The notes: generated by a model from the letters alone, not told the origin. Numbered from the stretch's first letter, positions 1 to 64,000 are shown. The stretch is DNA of 64,000 nucleotides from a bacterium (GCA_024742285.1 JANSYR010000005.1:248001-312000); one strand, 5' to 3'. Numbers and translations are program-made.

Positions 1-170
1 CGAACCACGCCTACGGAACCGTCGCTGACGCGATCGGCTACGTGGAGCGGCTGGTCGAGGCCGGCGCCGACGAGATCATGTTCCTGATCCAGATGGGCAG
101 CGTCCCGCAGAAGGCCGCGCTCCGGACCATCGAGCTGCTCGGGTCCGAGGTGATCCCCCGCTTCCGCTAG
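1..170 (+). CDS. LLM-class flavin-dependent oxidoreductase, C-terminal end only
   Basis: The reading frame is open from base 3 and stops with TAG at 168-170, giving the last 55 residues of a protein that begins outside the window. The tail reads as the final helices of a bacterial luciferase-like (LLM) monooxygenase: a segment with AGADEIMF, a short QMG turn and a closing VIPRFR, the usual ending of the F420/FMN-dependent TIM-barrel enzymes where the last helices stack on the barrel. The substrate cannot be told from this fragment. A second LLM gene lies at 19636-20442. The next gene is on the opposite strand with 17 bases between the two stops. Confidence 0.7.
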   Translation, partial: NHAYGTVADAIGYVERLVEAGADEIMFLIQMGSVPQKAALRTIELLGSEVIPRFR

Positions 171-187
171 GCCGGATCAGGTCGAGG

Positions 188-808
188 TCACTTGCCGGGC
201 TCGCGCTGGTCGAGGGGCCGCTGGGGGACGCGGACGAGGCGGTCGACGTCGTACCCGACGTCGGCGAGGCGCCCACGAATCCCGGCGAGCACCGTCTCGT
301 CGAGGGTCGGCTGGCGGGCCATGATCCAGACCCAGCGCTTCGACGGATGGCCGATCACGGTCCAGCCGTAGTCGGTGTCGAGATCGATGATCAGGTAGGC
401 GAGGGAGAGCGGCCAGAAGGGGCGCACGCGCCACTCGGCGTTCGTCTCCTCGTCGTGGACCCATCCGAGCTGCGGGATCGACTTCTCGGGGCCGTCGAAG
501 GCGCCGTCCCGGAAGGTGAAGGCGATGTCGATCTTGCCGTCGGGCCGCAGCGTGTAGGTCTCGACCTCGTCGTGGGCGCCTTCCTCGGCCGAGAGACCGA
601 TGTTCTCGATCACGTACCAGGTGCCCGCGAAGCGCTCGAGGTCGACGGCTTCCACCGTCTCGAGCGGCACGTCGGCATTCGGACCGACGCCCTGCGAGGT
701 GAGGCAGCCGGCGCTCGTGAACGCCAGGAAGAGAAGCGTGGACAGCGGAACCACGAGGGAGCCACGCTGGACCGTGCGCAGGGCTCGCAACCGTGAAGTG
801 AGGGGCAT
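188..808 (-). CDS. Lipocalin family lipoprotein (Blc-like)
   Basis: This is a 206-residue secreted protein with a hydrophobic N-terminus and a probable lipid-attachment cysteine in the sequence SAGC near residue 34. The mature part has the lipocalin signature FAGTWYVI (the G-x-W motif that closes the bottom of the barrel) and later strands typical of bacterial lipocalin Blc, an outer-membrane lipoprotein that binds lysophospholipids and fatty acids. The length fits Blc (about 175-200). ATG 808 was chosen because the signal peptide follows it directly; the frame extends upstream, but that part overlaps the preceding gene and looks non-coding. It lies 40 bases downstream of the lipoprotein at 849-3146 and probably shares its transcript with the Cpx-like stress genes, which fits a role in membrane repair. 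Confidence 0.8.
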   Translation of the reverse strand: MPLTSRLRALRTVQRGSLVVPLSTLLFLAFTSAGCLTSQGVGPNADVPLETVEAVDLERFAGTWYVIENIGLSAEEGAHDEVETYTLRPDGKIDIAFTFRDGAFDGPEKSIPQLGWVHDEETNAEWRVRPFWPLSLAYLIIDLDTDYGWTVIGHPSKRWVWIMARQPTLDETVLAGIRGRLADVGYDVDRLVRVPQRPLDQREPGK

Positions 809-848
809 GCCGTCTCCATCCACGCGCAGAAAGCGCGTCGACGGAACC

Positions 849-3146
849 CTAGCGGTGCGCGGCGATGGTGGAAGGCTCGCTTCGGCTGTCGTCCGCCTCG
901 AGCCAGGTGATCGCCCCGGTGTCCGGCCAGGGGGTCGGCACCCCGAGCATCGCCGCGAGTCCCTTCGGTACGCCGCGCAGCGCCGGCTTGCCCTCGGCAC
1001 GCCCCGCCGGCACGCCCTCTCCGACCACGACGAAGATCGCGTCCTCCTCGTGCTGCATGGCGGAGCGGATCCCGTGGTCCGAGAGGAAGACGAACCAATC
1101 GTCCTCGTCGAGCAGGGCGTGGAGCGCGGCGAGGCGTTCGTCGATGTAGCGATAGGCGGAGAGCAGCGAGCCCCGTCCGTCGTCCTGGCCCTTGCCGTCG
1201 ATCTCGCTGAATCCGCTGTGGGTCAGGAGATCGAGGGCCTCGAGACGCAGGAAGAGAAAGTCGACGCGCCCTTCGCGCGCGATCGCTTCGGCGGCATCCA
1301 TCTCGGCGGCGATCGTCTGGGCGAACTTCCGCGTGTCGGCGCCGACGTCGAGGGCGGGGTGCCGCGAGCGCTCTGCCGGGGTGAGGGCACGGTAGGCGCG
1401 GGGGGCGGGGAGATCTTCGCGATGGCCGTGGGGACCGATCAGTTCCGCCTGGCGTCCGACGTCGAGCTTGCCGTGGGTGAGGAGCATGTTCGCCGTGACG
1501 ACGGGGCCTGCGCCGAGGGTCTCGAAGAGATCGGGACGCTCGGGCAGGATCCAGGACAGGAACCCGACGGGATTGCGGCCGATCGATTCCAGCCCCGCGA
1601 GCTCGAGGCCGAGCTCGTGGATGCGCGCGAAGGCGCCCGGTGCTGCCTGGGGTTTCGCCGGTCGGACGAGGGCCTGCATCGCCGCGGCCGTGAAGGCGGG
1701 GATGCTTTCGAGGACGGCGTGGTGACCCTCGGCGAAGAGGTGGTCCTGGAAGGGCAGATCGCCGCGGGCGCGCAGGTATTCCGTCAGCCGCCAATCGGCG
1801 CAGTCGGCGAGGATGGCGAAGACCCGGCGTCGCCCGTCGGCCGGGGCGCGCTCCGTGGCCGCGCTGTGAGTGGGAGCGGCCGTCGGCGACGCGAGCTCCG
1901 CGCGGATGCGGATCTCGGCGCCCGGTGAGGGCCAGGCCGAGCCCGACGCGCGCAGGCGTCCCTCGGCATCTTCGAGGACCCAGCGCGTCGGATGATCGCC
2001 GACGCGGGTGGTGGTCCGCTGCGGCGCCTCGCCGTCGATCGGGATCGCGCGGTAGCCGACGTCCGGCGCCTGGTCCGGCTCCGGGTTCAGTCGCCAGCGT
2101 CCTCCGATCGCCTCCGGCGGCGCTTCGAGGATCAGGGTCGCGAGGGCGTCGGGGTCGTAGTCCGCGGAACCGCGATGGACCGCACGCTCGATCTCCTCCC
2201 GGGTGATGCCCTCGAGCGGGACGCGCTGGATGGCGACGTCGTAGAGGGCGAGGGCGCGCTCCGGCTGACCCCAGCCCAGGTATTCGCCGATCAGGCGGCG
2301 GTAGAGGCCCCAGACGACGTTGCGATCCTGGATCGCGTCGACGTGTTCGAGCGCGTCTCGAAGGAGCTCGAGGGCCGAGTGATCGGGGTCCGCCAGGTGA
2401 TCGACGGAGACGCGGAGCGCATAACGTGCCTGCAGGTCGATCGGGTCCCAGCCCGCGTCGCGCCAGTCGGCGAAGGTCGCGCGGACCGCCTCGCCGTCGC
2501 CGTCGCGAGCGAGCGCAGCGATCCGCGCCTCGTACCAGGGCAGCGCGTATCGATGGTCGATTGCGGGGGGAGTTTCTCCGAGGACGTCGACGGCCCGCGC
2601 GTAGTCCATGCGCCGGGCCCAGGCGAGGGAGAGGACGACGCGCTGGGCGGTCCAGAGGGGATCGTCGTCGAGGCGTTCCGCGATGTCGGTGAGGACGCGG
2701 GCCTCGTCCTCGACCTGGGCACGTAGCGAGAGCTCGAGCTGGAGGAGGTCGACGTGTTCCGGGTAGCGCTCGGCGGCGATCCGGGAGAGGCGGGCGCCGT
2801 CGCCGTAGACGCCGGTGGCGCGCCAGGTCCGGAGCATCATGCCGGTCAGCACCGGGTGCGGGACCCAGTCGTGGGCTGCGGGCTCGCGCAGGAGCGGGTC
2901 GAGCAGTGCGACGCAGCCGGCGCGGTCCCCCGTCGAGAGCTGCGCGATACAACGGCACTCGGCAATCCGGCGGCCGGCACCTCGGGCGCTCGCTCCGGTC
3001 TCCGAGAGACGAAGCGCCTCGTCGAAGCGCTCCTCGTCGACGGCGTTGCAGACCTGCGCGGCGTGCTCCTCGTTCGCTCGATCGACACAACCGATCAGCG
3101 CGAGGACGAGGAGGGACGCGGAGGCGAAGACCGGGAGGCGGCTCAT
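849..3146 (-). CDS. Large lipoprotein: TPR-like region plus alkaline-phosphatase-fold domain
   Basis: This 765-residue protein has a signal peptide ending in a lipobox with Cys20. Residues about 30-340 are helical and repeat-like, resembling degenerate TPRs. Residues about 440-750 look like the alkaline phosphatase/type I phosphodiesterase superfamily. Visible metal-site elements are an ADCADW start (compare DGADW in relatives), a Thr in SIPAFTAA at the nucleophile position, an Asp/His pair in EALDLLTH, and SDHG. These suggest an active metal-dependent phosphoesterase or phosphotransferase facing the periplasm; the substrate is unknown. Its start overlaps the stop of the upstream lipoprotein by ATGA, implying translational coupling. 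The phosphatase-fold call rests on motifs; the repeat region is less certain. Confidence 0.65.
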   Translation of the reverse strand: MSRLPVFASASLLVLALIGCVDRANEEHAAQVCNAVDEERFDEALRLSETGASARGAGRRIAECRCIAQLSTGDRAGCVALLDPLLREPAAHDWVPHPVLTGMMLRTWRATGVYGDGARLSRIAAERYPEHVDLLQLELSLRAQVEDEARVLTDIAERLDDDPLWTAQRVVLSLAWARRMDYARAVDVLGETPPAIDHRYALPWYEARIAALARDGDGEAVRATFADWRDAGWDPIDLQARYALRVSVDHLADPDHSALELLRDALEHVDAIQDRNVVWGLYRRLIGEYLGWGQPERALALYDVAIQRVPLEGITREEIERAVHRGSADYDPDALATLILEAPPEAIGGRWRLNPEPDQAPDVGYRAIPIDGEAPQRTTTRVGDHPTRWVLEDAEGRLRASGSAWPSPGAEIRIRAELASPTAAPTHSAATERAPADGRRRVFAILADCADWRLTEYLRARGDLPFQDHLFAEGHHAVLESIPAFTAAAMQALVRPAKPQAAPGAFARIHELGLELAGLESIGRNPVGFLSWILPERPDLFETLGAGPVVTANMLLTHGKLDVGRQAELIGPHGHREDLPAPRAYRALTPAERSRHPALDVGADTRKFAQTIAAEMDAAEAIAREGRVDFLFLRLEALDLLTHSGFSEIDGKGQDDGRGSLLSAYRYIDERLAALHALLDEDDWFVFLSDHGIRSAMQHEEDAIFVVVGEGVPAGRAEGKPALRGVPKGLAAMLGVPTPWPDTGAITWLEADDSRSEPSTIAAHR

Positions 3147-4315
3147 CGATGGACCCCCACCAGCCGGGCGCGGAGACGGACGCCCTCGGCTTCCGGCATG
3201 AGATCGAGCGTCAACGCAGAGAAGAGGTCGCCGGCATGAGGCGCGTTCGGATTCGCGCCGGGCCGGGCCCGGTCGTCGCGGGCGATGCGCGCGAGGTCCA
3301 CGGTCAACGCGTGCGCGCCGTCACCCGCGGTCGCGCGCGTCGGACTGGCCACGTCGGGCGGACCGAGGGCCGCGGCGAGGGCGCGCTCCTGCCAGGCGAT
3401 CACGAGGGCTTCCGGGGTCACCGCCCAGCAAGGCGCGAGCCCCGGAAGCAGCGGGAGCTGGTCGAAGCAGGCGCCGTCGCTCTCCCCTCCATCGGCGAGC
3501 GTGAAGCGCTTGGGCGTGCGTCGGATCGGCCAGGTCGATTCGAGCTGGGTCAACGCCTCGTCGAGGGCCGTGCGAATCGGACCGGCGCCGCGGTGGTGCA
3601 GGGCACCGATCGCGAGCGGGATGTCCTCTTCTCCCCGCGGCGGGAGGAACGCGAGCTCGACGGTGCCGCGCAGGAGGGCGCCTTCGAGGAGACGGCCCTT
3701 GAGCGCGAACATCCGATCGGCCTGACCGCCTTCGGGCAGGAGCCGGGCGAGGTGGAGTCCGCCGGCGGGGCGGAGGCGTGCGTAGATGAGGGCGTCCGCC
3801 GCGCGCAGGGCCGGGTCGGCCGGTGCCTCGGCCGAGGGGATCAGGAGATCGAGCGTGCCCTCGTCGGAAGGTCGAAGGAAGCCATCGAGGTCGACGCCTC
3901 CCTCGGCGGAGGTCGCGAGGGTGAGCTCGAGTCGTCCGCGCTCGCCGACCGGCCAGAGGAGGATTCCCTCCGCCGTACCCCGTCGCGTGTTCGCGAACGC
4001 GATGCGTTCCGCGGCTTCGCCGGTCGTGTCGTCGAGGCAGGTCGCCTCGGGAAGTGTGTCGTCGTCGGGGGCCGCGTCGAGCACGAAGCCCGCCTGCTCA
4101 CACCCGTCGAGGGTCTCCTGGAGGGCCGTGGCGCGTCGCGCGACCGGTGTCCCCACGAGTGTGCCAGCGGCCTCGAGCAGCGGGGCCAGGGCACCGACCT
4201 CCACGACGAGTAGGGGCTCGCGAAGTCTCGGATCCTCGTCCGGCGTTCGGCTGCATCCGACCGCCCCGACGGCGATCGCCACGCACACGAGTCCCCAAGT
4301 CGATCGCACGAGCAT
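3143..4315 (-). CDS. Hypothetical lipoprotein
   Basis: The protein has about 390 residues, a signal peptide and a lipobox (AVGC, Cys21). I recognise no family. It is rich in Asp, Glu, Leu and Ala, with recurring GxL/LxL strands such as the GRLEL and GTVEL segments, suggesting a beta-rich periplasmic domain. Four further cysteines in the first hundred residues and in DGACFD and APCWAV could form disulfides. An AGGAGG Shine-Dalgarno is ideally spaced for a TTG two codons before ATG 4315, so the true start may be TTG 4321. It lies 79 bases downstream of the histidine kinase and overlaps the phosphatase-fold lipoprotein by four bases, so it probably belongs to the same envelope unit. Confidence 0.6.
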   Translation of the reverse strand: MLVRSTWGLVCVAIAVGAVGCSRTPDEDPRLREPLLVVEVGALAPLLEAAGTLVGTPVARRATALQETLDGCEQAGFVLDAAPDDDTLPEATCLDDTTGEAAERIAFANTRRGTAEGILLWPVGERGRLELTLATSAEGGVDLDGFLRPSDEGTLDLLIPSAEAPADPALRAADALIYARLRPAGGLHLARLLPEGGQADRMFALKGRLLEGALLRGTVELAFLPPRGEEDIPLAIGALHHRGAGPIRTALDEALTQLESTWPIRRTPKRFTLADGGESDGACFDQLPLLPGLAPCWAVTPEALVIAWQERALAAALGPPDVASPTRATAGDGAHALTVDLARIARDDRARPGANPNAPHAGDLFSALTLDLMPEAEGVRLRARLVGVHR

Positions 4316-4394
4316 CGGCAAGACCGCCTCCTTCTCGTGCAAGGAATCGGCAAGGCGCCCGCAGATCTTGAGCTTTCCAGGATCGGCAGCGGTC

Positions 4395-5645
4395 TCAGCG
4401 CGCCGGGAGCTCGAGGACGAAGCGGGTGCCGCCCCCCTCGCGCCCCTCGCAGCGGATCGAGCCGCCGTGGCGCTCCGCGATCTGGCGGACGAGGGCGAGC
4501 CCGAGACCGATTCCGCCCTCGGCGCTGGCCTCGCCTTCGGGCCGGTAGAAGGGCTCGAAGATCCGTCCGCGTTCCGCCTCCGGGACGCCCGGCCCGCGGT
4601 CGGAAACGGTCAGGCGGACGCCGTCGGACGTCTGTGCGACCTCGACGTCGACCGGTGGGTCGCCGTGTCGCAGCGCGTTCTCGATCAGGTTCCGGGTGAG
4701 CCGACGGAGCAGGCGCCGATCGCCCTCGACGGCGCCCCCCGTTCCACCGACCTCCACATCGGCGCGCCCCGCGGCCTCCTCGGCGACGAGGGCGAGCAGG
4801 TCGACGGGACCGCGCTCGATCCGGGCTTCCGGCGCGTCGAGTCGACTTGCGACCAGGAGCTCGCCGATCAGGTCGTCGAGCTCTTCGATGTCCCGGTCCA
4901 TCCGATCGAGGAGCTCTTCGCGCGGCCCGTCGCGCAGGAGCTCGAGGGCCATCCGCACGCGGGTGAGGGGCGTGCGGAGCTCGTGGCTCGTGTTCGCGAG
5001 CAGTCGCGTCTTGTCCTGGACGAGGGCCTCGATCCGGTCGGCGCTCGCGTTGAAGGCATGGGCGAGGTCGGCGATCTCGTCTCGTCCCTCGATCGGGGCC
5101 CGGTGGTCGAGCCGGCCCGCGCAGAACGTGTCGACGTGGGACTGGAGGCGCTCGAGCCGACGGGTGAGTCGTCGCGCGAGGGGGAGGGCGGCGATCGCGG
5201 TCGCCGCGGCAAGTAGGGCGAGGGCGGCCAGCAGGGGGGCGATCGGGCGGCGGGGATCGCGGTCGTCGTCGATCGCGAGGCGTCGCCCGTCGCTCAGTTG
5301 CAATAGAAGAAAGCCGTGTGGACCGGGACGGTCGATGAAGCGGCTGCCCTCGCCGGGCGGGAGCGGGATCGACTCCCCGATCTGGACGAGGGGCGTCCCG
5401 TCGCGATCGAAGACGGAGAGATTCATCTCGAGGGGCTCTGCGAATGCGGAGACGACGCGCTCGAGGTCGGCCACCGGCGCATCCGCGGGCGGCAGGACGG
5501 ACTCCGCGAAGGTCTCGAGCTCGCCGAGCCATTCGTTGGGATCACGGTCGCGATCGAAGGCCCAGACGAGCAGCCCGATCCCGATCATCAGCAGGACGAG
5601 GACCAAGATCAGCGCGAGCCAGAACTGCAGATAGAGCCGCCGCAC
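4395..5645 (-). CDS. Sensor histidine kinase, CpxA/RstB type
   Basis: This 416-residue inner-membrane kinase has TM1 at about 7-29, a periplasmic sensor of about 105 residues, TM2 at about 134-156, a HAMP linker to about 210, HisKA with the phosphorylated His221 in HELRTPL, an N-box around 319-326 (NLIENALR), a DRGPGVP box with Asp349, and a GGIGLGLA box near 377. All catalytic elements are present. It presumably phosphorylates the regulator encoded one base upstream (stop at 5647, start at 5645). The short sensor and the adjacent CpxP/Spy-like gene point to extracytoplasmic stress sensing; the exact stimulus is unknown. Confidence 0.9.
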   Translation of the reverse strand: MRRLYLQFWLALILVLVLLMIGIGLLVWAFDRDRDPNEWLGELETFAESVLPPADAPVADLERVVSAFAEPLEMNLSVFDRDGTPLVQIGESIPLPPGEGSRFIDRPGPHGFLLLQLSDGRRLAIDDDRDPRRPIAPLLAALALLAAATAIAALPLARRLTRRLERLQSHVDTFCAGRLDHRAPIEGRDEIADLAHAFNASADRIEALVQDKTRLLANTSHELRTPLTRVRMALELLRDGPREELLDRMDRDIEELDDLIGELLVASRLDAPEARIERGPVDLLALVAEEAAGRADVEVGGTGGAVEGDRRLLRRLTRNLIENALRHGDPPVDVEVAQTSDGVRLTVSDRGPGVPEAERGRIFEPFYRPEGEASAEGGIGLGLALVRQIAERHGGSIRCEGREGGGTRFVLELPAR

Positions 5646-5646
5646 G

Positions 5647-6360
5647 TCAGTCGCCCGAGTCGCCGTCCTGACGGCGTGCGAAGACGTAGCCCGCGCCGCG
5701 CACGGTCAGCAGGCGGCGCGGTTGCCTGGGGTCGTCTTCGATCGCGGCCCGGATGCGGGAGACGTGGTTGTCGATGCTGCGATCGAAGGCTTCGAGGGCG
5801 TGTCCGCGGAGCCCCTGCATGATCTGGTCCCGCGAGAGCACCCGCCCGGCGTTTTCGGCGAGCAGGCAGAGCAGCGCGAACTGGTGGGAGGTGAGGGCGC
5901 AGCGCTCGCCGTCGAGCAGGACCTCCCGCGCGTCGCGCAGGATCTCGAGCCGGCCGAAGCGCAGGCGATCCTTCGGCTTCGCCGACTCGTCGGCGACCTG
6001 GGTGCGGCGGAGGACCGCGCGGATCCGGGCCAGCAGCTCGCGGGGACTGAACGGCTTCGCCAGGTAGTCGTCGGCGCCGATCTCGAGTCCGACGATCCGG
6101 TCGGTCTCGTCGCCGCGCGCCGTCAGCATCACCACGGGAATGGCCGAGCATTCGCGGATCCGACGGCAGACCTCGAAGCCATCGAGGTCCGGGAGCATCA
6201 CATCGAGGATCACCGCGTCGAAGCGATCCGTCTCGACCGCTTCGAGGCCGAGGTCCGCGCGTGCCCGCGACTCGACTTCGAGAGCATGGCCCGAGAGATA
6301 CTCCTCGAGCATCGCCGACAGCGTCTCGTCGTCGTCGATGATGAGCACGCGGACCGTCAT
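5647..6360 (-). CDS. OmpR/CpxR-family response regulator
   Basis: The protein has 237 residues. The receiver domain (1-120) has the acidic triad at residues 9-11, phospho-acceptor Asp53 in LDVMLPD, Thr80 and Lys102 in AKPF. The C-terminal winged helix (about 135-230) is of the OmpR/PhoB type and ends near RGAGYVF, the usual wing. It binds DNA and should control the envelope genes around it; a target is probably the region upstream of the CpxP-like gene (6947-7065), although I could not see a clear direct-repeat operator there. Gene order regulator then kinase with a one-base gap indicates a single transcript. Confidence 0.92.
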   Translation of the reverse strand: MTVRVLIIDDDETLSAMLEEYLSGHALEVESRARADLGLEAVETDRFDAVILDVMLPDLDGFEVCRRIRECSAIPVVMLTARGDETDRIVGLEIGADDYLAKPFSPRELLARIRAVLRRTQVADESAKPKDRLRFGRLEILRDAREVLLDGERCALTSHQFALLCLLAENAGRVLSRDQIMQGLRGHALEAFDRSIDNHVSRIRAAIEDDPRQPRRLLTVRGAGYVFARRQDGDSGD

Positions 6361-6448
6361 CGTGTCTCCAGGCCGGGGGCGGCGGGGTCGGAAACGGAAG
6401 GGTACCCGGCCAGAGGGGCCGGGTCCCTTCGCAACGCCCGACGTGCGC

Positions 6449-6946
6449 TCAGTGCCAGCCGCGGCGTCGGCGATGCTTCGCGAGGCGTTCTTCGACCCGC
6501 TGGCGCTGCTCCGGCGTCAGGACTTCGAGGACATCGGCGAGCCGCGTGGTCACGACCTGACTCATGCGCTCGGCGCGATCGAGGTGCTTCACGCGAAGTG
6601 CCTCCATCGCGTCGCGATCGATCGTATCGGCGGTGAGCAGCGCGGCGAGCTCGGTTCGCAGGTCGTCGCGCGGACCGTGGGCCGCGGCGAGCTCGTCGAC
6701 GGCGTCCGCGACGATGGCCTGGATGCGCTCGGTCTGTTCGTCGGTGCCGTCGAGGCGCCACATCACGTGCTCGACGCCCTCGGCGGCGTGCTCCTTGATC
6801 TCGTCGATGTCCGGACGCTCCCGGTGGTGGCCACCGCAGCCGGTCACCACGTTGGTCATCAGGAGCAGCGCGGCCGTCATCGCGACGAGGGAGAGCGGCC
6901 AGGCGATCAGGCTGCGTTTCGTGGGTTCGGTGCTCGGTTCGGTCAT
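6449..6946 (-). CDS. CpxP/Spy-like periplasmic stress protein (putative lipoprotein)
   Basis: This 165-residue protein has a membrane segment at about 15-35 followed by VTGC, so it may be lipid-anchored, unlike soluble E. coli CpxP. The mature part is entirely helical and highly charged. It carries LTPEQR at 143-148, matching the LTxxQ motif of the CpxP/Spy family, and ends in a run of Arg, His and Lys with a terminal GWH. Family members are periplasmic chaperones and, for CpxP, inhibitors of the sensor kinase. Its position first in the unit, 88 bases before the regulator, supports a feedback role. Histidines in GCGGHHRE could bind metal, so metal sensing in the style of CnrX/ZraP is an alternative. 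Confidence 0.75.
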   Translation of the reverse strand: MTEPSTEPTKRSLIAWPLSLVAMTAALLLMTNVVTGCGGHHRERPDIDEIKEHAAEGVEHVMWRLDGTDEQTERIQAIVADAVDELAAAHGPRDDLRTELAALLTADTIDRDAMEALRVKHLDRAERMSQVVTTRLADVLEVLTPEQRQRVEERLAKHRRRRGWH

Positions 6947-7065
6947 GGCGATTCCTCCGCTGGACCCTCTCCGGGGGGTGGCCCCTGTGGGGTCTCCTGG
7001 GTACGAATCGAAGGCTATGCGTCGGATCTCTCTCGCCGATGTCTGCTTTGTAAAGATGTGTGAAG

Positions 7066-8460
7066 TCAGGTCGACGAAGGGTCGTCCGCCACCTGCAGCG
7101 GGACGCCGCAGACCCAGGTCTGGACGACTCGGATCTGCGAGAGGGCGTCCCGCGCTTCGGACCAGGGACGATCCAGCAGGCAGAGGTCCGCTTCGTCTCC
7201 TTCGCGGAGTCCGTCCGCCGGAGAAGAGCCGTCGGTCGGCAGGAAGCGGCGCAGTGCTTCTTCCGGGAAGATCCGCTCGTCTTCGCCGAGCATGTGTCCG
7301 GAGGGGGTGCGTCGTTCGACCGCGGCTTCGAGGGCGGCCCAGGGGTCGGGCTCGCCGAAGGGAGCGTCGGTGCCGAAACGCAGCGGGACGTCGGCGTCGA
7401 GCCAGCTCTTCACGCGGTAGAGGTGGTCCTGATCCCGGGGATCTACGTCGCGCCGATAGTCGTCGCCGCGTTCGCGGACGAAGTTTGGCTGCGTCACGAC
7501 GGTCGCGCCGAGGCGCTGGATCGCCTGGATCGCCTCCGGCGGCGCGACCGACGCGTGCTCCATGCGGTCGCCCGGTCGGGCGCCGGTCGCTTCGAGGGCA
7601 GCCAGCGCGAAGTGGAGTTCGGTGCGCGTGACGGCGTGGAAGGCGACGTTCCGGTCCGCGTCGTGGGCCGAGCGGATCCGGGCGACGAGCGCGTCGAGGT
7701 CGGGCAGCGCGGGCTCGTCGAGCATGATCTTGTGCGCCCCGACCGGGACGTCGCTGTCGTCCGCTTCGAGGCCGAGGGTGCCCATCACTTCGAGTCGTTG
7801 CGGCAGGTCGCCCGAGGCATGGGCCGCGGCGAGTCGTGCGTAGTCGTCGGCCCCGTTGCTGGCAGTGCAGTCGGTGATCCGGGTGACGCCCCAGGCGGCG
7901 AGACGCCGGCCGACTCGAGCGAGGTCCGGAGGCGGCGCCGGGGGCAGCTGGTCGCGGAGCCAGACGTCCGCGCGAAAGAGGCGCCCGGTGATCCGACCGC
8001 GGTCGTCGCGTTCGAGTCCGGGGCGATCGTCCTGGCCCATCGCGAGGGACTCGATCGCCCTCGAATTGAGGAACCACATCACGCCGCTTCGGTGTTGGAT
8101 GCGGACCGGCACGTCGTCACGCAGGGCGTCGAGCGCGTCGCGATCGAGCTCCCCGGCGACGGATTCGAAGTAGCCGGCCCCCCGAATCCAGCCGTCGATC
8201 GGGGAGGCGGTCGCGAGGGCCTGGGCGAGCGCATCCCGATCGCGCACCGAAGGCGGCCCGCACCGCACCGATGCGAGCGCGGCCGCGAGGGACTGCACGT
8301 GGAGGTGGTGGTCCTGGAGGCCGGGCAGCAGCGCCCGTCCCGCCGCGTCGAAGCTCGCCCCGTCGTAGGCGTCGAGGTCGCGACCGAGCTCGACGATCCG
8401 TCCGTCGCGGATCCGGAGGTCGCGCCGGACGCCATCGATCTCGGCCTCGCGGATCAACAT
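7066..8460 (-). CDS. Amidohydrolase family protein (YtcJ-like)
   Basis: This 464-residue metal-dependent hydrolase starts with a small beta-sandwich, followed by the HxH metal motif in DHHLH (52-54), a candidate carboxylated-lysine strand with GAHKIMLDE near 240, FHAVTR, the EHAS histidine strand and the catalytic Asp in FGTDAPF. The layout matches YtcJ/AtzC-like amidohydrolases, which cleave C-N bonds in amides or cyclic ureides; the substrate cannot be read off. It overlaps the preceding CoA-transferase gene (start 8460, upstream stop 8454) by seven bases, so the two are co-translated, suggesting a shared catabolic route. The frame remains open far upstream, but ATG 8460 is the first start consistent with the family's N-terminus. 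Confidence 0.82.
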   Translation of the reverse strand: MLIREAEIDGVRRDLRIRDGRIVELGRDLDAYDGASFDAAGRALLPGLQDHHLHVQSLAAALASVRCGPPSVRDRDALAQALATASPIDGWIRGAGYFESVAGELDRDALDALRDDVPVRIQHRSGVMWFLNSRAIESLAMGQDDRPGLERDDRGRITGRLFRADVWLRDQLPPAPPPDLARVGRRLAAWGVTRITDCTASNGADDYARLAAAHASGDLPQRLEVMGTLGLEADDSDVPVGAHKIMLDEPALPDLDALVARIRSAHDADRNVAFHAVTRTELHFALAALEATGARPGDRMEHASVAPPEAIQAIQRLGATVVTQPNFVRERGDDYRRDVDPRDQDHLYRVKSWLDADVPLRFGTDAPFGEPDPWAALEAAVERRTPSGHMLGEDERIFPEEALRRFLPTDGSSPADGLREGDEADLCLLDRPWSEARDALSQIRVVQTWVCGVPLQVADDPSST

Positions 8461-9872
8461 GCCCCGCGCCTCCAGGCGTCGAGGCTCGCGGGCGAGGGGG
8501 GTGCGAGGGGAGGCGCCGTCCCGTTCGCCTCGCGGATCCGCGGAGGCGCGACCGGCGTCTCCACGCCTGCCTCCCGAATCACATGGTCGGCGCCCACTCG
8601 ACCGACCTCGATCTCGGCGGCCTCGATCGGCGTCGCCGCGGAGTGCGCCGCCACGTCCCGGAGCGAGACCTCGAGCAGGCCGCCGCGCCCGTTCGACGCG
8701 CAGGCCAGGGCGAGGACCGCCGCATGGACGCCGGTCAATGGATCCGCCAACGCGTCCCCGCAGAAGCAGGGATCGTCTTCCGCCGCACCGGGCGCCCAGC
8801 CGAGTCCCGCCGCGATGGCCGCATCGTCGCCGAAGGCGATCCATTCGTGGGCGCGGCCATAGCCGGTGATCGAGAGCCAGATCCGGCCGGGGACCTCTGC
8901 GACCCAGGTCTCGGCGTCGAACCCGAGCTGGCGCAGCGCCCGGGGTCGCGCGCTCTCGACGACGAGGTCGGCCTCGTTCAGCAGCGCTTCGAACGTCGTC
9001 CGATCGCTCGCGTCGTGCAGGTCGAGGGCCGCGCCGTGCTTGCCGGCGTTCATCCGGTCGAAGAAGACGGCCGGGCCGAGCCGCGCGCCGTCGGGTCGTT
9101 TCGGACTCTCGACCTTGAGGACGGAAGCGCCCGCGAAGGAGAGCAGCGAGGTGGCGAGGGGGCCGGCCCAGAGGGTCGAGAGGTCGAGGACGCGGAGCGG
9201 GCGTTCGCGCGGCGAGCCTTCGGTCGTTCCCGAGAGCGAGAAGAAAGAGGGGGTCGCCAGCGGTGCGCGCGGCGCGGGCGCGCCCGCGAGTCCGATCAAG
9301 CGCGCGCGTTCGATGACGGGCGCCGCGGCGCGTTCGCGAAGGACGTCTTCGATCACGCGCCACCCCTGGTCGCTCTCGTGGAGCGCGTCCGGGAGGTCGA
9401 TCTCGAGCCAGGCCGGAACGAGTCGCCAGTCGTCGAGGCGCGGCAGCTGGATCGCGAGCCAGTCGTCTGCTGTGCGGAGCAGACGCCCCGCGCCACCCGC
9501 CGTCGTGCGCCCGTGGCGTGTGTGGCCGAAGCCTGCAGCGCGTTCGCCCAGGAGTCCGCGCCAATCGAGCCGACCCGCTGCCAGGGCCGCCGACATCGCT
9601 TCGAGGAGCGCCCCCGCGCCGAGCGCGGCGCTCGCGACGGCGCCGGGCGCGAGGCGCGGCGGCCCGTCCCTCGGTCCGCTGAGTGCCATGGCGCCGGAGG
9701 CGGCCCAATCCGCCGCGGCGGAGGCGCTTCCCAGCGGCTTCGGGTCGGTCGGCCCGGGGACGTCGAGGTCGTGCGCGGCGAGCGTGCTGCGAAGTGTTTC
9801 GGCGTGTCGCCCGGCCGGTGTGGTCGGCACGGATCCGTGAGTGATTCCGGGCGCTTGGGAGGGATGCGGCAT
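8454..9872 (-). CDS. CaiB/BaiF-family CoA-transferase with degenerate N-terminal half
   Basis: The protein has 472 residues. The last 255 or so form the classic N-terminal part of a type III CoA-transferase: RVLDLSTLWAGP, ASVLKVESP, NAGKHG, the ITGYGR strand, and LADPLTG carrying the likely catalytic Asp that forms the acyl anhydride. The first 210 residues resemble the distal part of the same fold (GRTTAGGAGRLLRTADDWLAI) but are eroded and precede the core. This permuted look is known in some actinobacterial and deltaproteobacterial homologues. It should move CoA between carboxylates. ATG 9872 follows a GGAAAAG Shine-Dalgarno; an in-frame start further up at 9932 is possible. It is divergent from the gene at 10061. 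Confidence 0.8.
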   Translation of the reverse strand: MPHPSQAPGITHGSVPTTPAGRHAETLRSTLAAHDLDVPGPTDPKPLGSASAAADWAASGAMALSGPRDGPPRLAPGAVASAALGAGALLEAMSAALAAGRLDWRGLLGERAAGFGHTRHGRTTAGGAGRLLRTADDWLAIQLPRLDDWRLVPAWLEIDLPDALHESDQGWRVIEDVLRERAAAPVIERARLIGLAGAPAPRAPLATPSFFSLSGTTEGSPRERPLRVLDLSTLWAGPLATSLLSFAGASVLKVESPKRPDGARLGPAVFFDRMNAGKHGAALDLHDASDRTTFEALLNEADLVVESARPRALRQLGFDAETWVAEVPGRIWLSITGYGRAHEWIAFGDDAAIAAGLGWAPGAAEDDPCFCGDALADPLTGVHAAVLALACASNGRGGLLEVSLRDVAAHSAATPIEAAEIEVGRVGADHVIREAGVETPVAPPRIREANGTAPPLAPPSPASLDAWRRGAC

Positions 9873-10060
9873 GTCTTTTCCGAAGGCTCGGCAGGTTAGC
9901 ATTCGGAATCTGGAATCCGTATGCTCGCCCATCGCTCAAGCGCGGTCGGGAGAGCGGGGGCGGCGTCCCCAGGCACGACCCGACCGGAACAACCGAACCC
10001 GAAGGTCGCTCGATCCAGCAATAGGGTCGACCGATCCGATCATTTCCAAGGAGTCATCGA

Positions 10061-10366
10061 ATGGCGGTGTTGAAGGCCGGTAGCCGACTGAAGAGCGCGG
10101 TGTGCAGCTCGGAGCTGATGGTGGTCGTTGCGCCCGAGGGCGACGTGAACCTGACCTGCGGTGGCGCGCCCGTGATCGAGCTCGGTGCGGACGGCGCGGG
10201 CGAACTCGACCCGGCCCACAAGGGCGGGACGCAGATGGGCAAGCGCTACACGAACGAAGCCGGTGACATCGAGATCCTCTGCACGAAGCCGGGCGAGGGG
10301 AACCTCGCGGTCGACGGCACGGCGCTGGAGATCAAGGGCGCCAAGCCCCTCCCGTCCTCCGACTAG
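10061..10366 (+). CDS. Small conserved-looking protein next to acyl-CoA ligase
   Basis: This 101-residue soluble protein has no signal peptide and a good AAGGAG ribosome site 7 bases before its ATG. It begins with a basic stretch, then SAVCSSELMVVVAP, LTCGGAP and a late ILCTKPG, so three cysteines are spaced through predicted beta strands; the C-terminus is acidic. I recall similar small proteins beside FadD-type ligases in actinobacteria, but cannot name a family or function. It lies 155 bases before the ligase on the same strand, so co-transcription is plausible. The cysteines could bind metal or act as a redox or acyl carrier site; this is speculation. Confidence 0.6.
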   Translation: MAVLKAGSRLKSAVCSSELMVVVAPEGDVNLTCGGAPVIELGADGAGELDPAHKGGTQMGKRYTNEAGDIEILCTKPGEGNLAVDGTALEIKGAKPLPSSD

Positions 10367-10367
10367 C

Positions 10368-10425
10368 GTCGGAAGACGGCAGGGGAGGCTGGCTCTTGTT
10401 GGAAGGGGGGAGCCCCGCTTCCGAC
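10368..10425 (+). promoter_or_regulatory. Inverted repeat between small gene and ligase
   Basis: GTCGGAAG at 10368-10375 is exactly complementary to CTTCCGAC at 10418-10425. An inner GGCTC/GAGCC pair gives a branched or extended hairpin just after the stop codon at 10364-10366. No T-run follows, so it is a weak terminator at best; it may stabilise the upstream mRNA 3' end or attenuate read-through into the ligase. Confidence 0.35.
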
Positions 10426-10520
10426 TCCCTGACGGCCTGTTGTGCTTCGGTTGCGCCTCCGCCCGCATGAAGCTTCTGGGATGACGCGTTGCGGGTGCTG
10501 CGGCGCATTGTGAGACGATC

Positions 10521-12062
10521 ATGAACTTGATGATGCTTCTGGAGATGGCGGCGGGGGCCTTCGGGGACCGCGTCGCGTTTCAGAATGGCGACGACCGGCT
10601 GACCTATCAGCAGCTCTTCGACGCGGCGGGGGCGCTCGCGGCGGATCTGTCGGACGGGCGGACGAAGCATCTCGCGATGCTCGACGAGAGCAGCCTCGCG
10701 CTTCCGGTCGCGGTCTTCGGTGCGTCCTGGGCCGGGGTGCCCTTCGCGCCGCTCAACTACCGCCTGACGGACCCCGAGCTCGACTCCCTCGTGAGCCAGC
10801 TCCAGCCCGGGCGCCTGGTGACGGAGCCCGACCGGCTGGCCCGGCTCGGGGACAAGATCACCGGAGACGGGAGCGACTTCGTCTCGGTGCTCACGACCGG
10901 CGACCTGCTCAGGGCGGCGCGGGCCGACGGCGCCGCGCCGCGCGAAGAACCGTGGTCGATGGACATGGACGACACGGCGATCCTGCTCTTCACGAGCGGG
11001 ACGACCGGTGCCCCCAAGGCCGCGGTCCTTCGCCAGAAGCACCTCGTGTCCTACGTACTCGGCTCCGTCGAGTTCATGGGGGCGGACGAGAACGACGCGT
11101 CGCTCTCCTGCGTCCCTCCCTACCACGTCGCCGGCATGGCCGGGATCGTGAGCGCCGTCTACTCCGGCCGTCGGGTCGTCCAGATGCCGAGCTTCACCGC
11201 CGAGAGCTGGATCGCGACCGCGCGTCGGGAGAACGTGTCCCACGCGATGGTCGTGCCGACGATGCTCGCGCGGATCGTCGAATCCCTCGAAGGAGAGAAG
11301 GACGCGGGGATGCCCAACCTGCGGAACCTCGCCTACGGCGGTGGAAAGATGCCGCAGTCGGTGATCGAGAAGGCGATGGATCTCTTCCCCGGGACCAACT
11401 TCACGAACGCCTACGGCCTGACCGAGACGAGCTCGACGATCTCGCTGCTGGGTCCCGACGACCATCGCGACGCGATGTCGAGCGACGAGCCGGAGGTGCG
11501 GCGGCGCATCGTCTCCGTGGGTCAGCCACTGCCGACCATCGAGGTCAGCATCCGCGACGTCGACACCGAAGAGCCGCTGCCGGCGGGCGAGCGCGGCCTG
11601 ATCTTCGTGCGCGGCGAGCAGGTCTCCGGCGAGTACCGCGGCAAGGGCAGCCTTCTCGACGAAGAGGGTTGGTTCAACACCCGCGACGGCGGTTACCTCG
11701 ACGAGGGTGGTTACCTCTTCCTCGAAGGCCGGATGGACGACGTGATCGTGCGCGGCGGCGAGAACATGTCGCCGGGCGAGATCGAGGACGTGCTCCTGGC
11801 CCACGAGGCCGTGGCCGATGCCTGCGCGATCGGCGTCCCGGACGAGCAGTGGGGCGAAGCCGTCGCGGCGGCCATCGTGCTGAAGGCCGGCAAGGAAGCC
11901 TCGGTCGCCGAGCTCCAGCAGTGGGTCAAGGATCGACTGCGCTCGTCGCGAACGCCCGAACGCATCGATTTCTGGGACGAGCTCCCGTACAACGAGACGG
12001 GCAAGCTGCTCCGGCGCAAGGTCCGCGAGGCCTTCGCCCAGGAGACGGGCAGCGGCGACTAG
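10521..12062 (+). CDS. Acyl-CoA synthetase (AMP-forming, FadD-like)
   Basis: This 513-residue member of the ANL adenylating superfamily activates a carboxylic acid with ATP and joins it to CoA. Visible motifs are the P-loop FTSGTTGAPK (157-166), AYGLTE near 296, the hinge region GYLFLEGRMDDVIVRGGEN around 399-417, and the catalytic lysine of NETGKLLRR near residue 494. The length is normal and all key residues are present, so it should be active. Similarity in shape to FadD3/FadD13-type ligases suggests fatty, steroid-derived or other aliphatic acids, but chain length cannot be judged. The crotonase and CoA-transferase follow on the same strand with gaps of 25 and 55 bases, making this the head of a catabolic operon. 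Confidence 0.9.
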   Translation: MNLMMLLEMAAGAFGDRVAFQNGDDRLTYQQLFDAAGALAADLSDGRTKHLAMLDESSLALPVAVFGASWAGVPFAPLNYRLTDPELDSLVSQLQPGRLVTEPDRLARLGDKITGDGSDFVSVLTTGDLLRAARADGAAPREEPWSMDMDDTAILLFTSGTTGAPKAAVLRQKHLVSYVLGSVEFMGADENDASLSCVPPYHVAGMAGIVSAVYSGRRVVQMPSFTAESWIATARRENVSHAMVVPTMLARIVESLEGEKDAGMPNLRNLAYGGGKMPQSVIEKAMDLFPGTNFTNAYGLTETSSTISLLGPDDHRDAMSSDEPEVRRRIVSVGQPLPTIEVSIRDVDTEEPLPAGERGLIFVRGEQVSGEYRGKGSLLDEEGWFNTRDGGYLDEGGYLFLEGRMDDVIVRGGENMSPGEIEDVLLAHEAVADACAIGVPDEQWGEAVAAAIVLKAGKEASVAELQQWVKDRLRSSRTPERIDFWDELPYNETGKLLRRKVREAFAQETGSGD

Positions 12063-12087
12063 CTCGCGACGCTGGCGGAGGCCGCAG

Positions 12088-13167
12088 ATGGGTCACGCGG
12101 TCGCGCCGCCGTTCTTCTCGGCCGAGGGCCTCGGGGCCTTCCTCCTGGCTCCGGATGCCGGCGAGCGGCTCGCGCCCCTCGCCGGGGAAGACGGCGTCTC
12201 CGGGCCTGGCGCGCTGGTCCTGGATCTGCGCGCGACGAGCGAGGCGGAGGCGGAACGGGTGGGGGCGTCGCTGCGCGAGCGCCTGCCGATCCTGCCGGCG
12301 GTCACGATCGCGCTCTCGCCGACGGAGGACGCGCCGGTCCGGGACGGACTCGCGGCATGCTGCGACGTCGACCTCGCGTCGGAGGAGGCGGTCGTCGCCC
12401 TCTTCGAGGCCTTTCGACCGACGCCGGTCGCCGCGCTCGCCGATGCGCAGCTGCTGCGCGGCGCGCCGCGGCGAACGATCCACGAGGCGCTCGTCGCGGA
12501 GTCCTTCGTCTACTCCACCCTGCAATCGGGCAGCGAGTTCGAGCGCCAGCTCTCCGCCTGGCGCAAGCGCAAGGGCAAGCGCAGGAAGGCGTCGGATGCG
12601 GGGCCGGCCGTGCGCATGGATCGCGATCGCGATCGCCTCGAGATCCATTTCGTGCGCGCCGGAAAACACAACGCGTTCTCCCGCGCGATGCGCGACGGGC
12701 TCTGCGAGGCGCTTCAGCTCGCGCTCGCCGATCCCTCGATCGAAGAGGTCGTGCTCTCGGGGGAGGGACCGTCGTTCTGCAGCGGGGGCGACCTCGACGA
12801 GTTCGGCTCCTTTCCGGACCCGGCGGAGGCCCACGCGATTCGAACGACGCGGAGCCCGGCGCTCCTGCTCTCGCAGCTCGCCGATCGGGTGCGGGTCGAG
12901 GTGCACGGTGCGTGCATCGGCGCGGGCGCCGAGCTGCCCGCCTTTACCGGGCGGGTCGTCGCGGAGGAGGATGCGTACTTCCAGCTCCCCGAAGTCGGGC
13001 TCGGACTGGTGCCCGGCGCCGGCGGGACGGCCAGTCTGCCGCTTCGGATCGGCCGACAGCGCACGGCCTGGCTCGGCTTGTCCGGAGAACGGATCGACGC
13101 CCGGACGGCCCTCGATTGGGGGCTGGTCGACGAGGTGCGCCTCGGGCAGCATGTCGACCCCGCGTAG
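12088..13167 (+). CDS. Enoyl-CoA hydratase/isomerase family protein with N-terminal extension
   Basis: Of 359 residues, the crotonase core spans about 170-345: a VRAGKHNAFS-like start, SGEGPSFCSGGDLDEFG forming the oxyanion hole, and VHGACIGAGAELPAF for the second oxyanion peptide. It may hydrate or isomerise an enoyl-CoA. The first 160 residues are not crotonase; they are acidic, Ala- and Leu-rich, and look like a folded helper domain also seen in some actinobacterial homologues. In typical hydratases the second catalytic Glu lies in the PEVGLGL segment, and that segment (PEVGLGLVPGAGG) is present here. It is 25 bases after the ligase, and a GGAG ribosome site precedes the ATG. Confidence 0.8.
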   Translation: MGHAVAPPFFSAEGLGAFLLAPDAGERLAPLAGEDGVSGPGALVLDLRATSEAEAERVGASLRERLPILPAVTIALSPTEDAPVRDGLAACCDVDLASEEAVVALFEAFRPTPVAALADAQLLRGAPRRTIHEALVAESFVYSTLQSGSEFERQLSAWRKRKGKRRKASDAGPAVRMDRDRDRLEIHFVRAGKHNAFSRAMRDGLCEALQLALADPSIEEVVLSGEGPSFCSGGDLDEFGSFPDPAEAHAIRTTRSPALLLSQLADRVRVEVHGACIGAGAELPAFTGRVVAEEDAYFQLPEVGLGLVPGAGGTASLPLRIGRQRTAWLGLSGERIDARTALDWGLVDEVRLGQHVDPA

Positions 13168-13222
13168 CGCGGGGGCGAAGAGATCGAAGCAGACGAAGAC
13201 GCAAGGGCGTCGAGGAGAAGAG

Positions 13223-14428
13223 ATGGGCGGACCGCTCGACGGGATCAAGGTCGTGGAGATGGGTGTCTGGGTCGCCGGGCCGGCGGCGGGGGGCATCCTC
13301 TCGGACTGGGGCGCGGACGTCGTGAAGATCGAGCCGCCGGGACTCGGGGATCCGGCACGGATGTTCCAGTACATGTTGGGCGGCGATCTCCCCTTCAATC
13401 CCGTCTTCGAGAACGACAACCGAAGCAAGCGCTCGATCGTCGCCGACCTGCGCAAGCCGGAAGGCCTCGAGATCGCCCTCGATCTGATTCGGGGCGCGGA
13501 CGCGTTCGTGACGAACGTCCGGCCCGCCGGCCTCGCGCGGCTCGGTCTCTCCGCTGAAGAGCTCTGCGCACGCTTCCCGCGGCTGATCTACGGGCTGATC
13601 ACCGGCTACGGCACGGAGGGACCCGAAGCGGATCGCGCCGCCTACGATATCGCCGCGTTCTGGGCGCGCTCCGGCATCGCGCATTCGCTGACCGCACCGG
13701 GCAGCCATCCGCCCCATCAGCGCGGTGGCATGGGCGACCACAACGCCGGCCTCGCGGCCGCAGGCGGGATCTGCGCCGCGCTCTTCAATCGGGAGAAGAC
13801 GGGAAAGGGCCAGATCGTGTCGACGTCGCTCCTGCGCGAAGGCCTCTATACCCTGTCCTTCGATCTCTCGGTCGCGCTTCGCTACGGCCTCTCGATCCAG
13901 GCGGGCAATCGCAAGACCGCAGGGAATCCCGCGATCAACAACTACGCCGACTCGGAGGGCAACTACTTCTGGATCGTCGGCCTCGAGGGAGAGCGCCATT
14001 GGCCGCCCCTCGCCCGCGCCGCAGGACATCCCGAGTGGATCGAGGATCCGCGCTTCGCCGATCCACGCTCGCGCGCCGAGAACGCCGCCGAGCTGATCGC
14101 GATGCTCGACGAGATCTTCGCGACGAAGACCCGCGCGGAGTGGGGCGCGATCTTCGATGCGGAAGAGGATCTCTGGTGGGCGCCCGTCCAGTCGATCGAC
14201 GACGTGATCGCGGATCCGCAGGTCGCCGCCGCGGGTGGCTTCTGCGAGGTCCCGGACGGGCCGACGACGACGACGCTGCCCGCGTCTCCGGTGGACTTCC
14301 ACGGTACGCCGTGGGCGCCGCGCGCGATGGCACCGGCTCACGGCGAGCACACCGAGCAGGTGCTGCAGGAAATCGGGCGGACCGGAACCGAGATCGCGGC
14401 GCTTCGGGAACGAGGCGTCGTCGCTTAG
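13223..14428 (+). CDS. CaiB/BaiF-family CoA-transferase
   Basis: This 401-residue protein has the standard type III CoA-transferase length and order: GIKVVEMGVWVAGP at the start, GADVVKIEPP, the NRSKRSI nucleotide-loop segment, LITGYGTEGP, and GMGDHNAG with the presumed catalytic Asp near residue 172, followed by the GKGQIV turn. It should transfer CoA between an acyl donor and a carboxylic acid, for example succinyl-CoA or another pathway intermediate. It follows the crotonase with 55 bases between and has an AGGAGAAGAG ribosome site. Its TAG stop lies inside a 25-base tandem repeat (14416-14531), so the last residues are encoded by the first repeat copy. Confidence 0.9.
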   Translation: MGGPLDGIKVVEMGVWVAGPAAGGILSDWGADVVKIEPPGLGDPARMFQYMLGGDLPFNPVFENDNRSKRSIVADLRKPEGLEIALDLIRGADAFVTNVRPAGLARLGLSAEELCARFPRLIYGLITGYGTEGPEADRAAYDIAAFWARSGIAHSLTAPGSHPPHQRGGMGDHNAGLAAAGGICAALFNREKTGKGQIVSTSLLREGLYTLSFDLSVALRYGLSIQAGNRKTAGNPAINNYADSEGNYFWIVGLEGERHWPPLARAAGHPEWIEDPRFADPRSRAENAAELIAMLDEIFATKTRAEWGAIFDAEEDLWWAPVQSIDDVIADPQVAAAGGFCEVPDGPTTTTLPASPVDFHGTPWAPRAMAPAHGEHTEQVLQEIGRTGTEIAALRERGVVA

Positions 14429-14531
14429 CGACGTCCGAGGCGTCGTCGCGGAGCGACGTCCGAGGTGCAGTCGCGGAGCGACGTCCGAGGTGCAGTCGCT
14501 GATCGACGTCCGAGGTGTCGTCGGCGAGCGG
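14416..14531 (+). repeat. 25-bp tandem repeat of small hairpins across a stop codon
   Basis: Four full 25-base copies (14416, 14441, 14466, 14491) and a partial fifth sit between the CoA-transferase and the convergent beta-barrel gene. Each full copy ends GACGTCCGAGG. Most contain GTCGC-three bases-GCGAC, a 5-bp hairpin; copy 1 has TTA in the loop, which supplies the TAG stop at 14426-14428, and copy 4 is degraded to a 4-bp stem. A related string (TAGCGACGTCCG) follows the stop of the gene at 26441-26956, so this is probably a dispersed REP-like element that expanded locally. It may limit read-through between the convergent genes. Confidence 0.85.
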
Positions 14532-14535
14532 GTGG

Positions 14536-15135
14536 TCAGAAGTTGAGCCGGACGCCGGCGATCTCCCAGCTGTAGACGAAGGTCTCGTCCAGCGTTCCGC
14601 CGGGCAGGAAGTTGAAGATCATCCTGGAGCCGACCGTGAGACGGTCGCTCAGGATGTAGTCGAGTCCGACGCCGGCGTTCACGAGGAAGCCGGAGTCGCG
14701 GTTGGCGCCGCCACGCTCCTTGTTGTCGATCACGGCGAAGCCGATTCCCGCGAAGAGGTTCGGCTCGAAGCGTGCCATCTCGCCTTCGAAGAGATTGGCG
14801 CCGGTGATGGTCAGGTTGGCGGTCCCGAAGACGAGATAGCGGTCGTCCCCGAGGCCGACCTGCATCATCGGACCCGCGGCCACGTACTGATCGAAGCGGT
14901 AGGGCAGCTCGAAGTTCAACAGGAGGTTGTCGGGGTCGACGGTGAATCCGGTGCCCGCGCGGAGCGACCACGGCGTCGTGGGCGGCCCGGCCGTCGTCCG
15001 ACCCCCGAGCTGGTTCTCGTTCGGCTGCCAGTCCTCCTCGTCCGAGCCCCAGTCCTGGGCGGCCGCGACGGCCGGGCCGAGCAGGCCGGCGAGGGCGAGA
15101 AGAAGGATCAGTGCGCTTCGCGTGACGCGCAGCAT
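14536..15135 (-). CDS. Outer-membrane beta-barrel protein
   Basis: The 199-residue protein has a clear signal peptide (hydrophobic 7-25, cleavage near AAAQ). The mature part alternates polar and hydrophobic residues with many Gly and aromatic residues (AGTGFTVDPDN, MMQVGLGD, LFAGIGFAVID) and ends in the phenylalanine-terminated strand VRLNF, the BAM recognition signature. This indicates a small 8-10-strand barrel of the outer-membrane beta-barrel superfamily. The ligand is unknown. It is alone on its strand, convergent with the CoA-transferase. Confidence 0.72.
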   Translation of the reverse strand: MLRVTRSALILLLALAGLLGPAVAAAQDWGSDEEDWQPNENQLGGRTTAGPPTTPWSLRAGTGFTVDPDNLLLNFELPYRFDQYVAAGPMMQVGLGDDRYLVFGTANLTITGANLFEGEMARFEPNLFAGIGFAVIDNKERGGANRDSGFLVNAGVGLDYILSDRLTVGSRMIFNFLPGGTLDETFVYSWEIAGVRLNF

Positions 15136-15361
15136 GGCGTACTCCTGACTCGTCGAGGAGCGTGGGTTCCTCGATCGGGGCGCGGGGATTCATACTGCGG
15201 GGGGATCTCGAAAGAGTCCGCGATCCCCCGTCGCTTCGCAAGAAATCGCGCGACGGCCGCCGGAGTGGGAGGGGCACCGGGTCTGATGAAATCCAGGCCA
15301 AAGGATGAAACACTCCTGGGCAGGCGGACACGCGCCCTTCCGCCGCTCGTGGAGAGGTTCC

Positions 15362-16240
15362 GTGCGCGGTTACTCGAGGATCCATCTCGGCATGCCCTTC
15401 TGGGGCTTCGAGGACTGGCGAGGCGGTCTGTACGCGAAGGACAGTCGCGCGGCGGACTTCCTGGCCCAGTACGCGCGCGTCTTCGACGCCGTCGAGGGCA
15501 ATACGACCTTCTACGCCGCGCCTTCGCCCGCGACGGTCGAGAAGTGGAAACGCGAGACCGGTGAGGACTTCCGATTCTGTTTCAAGCTGCCGAAGACGAT
15601 CACCCACGACGCGATGCTGCAAGACGTCGTACGCGAGACCGAAGGGTTCCTGGAGCGCCTGCTTCCGCTTCTCGATCGACTCGGCCCGATCATGATCCAG
15701 CTGCCTCCGAACTTCGGCGCGCGGGAGATCCCGCGCCTCGAGGCCTTCCTCGAGACCCTGCCCCGGGAGTTTCGCTACGCCGTCGAGCTTCGGGATCCCG
15801 AGCTCGCAGCCGACGGCATGCCGGCGGATCTCGTCGACGACCTGCTCGAGTCCGCCGATGTGGGTCGCGTGATCATGGACACGCGGCCCCTGCGCGATGG
15901 ACCGGGCGATCACCCGGACATCCTGGCCGCTCTCCACAAGAAGCCGAACCTGCCGGTTCGTGAGGTCGCGCTCTCCGCGGATCCGATCGTGCGGATCGTC
16001 TTCCATCCCGACCCGACCGTGAACGCGGTCTGGCTCGACCGTTGGGCGAAGGTCCTCGCCCACTGGATCAAGGACGGAATCGAGCCCCTGGTCTTCGTGC
16101 ACTCACCGAGCAATCGCGAGTCGCCGGCCTTCGCGCGGGACCTGCTCTCGCGGGTCGACGCGATCGAGTCGGTCGGAACGCTCCCCGCCTGGCCCGGCGA
16201 AGAGGGCGAGTCCGCGAGCGGCCAGCTCTCGCTGATCTGA
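15362..16240 (+). CDS. DUF72 family protein (YecE-like)
   Basis: This TIM-barrel-like protein of about 292 residues has the DUF72 pattern: an opening IHLGMPFWGFEDWRGGLY, the VEGNTTFYA strand, FKLPKTITHD and YAVELRDPE. No biochemical role is established for the family. I place the start at GTG 15362, preceded by GGAGAGG at correct spacing, because the family normally begins just before the first barrel strand; an ATG at 15305 would add 19 basic residues and has a poor ribosome site. It is convergent with the tandem CoA-transferase gene, ten bases apart. Confidence 0.82.
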   Translation: MRGYSRIHLGMPFWGFEDWRGGLYAKDSRAADFLAQYARVFDAVEGNTTFYAAPSPATVEKWKRETGEDFRFCFKLPKTITHDAMLQDVVRETEGFLERLLPLLDRLGPIMIQLPPNFGAREIPRLEAFLETLPREFRYAVELRDPELAADGMPADLVDDLLESADVGRVIMDTRPLRDGPGDHPDILAALHKKPNLPVREVALSADPIVRIVFHPDPTVNAVWLDRWAKVLAHWIKDGIEPLVFVHSPSNRESPAFARDLLSRVDAIESVGTLPAWPGEEGESASGQLSLI

Positions 16241-16250
16241 TGCGGGGCCG

Positions 16251-18644
16251 TTACATGAAGCTCGGGCGCGTGCCGATCACGCCCGCTGCTTCGAGTCGTT
16301 CGATCTCGTCGTCCGGCAGGCCGAGTTCGCCCTGGAGCACTTCGCGGTTGTGTTGTCCGAGGGTAGGGGGCGGTCCGCAGTGGAGCTCCCGGTCGAAGAG
16401 CGAGAACGCGGCGGGGAAGGACGGATAGCGGGTCGCGCCGGTGACCGGATGCTCCATCTTCTGGAAGAAGCGTCGCGCAGCGAGCTGCTCGTTGGGATGG
16501 AGACGGTGGCAGTTGATCGCCGCGGCCGCGGGGACGCCTTGCGCGTGCAGCGCCGAGAGACACTCGTCCAGGCTTCGCGTGCGGGCCCAGGCGGACAGGC
16601 GGGCCACGAGGGTGTCGTGCGCGGCGAAGCGCCCCGCGTGGGTCGCGAGCACCTCGGTGTGGCGCCAGTCCTCGGCCCCGAGTGCGACGCAGAGTCCCTT
16701 CCACTCCTCGTCGGTCGTGACGGAGATGGCGATGCGCTCATCCTTCTCCCGGGTCTCGAACACGCCCTGAGGTGCAGCGTGGGGCATCGTGTTGCCGTTC
16801 CGGCCGAGCACGTGACGGTGGGCGGAGGCTTCGATCACCTGTTCCGCTGCGACCGCGAGGGCGGGCTCGACGAGGGCGACCTCGACGACCTGACCGCGCC
16901 CGGTTCGCTTGCGCTCCTCGAGCGCCAGGGTCAGGGCGAAGACCGCGTGGGCGCTGCCCAGCGGATCACAGACGCCGCGCATCACCAGGGGAAGGTCTTC
17001 GTACCCCGTCACCCAGGCGAGGCCCGAGACCTGCTCGACGGTCATCGCGAAGCCCGCCCGGTCCTTCCAGGGACCGTCCAGCCCGAAGGCGGGCATCCGC
17101 ACGAAGATCGCGCGGGTGTTGAGCGCGCGAACCGTGTCCGCATCGATCCCGAAGCCCGGCATCACCCGCGCCGAGAAGTTCTCGATCACCACGTCCGCCT
17201 CGGAGATCAGCCGCTTCAGCAGGACGAGCCCGTCGTCGTGGTCGAGGCGCAGGGTCACGTCCCGCTTGCCCGGGTTCACACCGTGGAAGACCTGGGACCA
17301 CTCCCAGAGCGTGTCGTTCCGGACGGCGGTCGCGAATCGCATCCCGTCCGGCCGCTGGATGGATTCGATCTTCACGACGTCGGCGCCCAGGTCCGAGAGG
17401 ATCGAAGTCGTGTAGGGGCCCGCCCAGAAGGCGGTCAGGTCGACGACGCGCAGGCCGGTGAATGGAAGGTCGGCGTGTCCCATGCGCAGCGGTTCGGGCT
17501 CGGGCGTCTTGTCGAAGAGCGCGAGGACGTCCCGGCGATCCGCGTCGAGGGCGGGCGCAGGGCGCAGCGGCGCGGGCTCGCAGGACTCGAGCCGCCAGGG
17601 CGCGCGGGGCTGCAGGAAGCCGCCTGGCGCGCGCACGAAGACGCCGCGCCGACGCATGTGATCGATCTCCGGGAGGGTGCCGCCGTTTCCGATCGGGGTG
17701 GCCGGGATCCGAAGCAGCTCGCAGAGCTCGATCCACTCGTCGGTGGTCTTCGTCCGGAGCGCGTCGTGGATCGCGCCGTGAACGAACGCGCGATCCTCCA
17801 TCCGACCGCGCGCGTCCAGGTATCGCTCGTCGTCGCCGATGTCCTGACGACCGATCATCGAACAGAAGTCCTTCCACTGCTGGCCGGTGATCGTGCAGAT
17901 CCCGATATGACCGTCGGCGGTCGGCTCGATCGACGGGATCTCGATCGAGCGGGCCAGGTCGCCGGGAATGAACTGGCTGCTGAGGTCCCCGAAGATCGTG
18001 AGCCCCTGGATCATCACTTCGAAGAGCGACAGGTCCGCGATCTGCCCTTCGCCCGTCTGGCGCGACGACCGCCACGCGGCGAGACCCGAGATGGCCGCGA
18101 AGCTGCCGCCCAGCCACTCGCCGATCCTGCCTCCGGCGGCGACCGGTCCACGATCGGGCAGGCCGCGGTAGTCGACGGAGCCGGTCGCGGCCTGGAGCGT
18201 GAACTCGTTCGCCGGGCGCTTCGCCCAGGGACCTTCCTGGCCCCAGGGCGAGATCCGGACGACCGACAGGTGCGGGTGGGCATCGAGCCAATCCTCGGGA
18301 TCGAGCTCGCGGTGCTCGAGGCCCTCGGCGCCCCAGTCCTCGAAGACGAGGTCGACCCGGGCGGCGAGGCCGGCGATCCGGTTGCGGTCCCAGGCGTCGC
18401 GCGGATCGAGGGCGATGCTCCGCTTGCCCGCGTTCAGATACTGGAAGAGGGGCGAAGACGCACCCTCCGGGAGGTCCTGGAAGGAGGCGCTCCAGTTGCG
18501 CATCGGATCCCCGGTCGGAGGCTCGACCTTGACCACGTCCGCGCCCGCATCGACGAAGAGCTTCGTCGCGTACGGTCCCGCGATGCCGGTCGTGAGATCC
18601 AGGATCCGCAGCCCGCCGAGGGGCCGGATGTCGTCGTCGCTCAT
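16251..18644 (-). CDS. Tandem CaiB/BaiF CoA-transferase (two fused domains)
   Basis: The protein has 797 residues, twice the family length. Domain one (about 1-390) runs from GGLRILDLTTGIAGP through GADVVKVEPP and ISPWGQEGP. Domain two (about 400-790) repeats the fold: GLRVVDLTAFWAGP, GADVVKIES, NPGKRDV and VCDPLGSAHA with the catalytic-type Asp. In domain one the matching segment reads GRIGEWLGGS, so Glu or another residue stands where Asp is expected; that half may be inactive or structural. Type III CoA-transferases work as interlocked dimers, so the fusion could be a covalent heterodimer. Genes for similar fusions occur in actinobacteria. It is divergent from the SDR gene at 18741, with about 96 bases for promoters. 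Confidence 0.88.
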   Translation of the reverse strand: MSDDDIRPLGGLRILDLTTGIAGPYATKLFVDAGADVVKVEPPTGDPMRNWSASFQDLPEGASSPLFQYLNAGKRSIALDPRDAWDRNRIAGLAARVDLVFEDWGAEGLEHRELDPEDWLDAHPHLSVVRISPWGQEGPWAKRPANEFTLQAATGSVDYRGLPDRGPVAAGGRIGEWLGGSFAAISGLAAWRSSRQTGEGQIADLSLFEVMIQGLTIFGDLSSQFIPGDLARSIEIPSIEPTADGHIGICTITGQQWKDFCSMIGRQDIGDDERYLDARGRMEDRAFVHGAIHDALRTKTTDEWIELCELLRIPATPIGNGGTLPEIDHMRRRGVFVRAPGGFLQPRAPWRLESCEPAPLRPAPALDADRRDVLALFDKTPEPEPLRMGHADLPFTGLRVVDLTAFWAGPYTTSILSDLGADVVKIESIQRPDGMRFATAVRNDTLWEWSQVFHGVNPGKRDVTLRLDHDDGLVLLKRLISEADVVIENFSARVMPGFGIDADTVRALNTRAIFVRMPAFGLDGPWKDRAGFAMTVEQVSGLAWVTGYEDLPLVMRGVCDPLGSAHAVFALTLALEERKRTGRGQVVEVALVEPALAVAAEQVIEASAHRHVLGRNGNTMPHAAPQGVFETREKDERIAISVTTDEEWKGLCVALGAEDWRHTEVLATHAGRFAAHDTLVARLSAWARTRSLDECLSALHAQGVPAAAAINCHRLHPNEQLAARRFFQKMEHPVTGATRYPSFPAAFSLFDRELHCGPPPTLGQHNREVLQGELGLPDDEIERLEAAGVIGTRPSFM

Positions 18645-18740
18645 GATCGTTTTCGGACGCTCGCGGTTTCCGACCCGCCTGTCGCGGGATCGAGTGAGAA
18701 TCTAACATCACGCCTCGCTCAGGAAACGAGGAGACGGGAA

Positions 18741-19616
18741 GTGCTGACGGAGTTCGAAGGAAAGGTCGCGGTGGTGACCGGGGCGGCGAGTGGGATTGGC
18801 AAGGCGCTCTGTGTGCGCTTCGCGCAGGCGGGAATGAACGTCGTCCTCGCGGACGTGGAGAACGATGCCCTCCGCGAAGCGGGGCGCGACATCGAGCGCC
18901 GCTTCGGGGACGGGGGCGTCGAGGTCCTCACGGTCCGAACCGACGTCTCTCAGACCGATCAGGTCTCGGCCCTCGCCGAGGCGACCCTCGACCGCTTCGG
19001 CAAGGTCCACGTCCTCTGCAACAACGCCGGCGTGTTCGCGGGCGGTCGGACCTGGGACGCGATCGGAACCGACTGGGAGTGGGTCCTCGGCGTGAACGTG
19101 ATGGGTGTGCTCTACGGGATCCGTGCCTTCGTTCCGGTCATGCTCGAGCAGAACGAGCCGGCGCACGTCGTGAACACCTGCTCGATGGCCGGGCTGATCA
19201 ACATGCCGCTCTCGGGCGTCTACAACGTCAGCAAACACGCGGCCCTCTCCTTGACCGAGACGCTCTACCACGAGCTGCAGACCCTGGAGACGCCCGTCGG
19301 CGTCTCGGCGCTCTGCCCCGAGCTCATCCGGACGGGGATCGGCCGATCCGAGCGGAACCGGCCCGCCCATCTCAAGCGCGGCGACGACGACGGCTCGCCG
19401 GAGCAGGAGATGGTCGAAGCGGCGATCAAGGCGAGCATCGACACGGGCCTCGACCCGTCCGCGATGGCGGAACGGGTCTTCGAAGGCATCAAGAGCGACA
19501 CGTTCTACCTGCTCGCCGAAGAGGGCGGCAGCTGGGACCGGGCCTGTCGGATCCGTCTCGAGGACATCAAGGAGCGACGGAATCCGACGACGGGCGCGCT
19601 CTCTGGCGCGAACTGA
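18741..19616 (+). CDS. Short-chain dehydrogenase/reductase
   Basis: This 291-residue classical SDR has the cofactor glycine motif VTGAASGIGKA (12-22), NNAG on strand beta-4, the catalytic Ser in NTCSMAG and the YNVSK catalytic Tyr/Lys pair. Asp following strand beta-2 (VLADVEND) favours NAD(H). The start is GTG, preceded by GAGGAGACGGGAA; no ATG lies near. The substrate is an alcohol or ketone of unknown type. It is followed 20 bases later by the luciferase-like enzyme, so both probably belong to one oxidation pathway with the CoA-transferases nearby. Confidence 0.88.
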   Translation: MLTEFEGKVAVVTGAASGIGKALCVRFAQAGMNVVLADVENDALREAGRDIERRFGDGGVEVLTVRTDVSQTDQVSALAEATLDRFGKVHVLCNNAGVFAGGRTWDAIGTDWEWVLGVNVMGVLYGIRAFVPVMLEQNEPAHVVNTCSMAGLINMPLSGVYNVSKHAALSLTETLYHELQTLETPVGVSALCPELIRTGIGRSERNRPAHLKRGDDDGSPEQEMVEAAIKASIDTGLDPSAMAERVFEGIKSDTFYLLAEEGGSWDRACRIRLEDIKERRNPTTGALSGAN

Positions 19617-19635
19617 TCGGCGACGCCCTCTCCAC

Positions 19636-20442
19636 GTGAAGCGTTCCCTTCTCTATCAGGTCGGCGGCTCCGACGGCACGGACTTCGAGGTTCTCGCCGA
19701 GGAGGTCGCCCTGGCGGAAGAGCTGGGCGTCGACACCGTCTGGTGTTTTCCGACGAGCGGAGACGACGGTTCGTTCCGCGGGACGGCGCCGGAGATCTGG
19801 CTGGCGGGCCTGGCGGAGCGCACGTCTCGCCTGCGTCTCGGTTGGGGGCTCAGCGGGATGCTGCCTCCGGAGCGGCCGCCGATGCGGGTGGCGGAGCAGG
19901 GCGCGACCCTCGATCTGGCAAGTCGAGGACGACTCGAGGTCGCGCTGCTCCCGGAGGGCCCGCTCGAGGGCGAGTGGGACGAGGGCTACCGGATGCTCGT
20001 CGACATGTGGGATGCACCGACCTTCTCTTGGGGCTCCGAGCGCTTCGAGGTCCGTCCGATCGACGTCGTGCCGAAACCGCAGCAGAAGCCCCACCCGCCG
20101 CTCTGGCTCGTGGGCTGGTCCGACGATCACGCGCGCGCAGCCGGACGCGGAGGGCTCGCGTACCTCGACGTGTCCGGGGCGAACGACGAGGCGGTCGAGA
20201 TCCATCGCGACGCCTACGCGGAAGGACGGGCCGAAGCGAATCCCGAGGATCTCGTCTCGGTGCACGCGTTCGGCGTCCTCGGAGACGTCGAGCCCGGTGA
20301 CGACGCGGCGGAACGGCTCGGGCGCTGGGCCGAGCTCCAGGTCGACCACGCGATCCTGCGTGCGGGCCCCCTCGAAGGGGGAACCGAAGAGGCGCGCCAG
20401 CGGATTCGCGCCTTCACCGACGGCGCCGCCGACGTCCACTGA
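19636..20442 (+). CDS. LLM-class flavin-dependent oxidoreductase
   Basis: The protein has 268 residues, shorter than the usual 300-350, consistent with a compact member of the luciferase-like TIM-barrel family. Recognisable parts are the early ALAEELGVDTVW strand, TSRLRLGWGLSG, a LDLASRGRLEVAL segment (flavin-binding region in relatives) and PKPQQKPHPPLWLVG, the characteristic insertion motif. It likely uses reduced F420 or FMN supplied by a partner reductase to oxygenate or dehydrogenate a pathway intermediate. It is coupled to the SDR and convergent with the sterol-desaturase gene, 14 bases away. Confidence 0.8.
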   Translation: MKRSLLYQVGGSDGTDFEVLAEEVALAEELGVDTVWCFPTSGDDGSFRGTAPEIWLAGLAERTSRLRLGWGLSGMLPPERPPMRVAEQGATLDLASRGRLEVALLPEGPLEGEWDEGYRMLVDMWDAPTFSWGSERFEVRPIDVVPKPQQKPHPPLWLVGWSDDHARAAGRGGLAYLDVSGANDEAVEIHRDAYAEGRAEANPEDLVSVHAFGVLGDVEPGDDAAERLGRWAELQVDHAILRAGPLEGGTEEARQRIRAFTDGAADVH

Positions 20443-20456
20443 ACGCGACGACGTGC

Positions 20457-21476
20457 CTATCTTCCTGCGGACCGGCTCTCGTCGGCCGGGCGCTCCGAGA
20501 GGAGCGTCGGCCCGCCGCCCATCGCCTCGCTCTCTTCTCGGATCCGGCGCCACCGGAAGGGCGACACCAGCTGGCCCCAGTAGTCCATCGGGTAGGCCGG
20601 GAGGCCGGCGATCCCGATGTCCTCCGGAGGCTCGCGGTCCTTCGGGAGGAAGCGCGTGCCGAAGACGATGTCCCAGACGATCAGGTTCTGGCCGAAGTTC
20701 GTGTTCGACTCCTCGAGGTCGCGCGAATGATGCCAGCGATGGAGCTCGGCCATGCTGAAGATCCAGTTCAGCATGCCGAGCCGGAGTACGAGGTTCGCGT
20801 GCTGGAAGAGGCCGTGGACGGCGGACACCAGCCCGAAGAGCGCGATCACCCGGCCGTCCGCGCCGACCATGAGCAGCGGGATCATCGGCGCGAAGTTCGA
20901 GAGCGCGATGTCGACGGGGTGGAACCGTACGGCGTTCAGGAAGTAGAGCCGCGGCGCGCTGTGGTGGAGCGCGTGGAAACGCCAGAGCCAGTCGACCTCG
21001 TGGGTCAGGCGGTGGACCCAGTACATGAAGAACTCGCCGAAGACGAGGGCGAGGGCGAGCTGGCCCCAGAGGTTCCATTCGGTCGGCCAGAGCGTGAAGC
21101 CGATCCGTTCGGAGAGCCAGACGCCCGCGGCGATCGCTGCGATCCGGACGGGAATCTCGAGGAGCCGGGTCGTAAGGAGGCCAGAGACGATCAGATGGCC
21201 GAGATCGACGCGGAGATCCCCGTCGGAGTGGAGCCATCGCTCCTGCCAGAAGAAGAGCCGCTCGAGACCCATGATCACGAAGTAGGCGCCGATCGTAGGC
21301 GGTCCGATCGCGACCGTCGGTGCGACGCCGGACTCGATCTGATGGATCGCCCAGGCGGTCACGCCACCCAGGAAGAGCGGAAAGAGCGCCCGCGCCAGGA
21401 TCCATTCGAGCGCGCCCATCACGCCCGGTCGCGTGCCCTCGCTGGTGGTCGTCTGGTCCGCGACGTGCGTCGACAT
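20457..21476 (-). CDS. Sterol desaturase/fatty acid hydroxylase family membrane protein
   Basis: This 339-residue integral membrane protein has about four to five helices and the three diiron histidine boxes: HRLTH (155-159), HALHH (168-172) and HRWHH (246-250), plus an extra histidine at H221. Such enzymes use O2 and a reductant to hydroxylate or desaturate lipids, sterols or carotenoids. Box spacing and the HPVDI segment fit the bacterial branch found next to lipid genes. A GGAGAG ribosome site lies upstream of ATG 21476. It is transcribed in the same direction as the autotransporter, 66 bases downstream of that gene. Confidence 0.88.
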   Translation of the reverse strand: MSTHVADQTTTSEGTRPGVMGALEWILARALFPLFLGGVTAWAIHQIESGVAPTVAIGPPTIGAYFVIMGLERLFFWQERWLHSDGDLRVDLGHLIVSGLLTTRLLEIPVRIAAIAAGVWLSERIGFTLWPTEWNLWGQLALALVFGEFFMYWVHRLTHEVDWLWRFHALHHSAPRLYFLNAVRFHPVDIALSNFAPMIPLLMVGADGRVIALFGLVSAVHGLFQHANLVLRLGMLNWIFSMAELHRWHHSRDLEESNTNFGQNLIVWDIVFGTRFLPKDREPPEDIGIAGLPAYPMDYWGQLVSPFRWRRIREESEAMGGGPTLLSERPADESRSAGR

Positions 21477-21542
21477 GTTCGCTCTCCGGCGGTGGGGTGA
21501 AGCCGGATCGAGTCTAGGTCCGTCGTGGGTGGCACGCCCGGG

Positions 21543-24500
21543 TCAGAAACCGATCCGGATCCGCGCCGACAGATCGTGGTCGACGGTATGGCTCGCTCGA
21601 TAGACGTCGTAGCGGAGCTGGAACTGGAGGCGGTTCACGTACTTCGGCGAGAAGCTGACGCCGGTGCCGATCTCGAAGCCACCCGCGTCCTCCTTGGCTT
21701 CGACCGTGAAGGGCGCGACGCCGGACGGCCCTCCGACCAGGGAGGCTCGGACATCACGCTGATTCCCGGAGTGCGTCTGGCGCCAGCGCAGATCGAGGGT
21801 CGGGCGCCAGACGCCGGTCGCCCATTCGAGATAGCGATGGAGGTAGCGGCGGTACTCGTAGGCCGTTCCCAGCCGGAGCCCGGTCCGCGTCGTCAGCACG
21901 TCGTCGTCGCGGCTTCGGATTCGCGCATTGAAGGGCGCTGCGCCCGACTCGGTGAGCCCGTCCGTCTCGACCCGCGCCCAGTCGACCGCGGCGATCGGTT
22001 CGACCGTGATCGGGCCGACGTCGAAGAGGAGGCCGACCTCTGCCGCGAGCAGGAGCCGACTGCTGTCGAATTCGTCCTCGGCGTTCAGCGCCTGCGAGAC
22101 GGAGCCCGTCCCCGTGCCCTCGGAATACGTGATCGATCGCGTCGAGTCGTGTCGGGTGTGCGCCCAGGTCGCGACGGTCTGCACGCGAAGCGGCCCGTGA
22201 CTCCAGCCCGCGTAGCCCGAGACCTCTGCGAGCGTCAGGTCGGCCTCTCCGAATCGTTCGTAGTCGACGGTTCCGTGTTGGGTCGAGACCGCGAGCGTGA
22301 AGTCGAATCCAGCCATCGAGGGAGCGTCCACGCCGAAGACGACGCCTCCGAGGAACGCGTCGTACTCCGGTCGTCCGGAGAACGCCTCGCGCGTTCGCTG
22401 GGCACCGATTCCGGAGACCCACGGCGCCCAGGCGTGTGCGTGACACTCGAGCGGCGTATCCGTCCCTTGCCACGGGTCGAGCTCGCCCGGGTTGCATTCG
22501 CGCGGACGCTCCATGAGCAGCCGCGCGACGCGCCGCCCGCCTTCGATCACGAGGGCGGACTGGGCGTCGTAGCTCTCCGGGGAGAGGGCACCGAGGATCC
22601 GGCTCACGCTGCCGTTCGAGCCCGCGATGAGGTTCAGCTCCGTCTGCAGCTCGCTGGAGGTGCCCGCATCCCCATCGATCGCATCGAGGTAGGCGCCGAT
22701 CGCCTGATTGTTGGCGCCGAATGCGACGAGGGGATCGCCGAACGTGCCGACCCGGGTGATGACGAGGTCGAGGCCCGTCGGCGTGTCGACGGTCGAGTAG
22801 GCGATGAGGCCGACCGGGTCCGGGAGCTCGATCGAGTCGAACGCACCGGCGGCGGAGGCCGCCTCGACGACGCCGTAGGTGCCTTCGTCGAGGCCCGACG
22901 CGACGACGACTTCGAGGTCGCCGCCGAGCGTGGCCGCCCCGTCGGCTCGAATCGGGACCGCGACGCCGTCGACGAGGACTCTCACCGCACCGCCGGGTTC
23001 GATGAGCAGGTCTCCTCCGAGCACCGCCGGCTGGGATTCGCCGATGGCGAGCAGGCGGGAGCCGGAAAGCACCTCGAGATCGCCCGTGAACGCGCCGCCT
23101 TCGGTGACGAACCAACCGATGGACGTGTTCTCGCCCATGACCAGGGCGCTGCCTTCGAGCTGGACGCGTTCGAAATTCGCGAGCCTCGACAGGTCGAAGG
23201 TATTGCTCAGGGCTCCGGGAGTCGAGCCGTCGTCGAACGCGAGAACGAAGGTGTCGTCGGCCCCGTCGCCGCCGTCGATCGTGACGCCGTCGCCGATGCT
23301 CGCACTCGTCGCGAAGCGGAAGGTGTCGTCGTCCGCGCCGAGGTCGATCGTGCCCGTCATGTCGCCCGTGAGGTCGATGAAGTCTTCGCCCCCGAGCAGG
23401 AAGACGTCGCCGATGATCTCGCCGGCGTTGTCGATGACCTCGACGCCAGCGGTCCCCAGGATGGCGATCCCGCGGTTCGCCGTGCCCGCGTTCGTCGGGT
23501 CCGCCGAGATCACGCCGCGCGACGTGTTGAAAATGCGGTTCTCGAACGTGCCGGAGAAGCTGCGGAACTCGACCAGGGGGCCTGCGTCCTCGTCTCCGCT
23601 CACGGTTCCGGCGTTGCCGAAGCTGAAGTAGTCCGCGACGGTGTCGTCTGCCCCGTCGAGGATTTCGTTTCCGCCGAGCGAGACGCCGACCGAGTCGGTT
23701 CCCGTCACCGAGATCGTCGCGCCGCTTTCGTTGATGACGAAGCTGTCGTTGTCGACGTTCGCATCGTCGCCGACGCAGACGCCGAACGCGTTCGCGCCGG
23801 AGACGTCGATGCTCCCGCGATTGACGACGTCGTTGGCGATGTTCGTGATCTCATTGGTGGTCCCATCCCGTGTGACCGTGATCCAACCGTCGCCGAGCTC
23901 CATGCCGATCGAGCCGTCGCCGGTGACCTCGAGGTCGCCAACGTTGGTGTGGTTCGCCTCGGCGTCGGGATCGGACTTGTCGCCGGCGAGGAGGCCGCGG
24001 CCGTCGATTCCGTTCAGCTGGGTGTTCCCGAGAATCGTGCCCGTGTTGTCGCCCACGGCGATCGCGGTGGCGCGATCGCCGTTGATGGTGATCGTCCCAT
24101 TCACGCCGAGACTCGGATCGCCGCCGATCACGCCGTTCGGCAGCGCGCCCCCTGTATTCTCGTTGACCTGGATCGCGAAGGCATCGTCGGCATCGACCAC
24201 GATCGTTCCCAGGTTGGTGATGACGTTGTCGTCCACGCCGCGGATGCCGACGCCGCCGTCCGCGCCCGTCTCTACGGTGATCGTCGCCCCTTCGCTGTTG
24301 ATCACTTCGTAGTTGTTGCGGACGTCGATTCCGACCGCTCCGTCCTGCCCGACGTTGATCATGCCATTGTGGGTGATCTCGCCGAGCACCGGTGCGGGAG
24401 GTCCGTCGGTCTCGGTGTTGTCGCGCATCCGGACGCCGGCGCCGTTCACGACACCTACGTTGATCGTGCCGTCGAGCGTCACGATGTTGTCGTCCTGGCC

Positions 24501-24902
24501 CAGCAGGCCGACGCCGTCGACGTCCACGACGTCGAGCGTCGAGTCCGCGCCGAGGACGATCGTGTTGCCGTCCCCGACAACGATGCCGGCGTCTTCCGCG
24601 CCGCTGTCGTCGATCACGACGGTGCCGCTCGTCGTGATCGTCACGTCCGTGTTGCCCGAAGCGTCGAAGCCCGTCTCGTCCGTGCCGGTGCACGTGACGC
24701 TCCCCCCGTCGGCGAGGGGCGGGGTGTCGGGATCGCAGGCGGCCTCCGCGCGTGGGGCGAGAAGCCAGAACGCGCTCGCGAGGGCCAGCCCCAGAAGGAG
24801 CGGTCTCGTGACCGCCGAAGCGCGGCCGGAGGACGGAGGCCGCTCCGGCGATGCGGGCTCGCGGCACGCGCCGTCGCGGTCGAGGGGGGGCTTCTGCGTC
24901 AT
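21543..24902 (-). CDS. Autotransporter with beta-helical passenger
   Basis: This type Va secretion protein has about 1,119 residues. After an extended signal region (hydrophobic near residues 35-55, cleavage after PRAEA) the passenger (about 60-830) is built of repeating GTI/GxI/GVG strands rich in Asp, Asn, Gly and Thr, as expected for a right-handed beta-helix. The last 280 or so residues, beginning near HAHAWAPWVSG, form a 12-strand translocator ending in IRIGF. Tandem Asp-rich runs (DDDT, DGGDGADD) may bind calcium. No protease triad or RGD is evident, so adhesion is more likely than enzymatic activity. I prefer ATG 24902, with AGGA upstream, over GTG 24926. It is divergent from the MaoC gene. 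Confidence 0.85.
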   Translation of the reverse strand: MTQKPPLDRDGACREPASPERPPSSGRASAVTRPLLLGLALASAFWLLAPRAEAACDPDTPPLADGGSVTCTGTDETGFDASGNTDVTITTSGTVVIDDSGAEDAGIVVGDGNTIVLGADSTLDVVDVDGVGLLGQDDNIVTLDGTINVGVVNGAGVRMRDNTETDGPPAPVLGEITHNGMINVGQDGAVGIDVRNNYEVINSEGATITVETGADGGVGIRGVDDNVITNLGTIVVDADDAFAIQVNENTGGALPNGVIGGDPSLGVNGTITINGDRATAIAVGDNTGTILGNTQLNGIDGRGLLAGDKSDPDAEANHTNVGDLEVTGDGSIGMELGDGWITVTRDGTTNEITNIANDVVNRGSIDVSGANAFGVCVGDDANVDNDSFVINESGATISVTGTDSVGVSLGGNEILDGADDTVADYFSFGNAGTVSGDEDAGPLVEFRSFSGTFENRIFNTSRGVISADPTNAGTANRGIAILGTAGVEVIDNAGEIIGDVFLLGGEDFIDLTGDMTGTIDLGADDDTFRFATSASIGDGVTIDGGDGADDTFVLAFDDGSTPGALSNTFDLSRLANFERVQLEGSALVMGENTSIGWFVTEGGAFTGDLEVLSGSRLLAIGESQPAVLGGDLLIEPGGAVRVLVDGVAVPIRADGAATLGGDLEVVVASGLDEGTYGVVEAASAAGAFDSIELPDPVGLIAYSTVDTPTGLDLVITRVGTFGDPLVAFGANNQAIGAYLDAIDGDAGTSSELQTELNLIAGSNGSVSRILGALSPESYDAQSALVIEGGRRVARLLMERPRECNPGELDPWQGTDTPLECHAHAWAPWVSGIGAQRTREAFSGRPEYDAFLGGVVFGVDAPSMAGFDFTLAVSTQHGTVDYERFGEADLTLAEVSGYAGWSHGPLRVQTVATWAHTRHDSTRSITYSEGTGTGSVSQALNAEDEFDSSRLLLAAEVGLLFDVGPITVEPIAAVDWARVETDGLTESGAAPFNARIRSRDDDVLTTRTGLRLGTAYEYRRYLHRYLEWATGVWRPTLDLRWRQTHSGNQRDVRASLVGGPSGVAPFTVEAKEDAGGFEIGTGVSFSPKYVNRLQFQLRYDVYRASHTVDHDLSARIRIGF

Positions 24903-25124
24903 GGGGTTCCTGGGCTCGGACGGCACGACTCCGCGATGTGCGCGGCAATCGACAAAGAAGGAGGCGTATAGTACCTCTAGTGGCCGCCCGCAGGTGCGCG
25001 GTGACGACCCCCGGCACGCTCTTCACGCAAGACACGAAGAGGTGCGCAGCCGAGGGGAGACCCGTTCGCATCCCGTGCGCAGGCCTCCTGCTCGCGTACG
25101 CAGTCCATCGGAAAGGAAACGACC

Positions 25125-25961
25125 ATGACTCTCGACCCGAGTGCCGTCGGCGCCAAGGGCGACCCCCAGCGCCGCAGCTGGACCTCCAAGGACTCCCTTC
25201 TCTACGCCGTCGGCGTCGGCGCGGGTCTCGACGAGCTCCAGTTCACGACCGAGAACACGAAGGACACGCCGCAGCGCGTCCTCCCGACCCAGGCGGTGAT
25301 CCTCGGTGGCGGTGGGATCCCGATCGGCAAGATCGGTGAGTTCAACCCCGCGCTCATGGTCCACGGCTACGAAGGCATCGAGCTCTACGACGAGATCCCG
25401 CCGGAGGGCGAGATCGAGAGCGTCGGCGAAGTGACCGGCATCTGGGACAAGGGCAAGGCGGCCGTGGCGGAGTTCGAGTCCACGTCGACGCTCGTGTCGA
25501 CGGGCAAGCCGCTCTTCAAGGTCAAGATGTCGATGTTCTGCCGCGGCGCAGGCGACTTCGGCGGCGACCGTGGCCCGACGCCGACCTTCGAGCTCCCGGA
25601 CCGCGCCGCGGACCACCAGGTGACGTACAAGACCCGCGAGGACCAGGCGCTCACCTACCGCCTCTCCGGCGACCGCAACCCACTCCACTCGGACCCGTCC
25701 TTCGCGGCGATGGGCGGCTTCGAACGGCCGATCCTCCATGGTCTCTGCACCTACGGCTTCACCGGTCGCGCGCTCCTCCACACCCTCTGCGACAGCGACC
25801 CGTCCCGCTTCAAGAGCATGGACGGCCGCTTCAGCAAGCCGGTCCTGCCCGGCGACGAGCTGACGATCTCCATGTGGGTCGACGGGAAGCAGGCGCTCTT
25901 CCAGACGAAGAACCAGAACGGCGACGTGGTCCTCGACCAGGGAGAGTGTTCCTTCTCCTAG
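25125..25961 (+). CDS. MaoC-like 2-enoyl-CoA hydratase (double hot-dog)
   Basis: The protein has 278 residues in two hot-dog halves, the size of hydratase-2 proteins such as the C-terminal part of human MFE-2 and Mycobacterium ChsH/HtdY. The catalytic hydratase-2 motif lies at about 178-210: YRLSGDRNPLHSDPSFA with Asp and His, followed by PILHGLCTYG. It adds water to trans-2-enoyl-CoA to give the (R)-3-hydroxyacyl-CoA, a step of beta-oxidation of long or branched acyl chains including sterol side chains. A GGAAAGGAAACG ribosome site precedes the ATG. It is divergent from the autotransporter and is followed by a likely terminator at 26057-26087. Confidence 0.9.
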   Translation: MTLDPSAVGAKGDPQRRSWTSKDSLLYAVGVGAGLDELQFTTENTKDTPQRVLPTQAVILGGGGIPIGKIGEFNPALMVHGYEGIELYDEIPPEGEIESVGEVTGIWDKGKAAVAEFESTSTLVSTGKPLFKVKMSMFCRGAGDFGGDRGPTPTFELPDRAADHQVTYKTREDQALTYRLSGDRNPLHSDPSFAAMGGFERPILHGLCTYGFTGRALLHTLCDSDPSRFKSMDGRFSKPVLPGDELTISMWVDGKQALFQTKNQNGDVVLDQGECSFS

Positions 25962-26056
25962 AGGGAGGGGCGGAGTTCCGGGCCCGGGGCAGCCGGTTCG
26001 ACCGCGGCGCCCGATCGGGTGGGGGACTCACGCGTCCTCGAAGCGCTCCATTGAAT

Positions 26057-26087
26057 CGCCCCCGTCGAGCTCGTCTCGGTGGGGGCG
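26057..26087 (+). terminator. Probable terminator after MaoC gene
   Basis: CGCCCCC at 26057-26063 pairs exactly with GGGGGCG at 26081-26087 across a 17-base loop, and is followed by TTCTCGTTT. It lies about 95 bases past the stop of the MaoC gene. The T-run is interrupted, so termination may be partial. Confidence 0.5.
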
Positions 26088-26125
26088 TTCTCGTTTGGGC
26101 CGCCTTCGCGACGAATTGTGTGGGG

Positions 26126-26155
26126 TTGACGCAATAGTGCTCAGGGGGGTACACA
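26126..26155 (+). promoter_or_regulatory. Candidate sigma-70 promoter before structured RNA
   Basis: TTGACG at 26126-26131 and TACACA at 26150-26155 are separated by 18 bases, a reasonable -35/-10 pair in a locally less GC-rich segment. Transcription would begin near 26162, well upstream of the YkuK-type gene (26441), leaving a long leader or a separate RNA. Confidence 0.45.
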
Positions 26156-26161
26156 GGGAGG

Positions 26162-26404
26162 GCCCTCGAGTCGTCCGGCGGTCCTGCCGATGAGGAGAGG
26201 GGAGGCACGGCGAGCGCCCTTGGCGCGGCCCGTGGGAGGATCGCGGAATGGTCGATCATCGCCGAAACCGATCGAGGCGCGCGCACGCGGCGCGTTCGTT
26301 CCGGGCGATGACCACATCCGAGAGGATGTGTCAGGTCGCGCGGCGACCCGAGACCCCGAGCCCCGATCACGAGTGAAACCCCTGCGCATGTGCGCGGGGG
26401 TTTC
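26162..26404 (+). ncRNA. Candidate structured RNA or long leader upstream of YkuK-type gene
   Basis: About 240 bases between a plausible promoter and a strong terminator hold no convincing gene but several stable hairpins. CACATCC/GGATGTG (26313-26319 with 26324-26330) closes a GAGA tetraloop of the GNRA type. GGTCGC/GCGACC (26334-26339 with 26343-26348) closes on GCG. A 14-bp stem at 26375-26404 completes the set. I compared it by eye with RNase P RNA, SRP RNA, tmRNA, 5S rRNA and common riboswitch cores and found no match. It could be a regulatory leader of the following gene or an independent small RNA. Confidence 0.35.
26375..26404 (+). terminator. Strong hairpin/terminator 37 bases before YkuK-type gene
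   Basis: Fourteen bases at 26375-26388 (starting GAAACCCC) pair with 26391-26404 (ending GGGGTTTC) with a single T-G wobble and a two-base tip, followed by GTCGTT. The stem is unusually stable. Because the next gene starts at 26441 with its own AGGAGACGAG ribosome site, this hairpin may attenuate its expression. Confidence 0.6.
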
Positions 26405-26440
26405 GTCGTTCCAGGCCCGGAACCAGGAGCAGGAGACGAG

Positions 26441-26956
26441 ATGAAGCCGGAGCTAGAGCTTTCCAGTCGTTGGTGGACCCTGGGCGGCGCGGAGGTGCTC
26501 GACGTGATGGGCACCGTTCGATCGCTGGTTCGCAAGGGACAGGTCGTCCACATCGGGACCGACGCCCAGAAGTCCTCGTCGCGGATGGAGTTCGTGACCG
26601 TCGCCTGCGTGCTCAATCCGGGGAAGGGCGGCCGCGTCTTCTACACCCGCCGCTACGACCGCAAGAACATCTCGCTCTTCGAGAAGCTCTCGACGGAGAC
26701 CTGGCTCTCGCTCGACCTCGCCATGAAGATGCACGAGGCCTTCTCGCTCCAGCCCGCGGACCAGCGCATCTGGGTCCACGTCGATGCGAACCCGGACGAG
26801 CGCTTCGATTCGAGCGACTACGTCAAGCAGCTCGCGGGCATGGTCGCCGGCTCGGGATTCCCCGTGCTCGTGAAGCCGAACGCGTGGTGCGCTTCGCACG
26901 TCGCGGACTTCGCGGTCAAGAACAAGCACTTCCGGGCGCGGATGCGGGCCGCGTAA
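26441..26956 (+). CDS. YkuK family (DUF458) RNase H-like protein
   Basis: The protein has 171 residues, close to Bacillus YkuK (about 170). Features matching the family are the early WWTLGG, VHIGTDAQ (an RNase H-like first strand with an Asp), FVTVACVLNPGKGGRVFYTR, an HVDANPDE strand with acidic residues, and a closing PNAWCASHVADFAVK. The family is predicted to have the RNase H fold; the biochemical role is unknown, and in spore-formers it is linked to sporulation. ATG 26441 is chosen because AGGAGACGAG lies directly upstream; an in-frame start at 26390 would begin inside the terminator hairpin. The stop is followed by a TAGCGACGTCCG string shared with the repeat at 14416. Confidence 0.8.
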   Translation: MKPELELSSRWWTLGGAEVLDVMGTVRSLVRKGQVVHIGTDAQKSSSRMEFVTVACVLNPGKGGRVFYTRRYDRKNISLFEKLSTETWLSLDLAMKMHEAFSLQPADQRIWVHVDANPDERFDSSDYVKQLAGMVAGSGFPVLVKPNAWCASHVADFAVKNKHFRARMRAA

Positions 26957-26990
26957 GAGCGCGTAGCGACGTCCGTCCAGGGGCGGCGGC

Positions 26991-29444
26991 CTAGCCCTTG
27001 CGCAGCTCTCCGCCCGCGTCGCCCACCAGCTTCTCGAAGCGCTTGAGGAACTTCGCTTCGTCCTTGTCCGAGAGCGTCTTCGTCTCGCTCTGCAGCAGGA
27101 CGTGGAAGGCGAGACTCTTGCGCCCGGCACCGATCGATTCCCCGCGATAGAGATCGAAGAGCTCGACGTCGGCGACCTGCTTCTTGCCGGCCTGCTCGAT
27201 CAGGTCGATCAGCGCGCCCGCGCTCATCGACTCGTCGCAGGAGACGGCGACGTCGACCTTGATCCCCGGGAACTTCGGGAGCGGCTCGTAGCCCGTGCCC
27301 GAGAGCGACGCCGCGAGCAGCGCGTCGAGGCAGAGCTCGCCCACGGCGACCTCGCTGTCGAGGTCACCCGAGAGTCCGAGCTGCGGTGCCAGACCCGGTT
27401 CGATCTCGGCCACCACACCGACGACTTCGTCGGTCCCGTCCAGTCGCAGGAAGAGGCACTTCCCGGGGTGGGCCCAGGCCGGTCGGTCTCCGTCGGCGCT
27501 CCACTGCGGCGTGCCGCAGCCCCGCGACCGCACGAGGTCGTTCACGATCGCCTGGAGGCCCATCAGCCGGTTCTCGGCGTAGCCCGCCTTCTCACCCGGC
27601 CGCTGACCCGCCCAGGCGAGCGCGAGCAGATGGCGCTCCTTCGGTTCGCCGCGATCGTTGCCGTTCTCCGGCTCGTAGGCCTTGCCGATCTCGAAGAGCC
27701 GGACGTCGGTCCGGTTCCGTCGGTTGGCCTCGAGCCGCGGGAGGAGGCTCGGCGCGACGTTGCGGCGGATCTTCGACTCGCTCTGGTTGACCGGATTGAT
27801 CACCGAGACGTGGGGCGCTTCGAGCTCGCCCAGCTTCTCGAGCAGACCGTCGTCGATGAACGAGTACGAGAGGTTCTCGTGGAAGCGCGCGCCGCCGGCC
27901 AGTCGATCCTGGAGCTGGCGCACGAGGAGGCGTCGCTCGTCCCGGGGCGGCGGGACGATGTCGAAGTGGAGGGGCTTCTCGTCGATGTTGCCGTAGCGGT
28001 GGATCCGGCCGATCTCCTCGACGAGGTCCTGCTCGATCGTGATGTCCTTGGTCGCGCGGAACGACGGGACGTGTACGTCGTAGAGATCGACGCTCTGCCC
28101 GTGGGTGCCGTCCTCGATCCCGAACTCGAGGCGTTCCAGGATCCGACGGATCTCCTCGTTCGGGAGCCGCTTGCCGAGGGCCGTGCGGACGCGTTCGAAG
28201 CGCAGCTCGATCGTCGAAGCCGGATCGGTCCAGCTGCCTACGTCCGTCGGCGGCGCGGGGAACGACGCCTCGGGGTGGATCTCCGAGAGCAGGCGTGCGA
28301 AGTGGCCCGCCGCCGCCAGGGGCAGCGTGGGGTCGAGGGACTTCTCGAAGCGCGCGGACGAATCCGTCCGCAGGCCGACGTGGGTCGACGTCCGGCGGAC
28401 CGTCGTCGCCTCGAAGGTCGCGACCTCGAGCAGGAGGGAGTCCGTCTCGTCGGCGACCTTCGAGCCTTCTCCGCCCATGATGCCGGCGAGCGCGACCGGG
28501 GTGTCGCCGGCGCAGATCAGGAGATCCGTGTCGCGAAGGGTGCGGGCCTCGCCGTCGAGGGTCTCGATCGTCTCGCCGTTCCGCGCGTTGCGCACGACGA
28601 TCCCGCGGCCGCCGCCGTCGGCTTCGAGTCGGTTCCGGTCGAAGACGTGGTTCGGCTGGCCGAGGTCCATCATCACGAAGTTGGAGAGATCGACGAGGAG
28701 GTCGATCGGTCGCTGGCCGACCGCGAGCAGGAGCCAGCGGAGCCAGTCCGGCGACGGGCCGGGCTTCACGCCGTCGATCGGGAGTCCGACGTAGCGGGAG
28801 CAGCCCGGCGTCTCGATCGAGATCGGGTAGGGCGTACCGGCTCCGGTCTCAGGCAGCGAGGTGTCGAGGGGGAGCAGCTCGAGCTCGTAGATCGCGGCGA
28901 CCTCCCGCGCGATGCCGCGGTGGCCCCAGAGGTCGGGGCGGTGGGTGAGCGACTTGTTGTCGATCTCGATGATCCAGTCGTCGACGCCGAGGGCGACGGC
29001 GACCGGTGCGCCGACCGCGCAATCCTCTGGCAGGACCCAGATCCCATCGTGCTCGTCGCCGAGCTCGAGCTCTCGGATCGAGCAGATCATCCCGAAGGAG
29101 GGCACGCCGCGGATCTTCGACTTCTTGATCTTGAAGTCGCCGGGGAGCGTCGTGCCGACGGTCGCGACGGCGACCTTCTGTCCGGCCGCGACGTTCGGTG
29201 CCCCACAGACGATCGTGAGCGTCTCGTCCTGGCCGACGTCCACGGTACAGACCGAGAGCTTCTCCGCGTCCGGGTGGGCTTCCTTCACCTGGACGTGGCC
29301 GACCACGACGTCGTGGAGCTGGGGTGCGAAGCGCTCCACGCCTTCGACCTCCGCGGTCGAGAGGGTCAGGTCGTTGGCGAGCTGCTCCGGCGAGATGTCC
29401 GAGAGATCGACGTGGCGCGACAGCCACTTCATCGAGACGTACAT
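26991..29444 (-). CDS. pheT: Phenylalanyl-tRNA synthetase beta subunit
   Basis: The 817-residue protein has the standard bacterial length. In order: the start MKWLSRHV, the tRNA-binding OB domain at about 40-150 (VVGHVQVKEAHPDAEKL), the B3/B4 editing region, B5, the catalytic-like core with the NPVNQSESKIRRN segment, and the C-terminal anticodon-binding FDX-ACB domain ending near residue 815 (LPKFPGIKVDVAVSCDE to LLQSETKTLSDKDEAKFL). With PheS it forms the alpha2-beta2 enzyme that charges tRNA-Phe and edits Tyr-tRNA. Its ATG overlaps the pheS stop by one base (TGATG), indicating coupled translation. ATG 29444 is followed four codons on by a second candidate ATG at 29432. Confidence 0.97.
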   Translation of the reverse strand: MYVSMKWLSRHVDLSDISPEQLANDLTLSTAEVEGVERFAPQLHDVVVGHVQVKEAHPDAEKLSVCTVDVGQDETLTIVCGAPNVAAGQKVAVATVGTTLPGDFKIKKSKIRGVPSFGMICSIRELELGDEHDGIWVLPEDCAVGAPVAVALGVDDWIIEIDNKSLTHRPDLWGHRGIAREVAAIYELELLPLDTSLPETGAGTPYPISIETPGCSRYVGLPIDGVKPGPSPDWLRWLLLAVGQRPIDLLVDLSNFVMMDLGQPNHVFDRNRLEADGGGRGIVVRNARNGETIETLDGEARTLRDTDLLICAGDTPVALAGIMGGEGSKVADETDSLLLEVATFEATTVRRTSTHVGLRTDSSARFEKSLDPTLPLAAAGHFARLLSEIHPEASFPAPPTDVGSWTDPASTIELRFERVRTALGKRLPNEEIRRILERLEFGIEDGTHGQSVDLYDVHVPSFRATKDITIEQDLVEEIGRIHRYGNIDEKPLHFDIVPPPRDERRLLVRQLQDRLAGGARFHENLSYSFIDDGLLEKLGELEAPHVSVINPVNQSESKIRRNVAPSLLPRLEANRRNRTDVRLFEIGKAYEPENGNDRGEPKERHLLALAWAGQRPGEKAGYAENRLMGLQAIVNDLVRSRGCGTPQWSADGDRPAWAHPGKCLFLRLDGTDEVVGVVAEIEPGLAPQLGLSGDLDSEVAVGELCLDALLAASLSGTGYEPLPKFPGIKVDVAVSCDESMSAGALIDLIEQAGKKQVADVELFDLYRGESIGAGRKSLAFHVLLQSETKTLSDKDEAKFLKRFEKLVGDAGGELRKG

Positions 29445-30463
29445 CAGAACTGCTCCAGGAAGCGCACGTCGCCGTCCAGCAGGTGGCGTACGTCGTCGAT
29501 GTTGTGCCTGAGCATGACGAGTCTCGAGAGGCCGAGACCGAAGGCGAAGCCGCTCCACTCCTCCGGATCCACGCCGCCCGCACGGAGGACGTTCGGATGG
29601 ACGAGGCCGCAGGGCAGGAGCTCGATCCAGGTCGTGCCCTTGCAGACCGAGCAGCCGTCGGAGCAGAAGGGGCAGCGCGCGTCGAGCTCGAAGCCCGGCT
29701 CGACGAAGGGGAAATGGCCCGGGCGCAGCCGGACGTCGAGGTCGCGACCGAAGATCCCGCGCAGCAGCGTCTTCATCGCCCCGATCAGGTGCGCGACGGA
29801 GATGTCCTTGCCGACGACGAGTCCTTCCATCTGGTAGAAGGTGTGGTCGTGGCTCGCGTCCGTCGTCTCCTGCCGGAAGACGCGGCCGGGCGCGATCACG
29901 CGGAAGGGCGGGGTGCGGCCTTCCATAGCGCGGACCTGGACGGGGGAGGTGTGCGTGCGGAGGACGAGCGTCCCGATCTCGTCGCAGTAGAAGGTGTCCT
30001 GGGAGTCCCGGGCCGGGTGGTCCCTGGTGATGTTGAGCGCTTCGAAGTTGTAGTGGTCGAGCTCGACCTCGGGGCCGTCGAGGACCTCGTAGCCCATCGA
30101 GACGAAGAGGTCTTCGAGCTCGCGGGTCACCTGCGTGATCGGATGCAGACTGCCGCGGGGGGCGGGCGGCGGGGGCAGGGTCGGGTCGAAGTCGTCCGCC
30201 CGCCGCGCCGCGTCGAGCTTCGACGCGTCGAGCGCAGACTGACGCGCCTCGACCAGCGCGAGGATCGACTGCTTGAGGGCGTTGGCCTTCTGGCCGTGGG
30301 CCTTGCGGTCGGCGGGATCGAGCTTCGGGATCTCGGCGAGCATCGCGGAGATCGCGCCCTTCTTGCCGACGTAGTCGCGAAGGGCGTCCTTGAGCGCCGC
30401 CGCGTCCTCGCACGCCTCGATGCGCTGGCGCGCTTCTTCGAGCGTGGCTTCCGGATCCATCAC
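29444..30463 (-). CDS. pheS: Phenylalanyl-tRNA synthetase alpha subunit
   Basis: The 339-residue catalytic subunit has an N-terminal coiled-coil (about 1-90, charged helices) that binds tRNA. The class II core shows motif 2 (FRVIAPGRVFRQETTDASHDHTF), the QMEGLV strand and motif 3 (GFAFGLGLSRLVMLRH). Within the core is CPFCSDGCSVC, four cysteines in two CxxC-like pairs that may bind zinc; this is seen in several lineages but absent from E. coli. Two ATG codons are adjacent at the start (30463 and 30460), preceded by GAGAGG. The usual neighbours rplT and ihfA are not in the window. Confidence 0.97.
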   Translation of the reverse strand: MMDPEATLEEARQRIEACEDAAALKDALRDYVGKKGAISAMLAEIPKLDPADRKAHGQKANALKQSILALVEARQSALDASKLDAARRADDFDPTLPPPPAPRGSLHPITQVTRELEDLFVSMGYEVLDGPEVELDHYNFEALNITRDHPARDSQDTFYCDEIGTLVLRTHTSPVQVRAMEGRTPPFRVIAPGRVFRQETTDASHDHTFYQMEGLVVGKDISVAHLIGAMKTLLRGIFGRDLDVRLRPGHFPFVEPGFELDARCPFCSDGCSVCKGTTWIELLPCGLVHPNVLRAGGVDPEEWSGFAFGLGLSRLVMLRHNIDDVRHLLDGDVRFLEQF

Positions 30464-30820
30464 AGTCCTCTCGCCGGTTGTCGTGGCCGATCCGAGGCGG
30501 AGCCGGATGGGCCGGCGCCCCTACGGCGTCGAGTGATTGGCGGCTCGCCGACCTCGCGACCGGAGCGGGTCGTGAGCGGGACGGGCCGTGATCCAGGCGT
30601 TGGTTGGGGGGCCACCCGGGGGTGGGGTCGGCGGATCTTACCGAATCGAGGGGGTTTTGGGGCGCGCCCGGCGCCGGATCCGGCCGAACGGGGCAAACTC
30701 CGGGGTGGGCGGGCCAGGCCTCGCTGGAATCGTCCGCTCTGTGAACCCCTTCACGCCGACTGGCGCCCGGAGTCCCGATCCTATGTCTCGAACTCGATTG
30801 AAGATCGGAGACAGCCAGGG
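30464..30820. other. Intergenic region between pheS and cyclase genes
   Basis: About 360 bases separate the divergent pheS and CHASE2-cyclase genes and should hold both promoters. I see no convincing gene, no T-box or pheM-like leader peptide, and no perfect long hairpin. A G-rich run (GGGGGGCCACCCGGGGGTGGGG) near 30605-30627 could form a short hairpin or G-quadruplex. Confidence 0.5.
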
Positions 30821-30853
30821 ATGGCGAGGGTCGACCTACGACAGGGCGAGGCG

Positions 30854-32782
30854 ATGACGCAGCGCGCTCCGGGCATCCTGCTGGGGATCGGCGCGATCGT
30901 GCTCTGCCTCGGTCTGCGGGCCGCGGGGCTCTTCGGTGGCCTGGAGATGGCGATCCACGACCGGTTCGTCGGCTCGCTGCACGGCGACGTGGTCGACGAG
31001 GCGCCCGTTCTGCTCGTGCCGATCGGGGAGTCGGAGTTCGAACGCTTCGGCTATCCGCTCCCGGATGCGGTCCTGGCGCAGGCGATCGAACGCCTGCGGG
31101 AAGCCGGTGCGACTGCCGTCGGCATCGACCTCTACCGCGACGGTCCGGCCGGACCGAGCGCAACCGAGCTCGCCGGCTGGGCGGCGCTCGAAGGCGTGAT
31201 CGCCGGCGACGACGGCGTCGTCGTCAGCGAGCTGCTCGGCTCCGACGATCAGCGTGGGATCGCGGCGCCGGCGTTCGCGTCGCCCGCGCAGGTCGGGTTC
31301 AACAACCTGCTCCTCGATCCGGGCCGGGTCGTCCGGCGGGGCTACCTCTTCGCCTGGGACGAGGATGGCACGGCGCACACGTCGTTGAGTCTCCAGCTCG
31401 CGCTGCGTCATCTGGCGAGGCAGGGCATCCATCTCGGTCCCGACGACACGAACGCGGACTGGGTAAGGCTCGGCGACACGGTGGTGCCGGCCCTCGAGTC
31501 CGACTTCGGGGCCTACACGCGGCTGGATGCTGGGGGCTATCAGTTCCCGCTCGACTACGCGCGGGCCGATGCGGCCATCCGGCCGCTCGCGTTCACGTCG
31601 CTCTTCGACGAGCCGCTCCCGACCGATCGGGTCGCCGGACGGATCGCCATCATCGGGACCGACGCCCCCAGCGTGAAGGACGACTTCAACGCGCCGCACG
31701 CGCCGGGTGAGGCCGTGAAGGGCTTCCGGATCCACGCGCACGTGACCGAGCAGCTGATTCGCATGGGCGAGGGCGAGGCGGTCCCGCGCGGCAGCTGGAG
31801 CGAGGTCGCGGAGCTCGCCTGGATCACCGGTTGGGGCGCCGCCGGGATCGGCCTCTCGCTCCTGCTCGGCTCCCTCGGATGGGCCGTGCCCGCGTTCGTC
31901 GCGGGCCTCGCCGTGCTGGTCGGAGTCGGGGCCTGGCTCTTCGCCGCCGGGGTCTGGGTGCCGACGGTCGCGCCCGCGTTCGCGTGGGTCGTGGGCGGCG
32001 GCCTGGCCGTCGGCGATCGGGCGCGAAGGGAGGCGCGGGATCAGCGGGAGCTCACCATGATGTTTCGCCGCTTCACGTCGCGACGTGTGGCGGACTGGAT
32101 GTGGGATCGGCGGGACGAGTTCCTGGAGGGGGGCCGCTTCAAGGCGCGGCGCGGGGTGATCACCGCGCTCCTCTCGGACCTCAAGGGCTACACCGCCGCG
32201 GCGGAGAAGATGGAGCCGAGCGAGCTCATCGAGTGGATCGACACCTACATGAGCGCGATGACGGAGGTCATCGAGCGATATGACAAGGGCCACGTGGACG
32301 ACTACGTGGGAGACGGGATCAAGGCCAATTTCGGCGTGCCGGTCCTGTCCGAGACGGAGGAAGAGATCGCCGCGGACGCCGTGGCCGCCGTGCGCTGTGC
32401 CCTCGAGATGGGGCGGACCCTCGAACGCTTGAACGAGGGGTGGGCCAAGGCGGGCTGGCCGGTCGGACGCCAGCGGATCGGGCTCTTCACGGGGCCGGCG
32501 GTCGTCGGCTCCCTGGGTGGCGAGGAACGACAGAAATACACCTCGGTCGGCGACACCATCAATACCGCCGCACGACTCGAGGGGATCGGCGGCGCGCTCG
32601 ATTTCGATCAGGAGACCGCCCTCCAGCGGATCCTGATCGGTCAGCGGACCCGTGAGTTGATCGGCGACGGCTTCGAGGTCGAGGACCTCGGGCGTCACGC
32701 CGTGAAGGGCAAGGACGAACCCCTGCAGATCTACCGCGTGCATGGCGAGCGGGCCGGAAGCGCGGAGGAGGACCGGACATGA
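30854..32782 (+). CDS. CHASE2-domain class III adenylate cyclase
   Basis: This 642-residue protein has TM1 at about 6-25, an extracytoplasmic CHASE2 sensor from about 30 to 300, three C-terminal transmembrane helices at about 318-395 and a cytoplasmic class III cyclase domain (about 425-625). Cyclase residues visible are the first metal Asp in LSDLKGYT (about 442), the second in VGDGIKANFG (about 487), QKYTSVGD (adenine-specifying Lys near 561) and the TINTAARL strand with its Asn/Arg. All are consistent with ATP to cAMP conversion. ATG 30854 has AGGG upstream; ATG 30821 is an alternative. It overlaps the DUF928 gene by four bases (ATGA), so the two are translated together. Confidence 0.9.
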   Translation: MTQRAPGILLGIGAIVLCLGLRAAGLFGGLEMAIHDRFVGSLHGDVVDEAPVLLVPIGESEFERFGYPLPDAVLAQAIERLREAGATAVGIDLYRDGPAGPSATELAGWAALEGVIAGDDGVVVSELLGSDDQRGIAAPAFASPAQVGFNNLLLDPGRVVRRGYLFAWDEDGTAHTSLSLQLALRHLARQGIHLGPDDTNADWVRLGDTVVPALESDFGAYTRLDAGGYQFPLDYARADAAIRPLAFTSLFDEPLPTDRVAGRIAIIGTDAPSVKDDFNAPHAPGEAVKGFRIHAHVTEQLIRMGEGEAVPRGSWSEVAELAWITGWGAAGIGLSLLLGSLGWAVPAFVAGLAVLVGVGAWLFAAGVWVPTVAPAFAWVVGGGLAVGDRARREARDQRELTMMFRRFTSRRVADWMWDRRDEFLEGGRFKARRGVITALLSDLKGYTAAAEKMEPSELIEWIDTYMSAMTEVIERYDKGHVDDYVGDGIKANFGVPVLSETEEEIAADAVAAVRCALEMGRTLERLNEGWAKAGWPVGRQRIGLFTGPAVVGSLGGEERQKYTSVGDTINTAARLEGIGGALDFDQETALQRILIGQRTRELIGDGFEVEDLGRHAVKGKDEPLQIYRVHGERAGSAEEDRT

Positions 32783-33600
32783 CGAACCGAAGACGAAGCT
32801 TCTTCACGGACGCGACGGCGCGCGGCGTATCGACGATCGCGCTCGCGGTTCTTTTCCTCGCGAGCGTGGCGCTCGCGGAGTCGCCGCCCCGAGCGAAGAA
32901 GGACGAGGCCAAGGCGGAGAAGGCGGCGGAAGCCGCGGAGGCCGCTGGGCGCGAAGCGGCCGCCGCCGGCGAGGCGAACGCCGCCGCCCTCATCCGTTTC
33001 GTGCCCCCGAATCGCGGGAAGGCCCGGCGCAGCGCCGCGGGTGGGACGCGCGGCGTCGACACGAGTGCGGTCAGCAGCATCCGCGTCGCGGTCGTCGCGC
33101 CGGCGGAGGGCCTGACGACCCGCGCGCAGCCCGTCTTGTACTGGTACCTGTCCCGAGAGACCGACGCGCGGATCGACGTCGTGCTGATCGACGACGACGC
33201 GATCGACCCGCTGCTCGAGTTCACGCTGCCGACCCCCGTCGAGGCGGGGATCCACGGCCTCGATCTGTCGGACCACGGGATCGAGCTCGAGCGGGGCCGG
33301 GTCTACCGATGGAGCGTCGCGGTCGTGCGAGACGCGAAGCGGCGGTCGAACGACATCATGACGGAAGGGGTGATCGAGCGGGTCGCCGCCAGCGACGAGC
33401 TCGAGCGGTCTCTCGAAGCGGAGCCGGGCGCCTTCGCGCCGTACGCGCTCTCGGGGATCTGGTACGACGCGCTGGCGGCGCTGCGAAGCGCTCGCGACGC
33501 GAGCCCCGCGGACGGTGAGCTGCATAGTCAGGAGGTCGCGCTGCTCGAGCAGATCGAGCTGCCCGAGGTCGCCCGCTACATGGAGAGCGAGACGCGTTAG
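32779..33600 (+). CDS. DUF928 family periplasmic protein
   Basis: The 273-residue protein has a Sec signal peptide (hydrophobic about 17-33) and an Ala/Glu/Lys-rich linker to about residue 70. It then shows the DUF928 hallmark: FVPPNRGKA, a GGTRG segment, then VAVVAPAEGLTTRAQPVLYWYL, followed by the YRWSV strand. Family members are mostly cyanobacterial and sit beside CHASE2-domain proteins; they are thought to be exported partners or ligands of CHASE2 sensors, but this is unproven. The four-base overlap with the CHASE2 cyclase here strongly supports a functional pair. A transcriptional end before the convergent transporter gene is not marked by a clear hairpin. Confidence 0.85.
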   Translation: MTNRRRSFFTDATARGVSTIALAVLFLASVALAESPPRAKKDEAKAEKAAEAAEAAGREAAAAGEANAAALIRFVPPNRGKARRSAAGGTRGVDTSAVSSIRVAVVAPAEGLTTRAQPVLYWYLSRETDARIDVVLIDDDAIDPLLEFTLPTPVEAGIHGLDLSDHGIELERGRVYRWSVAVVRDAKRRSNDIMTEGVIERVAASDELERSLEAEPGAFAPYALSGIWYDALAALRSARDASPADGELHSQEVALLEQIELPEVARYMESETR

Positions 33601-33613
33601 GCGCCGAGGCGTC

Positions 33614-34810
33614 TCAGGCGGCGTTCGTCTGAGGGGCCGGGGCCGGCGCCTTCGGGACCCCGACCGCGAGAGCGACGCCGGTCGCGGTCAGCGCCGCCGC
33701 CGTCCAGAACGGCCACTGCGCGCCCTGGTCGTAGAGCAGGCCGGCGGCGATCGGCCCGACGATCCGTGCCGCCGAGGCCGTCGATTGGAAGACGCCCATC
33801 ACGAGTCCGCGTGACCCCTCGTCCGCGGCGAGGGAGACGAGGCTCATCATCGGCGGCTGGGCGATCCCGCGCCCGACGGCGGCGATCCCCAGCGGCAGGG
33901 CCAGCCAGGCGACCGTCTCCGGAATCGGCACGAGCACGAACGCCGCCGTCATCAGCGCGAGGCCGGTCAGGACGAGCGATCGCTCGGGATAGCGCTCGGA
34001 GAGGCGCTTCATGCCGCCGCCCTGGATGCCGCCCATGATGATCGCCATCCCGAGCATCACCATGGCGACGCCGAGCGGTCCGTAGCCGAAGCGGTGGAGC
34101 ATCAGGAGCGCGAAGATCGTCTCGAGCTGGGTCACCGCCAGGGAGAAGAGAAAGTAGGTGAAGCAGACCCGGCCGATGATCGGCGCCCGCAGGACTTCGA
34201 GGCGGCTCGTGAGGTCCGGCTCCGGCACGTCGGCATGGTGGCGTTCGGGCTCGCGCAAGCGCACGGCCGCCCAGAGGAAGTTGAGTCCCGCCATGCCGGC
34301 GGCGACGAACATCGGCGTGCCGTATCCCCACTCCGAGAGCAGTCCCCCGATCGGGGGCCCGAGCGTGAAGCCGACGGCGAAGCTCGCGCCGATCATGCCC
34401 ATCCAGCGGGTTCGCTCCGCCTCGTCGGTCACGTCGGTCAGGTAGGCGGTCGCGACGGAGATGTTCGAGCCGAAGACGCCGGCCAACAGCCGAGCCGCGA
34501 GAATCTGCCAGAGGGACTCCGCCATGCCGAGCCACGCGAGGGCGACGCTCGTCCCGAGGATCGTCACGAGCATGACCGGGCGGCGCCCGAGCCGGTCGGA
34601 GAGCTTTCCCCAGACCGGCGCGAAGGCGAACTGGGCGGCGGCATAGCCCGCCACGAGCGCTCCCAGCCAGGTGGCGTTCGCGCCGTAGCGCTCGGCCCAG
34701 AAGGGCAGGATCGGCACGACGATCCCGAAGCCGATCAGGTCGACGACGATCACGGAGAAGAGGACCGAGAGCGGCGGTCGCGCCTTCGAATCCCCCGTGT
34801 TTCCGCTCAA
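33614..34810 (-). CDS. MFS drug-efflux-type transporter (TetA-like)
   Basis: This 12-helix major facilitator of about 398 residues has a first helix beginning SVLFSVIVVDLIGFGIVVP, motif A as GKLSDRLGRRP between helices 2 and 3, and a second partial copy after helix 8. The pattern matches DHA1/tetracycline-type proton antiporters. I place the start at TTG 34810 because GGAGGG lies at ideal spacing, whereas the longer frame to 34924 adds a non-hydrophobic tail typical of spurious extension. Exported compound unknown. It is convergent with DUF928 and divergent from GAPDH, separated from it by about 245 bases. Confidence 0.85.
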   Translation of the reverse strand: MSGNTGDSKARPPLSVLFSVIVVDLIGFGIVVPILPFWAERYGANATWLGALVAGYAAAQFAFAPVWGKLSDRLGRRPVMLVTILGTSVALAWLGMAESLWQILAARLLAGVFGSNISVATAYLTDVTDEAERTRWMGMIGASFAVGFTLGPPIGGLLSEWGYGTPMFVAAGMAGLNFLWAAVRLREPERHHADVPEPDLTSRLEVLRAPIIGRVCFTYFLFSLAVTQLETIFALLMLHRFGYGPLGVAMVMLGMAIIMGGIQGGGMKRLSERYPERSLVLTGLALMTAAFVLVPIPETVAWLALPLGIAAVGRGIAQPPMMSLVSLAADEGSRGLVMGVFQSTASAARIVGPIAAGLLYDQGAQWPFWTAAALTATGVALAVGVPKAPAPAPQTNAA

Positions 34811-35054
34811 GTCCGTCCCTCCGTCGGCCGTCCCGGGAACCCAGGATGGGGTCGCACCGTAGCAGCGCCCCCGCCGAAATCCGCCTCCCGGCGCCGTGTG
34901 GGCCTCTACGGCGGAGTGCCACACTCGGTTGCGCGTCGTTGCATGAAAGCGAGAGGCGGATCTTCTACGTTCCGCCGCGTCGGAGCGCCGGTCCAGCGCC
35001 CGCGGGCACCCGGTCGCGCCACAGGGCGGGGATCGGGCAGTTGGGGGAAGACAG

Positions 35055-36503
35055 ATGAGCCAGAAGTCCGAGCAGACCCTTCAGGAATGGTCGCAGCAGC
35101 AGAGCAACGCCGAGACGATGGTCCCGATCATCGGTGAGCTCTACCGCGACCGCGGCGTGATCGTCACGATCTTCGGTCACTCCCTCGTCAACAAGTCGCC
35201 CCTCGAGATCCTCGAGCTCCACCGCATCGCGCGGGTGAACGTCGACGAGTCGATCAGCGCGATCGACACCTACCCGATCCTCTCCGAGGTCGCGCGTCTC
35301 GATCTGGCCCCCGCACGCATCGACCTCGGCAACCTCGTGACCCATTGGCGCGGCGCGTCGGACACGACGATCGAGGATTTCGTGAAGGACGAGCTCGCCG
35401 GAATCGCGACGGGCAAGACGAGCCTCCGGGACAATCCGCAGGACGTCGTCCTGTACGGCTTCGGTCGGATCGGCCGATTGGTCGCGCGCATCCTCGCCGG
35501 CAAGACCGGCGGCGGCGACAACCTCCGCCTTCGGGCGATCGTCGTCCGCCCCGGCGGTGACAACGATCTGGCGAAGCGCGCGAGCCTGCTCCGCCGTGAC
35601 TCGATCCACGGTCCCTTCTCGGGCGAGGTCACCGTCGACCACGAAGACAACGCGCTGATCATCAACGGCAACCTCGTCCACGTGATCTACGCGAACTCGC
35701 CGGAAGAGTGCGATTACTCGAAGTACGGAATCCGGGACGCCATCGTCGTCGACAACACCGGCAAGTGGCGAACCGAGGAGGATCTCGCGAAGCACCTCGT
35801 TCCCGGCGCTTCGAAGGTGATCCTGACCGCGCCCGGCAAGGGCGGCGTCCCCAACATCGTCTACGGCGTGAACCACCACGGCATGACCGAGGCGGGCAAC
35901 GTCCTCTCGGCGGCCTCCTGTACGACGAACGCGATCGTTCCGGTCCTGAAGGCGGTCAACGACGAGTTCGAGATCGAGAGCGGCCACATCGAGTCGATCC
36001 ACGCCTTCACGAACGATCAGAACCTGATCGACAACTACCACAAGAAGGAGCGCCGCGGCCGCGCTGCGCCCCTCAACATGGTCGTGACGGAGACCGGCGC
36101 CGCCAAGGCCGTGGCCAAGTGCCTCCCCGAGCTCCAGGGCAAGCTGACGGGCAACGCGATCCGTGTCCCGACGCCGAACGTGTCTCTCGCCGTCATGAGC
36201 CTGAACCTGGGTCGCGAGACGACGGCGGACGAGCTCAACGAATACCTGCTCAAGGTGTCGCTCGAGGGTGACCTGCAGAACCAGATCGACTACTCGAAGT
36301 CGACCGAGGTGGTGTCCAGCGACTTCGTCGGCAACCGCTACGCCGGGATCGTCGACGCGCCGGCCACGATCGTCCAGGGCAGCCACGCCGTGATCTACTG
36401 CTGGTACGACAACGAGTTCGGTTACAGCCGCCAGGTCGTGCGCTGTCTCGAAGAGCTCGCGGGGATCGTGATGCCGAACTTCCCGAAGCGGAACGTCAGC
36501 TGA
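35055..36503 (+). CDS. gap: Glyceraldehyde-3-phosphate dehydrogenase, long form
   Basis: The protein has 482 residues rather than the usual 335. An N-terminal helical extension of about 125 residues precedes the Rossmann domain (VLYGFGRIGRLVARIL). The catalytic Cys289 sits in SAASCTTNAIVP, and NMVVTETGAAKA and WYDNEFGYS complete the active site. The extended class, common in marine gammaproteobacteria and myxobacteria, is still a glycolytic or gluconeogenic phosphorylating dehydrogenase; cofactor preference cannot be decided. A GGGGGAAGACAG ribosome site precedes ATG 35055. It is convergent with the outer-membrane protein, only four bases between stops. Confidence 0.93.
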   Translation: MSQKSEQTLQEWSQQQSNAETMVPIIGELYRDRGVIVTIFGHSLVNKSPLEILELHRIARVNVDESISAIDTYPILSEVARLDLAPARIDLGNLVTHWRGASDTTIEDFVKDELAGIATGKTSLRDNPQDVVLYGFGRIGRLVARILAGKTGGGDNLRLRAIVVRPGGDNDLAKRASLLRRDSIHGPFSGEVTVDHEDNALIINGNLVHVIYANSPEECDYSKYGIRDAIVVDNTGKWRTEEDLAKHLVPGASKVILTAPGKGGVPNIVYGVNHHGMTEAGNVLSAASCTTNAIVPVLKAVNDEFEIESGHIESIHAFTNDQNLIDNYHKKERRGRAAPLNMVVTETGAAKAVAKCLPELQGKLTGNAIRVPTPNVSLAVMSLNLGRETTADELNEYLLKVSLEGDLQNQIDYSKSTEVVSSDFVGNRYAGIVDAPATIVQGSHAVIYCWYDNEFGYSRQVVRCLEELAGIVMPNFPKRNVS

Positions 36504-36507
36504 GGGT

Positions 36508-37494
36508 CTAGTCCGGACCGTCGTTTCCGCCGCGGACCCCGCCGCCGCCGAAGGGCACGCGGATCGCCATCGACCACCGCCAGGCGGGATCGTAGCGCTG
36601 GTCGTAGAGGCGATTGCCGCCGGCGGTCTCGACGCGGATGCGGCCGTCGACGCCGAGCCCCGTGCGGAAATCGAAGTAGGCTCCTTCCAGGAACCGGAGG
36701 CGGAGCCCGACCTCGAGGGGCACCGTGGTGATCTCGCCGACGCCGTCGGTGTCGCGGGCACTGCCGTAGTCGTCGAGCCGGAAGCGGGTGCGTTCGTAGC
36801 CGGCGCTCACCAGGAAGTGCACGGTGTCGTTCGGGCCGTAGTAGAGCGCGGTCGACCCGCCCTGGAGCCAGTCGCCCTCGGTCTTGAGCTCGAGGCGATC
36901 GTTGATCCGCCAGCGGAGGGCCACGATCGGAAAGGTCTCGGCGTCCCGGCCGAGCTGGCTCGTCACCCCGAGTCCGGCGCCGACCATCAGGTCGTCGTTC
37001 ACCTGCCAGCGGACGATCGCCGAGATCCCGCCGGCGAAGGCGTTCCGATCCGCGCCGTTCTCCGCGGCCCAGCGGATCGGGACCGTCGTGACGACGGAGA
37101 CCTGGTCCCCCACGAGGACCGTCGCGTGGGGTACGAGATCGAGGGTGTTGATCGTGTTCCAGGGGTCGCGGGGCAGTCGGGTTCCGCCGTAGGCGGTCGG
37201 GGGAATGCTGTTCAGGTTGAAGTCGAAGCTCGAATAGGCGTAGCGGGCGGCCATCCCGACGAGGATGGACTGGTTGATCGGACCGCCGACGTCGCCCTCG
37301 ATCCCGGAGCGCCAGGCCTCGAACTCGTCGCCCGTGTCGCTCTCGGTCTCGAACTCCATCCGGAAGTCGGCCGCGACATGGCCGCCCCAGGCCCATCGCG
37401 ACGGCGGGTCGGTGACCATCGAGTACTGCGCGCTCGCCGCGCCGGGGAGGGCAGCGAGAGCGAGGCCGAGCGCGGCGATCGCGAGGAGTCGCAC
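36508..37494 (-). CDS. Outer-membrane beta-barrel protein
   Basis: The 328-residue protein has a signal peptide ending ASAQ and a mature region of alternating beta strands with aromatic girdle residues (MAARYAYSSFDFNL, VPIRWAA, LELKTEGDWLQ). It resembles the DUF6268-type outer-membrane proteins with about 12-14 strands. The C-terminus is RVPFGGG followed by a disordered GGNDGPD tail, unlike the canonical final Phe, so the sorting strand would lie slightly upstream. Function unknown. It is eight bases after the dehydrogenase gene at 37502 in the same direction, but the two have no obvious functional link. Confidence 0.65.
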   Translation of the reverse strand: MRLLAIAALGLALAALPGAASAQYSMVTDPPSRWAWGGHVAADFRMEFETESDTGDEFEAWRSGIEGDVGGPINQSILVGMAARYAYSSFDFNLNSIPPTAYGGTRLPRDPWNTINTLDLVPHATVLVGDQVSVVTTVPIRWAAENGADRNAFAGGISAIVRWQVNDDLMVGAGLGVTSQLGRDAETFPIVALRWRINDRLELKTEGDWLQGGSTALYYGPNDTVHFLVSAGYERTRFRLDDYGSARDTDGVGEITTVPLEVGLRLRFLEGAYFDFRTGLGVDGRIRVETAGGNRLYDQRYDPAWRWSMAIRVPFGGGGVRGGNDGPD

Positions 37495-37501
37495 GCGGTG
37501 G

Positions 37502-38239
37502 CTACTCGTCCCAGCCCGAGGACGCGCCCTTGATCATGGCAAAGGGGCCGACGGGCCAACCGAAGCAGTCGACCATCAGCTGGTTCACGTCCTCGTGACT
37601 CGCGATTCCCTCGTTCACGACCCGGCTCGCCTCCTGGATCATGGCCGCGTAGACGCGGTTCGCGACGTAGCCCCACGCCATCGGATGGTCCTTCACGACG
37701 ACCGGGTGCTTGCCGCACTCCGCCGCGAGCTGGCGCACGGTTTCGATCGCCGCCTCTTCGGTGTCGTCCCGCACGACGATCTCCGCGAACTTCATCACGA
37801 CCGGCGGTGAGGCCCAGTGCCAGACGAGGACCCGGGAAGGGCGGTCGGTCGCGGCGGCGAGGGCGGCGAGCGGAAAGCCCGAGCTGTTCGAGGCGAGGAT
37901 GCACTCGGGCTTCGTCAGGCGGTCGAGGTCGCGGAAGACCTTGATCTTGAGATCGAGCTGCTCGGGCACGCACTCGACGACGAGGTCCGCATCGGCGACG
38001 GCGCCCTCGAAGTCGGTCGAGAACGTCAGACGTGCGAGGGTCGCATCCGCGGTCTCGCGATCGAGCTTGCCGCGTGTGACCGCCTTCTCGACGCCGTAGC
38101 GCCCGCTCGTGACGCCCAGGCGGGCCTTCTCGACGACCTCTTCGGAGACGTCGGTCCCGTGGACTTCGTGGCCGGCCTGCGCGAGGACCTGAGCGATGCC
38201 GCTGCCCATCACGCCGGCGCCGATGACGGCGATCTTCAT
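37502..38239 (-). CDS. 3-Hydroxyacyl-CoA dehydrogenase, short C-terminus
   Basis: The 245-residue protein has the NAD-binding Rossmann domain (IGAGVMGSGIAQVLA at 5-19), VVECVPEQLDLK, ILASNSSGFP and the catalytic-type His in VLVWHWASPP. The C-terminal helical domain starts (HPMAWGYVANRVY) but stops after PFAMIKGASSGWDE, about 40 residues short of the usual 285, so the dimer contact is reduced. It should oxidise a 3-hydroxyacyl-CoA in beta-oxidation or butyrate metabolism, if active. It overlaps the upstream phosphatase gene by ATGA. No frameshift is apparent in the bases after its stop. Confidence 0.82.
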   Translation of the reverse strand: MKIAVIGAGVMGSGIAQVLAQAGHEVHGTDVSEEVVEKARLGVTSGRYGVEKAVTRGKLDRETADATLARLTFSTDFEGAVADADLVVECVPEQLDLKIKVFRDLDRLTKPECILASNSSGFPLAALAAATDRPSRVLVWHWASPPVVMKFAEIVVRDDTEEAAIETVRQLAAECGKHPVVVKDHPMAWGYVANRVYAAMIQEASRVVNEGIASHEDVNQLMVDCFGWPVGPFAMIKGASSGWDE

Positions 38240-38937
38240 GTCGGAGCTCCTGAAACGGGGCCGCTCGGAGGCCCGCCGCGCGTGCCCTGACGGGTGTGGC
38301 TCGGCGGGTCTTCCGGCGGGAGGTGGTCGATCTGGTTGAAGGTCACGAGGTCGGGCCGGGGCGAGAACGAGAGCTCGCTGATCGCGCAGTTCTTCATCAT
38401 GCGGTCGAAGCGCGAATAGTCGTCGTCGATCAGGACGCCGAAGGCGATCGACAGGGCGCCCCCGTGACTCACGACGACGACCCGTTCGCCGGGATGGCGC
38501 TCGGCGATCGAGCGCAGCGATCCGGCCAGCCGGAGGCCGACCTCGAGGGGCGACTCGCCGCCGTGCGGCGCGAAGTGGGGATCCTCGCGCATGTTGTGGA
38601 AGAGCCGCTTCTCCTCGAAGAGGTGGTGGAAGCTCAGTCCTTCCCAGTCGCCGAGGTCGTATTCCACGAGGCCCGGATCGATCGCCGGCTCGAGGCCCAA
38701 CGGGTCGGCGATCGCCTGCGCCGTGTGGTGGGCACGGTCGAGGGGGCTCGCGTAGACGTGGGTCACCGGCCGGTAGTTCGCCTTGATGTGGCGGCCGACG
38801 GCGGCGGCCTGGATCCGGCCGTGGTCGGTGAGCGGTGTGTTCGTCGAGCCGTGCCAGACGCCGTCGATGTTGGCGCTGGTCTGTCCGTGACGGACGATCG
38901 TCAGCAGGGCGTGGGTATCCGAGGGAGCGGCGGCCAT
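38236..38937 (-). CDS. Histidine phosphatase superfamily protein
   Basis: The 233-residue phosphoglycerate-mutase-like protein carries the catalytic RHGQT motif early (LTIVRHGQTSAN), the second active-site region YASPLDRAHHTA, Glu in EYDLGDWEGLSF, and the second catalytic His in VVVVSHGGALS. The set is complete for a phospho-histidine phosphatase acting on small phosphates or sugars. GTG 38955 is an alternative start, adding six residues. It is the first gene of a two-gene unit with the dehydrogenase (ATGA overlap). Its specific substrate is unknown. Confidence 0.88.
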   Translation of the reverse strand: MAAAPSDTHALLTIVRHGQTSANIDGVWHGSTNTPLTDHGRIQAAAVGRHIKANYRPVTHVYASPLDRAHHTAQAIADPLGLEPAIDPGLVEYDLGDWEGLSFHHLFEEKRLFHNMREDPHFAPHGGESPLEVGLRLAGSLRSIAERHPGERVVVVSHGGALSIAFGVLIDDDYSRFDRMMKNCAISELSFSPRPDLVTFNQIDHLPPEDPPSHTRQGTRGGPPSGPVSGAPT

Positions 38938-39027
38938 GGCGGCCGGATCATACACGCCCCGTCCCGTGACGCTGCCGGGGGCGACGACGCGGCGCGCCGG
39001 GCTCGGAGCCTCGTTCGGGCGCCCGGT

Positions 39028-39330
39028 TCAGCGCTCGTTCGGGGCGCCCGTTCGGCCGACCACCACGTCGCCGTAGGACGCCAGCCAGTCGGTGGGCGAC
39101 ATCGTCTCGATCCGGCGGCGTGCGGCGGCGCGGGTGAGGGGAACCGTCGCGTCGAAGGCACCGCGCTCGGGCGCGAGCGCCGGGGCGTCGGGGGCGTCGC
39201 GGTTGGCCTCGATGGGGTCGAGGGTCGCCGAGGCCGCCTCGTCCGCACCCGCGGCCGCCGGCGCCAGGACGAGCAGGGTCGCGACGGCAACCGAGAGCAG
39301 CCCGATCTGAATGTTGTGAATCACACCCAT
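39028..39330 (-). CDS. Small secreted hypothetical protein
   Basis: This predicted 100-residue protein has a hydrophobic stretch at about 8-25 followed by AAAGADE, a credible signal peptide. The remaining 70 residues are Ala/Asp-rich with an RRRIETMSPTDWLASYGDVVVGR ending segment that looks helical then extended. I recognise no family. The ribosome site is weak, and a GTG two codons downstream is possible. A similarly sized secreted protein lies at 43863-44240. Confidence is moderate because only length, codon bias and the signal region support it. Confidence 0.4.
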   Translation of the reverse strand: MGVIHNIQIGLLSVAVATLLVLAPAAAGADEAASATLDPIEANRDAPDAPALAPERGAFDATVPLTRAAARRRIETMSPTDWLASYGDVVVGRTGAPNER

Positions 39331-39462
39331 TGCAAGGCACGATTCGGAGGTGGATTCCGTTCTCTTGAGAGAAACGGGTGGAAAAACCTTCGTTTTGAAG
39401 GGCGGCCGCGCGAGGCTCGCAGGCGAGCCGCAACGGGAGCGCAGCCCGGGCTTCCGTCCGGC

Positions 39463-42447
39463 TCAGGCGCCCTCGAGGAGCTCCAGCAATTCGTCCCGGC
39501 TGAGTCGGCTGCTGCCGTCGGCGTCTTCGAGGGCCGCATCCGCGAGGGCGCGCTTCCGAGCGTGGAGCCGCAGGATGCCCTCCTCGACGGTGTTCCGGGC
39601 GATCAAGCGGTGGAGAACGACCGGGCGATCCTGGCCGATCCGGTGGGCGCGGTCGGCGGCCTGCTGCTCGACCGCCGGGTTCCACCACGGATCGAGCAGG
39701 AAGACGTGATCCGCCGCGGTCAGGTTGAGGCCCGTCCCGCCGGCGCGGAGCGACAGGAGCATCACGGGCGGACCGTCCTCGGACTGGAAGCCGTTCACGA
39801 CCGCGCCGCGATCGCGCGTGGATCCGTCGAGGCGCAGCCAATCGATGTCACGCCGGCGGAGGCCGGGCTCGAGGAGGTCGAGGAGGCTCGTCCACTGGGA
39901 GAAGACGAGCGCCTTGTGTCCGTCGGCGACGGCCTCTTCGAGGCGGGCGAAGAGGGTCTCGAGCTTCGAGGACGAGCCGGACTCCGACTCCTGCCCGGGC
40001 ACGAGACTCGAGTGGCAGGCCGCCTGGCGCAGGCGGAGGAGCGCTTCGAGGGCGGCCATCACGTTGCCCCCGGCGCGCAGCCGTTCGACGACGTCCTTCA
40101 CCGTCGCGGCGCGGACGGAGTCGTAGACCGCGCGCTCTTCGTCGCTGAGGTCGCAGTCGAGCACGATCTCCGAGAGCGGCGGGAGCTCCGGGGCGACGTC
40201 CGCCTTGAGGCGCCGCAGGAGGAAGGGACGGATGCGCTGGCGCAGGCGCTCGGCGACCGACTCGTCGCCCTCTGCGATCGGTCGCGCGTAGCGATTCCGG
40301 AAATCGGTGCGCCCGCCGAGCAGCCCGGGATTGAGGAAGTGGAGCTGACTCCAGAGCTCGTCGAGGCGGTTCTCCACTGGTGTCCCCGTCAGCGCGAAGC
40401 GCGCCTTCGCGTCCAGGCGGTGGGCGGCGCGGGCGATCTGACTCTCGGGGTTCTTGATCGTCTGGGCCTCGTCGAGGATGACGCAATCCCAGGTCGGGGC
40501 GGTCAGCAGATCCGCGTCCTGACGGAGCAGGGCGTAGCTCGTGATCGTGACCTGGGCCTTCTCGTCGAGTCGACGTCCGGGTCCGTGGTAGAGACTCACC
40601 TCGAGGCCGGGTCGGAACCGCTCGATCTCTCGGATCCAACCGTGGAGCACCGACGTGGGCGCGACGACGAGGGTCCGGCCCTCGATCGCGCAGAGCGCCT
40701 GGAGCGTCTTGCCGAGGCCCATGTCGTCGGCGAGGAGCGCGCCGAGTCCCGCGCGTCGCAGGAAGACCAGCCAATCGACGCCCTGACGCTGGTAGTCCCG
40801 GAGCACGTCTTCGAGCGCGGGGTCGATCTCCGCGGTCGGAATGCCCTCGAAGCCGTCGAGGAGCGGTCGCAGCCCGTCCAGGGAGGGCGGCGGCGGCTCG
40901 TCGAGGTCGTCGCAGAGGAGCGCGAGATCCGGCAGTGCGTGTCGTGCGACGCGCCCGCGCGGATCCCGTGCCGCCAGCAGGTCGGCGATGCGGTCGCCGT
41001 AGCGCTGGAGCCAGTCCGCCGGCAGTCGCGCGAAGCCGCCGCCGTCGAGCTGGACCACCGACTCGCCCCGCGACCAGGCCCGCAGCACCGACTCGGGCCC
41101 CGCGCTCCCGCCCTCCGCGAGCCCGACCGAACGCGCCTCGTCGTCGAGGTCGTCCAGTCCGTCGTGCGCGGCGTCCGGGTCGAGCTCGAAGTCGACGGTG
41201 AGTCGGTCGTCGTCGATGGCGATCGAAGGCGTGAGATCTCCGCGGAGCTCGAAGTCGCGGTGGCTGGCGCCGACCACCTCCATCGAGGTCGCTTCGAGAC
41301 GGCCGGCGAGCTGGATCGCTTCGCTGGCGGGGAGGCGGGCGACGATGCCCGGGCGAAGGCCGAGCTCCGTCCGCAGCTTGGCCACGACCTCGTTCTCCGC
41401 CGTCTCCATCCGGATCGGCACCTCGCCGCCGCCGAGGTGGACGAGCTTGCCGGCGTCGACCCGTGCGACCGGCGGGTCGCCGTACACGAGGGTCGGCAGG
41501 ACCGAGAGCCCGTCGCCGTCCCGGTGGACCTCGACCCGGATCCGCGGACGCTCTCCGCGGCGGGCGGTCGGGAGCTTCTCGCTCTCGATGACGAGGGGGA
41601 TGCGCTTCTCGAGGTCGGGGATGACCTCGGTCACGAGGACCGCGAGGTCGTCGTCGGAGAAGAAGCGCCCGCGCGGCAGGTCCGCGAGCTCGCGTCCCGA
41701 GAGCTTGTTCGGGGCGAGCGGATGGAGCGCGTCGCCGGCCTGCACGATCCCGTTCCGGAACGCCTTCACGATCCGGGTGTCCTGTTCCACGAAGAGCCGC
41801 ACCCCGGCGGGCGCATCGACGACCTTGGCGACGAGGCCGATCGGCTCGGGGTCGACCTGGATCGGCTGGCCGTCGAGGGTCACGCGATCGGTGCCCCCGA
41901 GCTTCTCGATCAGGTTGGCCACGTTCGGGCGGGAGGTCGAGTCCGCCGGACGCGAGGAGAGCTGGCGGTCGACGGCGAGGTCGGCCGGGGTCGCGACGAA
42001 TTCCGGACCGTCGAACTTGCCGGTGGCCGCGGCGGTCAGGCTGCCCTTCAGCACGGTGCGCTTGCCTTCGAACTCGATGTTCCGGGTCAGCCAGAGGTGG
42101 CCGTCGCGGTTCTCGAGGTCGTAGACCACCCGCCCACGCCCTTCGCCCTGGGTGGGCAGCTCTTCGCCTTCCTTCTTCGCACGGCGCAGCGCGATGATCG
42201 CCGCGGCGACGTGCTCACACGGGTCATCGGGGCTGCTGCAGGTGCACTCCCAGTCCTCGTCTTCGGGGTGCAGGGTCACCTGCGGCGCGTCGAGGCCCTT
42301 GCGCATGACGACGCGGAGGCTGATCGAGTCGCCCGCGCGCTCCTCGACGCTGACGGCGTCGGCGCGCGCGAGGGAGACCCCACGAGACCAGACCGCGCGG
42401 GGACAGGCCTCCTGCACGGCCTCGAAGAGCGACTGCAGAGAATTCAA
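39463..42447 (-). CDS. SWI2/SNF2-type helicase with SWIM zinc finger
   Basis: The protein has about 994 residues. An N-terminal SWIM finger (CTCSSPDDPCEH, about residues 65-80) is followed by a long Asp/Glu-rich region to about 520. The SNF2 motor then has LLADDMGLGKTL (motif I), the ILDEAQT motif II, LTGTPVENRLDELWSQ, ALVFSQWTSLL and HRIGQDRPV (motif VI). Members are ATP-dependent DNA or nucleoprotein translocases of the HepA/RapA-related bacterial branch; roles range from transcription recycling to defence. No clear start exists; TTG 42447 begins the conserved-looking LNSLQSLFEAVQ, though without a good ribosome site. It lies 80 bases downstream of the poly(A)-polymerase-like gene. Confidence 0.85.
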   Translation of the reverse strand: MNSLQSLFEAVQEACPRAVWSRGVSLARADAVSVEERAGDSISLRVVMRKGLDAPQVTLHPEDEDWECTCSSPDDPCEHVAAAIIALRRAKKEGEELPTQGEGRGRVVYDLENRDGHLWLTRNIEFEGKRTVLKGSLTAAATGKFDGPEFVATPADLAVDRQLSSRPADSTSRPNVANLIEKLGGTDRVTLDGQPIQVDPEPIGLVAKVVDAPAGVRLFVEQDTRIVKAFRNGIVQAGDALHPLAPNKLSGRELADLPRGRFFSDDDLAVLVTEVIPDLEKRIPLVIESEKLPTARRGERPRIRVEVHRDGDGLSVLPTLVYGDPPVARVDAGKLVHLGGGEVPIRMETAENEVVAKLRTELGLRPGIVARLPASEAIQLAGRLEATSMEVVGASHRDFELRGDLTPSIAIDDDRLTVDFELDPDAAHDGLDDLDDEARSVGLAEGGSAGPESVLRAWSRGESVVQLDGGGFARLPADWLQRYGDRIADLLAARDPRGRVARHALPDLALLCDDLDEPPPPSLDGLRPLLDGFEGIPTAEIDPALEDVLRDYQRQGVDWLVFLRRAGLGALLADDMGLGKTLQALCAIEGRTLVVAPTSVLHGWIREIERFRPGLEVSLYHGPGRRLDEKAQVTITSYALLRQDADLLTAPTWDCVILDEAQTIKNPESQIARAAHRLDAKARFALTGTPVENRLDELWSQLHFLNPGLLGGRTDFRNRYARPIAEGDESVAERLRQRIRPFLLRRLKADVAPELPPLSEIVLDCDLSDEERAVYDSVRAATVKDVVERLRAGGNVMAALEALLRLRQAACHSSLVPGQESESGSSSKLETLFARLEEAVADGHKALVFSQWTSLLDLLEPGLRRRDIDWLRLDGSTRDRGAVVNGFQSEDGPPVMLLSLRAGGTGLNLTAADHVFLLDPWWNPAVEQQAADRAHRIGQDRPVVLHRLIARNTVEEGILRLHARKRALADAALEDADGSSRLSRDELLELLEGA

Positions 42448-42527
42448 AGAAGAACCGGTTGGGACGTGGGTGGCGCGCGCGGATCCTAACCGATCCGGGC
42501 GCACTTCGAGCGGCGACGCGCGCCGGC

Positions 42528-43781
42528 TCAGTCGTCGTCGAGGAGATTGGTATTGGCCTTCGCCCAGGCGACGAGCTCCTGCTCGAGGGCGGCGGGCTCG
42601 TTCGCCGCGGGGTTCGCCGCGACGAAGCGGGCGAGGTGACCGAGGGCCTGGCCGACGTGGCGACCCGGGCCGCCACCGAGGCGTTCCATGACGGCGGTGC
42701 CGTCGAGGGCCAGGGCGCGGACCTCGCCGGAACGCTGCCGGGCCGAGCGGATCGAATCGATGCGGGCCTCGATCGCGACGAGCCGGTCCTCGACCCGGTC
42801 CGCCTCCGGCCGATCGTTGTAGTCCGCAAGCTCGAGCCGGCGCCAGACGAAGAGGGCCTCGAGCTCTTCGTCGTCGAGGCGCGAGAGCAGCTTGCGAAGG
42901 CCGGCATCGCGCTCCGGCGACACCGACCGGTCGATCGGATGGCTCGCCTGAAGTCGCTCGACCTTGCGGGCGAGGGCGTGGGGCACGCGGAAACGGATCA
43001 TCGCGCTCGCAGTCGCGCCGCCCCGCAGCCACGCCACCCAGCGCAGCGGCAGGAGCGGGGGAAGTCGGTCGAGCCGGTCGATGTGGTCCGGTTGGGTTCC
43101 CGGAACGAGGAAGTCGAGGACGCCGACCTCGCGCAGGAACTGGAGGGCGCGGGCGGGGCGCGGCGTCTCGAGCACGCGGGTCAGCTCGCGACGGGCGGGT
43201 GCCGCCTGGGGGAGCGCCGGAGCGGCGACCTCGAACGCGGCCCGCGCCGAGTCGATCAGCAGGGAGGTCGGACGCAGGCCGTGTTCCGCGATCAGGCGCG
43301 CGGCGATCCAGTAGCGCCGCGGCGCCGCCGCGAAGGGCGAGGGGGAGGCCTCGTTCGCGGCGAGCTCGAGCTCGCCGGCCAGAAATCCGGCGAGGCGACC
43401 GAAGGGGTCGAGCCAGGATTCGTCCTTTGGGCGGAACGCGAAGGCGTAGGGGCCGAGGCCGAACCGCGCGAGGCGCTCCTCGGGTGCGTGCGCGTCGCAC
43501 GGCACGAGGTCGACCGGTCCCTCGGCGGTCGCCTGGGTGAGGCGTCGGCCGCCCTCGGCACTGACCACGGCGCGGGGCAGCGCCTCGAGCAGCGCTCCCG
43601 GCGTGCCTGCGCAGAGCAGCGACCGGGAAGGCACCCTCGGCGTCGGCCGTGTATGCAGGTCGTGGAGCAAGCCCTCGCCGTGGCTGAAGGAAGCGATGCC
43701 CCGCTCCTCCAGGTGGGCGCAGAGCTCCACGACGGGCTTCGGCAGCGCGCGCGGATTGGAGATCGAAGGGGATTGACGCAT
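42528..43781 (-). CDS. Poly(A)polymerase/CCA-adding-like protein with degenerate catalytic head
   Basis: The protein has 417 residues. The C-terminal two-thirds look like the RNA-binding helical domains of class II nucleotidyltransferases (YWIAARLIAEHGLRP, ALQFLREVGVLDFLVPG, the HxxHxDRLDRL-like stretch). The N-terminal head should carry GGxVRDxLLG and DxD, yet here reads GEGLLHDLHTRPTP and VDLVPCDAHAP, with no metal-binding acidic pair visible. It therefore probably binds RNA without polymerising, or uses another active site. ATG 43781 starts the helical head. It is first in a two-gene unit with the SNF2 helicase downstream. Confidence 0.65.
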   Translation of the reverse strand: MRQSPSISNPRALPKPVVELCAHLEERGIASFSHGEGLLHDLHTRPTPRVPSRSLLCAGTPGALLEALPRAVVSAEGGRRLTQATAEGPVDLVPCDAHAPEERLARFGLGPYAFAFRPKDESWLDPFGRLAGFLAGELELAANEASPSPFAAAPRRYWIAARLIAEHGLRPTSLLIDSARAAFEVAAPALPQAAPARRELTRVLETPRPARALQFLREVGVLDFLVPGTQPDHIDRLDRLPPLLPLRWVAWLRGGATASAMIRFRVPHALARKVERLQASHPIDRSVSPERDAGLRKLLSRLDDEELEALFVWRRLELADYNDRPEADRVEDRLVAIEARIDSIRSARQRSGEVRALALDGTAVMERLGGGPGRHVGQALGHLARFVAANPAANEPAALEQELVAWAKANTNLLDDD

Positions 43782-43862
43782 GGGCGGGGCGCAGTGTAGA
43801 CCGTGCAGAGGAGGGGGGCCGGCGCGCGACGGCGTCGAACGCGCGAGGGAATCCGAGTGACC

Positions 43863-44240
43863 ATGCGACCCCCGATTCGATCGAAGCCTCTCCTGTACGC
43901 CGCGCCGCCAGCGCTCTTCGTCGCCCTGCTCGTGGCGGCGCTGCCCGCCGCGGCGAGCGAGGCATCCGAGAATCGTTGCGAGACGCGGGTCGAGCCGCGC
44001 GCGATCTACGGCCGCAACTACGTGCTGGACCGCGTCACCGTCTGTCGGCACGTCGAGTCCCCGTCGGTCGAGGCGCCGGTGCGCCGCGAACGGCCCGTCC
44101 CGCCGTCGACCTTCGGTGCGCCGATCGCGGCGGAACTCGGAGGCGTCGGTTGGGACGCGGCGCGCACGACGCTCGGCAACGCGCAGTACGACCGCAGTGT
44201 TCGCGCGCTCCGCCGGGCGTTCGTACGTCGCGAGCGCTGA
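43863..44240 (+). CDS. Small secreted hypothetical protein
   Basis: The 125-residue protein has a basic N-terminus, a hydrophobic segment (about 10-31) and a probable cleavage after PAAASE. The mature part has two cysteines (NRCETRV and TVCRHV) about 20 apart that could form a disulfide, followed by basic and Ala-rich sequence. I recognise no family. GTG 43857 is an alternative start two codons up. It is divergent from the poly(A)-polymerase-like gene. Confidence 0.45.
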   Translation: MRPPIRSKPLLYAAPPALFVALLVAALPAAASEASENRCETRVEPRAIYGRNYVLDRVTVCRHVESPSVEAPVRRERPVPPSTFGAPIAAELGGVGWDAARTTLGNAQYDRSVRALRRAFVRRER

Positions 44241-44398
44241 ACGCGCGCAGGCCATCGGTCGTGACGCGCTGCGGTCGTCTTCGCGACCGTGATCGGACTC
44301 AAGCTCGGGTGGAAAAGCACCGAGGGTTTGAGGACCGACCCCGGTCGACGTCGATCGTGCAGCGAAGCACGCGGCGCGGTCCGGAGCATGGAGTTCGC

Positions 44399-44884
44399 AT
44401 GGCTACCGGAGCCGAGTTCGCCGGCCATCGCCCCCACGGAGACGACGCGCGTCCCGACGAACGCCACGTGCGCATTCTGCTCGTCGAAGGCCGGTCCCTC
44501 GTCGCGGACGAGATCCGGGAGTGTCTCAGCTCGACGAGCAGCGCGTCCTTCGAAATCGTCTGCGAGACCGATCTCGTGGATGCAGCGGCGCAGATCCAGG
44601 GCGAGCAATACGACCTGCTGCTGATGGATCCGCAGTTGCCCGGCGTCGAACGCACCGCGGCCCTCGACCTCGCGAACGAGCTCGCCCACCGTCTTCCCGT
44701 GGTCGTGCTGACCGGCACCGAGGCCCTCGAACGCGCGGACGACGGCGTCCGGACGCGACTCGCGACCTGTGTCCGCGAAGCGGACGTCGCCGGCAAGCTG
44801 CTCAAGGCGATCCGACGCGCACGGCGGCTCGGAACCGGCGTGATGACGCCGATGTTCTGCCGGATCGAAGGGCTGATCGCCTAG
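44399..44884 (+). CDS. Orphan single-domain receiver protein, partly degenerate
   Basis: The 161-residue protein is a CheY-like receiver after about 25 N-terminal residues. The phospho-acceptor-type Asp is kept in LLLMDPQLPG, and the VVVLTG strand keeps its Thr. The acidic pair near the start has become VEGRS, and the conserved Lys (usually KP) falls in ADVAGKLLK or is missing, so metal binding and switching are doubtful. With no output domain it may act as a phosphate sink or a partner-binding scaffold. A GGAG site lies six bases before ATG 44399. It precedes the methyltransferase fusion by 61 bases in the same direction. Confidence 0.65.
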   Translation: MATGAEFAGHRPHGDDARPDERHVRILLVEGRSLVADEIRECLSSTSSASFEIVCETDLVDAAAQIQGEQYDLLLMDPQLPGVERTAALDLANELAHRLPVVVLTGTEALERADDGVRTRLATCVREADVAGKLLKAIRRARRLGTGVMTPMFCRIEGLIA

Positions 44885-44945
44885 AGCGCCTCTCCGGGCC
44901 CACTCGGTCTCGTGCTCTCGGGGGGCGGGCGCCTATCCTGCCCGC

Positions 44946-46814
44946 GTGTCGACTCTCCGATTCCGTGTGCCCGGCCGTTCGCAGCCGGTGGGTGGCTGGC
45001 TCGCCGCGCTCTTCCCCGACGTACCCAGACGCGAGCGCCGCGGCTGGATCGAAGACGGGCGCGTCTCCGTCGACGGAGCGCCCTGCGACCGGGGCACCCT
45101 CGACTGTCCGCCGGGCGCCGAGATCGAAGTCGTCCTCGAAGGCGTGTCGCTCGACCAGGTGCTTTCCGGGGCCGCGGCGCTCGGGGCCCGTGAGGCGTCG
45201 TCGTGGGAGGCGATCGTCGCGACCTGTCCCTGGTCCGCGGGCAGCCTCGACGAGACCCTCGAGTTCGAGGTGATCGAGCGGGCCGGGGGCCTTGCGCGGC
45301 TCGTGGTTCGCGGGCGCCGGTCGAGCGGCGCCGAGGTGCTCGACGCGCTGGCAGCGCTCGGACTGCCGGTGGTCGGCGATCTCGTGCGCGGGGCACGCGC
45401 GATCGTCGCCTCGGACGTCGGGGGCGAGCCGGGTCCGCTGCTCTTCGCGGGCGGCGAGACCTCGGACGTGTCCCTCGAGACCGTCGCGCTCTCCGTCTGG
45501 CGCTGGGACCACGATCAACGTGATCGCGCGCGCCCCGGCGACCTAGAGGACGAAGCGGCGGGCCGGCTGGTCGTCTCCGACGAGACCGGGCGGGTGCTCG
45601 CGGGCGGGCACCCCTGGATCCTGCCCGATGGCGCGAGCGATCGGGCGGACCGCTACCGGCCCGGCGCGCGGGTCGAAGTCGAAGACCGTTCCGGTCGCGC
45701 GCGGGGCTGGGCGCGGATCGAGGGGACGGGGCCGATCGGCGCGCGGGTCTGGGCGCCCGCGGACGTCGGGCGCGGGGGGGACTCGATCGAGGCGCGGGTC
45801 GCGAAGGCGCTCGCGCGCCGCCGCGCGCTGCTCGCGCTGCCCTCGAGCGAGACCGGGTGCTTTCGTCTGATCCATGGCGAAGGGGACGCGCTTCCCGGGC
45901 TCCATGTCGACCGGCTCGGGCCGCTGCTGCGCGTGCTCGTCACGGGCTACGCAGCACTCGATCTGCGGGATCGCGTCGTCGACGCCCTCGAGTCGCAGCT
46001 TCCGGTCACGCCGGAAGGGCTGCCCTTCAGCGCGTTCGAGGTGCTGCATCTCCGCTCGCCGGGCCGAGGTCGACTCGACGCGACCCGGTGGGTCCGCGGC
46101 GGCCTCGAACGGCTCCGGGACCAGGGCGTCCTCGTCGGAGAGGCACCTGACCTCGTTGCCCACGAACGTGGCCTCGCCTTCGCACTCGATCCGGGTTGGG
46201 CCTCACCGCGCCGCCCACGGCCGGGTTACGGCCTCTTCGTCGACCAACGCGAGAATCGCGCTCGCCTCGCGCCGGCGGCCGCGCAAGGTGGGCGGTGGCT
46301 CAACCTCTTCGCCCACACCGGCGCGTTCAGTGTCGCGCTACTCGCGGCGGGTGCGGACTCGGTCACGAGCGTCGATCTCTCGGCGCCCTATCTCGCTCGG
46401 CTCGAGCGAAATCTCGCACTCAACTCGGACGCCGGCGTCGACGCGACCCGCCACGAGCGTTTTCGCGGGGATGCGCGGCGCGCCCTCGAGGAGAGCGGGG
46501 GCGGGCTGCGCGGGATCGTGGTCGATCCGCCGACGGCCGCCGCGGCCGGTCGTCGGTTCTGGTCCGTTCGGGAGGACCTCGAGCCCTTGTTGCGCGCCTG
46601 CATCGAGCGGTTGGGGGAGGGCGGGCACCTGCTCGTCACCCAGAACCGCGCGGGGCCCCCGATCGGACTCGACCTCGTGATCGAGCGGGTCGCCCGCCGT
46701 GCCCATCGCGAGATCGATGCGATCGAAGCGGCGCCGGCGGGGCTGGACCACCCGGGCCTGCCCGGCTTTCCGGAGGGCGATCCCTTCGAAGGCGTGCTGC
46801 TGACGCTTCGATAG
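44946..46814 (+). CDS. RlmI-type 23S rRNA methyltransferase fused to S4 and pseudouridine-synthase remnant
   Basis: The 622-residue protein starts at GTG. Residues about 1-65 resemble an S4 RNA-binding domain (RRGWIEDGRVSVDG). Residues about 66-200 look like the distal part of an RluA-type pseudouridine synthase (SSGAEVLDALAALGLPVVGD, compare HQIRvHLaalGhPvvGDplYG) without its catalytic HRLD Asp. A PUA-like domain follows (about 205-290), then the RlmI/RlmK methyltransferase: SAM motif WLNLFAHTGAFS near 449 and GIVVDPPTAA near 522. It should methylate a cytosine in 23S rRNA. RlmI proteins are usually about 395 residues, so the extension is unusual. Confidence 0.82.
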   Translation: MSTLRFRVPGRSQPVGGWLAALFPDVPRRERRGWIEDGRVSVDGAPCDRGTLDCPPGAEIEVVLEGVSLDQVLSGAAALGAREASSWEAIVATCPWSAGSLDETLEFEVIERAGGLARLVVRGRRSSGAEVLDALAALGLPVVGDLVRGARAIVASDVGGEPGPLLFAGGETSDVSLETVALSVWRWDHDQRDRARPGDLEDEAAGRLVVSDETGRVLAGGHPWILPDGASDRADRYRPGARVEVEDRSGRARGWARIEGTGPIGARVWAPADVGRGGDSIEARVAKALARRRALLALPSSETGCFRLIHGEGDALPGLHVDRLGPLLRVLVTGYAALDLRDRVVDALESQLPVTPEGLPFSAFEVLHLRSPGRGRLDATRWVRGGLERLRDQGVLVGEAPDLVAHERGLAFALDPGWASPRRPRPGYGLFVDQRENRARLAPAAAQGGRWLNLFAHTGAFSVALLAAGADSVTSVDLSAPYLARLERNLALNSDAGVDATRHERFRGDARRALEESGGGLRGIVVDPPTAAAAGRRFWSVREDLEPLLRACIERLGEGGHLLVTQNRAGPPIGLDLVIERVARRAHREIDAIEAAPAGLDHPGLPGFPEGDPFEGVLLTLR

Positions 46815-47190
46815 CCGAGGGCGGGATTTCCTTTCGGCGTGCCCGGAGGGACGAACCCCCGTGCGCTCCAACCGTCGAACGATACAATTCGACCGGTTTT
46901 TGGATCGTTGCGGCCGGTTTTTCGCCGAATGTGAAGCTAAAAACCCCCATTTAGAGCTGTCGTGTCTGACACAAACCACCTCATGTCACCACTTCACTGC
47001 GACCCCGAGCGGCACTCCGCCGGTTCGGGGGTCCCCTCCCATTCCGGGACGGGAACCGTAGGAGTACGTCGCCACCCGGCGTCGGAATCCTGCGGACTGG
47101 AATGCACGGACACGCGTGCGGATGCATGCGTGTGTGACGGCTCGACCGGGCGTCCCGAACGACACCCGGCCTGTGGCAGAGGTGAACTCG
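46815..47190 (+). promoter_or_regulatory. Regulatory interval before PEP-CTERM gene
   Basis: This 376-base interval contains the most AT-rich stretch of the region (about 46880-46960). It shows two near-copies of CCGGTTTTT (46901 and 46917 areas), the run TAAAAACCCCCATTTAG, and an exact palindrome GTGTCTGACAC at 46962-46972 suited to a dimeric regulator. A convincing -35/-10 pair was not identified, and no sigma-54 TGGC-N-TTGC site is clear. It probably carries the promoter of the PEP-CTERM gene that starts at ATG 47191. No tRNA or other gene is visible. Confidence 0.5.
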
Positions 47191-47925
47191 ATGCGACGGA
47201 ACTTTTCGATTCGGACGGCGGTGGCGCGCAGCGCGCTGCTGGTCGGTCTGATCCTGGGAGCGGGGCCGGCCCTCGCACTCCCGGCCAACTTCAGCCCTTC
47301 GGGCGGCTTCGACACGACGAATCTCGGCGGCCTGCCGACGGTGACGATCGGCGCCGAAGACGCGTTCGTGGGCGTCGGCGAAGGGGCGCCGGGGGCCTTC
47401 GACGTGAACGTCGAAGGATCGATGTCGCTCTGCATCCTCTTCAACGACGACGTCTGTCGAGCGAACACGGGCGGGATCAACGGGCCCTTCAGCGTGATCA
47501 TGACGCTGACGGTGACGGCCGTGAACACCGAAGCCCTCGGTTCGCCGTTCACGATCTTCTTGAGCGCGCTGTCCTCGGACTACGCCGCCAACGAGGTTGC
47601 GGTCGAATTGGACCCGACGCTTCCCGCCGACCTGGACACGACGGCGGTCCCGGACTTCGTCTGGAACGAGAGCTTCTCGCCGGCCGTGCGGGTCACCGAT
47701 GCCCTCTTCGGTCTCGACTACGTGGGGTATACGGTCGACGGCGTCGGGGACTCGCTCACGCTCCGCTACGACGTGTCGCGCGCACCGACGGCCTTCGGAA
47801 CGCCCCAGCTCTCCACGAATGCCACCTCCGCGGTGATTCCCGAGCCGGGGACGGCGCTGCTGATGGGCCTCGGCCTGGCCGGGCTGGCCTTCGCGGGGCG
47901 TCCGGTCGAGCGAAGGACCAACTGA
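47191..47925 (+). CDS. PEP-CTERM sorting domain protein
   Basis: The 244-residue exported protein has an N-terminal signal (hydrophobic about 13-30, cleavage after ALALP) and at the C-terminus the exosortase recognition domain: IPEPGTALL, a hydrophobic membrane span of about 18 residues and a basic tail RPVERR. The middle is beta-rich and Gly/Thr/Asn-rich, with no catalytic motif, as usual for these surface or extracellular-matrix proteins. Such substrates are processed by an exosortase (EpsH), not seen in this window, and are generally tied to exopolysaccharide. It is followed by the TPR-barrel gene after about 170 bases on the same strand. Confidence 0.88.
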   Translation: MRRNFSIRTAVARSALLVGLILGAGPALALPANFSPSGGFDTTNLGGLPTVTIGAEDAFVGVGEGAPGAFDVNVEGSMSLCILFNDDVCRANTGGINGPFSVIMTLTVTAVNTEALGSPFTIFLSALSSDYAANEVAVELDPTLPADLDTTAVPDFVWNESFSPAVRVTDALFGLDYVGYTVDGVGDSLTLRYDVSRAPTAFGTPQLSTNATSAVIPEPGTALLMGLGLAGLAFAGRPVERRTN

Positions 47926-48093
47926 CGCGATCGGGTCGGACCTGGTCGCCAAACGCCACACCCGGATGGAGTCGACGGGCTCGGACTGCCTCGACCCTTC
48001 GGACCACCGATCGTGGCGCCAGAGCGAACCGCGATGGCTACCTTGTCCGAGGCGTCGTCGGATGAGTCACCGACCCGGCGACCGAGATTGAGA

Positions 48094-49794
48094 ATGGGGG
48101 AAACCGTGCGGAAGCATTCGGCGATCAGAGGCCTCGCAACGGGCATTGGGTTGAGCTTCGCGCTCTCGCTGCCCGGCGCCGTCATGGCGGGCCCGGTCGA
48201 GGACGCGATGAGCCAGGCGCGCCAGGACGTCGAGCAGGGCCGATGCGAGCAGGCCGCGGCCCGACTACGCGGCATCAGCGGACTCGAGAGCCGCGCCGCG
48301 CTCCTCGCCGGGCAGTGCCAGATCCGCACCGGGCTCTATCCGGAGGCCCTGTCGAGCCTCGACCGCATCCGCGGGGCCGACGATCTCTCCCGGGAGCAGG
48401 TGGGCGACGTCGAGCTCTACCGCGGCGTCGCGCTCTATCACCTCGAGCGCTACACCGAGGCGGCGGCGGCCCTCGACAGCGCGCGTGGCCTCACGTCCGA
48501 AGAGGCCCAGCTCCAGCTCTACACCGGTCTTCTCTTCCTCCGTGACGGCGACAACGACCGGGCGGCCCCGGCCCTCGAAGCCGCGAGCCGCCTCGAGCCC
48601 CGGCTGACGGAGCCGGTCGCTTCCTACTACGCCGGCCTCGCCTGGCAGGGCTCCTCCGAACGAGAGCGCGCGCGTAACGCCTTCCAGCGCGTCGTCGATC
48701 TCGACGGCGACGGACCGTGGGGCAAGGAGGCGGCGAAGCTCCTCGAATCGACGGAGCTCTTCCCGTACTACGTGCGTGGTCGCGTCGGCGTCGAGTACGA
48801 CGACAACGTGCTGCTCCGAGGCAGCGTGACCGAGACCGGCGCCGCGATCCTCGACATCGCCGGTGAGAAGGACTGGCGCGGCGTCTGGGACATCGACGGC
48901 GGCGTGCGACTCTGGCAGGCCGAGGACGGCCAGACCGACGCGGGGCTGACCGCCGGCTACTCGGGCAACGCCCACGTCGACCTCGACGGCCTCGATACCC
49001 ACTTCATCCGGACCGGCGCCTACCTGTCGCGACGGCTCGGGGCGCGGACCGTCGCCCAGGCGCGCTACCAGTTCGGCTACGCGCACGTCAAGAACGAGAA
49101 CGACTACCTCTTCGAGCACCTCGGCCAGCTCTCGCTTACGCACACGTGGCAGAAGAACGGGACGACCTTCGTCTTCGCGGACGTCGTGAGCGACGATCTC
49201 CGGTTCCGGAACCGCGAGGTGACGAACAGCGCGGGCGGTGGCGCGGGCAATGCCTGCGGCGTGGCGCTGGCCCCGGGCGAAATCGGCTGTAGCCCCGCCG
49301 GTGTCGAAGAGCGCAACGCCCGCGATCGCGACGGGATCGGCTACGGCGCCGCCGTCGAGCACCGCTACCTCGTGCCCCTTCCGAACGGCCTCGACGATCT
49401 CTTCGAGGAGCTCGAGATCGGCGGCGGATACCGCTTTGGCTACTACGACTCCGAAGGGGACGAGTGGCAGCACTTCGCGAACACGCTGAGCGCGATCCTC
49501 GAGGTCGAGCTTCCCCTCGACTTCTCGGTCCTGACCCGCGGCAGCTACACCCGGCGCGACTTCGACAACCCGTCCACTTTCCCGGACGCGGAGACGGCCG
49601 GACTCGAATATGCCCTCTCGAACGACGACCGCGAGGAGAACGAGTGGATCTTCTCGGGGGAAGTCGTGAAGGGCATCACCGACAATTTCTCGGCGAGCGT
49701 CGCCTACCAGTACCTGGACAACGACTCGAACCGGGACGCCTACAACTACGACCGCCACATCGTGGGCGGCTATCTGAACTTCCGATTCGACTGA
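48094..49794 (+). CDS. TPR plus outer-membrane beta-barrel protein (Slam/DUF560-like)
   Basis: The protein has about 566 residues. A signal peptide (cleavage near GAVMAG) is followed by helical TPR-like repeats (about 25-220; VDVEQGRCEQAA, YHLERYTEAAAALD, ASYYAGLAWQGS) and then a barrel of about 14 strands (230-566) with aromatic girdles, ending GYLNFRFD. This TPR-then-barrel order is that of Slam translocators that move lipoproteins to the cell surface and of related DUF560 proteins. Its actual cargo is unknown. ATG 48094 or GTG 48106 (GGGGGAA upstream) are both possible starts. It sits between the PEP-CTERM and Ala/Gly-rich genes in the same direction. Confidence 0.72.
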   Translation: MGETVRKHSAIRGLATGIGLSFALSLPGAVMAGPVEDAMSQARQDVEQGRCEQAAARLRGISGLESRAALLAGQCQIRTGLYPEALSSLDRIRGADDLSREQVGDVELYRGVALYHLERYTEAAAALDSARGLTSEEAQLQLYTGLLFLRDGDNDRAAPALEAASRLEPRLTEPVASYYAGLAWQGSSERERARNAFQRVVDLDGDGPWGKEAAKLLESTELFPYYVRGRVGVEYDDNVLLRGSVTETGAAILDIAGEKDWRGVWDIDGGVRLWQAEDGQTDAGLTAGYSGNAHVDLDGLDTHFIRTGAYLSRRLGARTVAQARYQFGYAHVKNENDYLFEHLGQLSLTHTWQKNGTTFVFADVVSDDLRFRNREVTNSAGGGAGNACGVALAPGEIGCSPAGVEERNARDRDGIGYGAAVEHRYLVPLPNGLDDLFEELEIGGGYRFGYYDSEGDEWQHFANTLSAILEVELPLDFSVLTRGSYTRRDFDNPSTFPDAETAGLEYALSNDDREENEWIFSGEVVKGITDNFSASVAYQYLDNDSNRDAYNYDRHIVGGYLNFRFD

Positions 49795-49872
49795 ATCGAA
49801 AAACCAGGAATCGACCAAGGCTGCCGATCGTCGCCGGACGATCACGTCGATCCAGACACGTGGAGAAATCCA

Positions 49873-50790
49873 ATGAGTCCGACTTCTCGAAATACGCTGA
49901 TCATCGGTGGCGGCCTGATCCTGATCGCACTGCTCTTCACTTGCGGGCCGCTGGGCGGCCTCTTCGGCGGTGACGAGGGCATGAAGACCGCCGTGGAGAC
50001 GCCGCCGGTCGCGGCCGGACCGCCCGAGCCGGCCGAGGACATCGAGGACACGGCGGCGGCGGCGACGTCCGGTGCCGCCGCGGGGGCCGGTGCCGGCGCG
50101 AACGGCGCAGCGGTGGCCGCACTCGGAGCGGGTGCGGCGGCCGGTGGTATGGCGGGTGCCGAAGACGGCGACGACACCGTCGTGGGGGCCGCGGGCGTGA
50201 TTCCCGGCGATGCCGGTTCGGCGGCTTCGGCCGGCGCGGGCGGGGCCTCGAGCGGCATCGGCGCGGCGGCGGCAGCGACGGCCGCAGGCGCAGCAGGCGC
50301 CGGGGCAGCCGCAGCCGCGGCCGGAGCGGGCTCGGGTTCCGGCGCGGGCGTGGCGACGACCGCGGCCGCGACGGCGACGCCGCCGGTTTCCGCGGGGCCG
50401 CCCGCGGCGCCGAACGCGCCCATGGTCCCGGTGGCCGACACCTCGGGCGCAGCGGATGCGGCGGCCGTCGCCGCGGCAGCTGCCGCCGGCGCGGCCAGCG
50501 CGTTCGACAACGCCTATGCGGGCCTCTCCGGAGACGGGATCGACGCGGCGGGCAAGGTCGTCGACCGCTTCGCGCCGCCCGTGGCCGCAGTGCCGGGGGG
50601 TGGACTCGCCATGAACGGGGCACAGCGATCGATCGGCTCTTCGATCGGTGGCGTTCGCCAGCCGTGTGACTCGCCCGGCGCCGGCTGTCGGAACGCCGCG
50701 GGCCCGCCGTCGATCCGGCCGGTGATTCCCGGACCGCCTCGCGGAGGCGCGGGGACCGGCACGGGGGGCGGAGGAAACGACCAGATCTAG
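49873..50790 (+). CDS. Ala/Gly-rich membrane-anchored low-complexity protein
   Basis: The 305-residue protein has a hydrophobic anchor at about 9-32 and no clear cleavage site. The rest is mostly Ala, Gly, Pro, Ser and Thr (for example GAGAGANGAA) with short acidic islands, a single Cys pair (QPCDSPGAGC) and a Gly-rich end. It is probably disordered, periplasmic or extracellular, and may span the periplasm as a flexible stalk. I recognise no family. GGAGAAA precedes the ATG. It is 78 bases after the TPR-barrel gene and followed by a strong terminator, so the three genes form a likely unit. Confidence 0.6.
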   Translation: MSPTSRNTLIIGGGLILIALLFTCGPLGGLFGGDEGMKTAVETPPVAAGPPEPAEDIEDTAAAATSGAAAGAGAGANGAAVAALGAGAAAGGMAGAEDGDDTVVGAAGVIPGDAGSAASAGAGGASSGIGAAAAATAAGAAGAGAAAAAAGAGSGSGAGVATTAAATATPPVSAGPPAAPNAPMVPVADTSGAADAAAVAAAAAAGAASAFDNAYAGLSGDGIDAAGKVVDRFAPPVAAVPGGGLAMNGAQRSIGSSIGGVRQPCDSPGAGCRNAAGPPSIRPVIPGPPRGGAGTGTGGGGNDQI

Positions 50791-50826
50791 GTCGGGACGA
50801 GCCCACTCGTTCCTCTTCGACGACGA

Positions 50827-50867
50827 GACCGCGTGGCGTGCTTCGGCTGCCACGCGGTCTTCTCTTT
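50827..50867 (+). terminator. Strong intrinsic terminator ending the surface-gene unit
   Basis: GACCGCGTGGC (50827-50837) pairs perfectly with GCCACGCGGTC (50849-50859) across an 11-base loop and is followed by TTCTCTTT. It lies 37 bases past the stop of the Ala/Gly-rich gene. Confidence 0.85.
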
Positions 50868-50933
50868 GGGGTGGTCTTGCGTGGAAGGGGCGGGCTGGCC
50901 CACCGTTGCGGCGCGCGCGGCAGGAGGGACGAC

Positions 50934-51629
50934 ATGGGCGGCGGAGAGCACGTGGGAACGGACATCGAGATCGAGAGCGAAGACGGCGCGTTCGCGGCCT
51001 ACGTCTCCGTGCCCGCGAGTGGACGGGGACCGGGCCTCGTCGTGCTCCAGGAGTGGTGGGGGCTCGTGCCACAGATCCGCGACGTCTGCGATCGACTCGC
51101 CCGGGCGGGCTTCGTGGCCCTCGCGCCCGATCTCTATCGGGGGGAGTCCACGACGGATCCGGACGAGGCGGGGCGCCTGATGATGGAGCTCGAGATCGAG
51201 CGCGCCGGGCGGGATCTGGTCCAGGCGGTCGAGGCTCTGCGGCGTCGACCGGAGACGGACGGGGCGAGCGTCGGCGTGATCGGCTTCTGCATGGGCGGGA
51301 AGCTGGCGCTCCATACGGCCTGTCTGTGTCCCGAGATCGCGGCGGTCGTCGACTGCTATGGCGTCCATCCGAACGTCGCGCCGGACTACTCGGCGTGTCG
51401 AGCGAAGGTGTTCGGGGTCTTCGCCGAGAACGACGACTTCATCTCGGCGAGCGACGTTGCGGCGCTCACTTCGACCCTCGAAGAGGCCGGCGTCGAGGCC
51501 CGGATCAAGACCTACCTCGGGGTGCAGCATGCATTCCTGAACGAGGCGCGGCCGGAGGTCTACGACGCCGAGAGCGCCGCGCTCGCCTGGCAGGAGATCG
51601 AGAACTTCCTGTCCGCCGAGCTGCGCTAG
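50934..51629 (+). CDS. Dienelactone hydrolase family protein
   Basis: The 231-residue alpha/beta hydrolase has the cysteine nucleophile in GFCMGGK (about residue 119), a catalytic-type Asp in NDDF and the His in VQHAFLNE. The Cys nucleophile is characteristic of dienelactone hydrolase, which opens the lactone in chlorocatechol degradation, though many relatives act on other esters or lactones. The front carries LVVLQEWWGL, typical of the family's oxyanion region. GGAGGGAC precedes the ATG at 50934, which is chosen over upstream starts. It is followed seven bases later by the methyltransferase. Confidence 0.9.
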   Translation: MGGGEHVGTDIEIESEDGAFAAYVSVPASGRGPGLVVLQEWWGLVPQIRDVCDRLARAGFVALAPDLYRGESTTDPDEAGRLMMELEIERAGRDLVQAVEALRRRPETDGASVGVIGFCMGGKLALHTACLCPEIAAVVDCYGVHPNVAPDYSACRAKVFGVFAENDDFISASDVAALTSTLEEAGVEARIKTYLGVQHAFLNEARPEVYDAESAALAWQEIENFLSAELR

Positions 51630-51635
51630 GCGGAG

Positions 51636-52388
51636 GTGTCGGGGGCCGCCGACACGCCGATGGAATCCTCGTCGTACGACTACGGCGGCGTCGCCTTCTG
51701 CTACGACGAGCTGGCGGCCTTCTACTCGTTCGGGCGGATCGCTCGCTCGAAGCGCGCCTTCCTCGCGCACGTCCGGGCCGGGGAATCGGTGCTCGTGGTC
51801 GGGGCAGGGCGGGGAGACGATGCCCTCGAGGCCGCGCGTCGCGGAGCGCGAGTCACCGCGATCGACCGGTCCGGCGCGATGCTCGGGCGGCTGCGGTCGG
51901 CCGCCCAGCGCGACGATCTCGCGGTCGCGTGCATCGAGTCCCGTTTCGAGACGGCGGCCCTCGCGGAGCCCTTCGACCACGTGGTCGCGCACTATTTCCT
52001 GAACTGTTTCGCGGAGGAAGAGGCCCGCAGGATGCTCGCGGCGCTGTCGCGCCGCGTGGCCCCCGACGGGTACCTCCACCTGGCGGACTTCGCCCCGGCC
52101 CGGGGCGGCCGTTTCGCGCGGGGGCTCTCGGCCCTCTACTACGGGGCCGTGAACCTGGCCGGGTGGGCCATGGGGCTGTGCGCGCTCCACGAGATCCCGG
52201 ATCTGCGCCGCTGGCTCGAGGACGTGGGCTTCGCGGTCGAGGACGTCGTCCGATTTCCGATCGGGGCTGGATCCGCTCCGGCCTACTGGGCCGTGACCGG
52301 GCGTGCGCCGACGGACGACGGCGATCCGTCGCACCGTGACCCGGTCGGCTCCGCGGATCCACCCAGCGGCACCCCGGGCTTCGCCTGA
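51636..52388 (+). CDS. Class I SAM-dependent methyltransferase
   Basis: The 250-residue protein has the SAM-binding motif I (VLVVGAGRGDDALEAA), the acidic strand-2 end (TAIDRSGAM), then HYFLNCFAEEEARR and GYLHLADFAPARGG. The order matches small-molecule or lipid methyltransferases; hydrophobic helices near 170-195 (LYYGAVNLAGWAMGL) hint at membrane association. Start GTG 51636 overlaps GGAGG of its own leader; ATG 51660 is a possible later start. It lies six bases after the dienelactone hydrolase, so they are co-transcribed. Substrate unknown. Confidence 0.8.
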   Translation: MSGAADTPMESSSYDYGGVAFCYDELAAFYSFGRIARSKRAFLAHVRAGESVLVVGAGRGDDALEAARRGARVTAIDRSGAMLGRLRSAAQRDDLAVACIESRFETAALAEPFDHVVAHYFLNCFAEEEARRMLAALSRRVAPDGYLHLADFAPARGGRFARGLSALYYGAVNLAGWAMGLCALHEIPDLRRWLEDVGFAVEDVVRFPIGAGSAPAYWAVTGRAPTDDGDPSHRDPVGSADPPSGTPGFA

Positions 52389-52453
52389 ATTCACCCGCCG
52401 GATCTCCGTTTCGATGCGTGTGCTCCGATAAGCATCGAATCCCGGGAGATCCG

Positions 52454-53377
52454 TTGCCCACCATCCTCGTCATCGAAGACTCCGATGGCCAGCGTGCCGA
52501 GGTCCGAGCCGCGCTGGAGGCCAGCGGTCTGTTCGAGCGCGTGCTCGAGGCGAACGACGGAATCCAGGGGCTGAAGCGGCTGCTCTCGGGCGAGCCGGAT
52601 CTGGTTCTGTGCGATCTCGAGATGCCGGGACTCGACGGCGAGAAGTTGCTGCGGATGGCCGGGGGGGCAGGGCGCGCGGTCCCATTCCTGGTCCTGACCG
52701 CGAACACCGATCCCGAGCGGCGCGCGCGCCTGCTCGAGCGCGGTGCCTCCGACGCGATCACGAAGCCGTATCACACGGCCGACCTGATCGCGCGGGTCGG
52801 GCTCCACCTGAAGCTCGTCCGCGCCCAGCGGGAGCTCGTCGAGAAGAACGAGGCGCTGTCGCGGCTCTCGCGCACCGACGCGCTCACCGGGTTGCCGAAT
52901 CGTCGCGAGCTCGACGAGGTGCTCGAGCGCGAGTTCCGCCGATCGACCCGATACGAGACGCCCTTCGCCGTCGCGATCGCCGACATCGATCGCTTCAAGG
53001 CCGTGAACGACGAACACGGTCATGCGGTCGGGGACGCGGTGCTGATCGAGGTGGCGCGGTCGATGCGGAGGGTCGTGCGCGAGACCGACTGCGGCGGGCG
53101 ATTCGGCGGCGAGGAATTCCTCGCGATCCTCGGCAACAACGACGTCGCGGGGGCGCGGATCTTCGCCGAACGGTGGCGCGGACAGGTCGAGGCGCTTCAG
53201 GTCGAGCTGCCTGCGGGAGGGACCGTCGGCGCGACCCTCAGCATCGGGATCGCCGCCTGGACCCCCGAGCGGAGCTCCGCCGCCGAGATCCTCGAGCGGG
53301 CGGACTCGGCGCTCTATCTCGCGAAGGAGACGGGGCGCAACCGGGTCTGCCTCGAGGCGGACGACGGCCGGAACTGA
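52454..53377 (+). CDS. Response regulator with GGDEF diguanylate cyclase output
   Basis: The 307-residue protein has an N-terminal receiver with Asp54 in LCDLEMPG, Thr82 and Lys104, then a linker and a GGDEF domain with RFGGEEF at 216-222. The inhibitory I-site RETD (209-212) precedes it by five residues, so c-di-GMP product feedback is likely. It should be a phosphorylation-controlled diguanylate cyclase. I prefer TTG 52454, with GGGAG immediately upstream, over GTG 52418. It resembles WspR/PleD-type regulators. It begins 65 bases after the methyltransferase stop and is convergent with the TPR-like lipoprotein. Confidence 0.88.
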   Translation: MPTILVIEDSDGQRAEVRAALEASGLFERVLEANDGIQGLKRLLSGEPDLVLCDLEMPGLDGEKLLRMAGGAGRAVPFLVLTANTDPERRARLLERGASDAITKPYHTADLIARVGLHLKLVRAQRELVEKNEALSRLSRTDALTGLPNRRELDEVLEREFRRSTRYETPFAVAIADIDRFKAVNDEHGHAVGDAVLIEVARSMRRVVRETDCGGRFGGEEFLAILGNNDVAGARIFAERWRGQVEALQVELPAGGTVGATLSIGIAAWTPERSSAAEILERADSALYLAKETGRNRVCLEADDGRN

Positions 53378-53392
53378 TCGGCCTTCGTTCGC

Positions 53393-54637
53393 CTATTCGG
53401 CGCCGGCTTCCTCGACGGCCGCATCGTCCGCGTCCGCTGCGGCCCCTTCACTCGCGTCCGCTGCGGCCCCTTCACTCGCGTCCCGAGGCGCGTCTCCGGG
53501 CCTCTCGTCGAGGTCCGCGAGCTCGCGCCTCAGCTCCTCGACGAGATCCTTGTCCGGCTGGAAATCGACGCCGGGCACGTCGAGCGCCCGCCGGAAGAGA
53601 ACGCGCGCCGCTTCCGCATTGCCGAGCGCACGCTCGCTCCGTCCCGTCTCGGCGAGGACCGTTCGGGCCGCGTGCTCCGGGAGCTTCTCGTCCTGCGCGA
53701 GTCGGGCGCGTACCCCGTCGAGGATCGCGCGTGCCCGCGTCTCGTCGCCGCGCTCGGCGAGGATCGCGGCGAGCGTCGACTCGCCGACCGCGAGACTCGA
53801 GGGCGGAGCGCCGATGTCGTCGAAGAGCTGGTAGGCCACCGTGGCCGCCTCCTCCGCGGCGGCGAGGTCGCCCTGCGCACGCGCGATCCGCGCCCGGTAG
53901 ACCTGCAGCGAGGCGATCTGCGCCTTGTCGCTCGGCTGGACGGTGGTGGCGTCGGCAAGCGCGATCTCGATCGCCCGTCGCGCGAGGTCGTCGTCGCCTT
54001 CGCTGGTGGCCAACTGGGAGACTTCGTACGCCAGCTCGAGTCGTTGCGCGCTGGCCGCGTCCTGCTCGGCCGAGGTCAGCGCCACGCGGAACAGGGGCAG
54101 CTGCGATTCCTCGAGGCCTGCCTCGCGCGCCGCCGCCGTGCGGGTGCGCGCGTAGTACTTCGCGAGCTCCACCGTCGCGGGCCCACCGATCTCGGGCTCG
54201 GCTTCGGCTTCCTCGAAGAGGAGCTCCGCGAGGGCCTCGGCTTCCTCGGGACGCTGCAGGGCGACGAAGTCGAGGGCGAGTCGCGCGCGCATCCCGTGCA
54301 CCGCGCGCCGGCTCGCGCTGGAAGGCGGGCGTCCCTCGAGCTGGAGCGCGGCCTGGGCGAGGCGCTGCCGCGATGCATCGAAATCGCCTTCCTGTCGGGC
54401 CAGGCGCGCCTCGCGAGAGAGGGCGTACCAGGTCCGGAGCGCGCCCGCGTCCGACGTTTCGAGCGAAGCGTATTCGACGGCCTCCGCTCCCGAACCCAGC
54501 TCGTAGAGGATCGGCGCGGCCGGCGCGCCGGTCTCCGAGGCGGCTGCCGCGGCCTCGTCTCCCGGGTAGTTGAGCGCGGCGCAGCCGATCGCGGTCGGGA
54601 CGAGGCCAAGGAGGGGAAGGAGTCGCCAGGCCGACAT
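53393..54637 (-). CDS. TPR-like lipoprotein
   Basis: The 414-residue protein has a signal peptide and lipobox (AIGC, Cys19). The rest is all-helical with Ala/Leu/Glu-rich repeats of about 34-40 residues, consistent with tetratricopeptide-like repeats. A 24-base duplication encodes the repeated Asp/Ala/Ser/Glu/Gly stretch near the C-terminus. Partners are unknown. The Rieske gene starts upstream and ends one base before this gene begins (54639 against 54637), so they are co-transcribed. It is convergent with the diguanylate cyclase. Confidence 0.7.
   Translation of the reverse strand: MSAWRLLPLLGLVPTAIGCAALNYPGDEAAAAASETGAPAAPILYELGSGAEAVEYASLETSDAGALRTWYALSREARLARQEGDFDASRQRLAQAALQLEGRPPSSASRRAVHGMRARLALDFVALQRPEEAEALAELLFEEAEAEPEIGGPATVELAKYYARTRTAAAREAGLEESQLPLFRVALTSAEQDAASAQRLELAYEVSQLATSEGDDDLARRAIEIALADATTVQPSDKAQIASLQVYRARIARAQGDLAAAEEAATVAYQLFDDIGAPPSSLAVGESTLAAILAERGDETRARAILDGVRARLAQDEKLPEHAARTVLAETGRSERALGNAEAARVLFRRALDVPGVDFQPDKDLVEELRRELADLDERPGDAPRDASEGAAADASEGAAADADDAAVEEAGAE
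53432..53479 (-). repeat. Exact 24-bp tandem duplication within lipoprotein gene
   Basis: The 24-base unit beginning GTCCGCTGCGG occurs twice in a row (53432-53455 and 53456-53479) inside the lipoprotein gene. It encodes eight-residue repeats of acidic and small residues, keeps the frame, and could vary in copy number by slippage. Confidence 0.9.
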
Positions 54638-54638
54638 G

Positions 54639-54971
54639 TCAGAACCTCACGTAGAGCTCGCCGTCGCGAAGCTCGATGGGATGGGTCGCGAGCGGCTTGC
54701 TCGCAGGGCCGCCCGTTGGACAGCCGTCGCGGACGTCGAACCGTGCGCCGTGCAGCGTGCAGACGATCTCCATTCCGTCGAGGGGCTCGTTGGTGAGCGG
54801 CCACGCCGCATGGGTGCATCGGTTCGACACCGCGAAATATTCGTCGTCGACACGCAACACGAGGATCTCCTGGTCCCCGACCCGGACCGCACGCTTCTCG
54901 CCTGGCCCGAGCGGAGCGCCAGACGCTTCCTGCGCCCCCTCCGAAGCGATCTCGATCCTCTGCCAGGACAT
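54639..54971 (-). CDS. Rieske [2Fe-2S] ferredoxin-like protein
   Basis: This 110-residue single-domain protein binds a 2Fe-2S cluster through Cys52 and His54 (RCTH) and Cys71 and His74 (CTLHG). The small size and soluble fold indicate a ferredoxin of the NirD/bphF type, or a redox carrier for an oxygenase. The ATG follows a weak ribosome site. It is immediately upstream of the lipoprotein gene, with no oxygenase subunit nearby; the sterol-desaturase-type enzyme at 20457 and LLM enzymes are too distant to be linked by position. Confidence 0.88.
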   Translation of the reverse strand: MSWQRIEIASEGAQEASGAPLGPGEKRAVRVGDQEILVLRVDDEYFAVSNRCTHAAWPLTNEPLDGMEIVCTLHGARFDVRDGCPTGGPASKPLATHPIELRDGELYVRF

Positions 54972-55118
54972 GGAACCTCCGGTCCCCGCGCGGCGCCCCA
55001 CGCGGGAGGGCCTCGCCTGGGATCGAACGTCGGCGGGCGTTCGGACGCTAGCGCGACTTCGGGTCGGAGGCCGTCGTCCGGCGGCTATCTTCCAGCCGTG
55101 GTTGAGCACGGAGGGCAC

Positions 55119-55733
55119 ATGCAGTCGAGTCGATCGAACCGTCGGATCCCGCATCGGCGGCTGCGGATCCGTGGCCTGTTGGCCGTGGGCCTCATCGCCA
55201 GCGCCCTGGTCGGATGCCAGACCTTCGACGTGCGTTCCGACTGGGACGAGACCGTCCGCTTCGACGCGATGAAGCGCTTCTACTTCGAGGAGCCGCCCCT
55301 CGTCGAGGGGGCCAATCCCTTCGCCGACAACTCGATCCTGCGAAAACGCGTGCGCAGCTCGATCGTCGCCGTGCTCGAGGAGCGGGGCTTCGGCGCGGTC
55401 GACAGCCGCGACCGGGCGGATTTCGTGGTGACCTATGTCGTGATGCTCGAAGACGAGCTTCGCGTCGACGGCGTCACCATGGGCACCGGCGTCGGCGGAT
55501 GGCGACGGCCCTACGGCTACGGCGCGGTCGGGACGACCACGTCGCGGATCGACGCCAATCAGGAGGCGACCCTGATCATCGACTTCCAGGTGCCCGAGAG
55601 CGGGGAGCTCGCCTGGCGGGGCTGGGGCAGTCGCATGCTCTCGACCCGCGACCGCAATCGAAGCGACGAGCGCCTCGAGGCGGGTGTGCGCGCGATCCTG
55701 CAGCGCTTCCCGCCAGGCGGGGGCGACGACTAG
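55119..55733 (+). CDS. DUF4136 family lipoprotein
   Basis: The 204-residue protein has a basic N-terminus, then a signal peptide with lipobox LVGC (Cys33). The mature region begins QTFDVRSDWD, then FYFEEPP, and carries conserved-type strands (VTYVVMLED, GTTTSRIDANQEATLIIDF, WRGWGSRML), matching DUF4136, an uncharacterised lipoprotein domain. GGAGGG sits just before ATG 55119. It is convergent with the PAS kinase: the two stops share the bases CTAG at 55730-55733. Confidence 0.82.
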   Translation: MQSSRSNRRIPHRRLRIRGLLAVGLIASALVGCQTFDVRSDWDETVRFDAMKRFYFEEPPLVEGANPFADNSILRKRVRSSIVAVLEERGFGAVDSRDRADFVVTYVVMLEDELRVDGVTMGTGVGGWRRPYGYGAVGTTTSRIDANQEATLIIDFQVPESGELAWRGWGSRMLSTRDRNRSDERLEAGVRAILQRFPPGGGDD

Positions 55734-57928
55734 CGGCGCGCAGGCGGCCCCGGCTTCTCGGTCGGGAGCACGACGTGGAAGCGCGCGCCGGCGAAGGGCT
55801 CGTCCGGATCCCGGGGATTCGTGTCGAGCCACATCGAGCCGCCGTGATCGACGACGATTCCGTGCGCGACCGAGAGCCCCAGGCCGGTCCCCCCTTCGCG
55901 TAGACGCGTCGTGTAGAAGGGGTCGAAGACGGAGCTCGCGTTCGCGGGCTCGACCCCCGGGCCGTCGTCCGCGATCACGACTTCGATCTGCTCGTCGTCC
56001 GCGGCACGGGAGGAGACCGAGACCCGGGCCCCCCTCGGCTGCGCCTCGACCGCGTTCCGGATCAGGTTCACGAAGACCTGCTCGAGCTCGATCGGGTTCA
56101 TTCGCGTCCTCCGGTCGCTCGCCTCGGCGTCGAGGTGGAGCTCGACGGTGGCTTCCCGCTCTCTCGCATAGTGGGCGGTGACGTCCACCGCGGTCCGCAG
56201 CACGCTCGTCAGATCGCTCGGCCACTTTTCGGTCGGCTCGGCACGCGAGAACTGGAGCACGCTTCGAACGATCTTCCCGCACCGGATGGCCTGGCTGCGG
56301 ATGTCCTCGAGGGCATCGCTTCGGATCTGGTCGCCATCGGGTTCGCCCTCCGTGAGGATCGCGAAGTCGGCACTCGTGAGGATCGAGCCGATGGGGTTGT
56401 TGATCTGATGTGCGATACCGGCGGCGAGGGTGCCGACCGTCGCCATCCGATCCTGCTCGCGAAGCCGGAGCTGACTCGCCTCGAGCTCGAGGGTCCGCTC
56501 CTCGATCGCCGCGGCGAGGCGCTCGTTCTCGGCCTCGCGGCGCTCGGCCTCCTGCTTCTCGAGGGTGATGTCCGCAAAGGCGATCTGGCGCGCCGGTCGT
56601 CCGCGCCAGCTCGCCGGTGCCCAGCGGAGGCGCACCCAGAGTTCGTCGCCCGGGGCGAACCCGAAGCGCGCCTCGGCCATCCCGGGACCCGTCGCCGCGT
56701 AGACGTCGAGGACCCGCTCGCGATCGTCCGCGTGCACCCGACGAATCCCAGCGGCGCTGTCGAGGCCCATCATCGTCTCCCGCGTCGAGCGGAAGAGCTT
56801 CGCCAGCGCCTCGTTCGCGTAGACGATTCGACCGTCGCATTCCACGGCGATGCCCTGGATCGAGTGATCGATGAGTGCCTGGTAGTTCGCCTCGGCGCGT
56901 ACGAGCTCGGTCACGTCGCGCATCCGGATGACCATGCCTCGGACGGCGGGGTTGGCGAGCTGGTTCGCGAGGACGAGATCGAGCACGCGGCCCTCGGATT
57001 CCGGGGCCCGGCCGAGATTCGGGCGGGTCCGCACCTGGAGCTCGGCCACACTGTCCGGAACGGCGACGGCGCGCTGAAACACGTGAAAATTGGAGACGAA
57101 GTCGTCGTGCGCGGTGAAGTCGCGAAGGCGGCGGCCGATCGACTCGCCGGGGGAGACGCCGAGGAGGCGCTCCGCCGCCTTGCTCGCGAACTCCACCACG
57201 GCGAACGGGTCGACGACGAGGACGCCCTCCGAGGCGTGTTCGAGCAGGCTGGCGTTGCGCTCCTCACGGGCGATCAGCTCCGCCTGCGCGCGGTCGGCGA
57301 CTTCGATGGCGGTGCGGTTCCAGAACGTCTCGAAGACCTGGGAGAGCAGGCCGATCCCGAGCACGCAGATCAACGCGATCACGTAGCGATCGAACGCGGA
57401 CGACCCCGCGTAGTCCGCCGAGGGGGGTGCGCCGGCCGCGATCAGCCAGAGGCCGAAACCGCCGACGACGAGACCGCCCGCGGTCCATGCGAGGGCGCCG
57501 CGCGAGCCCCCGACGAGCAGGCCCAGGATGGGGAGCGCAGGGAGGAAGGGCAGGATCCCGACCGCCTGGCCGCCACTCATCCACAAGGAGAAGCTCGAAC
57601 CGATCGCCACCGTGGCGCAGACGATCTGCCCGAGATGGCGGACGCCGCTCGTCTGGCGAGCGGCGAAGGGCAGAGCCAGGACCGCGAGGGAGATCGCCGC
57701 CGCGGCCCACGCGATCGTCGGCGGCCAGAGCGCGAACTGGATCGGCATGAAGGCGAGGGCGCCGACGCTCGTGGCCAGGGCCAGGAGCAGGCCCATCCGG
57801 ACGTTGGCGAGCTCGGCGGCCGGAGCGTTTCGGAGCTCCGGAGACAGGAAATAGTCGTCGATCGCGCCTGCGATCCGATCGAATCGCCCTTGGCGCAGGC
57901 GGCCGGTGTCCGTCCGGGGGACGCTCAT
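55730..57928 (-). CDS. Membrane-bound PAS-domain sensor histidine kinase
   Basis: The 732-residue protein has six or so transmembrane helices (about 35-200), two PAS domains (about 230-340 and 350-470; the second with GIRRVHADDRERVLDVY), a coiled-coil linker rich in Glu/Arg, then HisKA with His507 in GIAHQINNPIGSI, an N-box (NLIRNAVEA), DDGPGV and TGLGLS. It is a complete kinase of the NtrB/PAS-HK type without an attached receiver, so it signals to a separate regulator. It overlaps the membrane-protein gene upstream by four bases. Confidence 0.88.
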   Translation of the reverse strand: MSVPRTDTGRLRQGRFDRIAGAIDDYFLSPELRNAPAAELANVRMGLLLALATSVGALAFMPIQFALWPPTIAWAAAAISLAVLALPFAARQTSGVRHLGQIVCATVAIGSSFSLWMSGGQAVGILPFLPALPILGLLVGGSRGALAWTAGGLVVGGFGLWLIAAGAPPSADYAGSSAFDRYVIALICVLGIGLLSQVFETFWNRTAIEVADRAQAELIAREERNASLLEHASEGVLVVDPFAVVEFASKAAERLLGVSPGESIGRRLRDFTAHDDFVSNFHVFQRAVAVPDSVAELQVRTRPNLGRAPESEGRVLDLVLANQLANPAVRGMVIRMRDVTELVRAEANYQALIDHSIQGIAVECDGRIVYANEALAKLFRSTRETMMGLDSAAGIRRVHADDRERVLDVYAATGPGMAEARFGFAPGDELWVRLRWAPASWRGRPARQIAFADITLEKQEAERREAENERLAAAIEERTLELEASQLRLREQDRMATVGTLAAGIAHQINNPIGSILTSADFAILTEGEPDGDQIRSDALEDIRSQAIRCGKIVRSVLQFSRAEPTEKWPSDLTSVLRTAVDVTAHYAREREATVELHLDAEASDRRTRMNPIELEQVFVNLIRNAVEAQPRGARVSVSSRAADDEQIEVVIADDGPGVEPANASSVFDPFYTTRLREGGTGLGLSVAHGIVVDHGGSMWLDTNPRDPDEPFAGARFHVVLPTEKPGPPARR

Positions 57929-58524
57929 CCCGCCCCCGTGCCGAGTCTGCGGTCCTCGTCATCCGCGTTGCGCCTCGAGGCTTCGAGGGCTTCGAGCCGC
58001 TCCCCGATCCGCCGAAGCCGTCTGGCGAGGCCGGTCAGGATGCGAAGGAGGAGCGCGAGCACGAGGACGAGGCCGGCGATCGTCGCGGTCGCGATGCGCA
58101 GCAGGAGGGCGACGAGGCCATCGACGGAGGGTCGGACGTGGGTGCTGAGCCAGCCGGTCTCGCCGGCCTTCGCTTCGAGGGCGGTCGCCTCTTCCGCGGG
58201 CGCTTCCACGTCTCGATCGAAGCCGATTCGCTCGAGGAGTCCGTCGATCAGCCGGCCAGGAAGAGCGGCCAGGTCCGCGGCCCGCTCGTCGGCCTCGGCG
58301 AGGGTCCGGGGGAGGGGGCTCCACTCGACGATGCGCGCTCCGGCCTCGTCGAAGACGGTCGGGAAGGCGATCGCGGCGATCAGCAGCGCGAGGGCCACGG
58401 CGAAGACGACATCGGAGGCCAGCGCTTCGAACGACCAGATCCGAAAGAGCACCGCGTAGGTGAGGGCGAACAGCGCCAGCGCGATCAGCGCAAACTCCTG
58501 CCACACCGACAAGTGAGACGACAT
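57925..58524 (-). CDS. Small membrane protein with coiled-coil end
   Basis: The 199-residue protein has two or three hydrophobic spans (about 9-28, 30-52 and 138-165), an acidic soluble part between them and a C-terminal Arg-rich coiled-coil (LARRLRRIGERLEALEAS). I recognise no family. The four-base overlap with the histidine kinase, and its place directly ahead of it, suggests it may be a membrane accessory of that sensor. ATG 58524 is preferred because the upstream part of the frame lacks hydrophobicity or a ribosome site. Confidence 0.6.
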   Translation of the reverse strand: MSSHLSVWQEFALIALALFALTYAVLFRIWSFEALASDVVFAVALALLIAAIAFPTVFDEAGARIVEWSPLPRTLAEADERAADLAALPGRLIDGLLERIGFDRDVEAPAEEATALEAKAGETGWLSTHVRPSVDGLVALLLRIATATIAGLVLVLALLLRILTGLARRLRRIGERLEALEASRRNADDEDRRLGTGAG

Positions 58525-58645
58525 TCCAAGGGCTCCCGGGGACGATCGTCGAACGGCCCGTGTAGCATGATGCCACGCCAACCCCTTAGACGTCATTGGG
58601 GCGAATCCCTGGGTGTGCGAAGCGTCACCCGGTCGAAGGAAACGA

Positions 58646-59422
58646 ATGGGACCCGAAGCGATCGAGGCGCGCGCGGCCGAACTCTACGGCGAGGTCGACT
58701 GGCGGCAGGCCGACGGACTCCTGCACGTCGCGGCGATCCACGGAGCGACGAATCGAATCCTGGCGATCGGCCCGCATTCTCCGCCGAGCCCCACCGATCG
58801 CTTCGTGCTCGGGCTCGCGCGGGCACGCGCCGACGTCCTGATCACGACGGGTGGCATCCTCCGCGCCGAGCCCGAACTCGTGCATCGCTACTCGGAGCAC
58901 ACGGACGAGGACACCGCGATCGCCGCCTGGCGACGGCAGGCCGTCGGTCGGGACGAGGCCCCGCGGCTCCTGGTGCTCTCGGCGACGGGGCGCTTTCCGA
59001 AGAACCATCCCGCGCTCGCTTCCGGACGCGGCTGGATCTGGACGAGCGCCGCCGGTGCGCGGGAGATCGGGCGTGCGCCGGCGGGGTTCCGCATCGTGAC
59101 CGCCGAGCCGGACCGCGCCTCCTCGACACACGCGGTGGCCTGGCTGCGCGAGCAGCTCGCTCCCGAGGCGACGTCGCCGACGGTGCTCCTCGAGGCGGGA
59201 CCGTCGACGTCGCGCGCGTTCTACGCGTCTTCGGCGTCGCCCCGGGTCGACGAGCTTCTCCTCTCGCGCTTCGAGGGAAGACTTCCCGCCGAGGCGGAGG
59301 GGCCGCCCTTCGTCCCGCCGGAGGTGAGGGAGGCCCTCTTCGGCGCGGCGCGCTCCAGCTGCGACGTCGACGAGGCGGGCGGTCGCTGGATCTTCGAGCG
59401 TTTCCTGCGCCCGGGGCCGTGA
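58646..59422 (+). CDS. RibD/dihydrofolate-reductase-like protein
   Basis: The 258-residue protein has the RibD C-terminal/DHFR fold: DRFVLGLARARADVLITTGG early, then GRFPKNHPAL, and VLLEAGPSTSRAF, a strand and turn of the NADPH site. Relatives reduce pyrimidine-type substrates or are uncharacterised oxidoreductases; no zinc-binding deaminase domain is attached, so it is not a full riboflavin RibD. The ATG follows AAGGAAACGA. It is convergent with the GNAT gene, 10 bases apart. Confidence 0.8.
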   Translation: MGPEAIEARAAELYGEVDWRQADGLLHVAAIHGATNRILAIGPHSPPSPTDRFVLGLARARADVLITTGGILRAEPELVHRYSEHTDEDTAIAAWRRQAVGRDEAPRLLVLSATGRFPKNHPALASGRGWIWTSAAGAREIGRAPAGFRIVTAEPDRASSTHAVAWLREQLAPEATSPTVLLEAGPSTSRAFYASSASPRVDELLLSRFEGRLPAEAEGPPFVPPEVREALFGAARSSCDVDEAGGRWIFERFLRPGP

Positions 59423-59432
59423 GGGCGGGGGC

Positions 59433-60092
59433 TCAGCGCGCGGGACGCAGCATCGACCAGACGCGCGGGCCGCCCGGGACCTGGAGCTCCTCGACGACCT
59501 CGAAGCCATGCTTCCGGTAGAAGGGCACGTTCGCCTCCTTGGACGACTCGAGGTAGGCGGGCAGGCCCTCGCGATCGGCGCGCGCGAGGACGGGCTCGAT
59601 CAGCGCGGAGCCGATGCCCTTGCCCTGGTGCGGCGGGTCCGTGCCGAGCGCAGCCAGGTAGTAGTGGGGCTCGCGGATCCGGTGGGCCCCGGTGAACTCG
59701 CCGAGGCGTGTGGCGCGACGCGCGCCGACGCCAGCGACGCCGAGGAACCGGAGCGCGATCCGGAGGCTCTGGCCGAACGCGAGCCGGGCGTCGGTGGGAC
59801 GCTGCCAGATGGCGGCGCCTTCGACCGAGTCCGTCGTCAGGACGTGGGCGCTGTCCGCCATCGCGTCGACGGCCAGGCCCGAGAAGCGCGCCCACTTGCG
59901 CGCGCGGTTCCGCGGGTTCGGGAACAGATGGGAGGCGACGGGATCGTCGTGGAAGGCGCGACCGAGCACGTCCAGCACGCTGCGGCGTTCGTCCGGTCGT
60001 GGTGGACGGACGGCGGGGCGGACCGGGCCGAAGTCGAAGGACTCCTGGATCTCGGTCACGTCCGTGGTCGTCTTCTCGAGGGCTCGGGTCAC
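59433..60092 (-). CDS. GNAT family acetyltransferase
   Basis: The 219-residue protein has the acetyl-CoA motif in YYLAALGTDPPHQGKGIGSALI (Q/RxxGxG/A) and the distal KHGFEVVEELQVPGG strand. The family acetylates amines on small molecules or proteins; this member has no recognised target. I place the start at GTG 60092, which overlaps the stop of the RNA methyltransferase gene as GTGA, a common coupling arrangement; the longer frame would overlap that gene by nearly 70 bases. Confidence 0.85.
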   Translation of the reverse strand: MTRALEKTTTDVTEIQESFDFGPVRPAVRPPRPDERRSVLDVLGRAFHDDPVASHLFPNPRNRARKWARFSGLAVDAMADSAHVLTTDSVEGAAIWQRPTDARLAFGQSLRIALRFLGVAGVGARRATRLGEFTGAHRIREPHYYLAALGTDPPHQGKGIGSALIEPVLARADREGLPAYLESSKEANVPFYRKHGFEVVEELQVPGGPRVWSMLRPAR

Positions 60093-61273
60093 GCGGGTTG
60101 CTCGGGCTCGTCGGCGTTGGCCGCCGCGCTGGAGTGTTCCCCATTCCGGTCGAGCCATACAAGGGTCTCGACGTGGGACGTGAAGGGGAAGAAGTCGAAG
60201 ATCTCGGCCCCGGCGAGCCGCATGCCGCCCTCGTCGATCAGCATCGGAAGCTCCTCGAGGAGGCGGGGGAGACCGCAGGCGAGGTAGACGAGACGCTTCG
60301 GCGGGTTCGCCACGAGGGCGGAGAGGAGCGCCGGGTCGAGGCCCTTGCGCGGAGGATCGACGATCACGACTTCGGCGTCAGCGAGGCCTTCGATCCGATC
60401 CCCTGCTGCGCCCTCGAGACGTTCGGCGCGTGCCCGCTCCGGCTCGGGCCGTGCGGCGAGGCCGAGCTCGAGTCCGGCGAGGCCGGACGGGCTCCGCTCG
60501 TTGAATCGGACCGGGCCCCGCTCGAGCAGCCCGAGCCCGATCGCGCCGACGCCGCAATACGCCTCGAAGACCGTCGCGCCGTCTGGAACGAGCGCATGGA
60601 TCCGTTCGACGGCGCGATCGAAGAGCGGGAGGTGGTTCTGCCCGAAGGCCGTGGGCGGGAAGAATACGTCGACACCGCCGATCCGTTCGCGCACGACCGG
60701 TTCGCCCGCGAGGTGGATCGTGTCCCGCCCGAAGATGACGTTGGTGCGGTCCGCCTGGGCGTTGAAGAAGAGCCCCTGGAGCGAGGGGCCCATCGCTTCC
60801 GCGAAGGCCTCCGGGAGCGGTCCGAGGACGTCCGGCGTCGTTCCGTTGCCGACGAGGACGACCTGGACCCGCTCCGTCGCGCGTTCGACGACGAACTGCG
60901 CATAACGCAGCGCGCCGCGATGGGGCGTGTCGGCATAGGGGGCGATCCCGGTCGCCCGAATCGCCTGCTTCAGGTGCGCGGCGGCGGCGTTGATCGCGGG
61001 GTGGTGGACGGCGCAGCGGGGCGTATCGACGATCCGGTGGGAGTCGGCCTGGAAGAGCCCGATCTTGGGACTGCGCGCGCGACCCCGGACCGCCAGCCGG
61101 GCGCGGTGTCGGTGGCCCACGCCGCTCGTGGTGTGGACGGGCGGGGCGGGGAGTCCGTGGCGCTCGCACAGGCGGGCGACGGCAGCGACCGCGTCGGGCG
61201 CCGGGCCCGGCTCGCCGAAGCGTGCGCAGCCCGGGCAGGGCGGGCGGTGGGAGCAGGCGTCGAGGGGCGGCAC
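60089..61273 (-). CDS. RlmD/TrmA-family RNA uracil methyltransferase
   Basis: The 394-residue protein has an N-terminal cysteine cluster (Cys7, Cys13, Cys16 and Cys87) of the RlmD 4Fe-4S type. The RNA-binding middle is followed by a Rossmann methyltransferase with FEAYCGVGAIGL (SAM), IVDPPRKGLD and the catalytic Cys in VYLACGLPRL. Relatives usually have SCNPxTLARD there, so a Gly follows Cys here where Asn is normal. It lacks the N-terminal TRAM domain found in RlmD. It should form 5-methyluridine in rRNA or tRNA. The downstream GNAT gene is coupled. Confidence 0.85.
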   Translation of the reverse strand: MPPLDACSHRPPCPGCARFGEPGPAPDAVAAVARLCERHGLPAPPVHTTSGVGHRHRARLAVRGRARSPKIGLFQADSHRIVDTPRCAVHHPAINAAAAHLKQAIRATGIAPYADTPHRGALRYAQFVVERATERVQVVLVGNGTTPDVLGPLPEAFAEAMGPSLQGLFFNAQADRTNVIFGRDTIHLAGEPVVRERIGGVDVFFPPTAFGQNHLPLFDRAVERIHALVPDGATVFEAYCGVGAIGLGLLERGPVRFNERSPSGLAGLELGLAARPEPERARAERLEGAAGDRIEGLADAEVVIVDPPRKGLDPALLSALVANPPKRLVYLACGLPRLLEELPMLIDEGGMRLAGAEIFDFFPFTSHVETLVWLDRNGEHSSAAANADEPEQPA

Positions 61274-61361
61274 GCGCGAACGGTAGCGCCGACGCTCGCT
61301 CGCGTGGGTGCCGGAGGCCCGCGCTCCCCGTCGCCGAGGGTCGCGCTGCTACTGTGCGGCG

Positions 61362-63326
61362 ATGAAGAAGCGACGGAAGGGCGGCGGCGCAGCGCGTCCG
61401 GGCGGAGCGGCCGCTGCAGACGTGCCGCGCGAGGCGTTCCTGGCGACGACGCCGGAGGACGTGGCCGCCCGCGGCTGGGATCGCGTGGACGTCCTCTTCG
61501 TGAGCGGCGATGCCTACGTCGATCACCCGTCGTTCGCGATGGCGATCCTCGGTCGCTGGCTCGAGGCCCACGGCTTCCGCGTCGCGATCCTGTCGCAGCC
61601 GGACTGGAAGAGCGCCGACGCCTGGAAGGCCTTCGCGCCGCCGCGTCTCTTCTGCGCCGTGAGCGCCGGCAACATGGACTCGATGATCAATCACTACACG
61701 GCGAACCGGAAGCGGCGCAACGCCGACGCCTATTCGCCCGGCGGACGGATCGGGCTGCGACCGGATCGCCCGACGGCGGTCTACGCGCAGCGGTGTCGGG
61801 AGGCGTTCAAGGGCGTGCCCGTGATCAGCGGCGGCGTCGAGGCCTCGCTCCGTCGGATCGCCCACTACGATTATTGGAGCGACCGGGTCTGGCCCTCGAA
61901 TCTCGTGACCTCGAAGGCGGATCTCCTCGGCTACGGGATGGGCGAGTCGGTGATGCTCGAGATCGCCCAGCGGCTCGATCGCGGCGAGCCCCTCGAGTCC
62001 CTCCGCGACCTCGACGGCGTCGCGTACCTGCTCGGGAAGAACGAGACGCTTCCAGGACAGGCGCGGGTCGAGACCGTGGCGTTGCCCTCGCTCGAGGCCG
62101 TCGAGGCGAGCCCGGAGGCCTTCGCCGAGATGACCCGCAAGCTCCATCACGAGACGAACCCGCGGAACGCGCGGCGGCTCGTGCAGTCGCACGGCGATCG
62201 CCGCGTCGTGATCAATCCACCGGCCGCGGCCCTCGACGAGGCGACGATGGATCGCCTCCACGAGCTGCCGTACACGCGCCGGCCCCATCCGGACTACGAT
62301 GCGCCCCCGCCGGCCTGGGAGACGATCCGCGACTCGGTCCAGATCATGCGCGGCTGCTTCGGGGGCTGCACGTTCTGCTCGATCACGATGCACCAGGGGC
62401 GCGAGATCCAGAGCCGGAGCCCGGACTCGATCCTCCGCGAAGTCGAAGCGCTCGCCCAGGCGCCGGACTTCAAGGGCAGCGTCAGCGACCTGGGCGGCCC
62501 GACCGCGAACATGTACCGCATGCGCTGCACGAAGCCGGAGGTCGAGAAGACCTGCCGTCGCCTCTCCTGCATCCACCCGAAGATCTGCAAGCTCCTCGAT
62601 ACCGACCACGCGCCGACCCTCGACCTGATGCGGCGCGCCCGGGACGTCGAGGGCGTGAAGCGCGTGCACATCGCGTCGGGGATCCGCATGGACCTCGCGG
62701 CCGATCAGCCGGAATACCTCGACGAGCTCGCGGCGCACCACGTCGGCGGTCACCTCAAGGTCGCGCCGGAACACGTCAGCGATCGCGTCCTCGACCTGAT
62801 GAAGAAACCCGGACGCCGGAGCTTCGAGATCTTCGCCGAGCGCTTCGAGGCGGCTTCGAAGCGCGCGGGCAAGGAGCAGTATCTCGTTCCCTACTTCATC
62901 GCGAGTCATCCCGGATCGACCGCCGAGGACATGATCGAGCTCGCGATCTTCCTGAAGGAGCGCGGCTACCGACCGCGCCAGGTCCAGGACTTCATCCCGG
63001 CGCCGATGGACATCGCGACCTGCATGTACTTCACGGGAATCGATCCGCTCACGATGAAGCCGGTCCCCGCGGCCAAGCGCGTCCAGGACCGGACGGTCCA
63101 GCGCGCGCTGCTCCAGTTCTTCGCGCCCGAGAACTGGCGGACGGTCCGCGACGCCCTCGTGAAGGCGGGGCGGGAGGACCTGATCGGCGACGGGCCCGAC
63201 TGCCTGATCCCGGCCCGACCGCCGCGCGCCGCGAAACGCGGGGGCCGCGAGGGCGGCGGGCAGGGCGGCTACCGACGGCCCTCCCGGGACCGCGGAAGCG
63301 GGCGGCGAAAGGAAGGTCGGCCCTGA
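61362..63326 (+). CDS. YgiQ-family radical SAM protein
   Basis: The protein has about 654 residues. The YgiQ N-terminal region (about 30-320; FVSGDAYVDHPSFA, GNMDSMINHYTANRKRR) is followed by the radical SAM core with CFGGCTFC (CxxxCxxC binding 4Fe-4S) at about residues 332-339, and further cysteines in RMRCTKP and LSCIHPKICKLL. The last 70 residues are Gly/Arg-rich and unstructured. The family is widespread and its reaction is unknown. ATG 61362 has no clear ribosome site. Confidence 0.9.
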   Translation: MKKRRKGGGAARPGGAAAADVPREAFLATTPEDVAARGWDRVDVLFVSGDAYVDHPSFAMAILGRWLEAHGFRVAILSQPDWKSADAWKAFAPPRLFCAVSAGNMDSMINHYTANRKRRNADAYSPGGRIGLRPDRPTAVYAQRCREAFKGVPVISGGVEASLRRIAHYDYWSDRVWPSNLVTSKADLLGYGMGESVMLEIAQRLDRGEPLESLRDLDGVAYLLGKNETLPGQARVETVALPSLEAVEASPEAFAEMTRKLHHETNPRNARRLVQSHGDRRVVINPPAAALDEATMDRLHELPYTRRPHPDYDAPPPAWETIRDSVQIMRGCFGGCTFCSITMHQGREIQSRSPDSILREVEALAQAPDFKGSVSDLGGPTANMYRMRCTKPEVEKTCRRLSCIHPKICKLLDTDHAPTLDLMRRARDVEGVKRVHIASGIRMDLAADQPEYLDELAAHHVGGHLKVAPEHVSDRVLDLMKKPGRRSFEIFAERFEAASKRAGKEQYLVPYFIASHPGSTAEDMIELAIFLKERGYRPRQVQDFIPAPMDIATCMYFTGIDPLTMKPVPAAKRVQDRTVQRALLQFFAPENWRTVRDALVKAGREDLIGDGPDCLIPARPPRAAKRGGREGGGQGGYRRPSRDRGSGRRKEGRP

Positions 63327-63417
63327 CGGGACGCCCACTTGCGGGCGAACCTTCGAGTGCTGGATTCGCGTCCGAAAGCGGCCGAGTCCTTCGGCCGGCG
63401 AGCGCTAGATTGGCCGG

Positions 63418-64000
63418 ATGGATCGGGTCTCCGATATCGCCGGCGCCTCGGATGCAGCCCATGATGCGGCGCTGATCGCCGAGGTCCTGTCCGACGCGCT
63501 GCCGAGCGAGCGCTGCTACCGGCTGCTGGCGGCGCGGGACGCACGCTTCGACGGGCGCTTCTTCGTGGGCGTCACGACGACCGGCATCTTCTGTCGACCG
63601 ATCTGCCCCGCGCCGACGCCCAAGGCGCGCAACTGCACGTTCTGGCGGAGCGCGGCGGCGGCGCAGGCGGCGGGCTTCCGACCCTGTCTCCGCTGCCGCC
63701 CCGAGGCGGCGCCCGGCACCCCGGCCTGGCGCGGGACCGCGGCGACGGTCAGTCGTGCCCTGCGCCTGATCGAGGACGGGGCGCTCGACGGCGACGGCTC
63801 GGTGGAGCGGCTGGCCGAGCGGCTCGGGATCGGTGACCGCCATCTGCGCAGACTCTTCGACCAACACCTCGGGACGACGCCGGTCGCCGTCGCCCGGATC
63901 CGCCGGGTGCTCTTCGCCAAGCAGCTCCTCGACGAGACGCGACTGCCGATGACCGAGGTCGCACTCGCCGCCGGCTTCGCGAGCCAGCGTCGCTTCAACG
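63418..64000 (+). CDS. Ada-type metal-binding plus AraC domain alkylation-repair protein, N-terminal part
   Basis: The first 194 residues are visible; the gene continues past the window. The Ada domain carries Cys59, Cys63, Cys90 and Cys93, matching the spacing (4, 27, 3) of the zinc-bound methyl-accepting site in Ada, with Cys59 as the acceptor. An AraC-type helix-turn-helix follows (VERLAERLGIGDRHLRRLF). Proteins with this order usually continue as AlkA 3-methyladenine glycosylase or as MGMT. It should sense methylphosphotriesters and induce the adaptive response. The adjacent genes give no further clue. Confidence 0.85.
   Translation, partial: MDRVSDIAGASDAAHDAALIAEVLSDALPSERCYRLLAARDARFDGRFFVGVTTTGIFCRPICPAPTPKARNCTFWRSAAAAQAAGFRPCLRCRPEAAPGTPAWRGTAATVSRALRLIEDGALDGDGSVERLAERLGIGDRHLRRLFDQHLGTTPVAVARIRRVLFAKQLLDETRLPMTEVALAAGFASQRRFN

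Follow-up and report, generated by a model that had tools for sequence, protein, structure and literature searches.

A conserved gene unit joining a PEP-CTERM protein, a TPR-barrel protein, and a tail protein in uncultured Myxococcota-related bacteria

The stretch of DNA analyzed here, referred to as the window, comprises 64,000 nucleotides (GCA_024742285.1, JANSYR010000005.1:248001-312000) of a 6.5 Mb draft genome in 56 contigs, the close relatives of which are recorded as assemblies of uncultured Deltaproteobacteria or Myxococcota. At positions 47191-50790, three co-directional open reading frames on the + strand encode proteins of 244, 566, and 305 amino acids (P0001, P0002, and P0003), with intergenic gaps of 168 bp between genes 1 and 2 and 78 bp between genes 2 and 3. 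Genes were called by a codon-bias script written for this analysis, and individual gene boundaries may be inexact for this reason. The original prediction, made from the sequence alone, had placed a trio of PEP-CTERM, TPR-barrel, and Ala/Gly-rich genes here on the + strand, and all three frames were recovered at this place. The strong terminator it had assigned to the end of the unit is only partly right: the hairpin 3′ of gene 3 (about 50825-50862, + strand) is strong (z = −5.2 versus shuffled sequences), but the T-run behind it (TTCTCTTT) is weak, leaving a possible terminator. A gene for a TPR-like lipoprotein near the unit (53393-54637, − strand) is kept in the window's genus.

The product of gene 1 (47191-47925, + strand) has an N-terminal signal peptide, a body of about 190 amino acids, and a C-terminal PEP-CTERM signal. 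The sorting motif (residues 216-237, VIPEPGTALLMGLGLAGLAFAGR, 47836-47901) matched Pfam PF07589 with 24.4 bits, above the cut-off of 20.7 bits. A body HMM trained without the window's genus matched the protein after removal of the motif (E = 1.5e-8); built from the other genera with sorting motif and signal peptide removed, it matched no unrelated protein. Because the motif-less HMM still recognizes the protein of the window's genus, the proteins encoded upstream of the barrel in the relatives are orthologues and not arbitrary PEP-CTERM proteins. Only 1 of the 55 PEP-CTERM places in the window genome belongs to this body family, which argues against the neighboring barrel being a general PEP-CTERM exit; the remaining body-HMM matches in this genome mainly covered the sorting signal, not the body. 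In one genus, the sorting motif of the upstream partner has PEA in place of PEP (L119, L121, L122, and L123), possibly a variant exosortase signal.

Gene 2 (48094-49794, + strand) codes for a protein with a signal peptide, a TPR domain, and an outer-membrane barrel. TPR_16 was matched with 40.1 bits, and an AlphaFold model built from 26 sequences (mean pLDDT 86) predicts TPR-arranged helices at residues 34-219 followed by 14 strands at residues 225-565; it is on this predicted model that the barrel topology rests. The TPR domain (48193-48750), assigned to the periplasm, contains Cys51 and Cys75, both kept almost always across the family. The barrel (48766-49788) has a CymA/OmpG-like fold: taken alone, its closest solved counterparts were the channels CymA (Z = 21.4, 3.2 Å over 269 residues) and OmpG (Z = 20.0), and the top Foldseek match of the full-length protein was the cellulose exporter BcsC (E = 2.6e-12). 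A Slam structure was absent among the PDB matches listed, which says nothing against the same fold. With the TPR domain presumed periplasmic, the extracellular-side loops of the barrel had a mean information of 2.10 versus 2.31 for the strands. Such nearly equal conservation is atypical of a porin and fits a fixed surface partner.

These structural matches bear on a reading that makes the barrel a porin or an exporter of polysaccharide, of the BcsC/PgaA/CymA kind, with the PEP-CTERM protein at the surface or in the matrix as a cap or anchor for the polymer or nutrient being exported. BcsC and PgaA likewise place a TPR domain before an outer-membrane barrel, BBP2_2 porin matches occurred in 11 of 25 barrel family members, and exosortase systems accompany exopolysaccharide production (PMC1569441). 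However, the window barrel has 14 strands where PgaA has 16 (PMC8406197), its TPR domain is short, its extracellular-side loops are conserved, no polysaccharide synthase was recognized among the near neighbors of the unit, and a polysaccharide exporter would have no obvious need for the tail family described below. We regard this channel reading as rather unlikely, though it deserves serious consideration.

In DUF560/T11SS proteins, a TPR domain is followed by a 14-strand barrel (PMC8406197), and the layout of the window barrel is thus that of the T11SS. The Slam/DUF560 layout proposed originally is borne out by the presence of both parts in one protein; with this TPR domain and a conserved partner, the protein also differs from a porin family lacking a TPR link to cargo, the contrary outcome that had been named. 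Further features in common with Slam/T11SS systems are the signal peptide, a secreted partner encoded alongside, and a weak similarity to SlipAM (PF04575). The SlipAM score of the window protein was 13.5 bits, below the cut-off of 22, and a plain Slam assignment was rejected on this ground; two orthologous barrels scored above that value, at 25.2 and 24.4 bits, and weak matches were obtained for 13 of 25 family members (best 4.2e-5). The unit is also unlike Slam/T11SS systems in its extra tail protein and in a partner that carries an exosortase signal. Known T11SS cargo has a C-terminal eight-stranded barrel (PMC12282271). No Pfam match at E ≤ 1 to such a barrel (TbpBBD or lipoprotein C) was obtained for P0001, nor a Pfam match to a TbpB-type C-terminal barrel for three of its orthologues. 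With a pLDDT of 58, the model of the gene 1 protein leaves room for a divergent T11SS-type cargo barrel, and a fold search with this low-confidence model gave no match at E ≤ 0.001.

The unit shares with PEP-CTERM/exosortase systems (EpsH, PrsT, TIGR03016) its PEP-CTERM protein, the exosortases of the genome, and a barrel end resembling TIGR03016. The TIGR03016 match of the window barrel comprised only the last 60 residues and, at 24.6 bits, lay far below the cut-off of 90.85; 11 of 25 family members matched weakly. No exopolysaccharide gene was recognized beside the unit, and TPR domain and barrel are fused here, whereas in the XrtA system the TPR protein (PrsT) and the barrel are separate proteins. 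The check for an exosortase elsewhere in the genome, suggested with the original prediction, returned four PF09721 matches above the cut-off. The window genome also encodes a type II secretion secretin. MYXO-CTERM/myxosortase proteins are likewise C-terminally sorted surface proteins from the same wider phylum, but their tag and protease differ and they leave by the T2SS (PMC11980579) rather than by a dedicated barrel gene.

The third protein (49873-50790, + strand) has an N-terminal hydrophobic segment and an Ala/Gly-rich middle, and a Pfam and NCBIfam search assigned it to no family. At its C-terminus, family alignment revealed a conserved tail (VVDRFAPPVAAV...CDSPGAGC...PVIPG, 50557-50787), in which the CDSPGAGC motif (50665-50688, consensus CDxPGxGC) probably forms a disulfide loop. 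A tail HMM trained without the window's genus found P0003 with 26.9 bits (E = 1.6e-7), compared with 9.4 bits for the best of 2000 shuffles. In other genera, the third position is occupied by a secreted FecR-like-domain protein ending in the tail RFxPxDVAA...CDxPGxGC...PG, or alternatively by a short protein consisting of the tail alone. FecR (PF04773) gave no match in P0003 and 18-22 bits in four orthologues (cut-off 24). The tail that it shares with the FecR-like proteins of the relatives places P0003, as a divergent member, in a family of secreted proteins with a FecR-like domain whose hallmark is this C-terminal tail; the same homology led us to reject a unique low-complexity sequence. The disordered, anchored linker originally proposed is thus too simple a description: an N-terminal membrane anchor and a long Ala/Gly-rich spacer are seen in the window's genus, but the proposal missed the tail family, and in most genera the exported protein keeps no transmembrane anchor, as judged by eye. 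The tail HMM detected a protein of this family downstream of the barrel in 55 of 70 loci; of these 70, four have little downstream sequence, and two further tails were visible by eye.

Barrel homologues were present in 50 of 60 relatives and in 59 of the 90 genomes covered from the class, which consists of uncultured, Myxococcota-related bacteria; the contig profile scan used a 10-row alignment, the 25-member alignment being too diverse. A phylum-wide search gave no barrel of the family at E ≤ 1e-25 in the sampled genomes outside the class. Across the 90 genomes, 52 of 56 full-body matches to the PEP-CTERM family lay directly upstream of a barrel gene on the same strand, at gaps of −16 to 237 bp, so that the genes are neighbors in relatives, contrary to the outcome named at the outset as speaking against a unit. 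The four exceptions were one contig end, one duplicated unit, and two cases without a barrel nearby. PEP-CTERM body and barrel co-occurred in 51 genomes, the barrel alone was found in 8 (in 4 of them cut by, or beginning at, a contig edge), the PEP-CTERM body alone in 1, and neither in 30 (Fisher's p = 2e-15, which, given the relatedness of the genomes, exaggerates the support).

Among the 48 evaluable loci that have no sigma factor downstream, the gene immediately upstream of the barrel encodes a PEP-CTERM protein of one orthologous family in 46, an arrangement far beyond chance. The tail gene is kept in 38 of 45 loci, compared with 20 of 44 for the downstream dienelactone-hydrolase gene; the PEP-CTERM/barrel pair outlasts local synteny. 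In several loci, unit genes overlap by 4 bp (a gap of −4 bp), which suggests translational coupling. The full unit was also found in a second order of the class (f12; L131 and L138). Genes that merely travel together without a common function would fit the conservation of the adjoining hydrolase and methyltransferase in some families, but the persistence of the trio across changing flanks and two orders, and the joint loss of PEP-CTERM body and barrel, make passive synteny highly improbable. Linkage, co-occurrence, and orthology of all three proteins are established by these data, which support the three genes as a conserved unit and the PEP-CTERM protein as the dedicated partner of the barrel. 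An open frame for a PEP-CTERM body beside a subtilase gene, with no barrel, was observed in one locus (L182, G038, about 5442-7816).

A gene for a YkuD protein (L,D-transpeptidase) immediately precedes the unit in 17 of 48 loci (e.g. L089, L090, L091, L098, L099, and L100) and is missing from the window's genus except for one divergent locus (L072). Together with the inner-membrane anchor and long spacer of the third protein in the window's genus, this gene would suit a structural tether between the outer membrane, the peptidoglycan, and the inner membrane that transports little or nothing. Since YkuD is missing from most loci, including that of the window, and a tether leaves the dedicated PEP-CTERM partner unexplained, we consider this function quite improbable.

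In the barrel tree, a clade of 24 of the 75 barrels contains loci with barrel, tail protein, ECF sigma factor, zf-HC2-like anti-sigma factor, and subtilase. This branch retains barrel and tail and usually lacks the PEP-CTERM gene; the barrel is therefore not bound to PEP-CTERM cargo everywhere. PEP-CTERM partners occur on the basal branches as well as in each of the two large clades, a distribution that points to an ancestral PEP-CTERM partner. That genes for a sigma factor, an anti-sigma factor, and a subtilase take the place of the PEP-CTERM gene here suggests that barrel and tail form a module open to reuse. The window genome itself has such a paralogous unit (L068, G000:C1:144000-162000, 4139-9376) with genes for TPR-barrel, tail, ECF sigma factor, zf-HC2-like anti-sigma factor, and subtilase, in which the end of the anti-sigma protein resembles a subtilase propeptide by eye. 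A more distant TPR-barrel of the same genome (L078, G000:C7:28000-44000, 5923-11009) adjoins a CHASE2 protein (GAF and HD-GYP) and a FecR-domain protein (63.6 bits), and distant TPR-barrels of L152 and L155 likewise adjoin a CHASE2 protein and a FecR-domain protein.

By analogy with FecA/FecR/FecI, barrel, tail/FecR-like, and PEP-CTERM proteins could sense the state of the surface and signal to an ECF sigma factor. This would be in line with the FecR-like domain in the third protein of the relatives, with the sigma-factor branch, with two loci of that clade in which a PEP-CTERM protein and a sigma factor occur together (L055 and L137), and with the FecR and CHASE2/HD-GYP neighbors of the distant barrel. 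The unit of the window, however, has no sigma factor, the FecR matches of the orthologues remain below the cut-off and are absent from P0003, and the barrel is without TonB-receptor features. Envelope sensing therefore appears improbable for this unit.

PEP-CTERM proteins are believed to stay in the inner membrane until an exosortase cleaves them, and their route across the outer membrane was described as unclear in 2025 (PMC12188702). Where a T11SS-like TPR-barrel has a PEP-CTERM protein of its own as neighbor, the simplest reading is that the barrel receives this partner and either displays or translocates it, with the tail protein as adaptor. The PEP-CTERM protein would be exported by Sec and stay at the inner membrane, retained through its C-terminal signal, until released by exosortase; the TPR-barrel protein would then receive the body at the outer membrane and either let it through or keep it on the cell surface. 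The third protein may act as a periplasmic accessory, its RFxPxDVAA...CDxPGxGC tail probably docking on the TPR groove or the barrel mouth; in the window's genus, where it is tied to the inner membrane, it could bridge both membranes. From gene linkage, co-occurrence, fold, the two orthologues passing the SlipAM cut-off, the conserved loops, and the four exosortases, we infer that the proteins form a complex, that the tail docks on the TPRs, and that the PEP-CTERM protein is displayed at the surface or translocated. The subthreshold SlipAM score, the lack of a detected T11SS cargo domain, the channel-like closest barrels, the alternative exit that the T2SS secretin could offer to PEP-CTERM proteins, the sigma-factor branch mostly devoid of PEP-CTERM genes, and the single body-family member among 55 places count against it. 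On balance, our tentative interpretation, at somewhat less than even confidence, is that the barrel serves as a dedicated station in the outer membrane for an exosortase substrate of its own, which it displays or translocates, and that the tail protein docks on the TPRs. More speculative, though still plausible, is the specific version in which a Slam-like TPR-barrel serves as a dedicated translocon or display platform for a PEP-CTERM rather than a TbpB-type cargo, and in which the tail proteins represent a new class of adaptor.

A literature search restricted to papers available without subscription retrieved none that joins PEP-CTERM with FecR or with "type 11 secretion". The parts of the unit are of known kinds; the literature searched does not appear to report their combination, the tail family, or the orthologous partnership. 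Most T11SS proteins are without known cargo, a point named as open (PMC12282271), and the unit would extend the T11SS-like barrel family past its known cargo types. If a Slam-like barrel does take PEP-CTERM cargo, this would be, within the literature searched, the first proposal of an outer-membrane route specific to a PEP-CTERM protein. With a PEP-CTERM protein that has its own conserved barrel and periplasmic partner, the question of outer-membrane crossing becomes a three-gene experiment, and the unit provides a testable answer to how PEP-CTERM proteins reach or cross the outer membrane.
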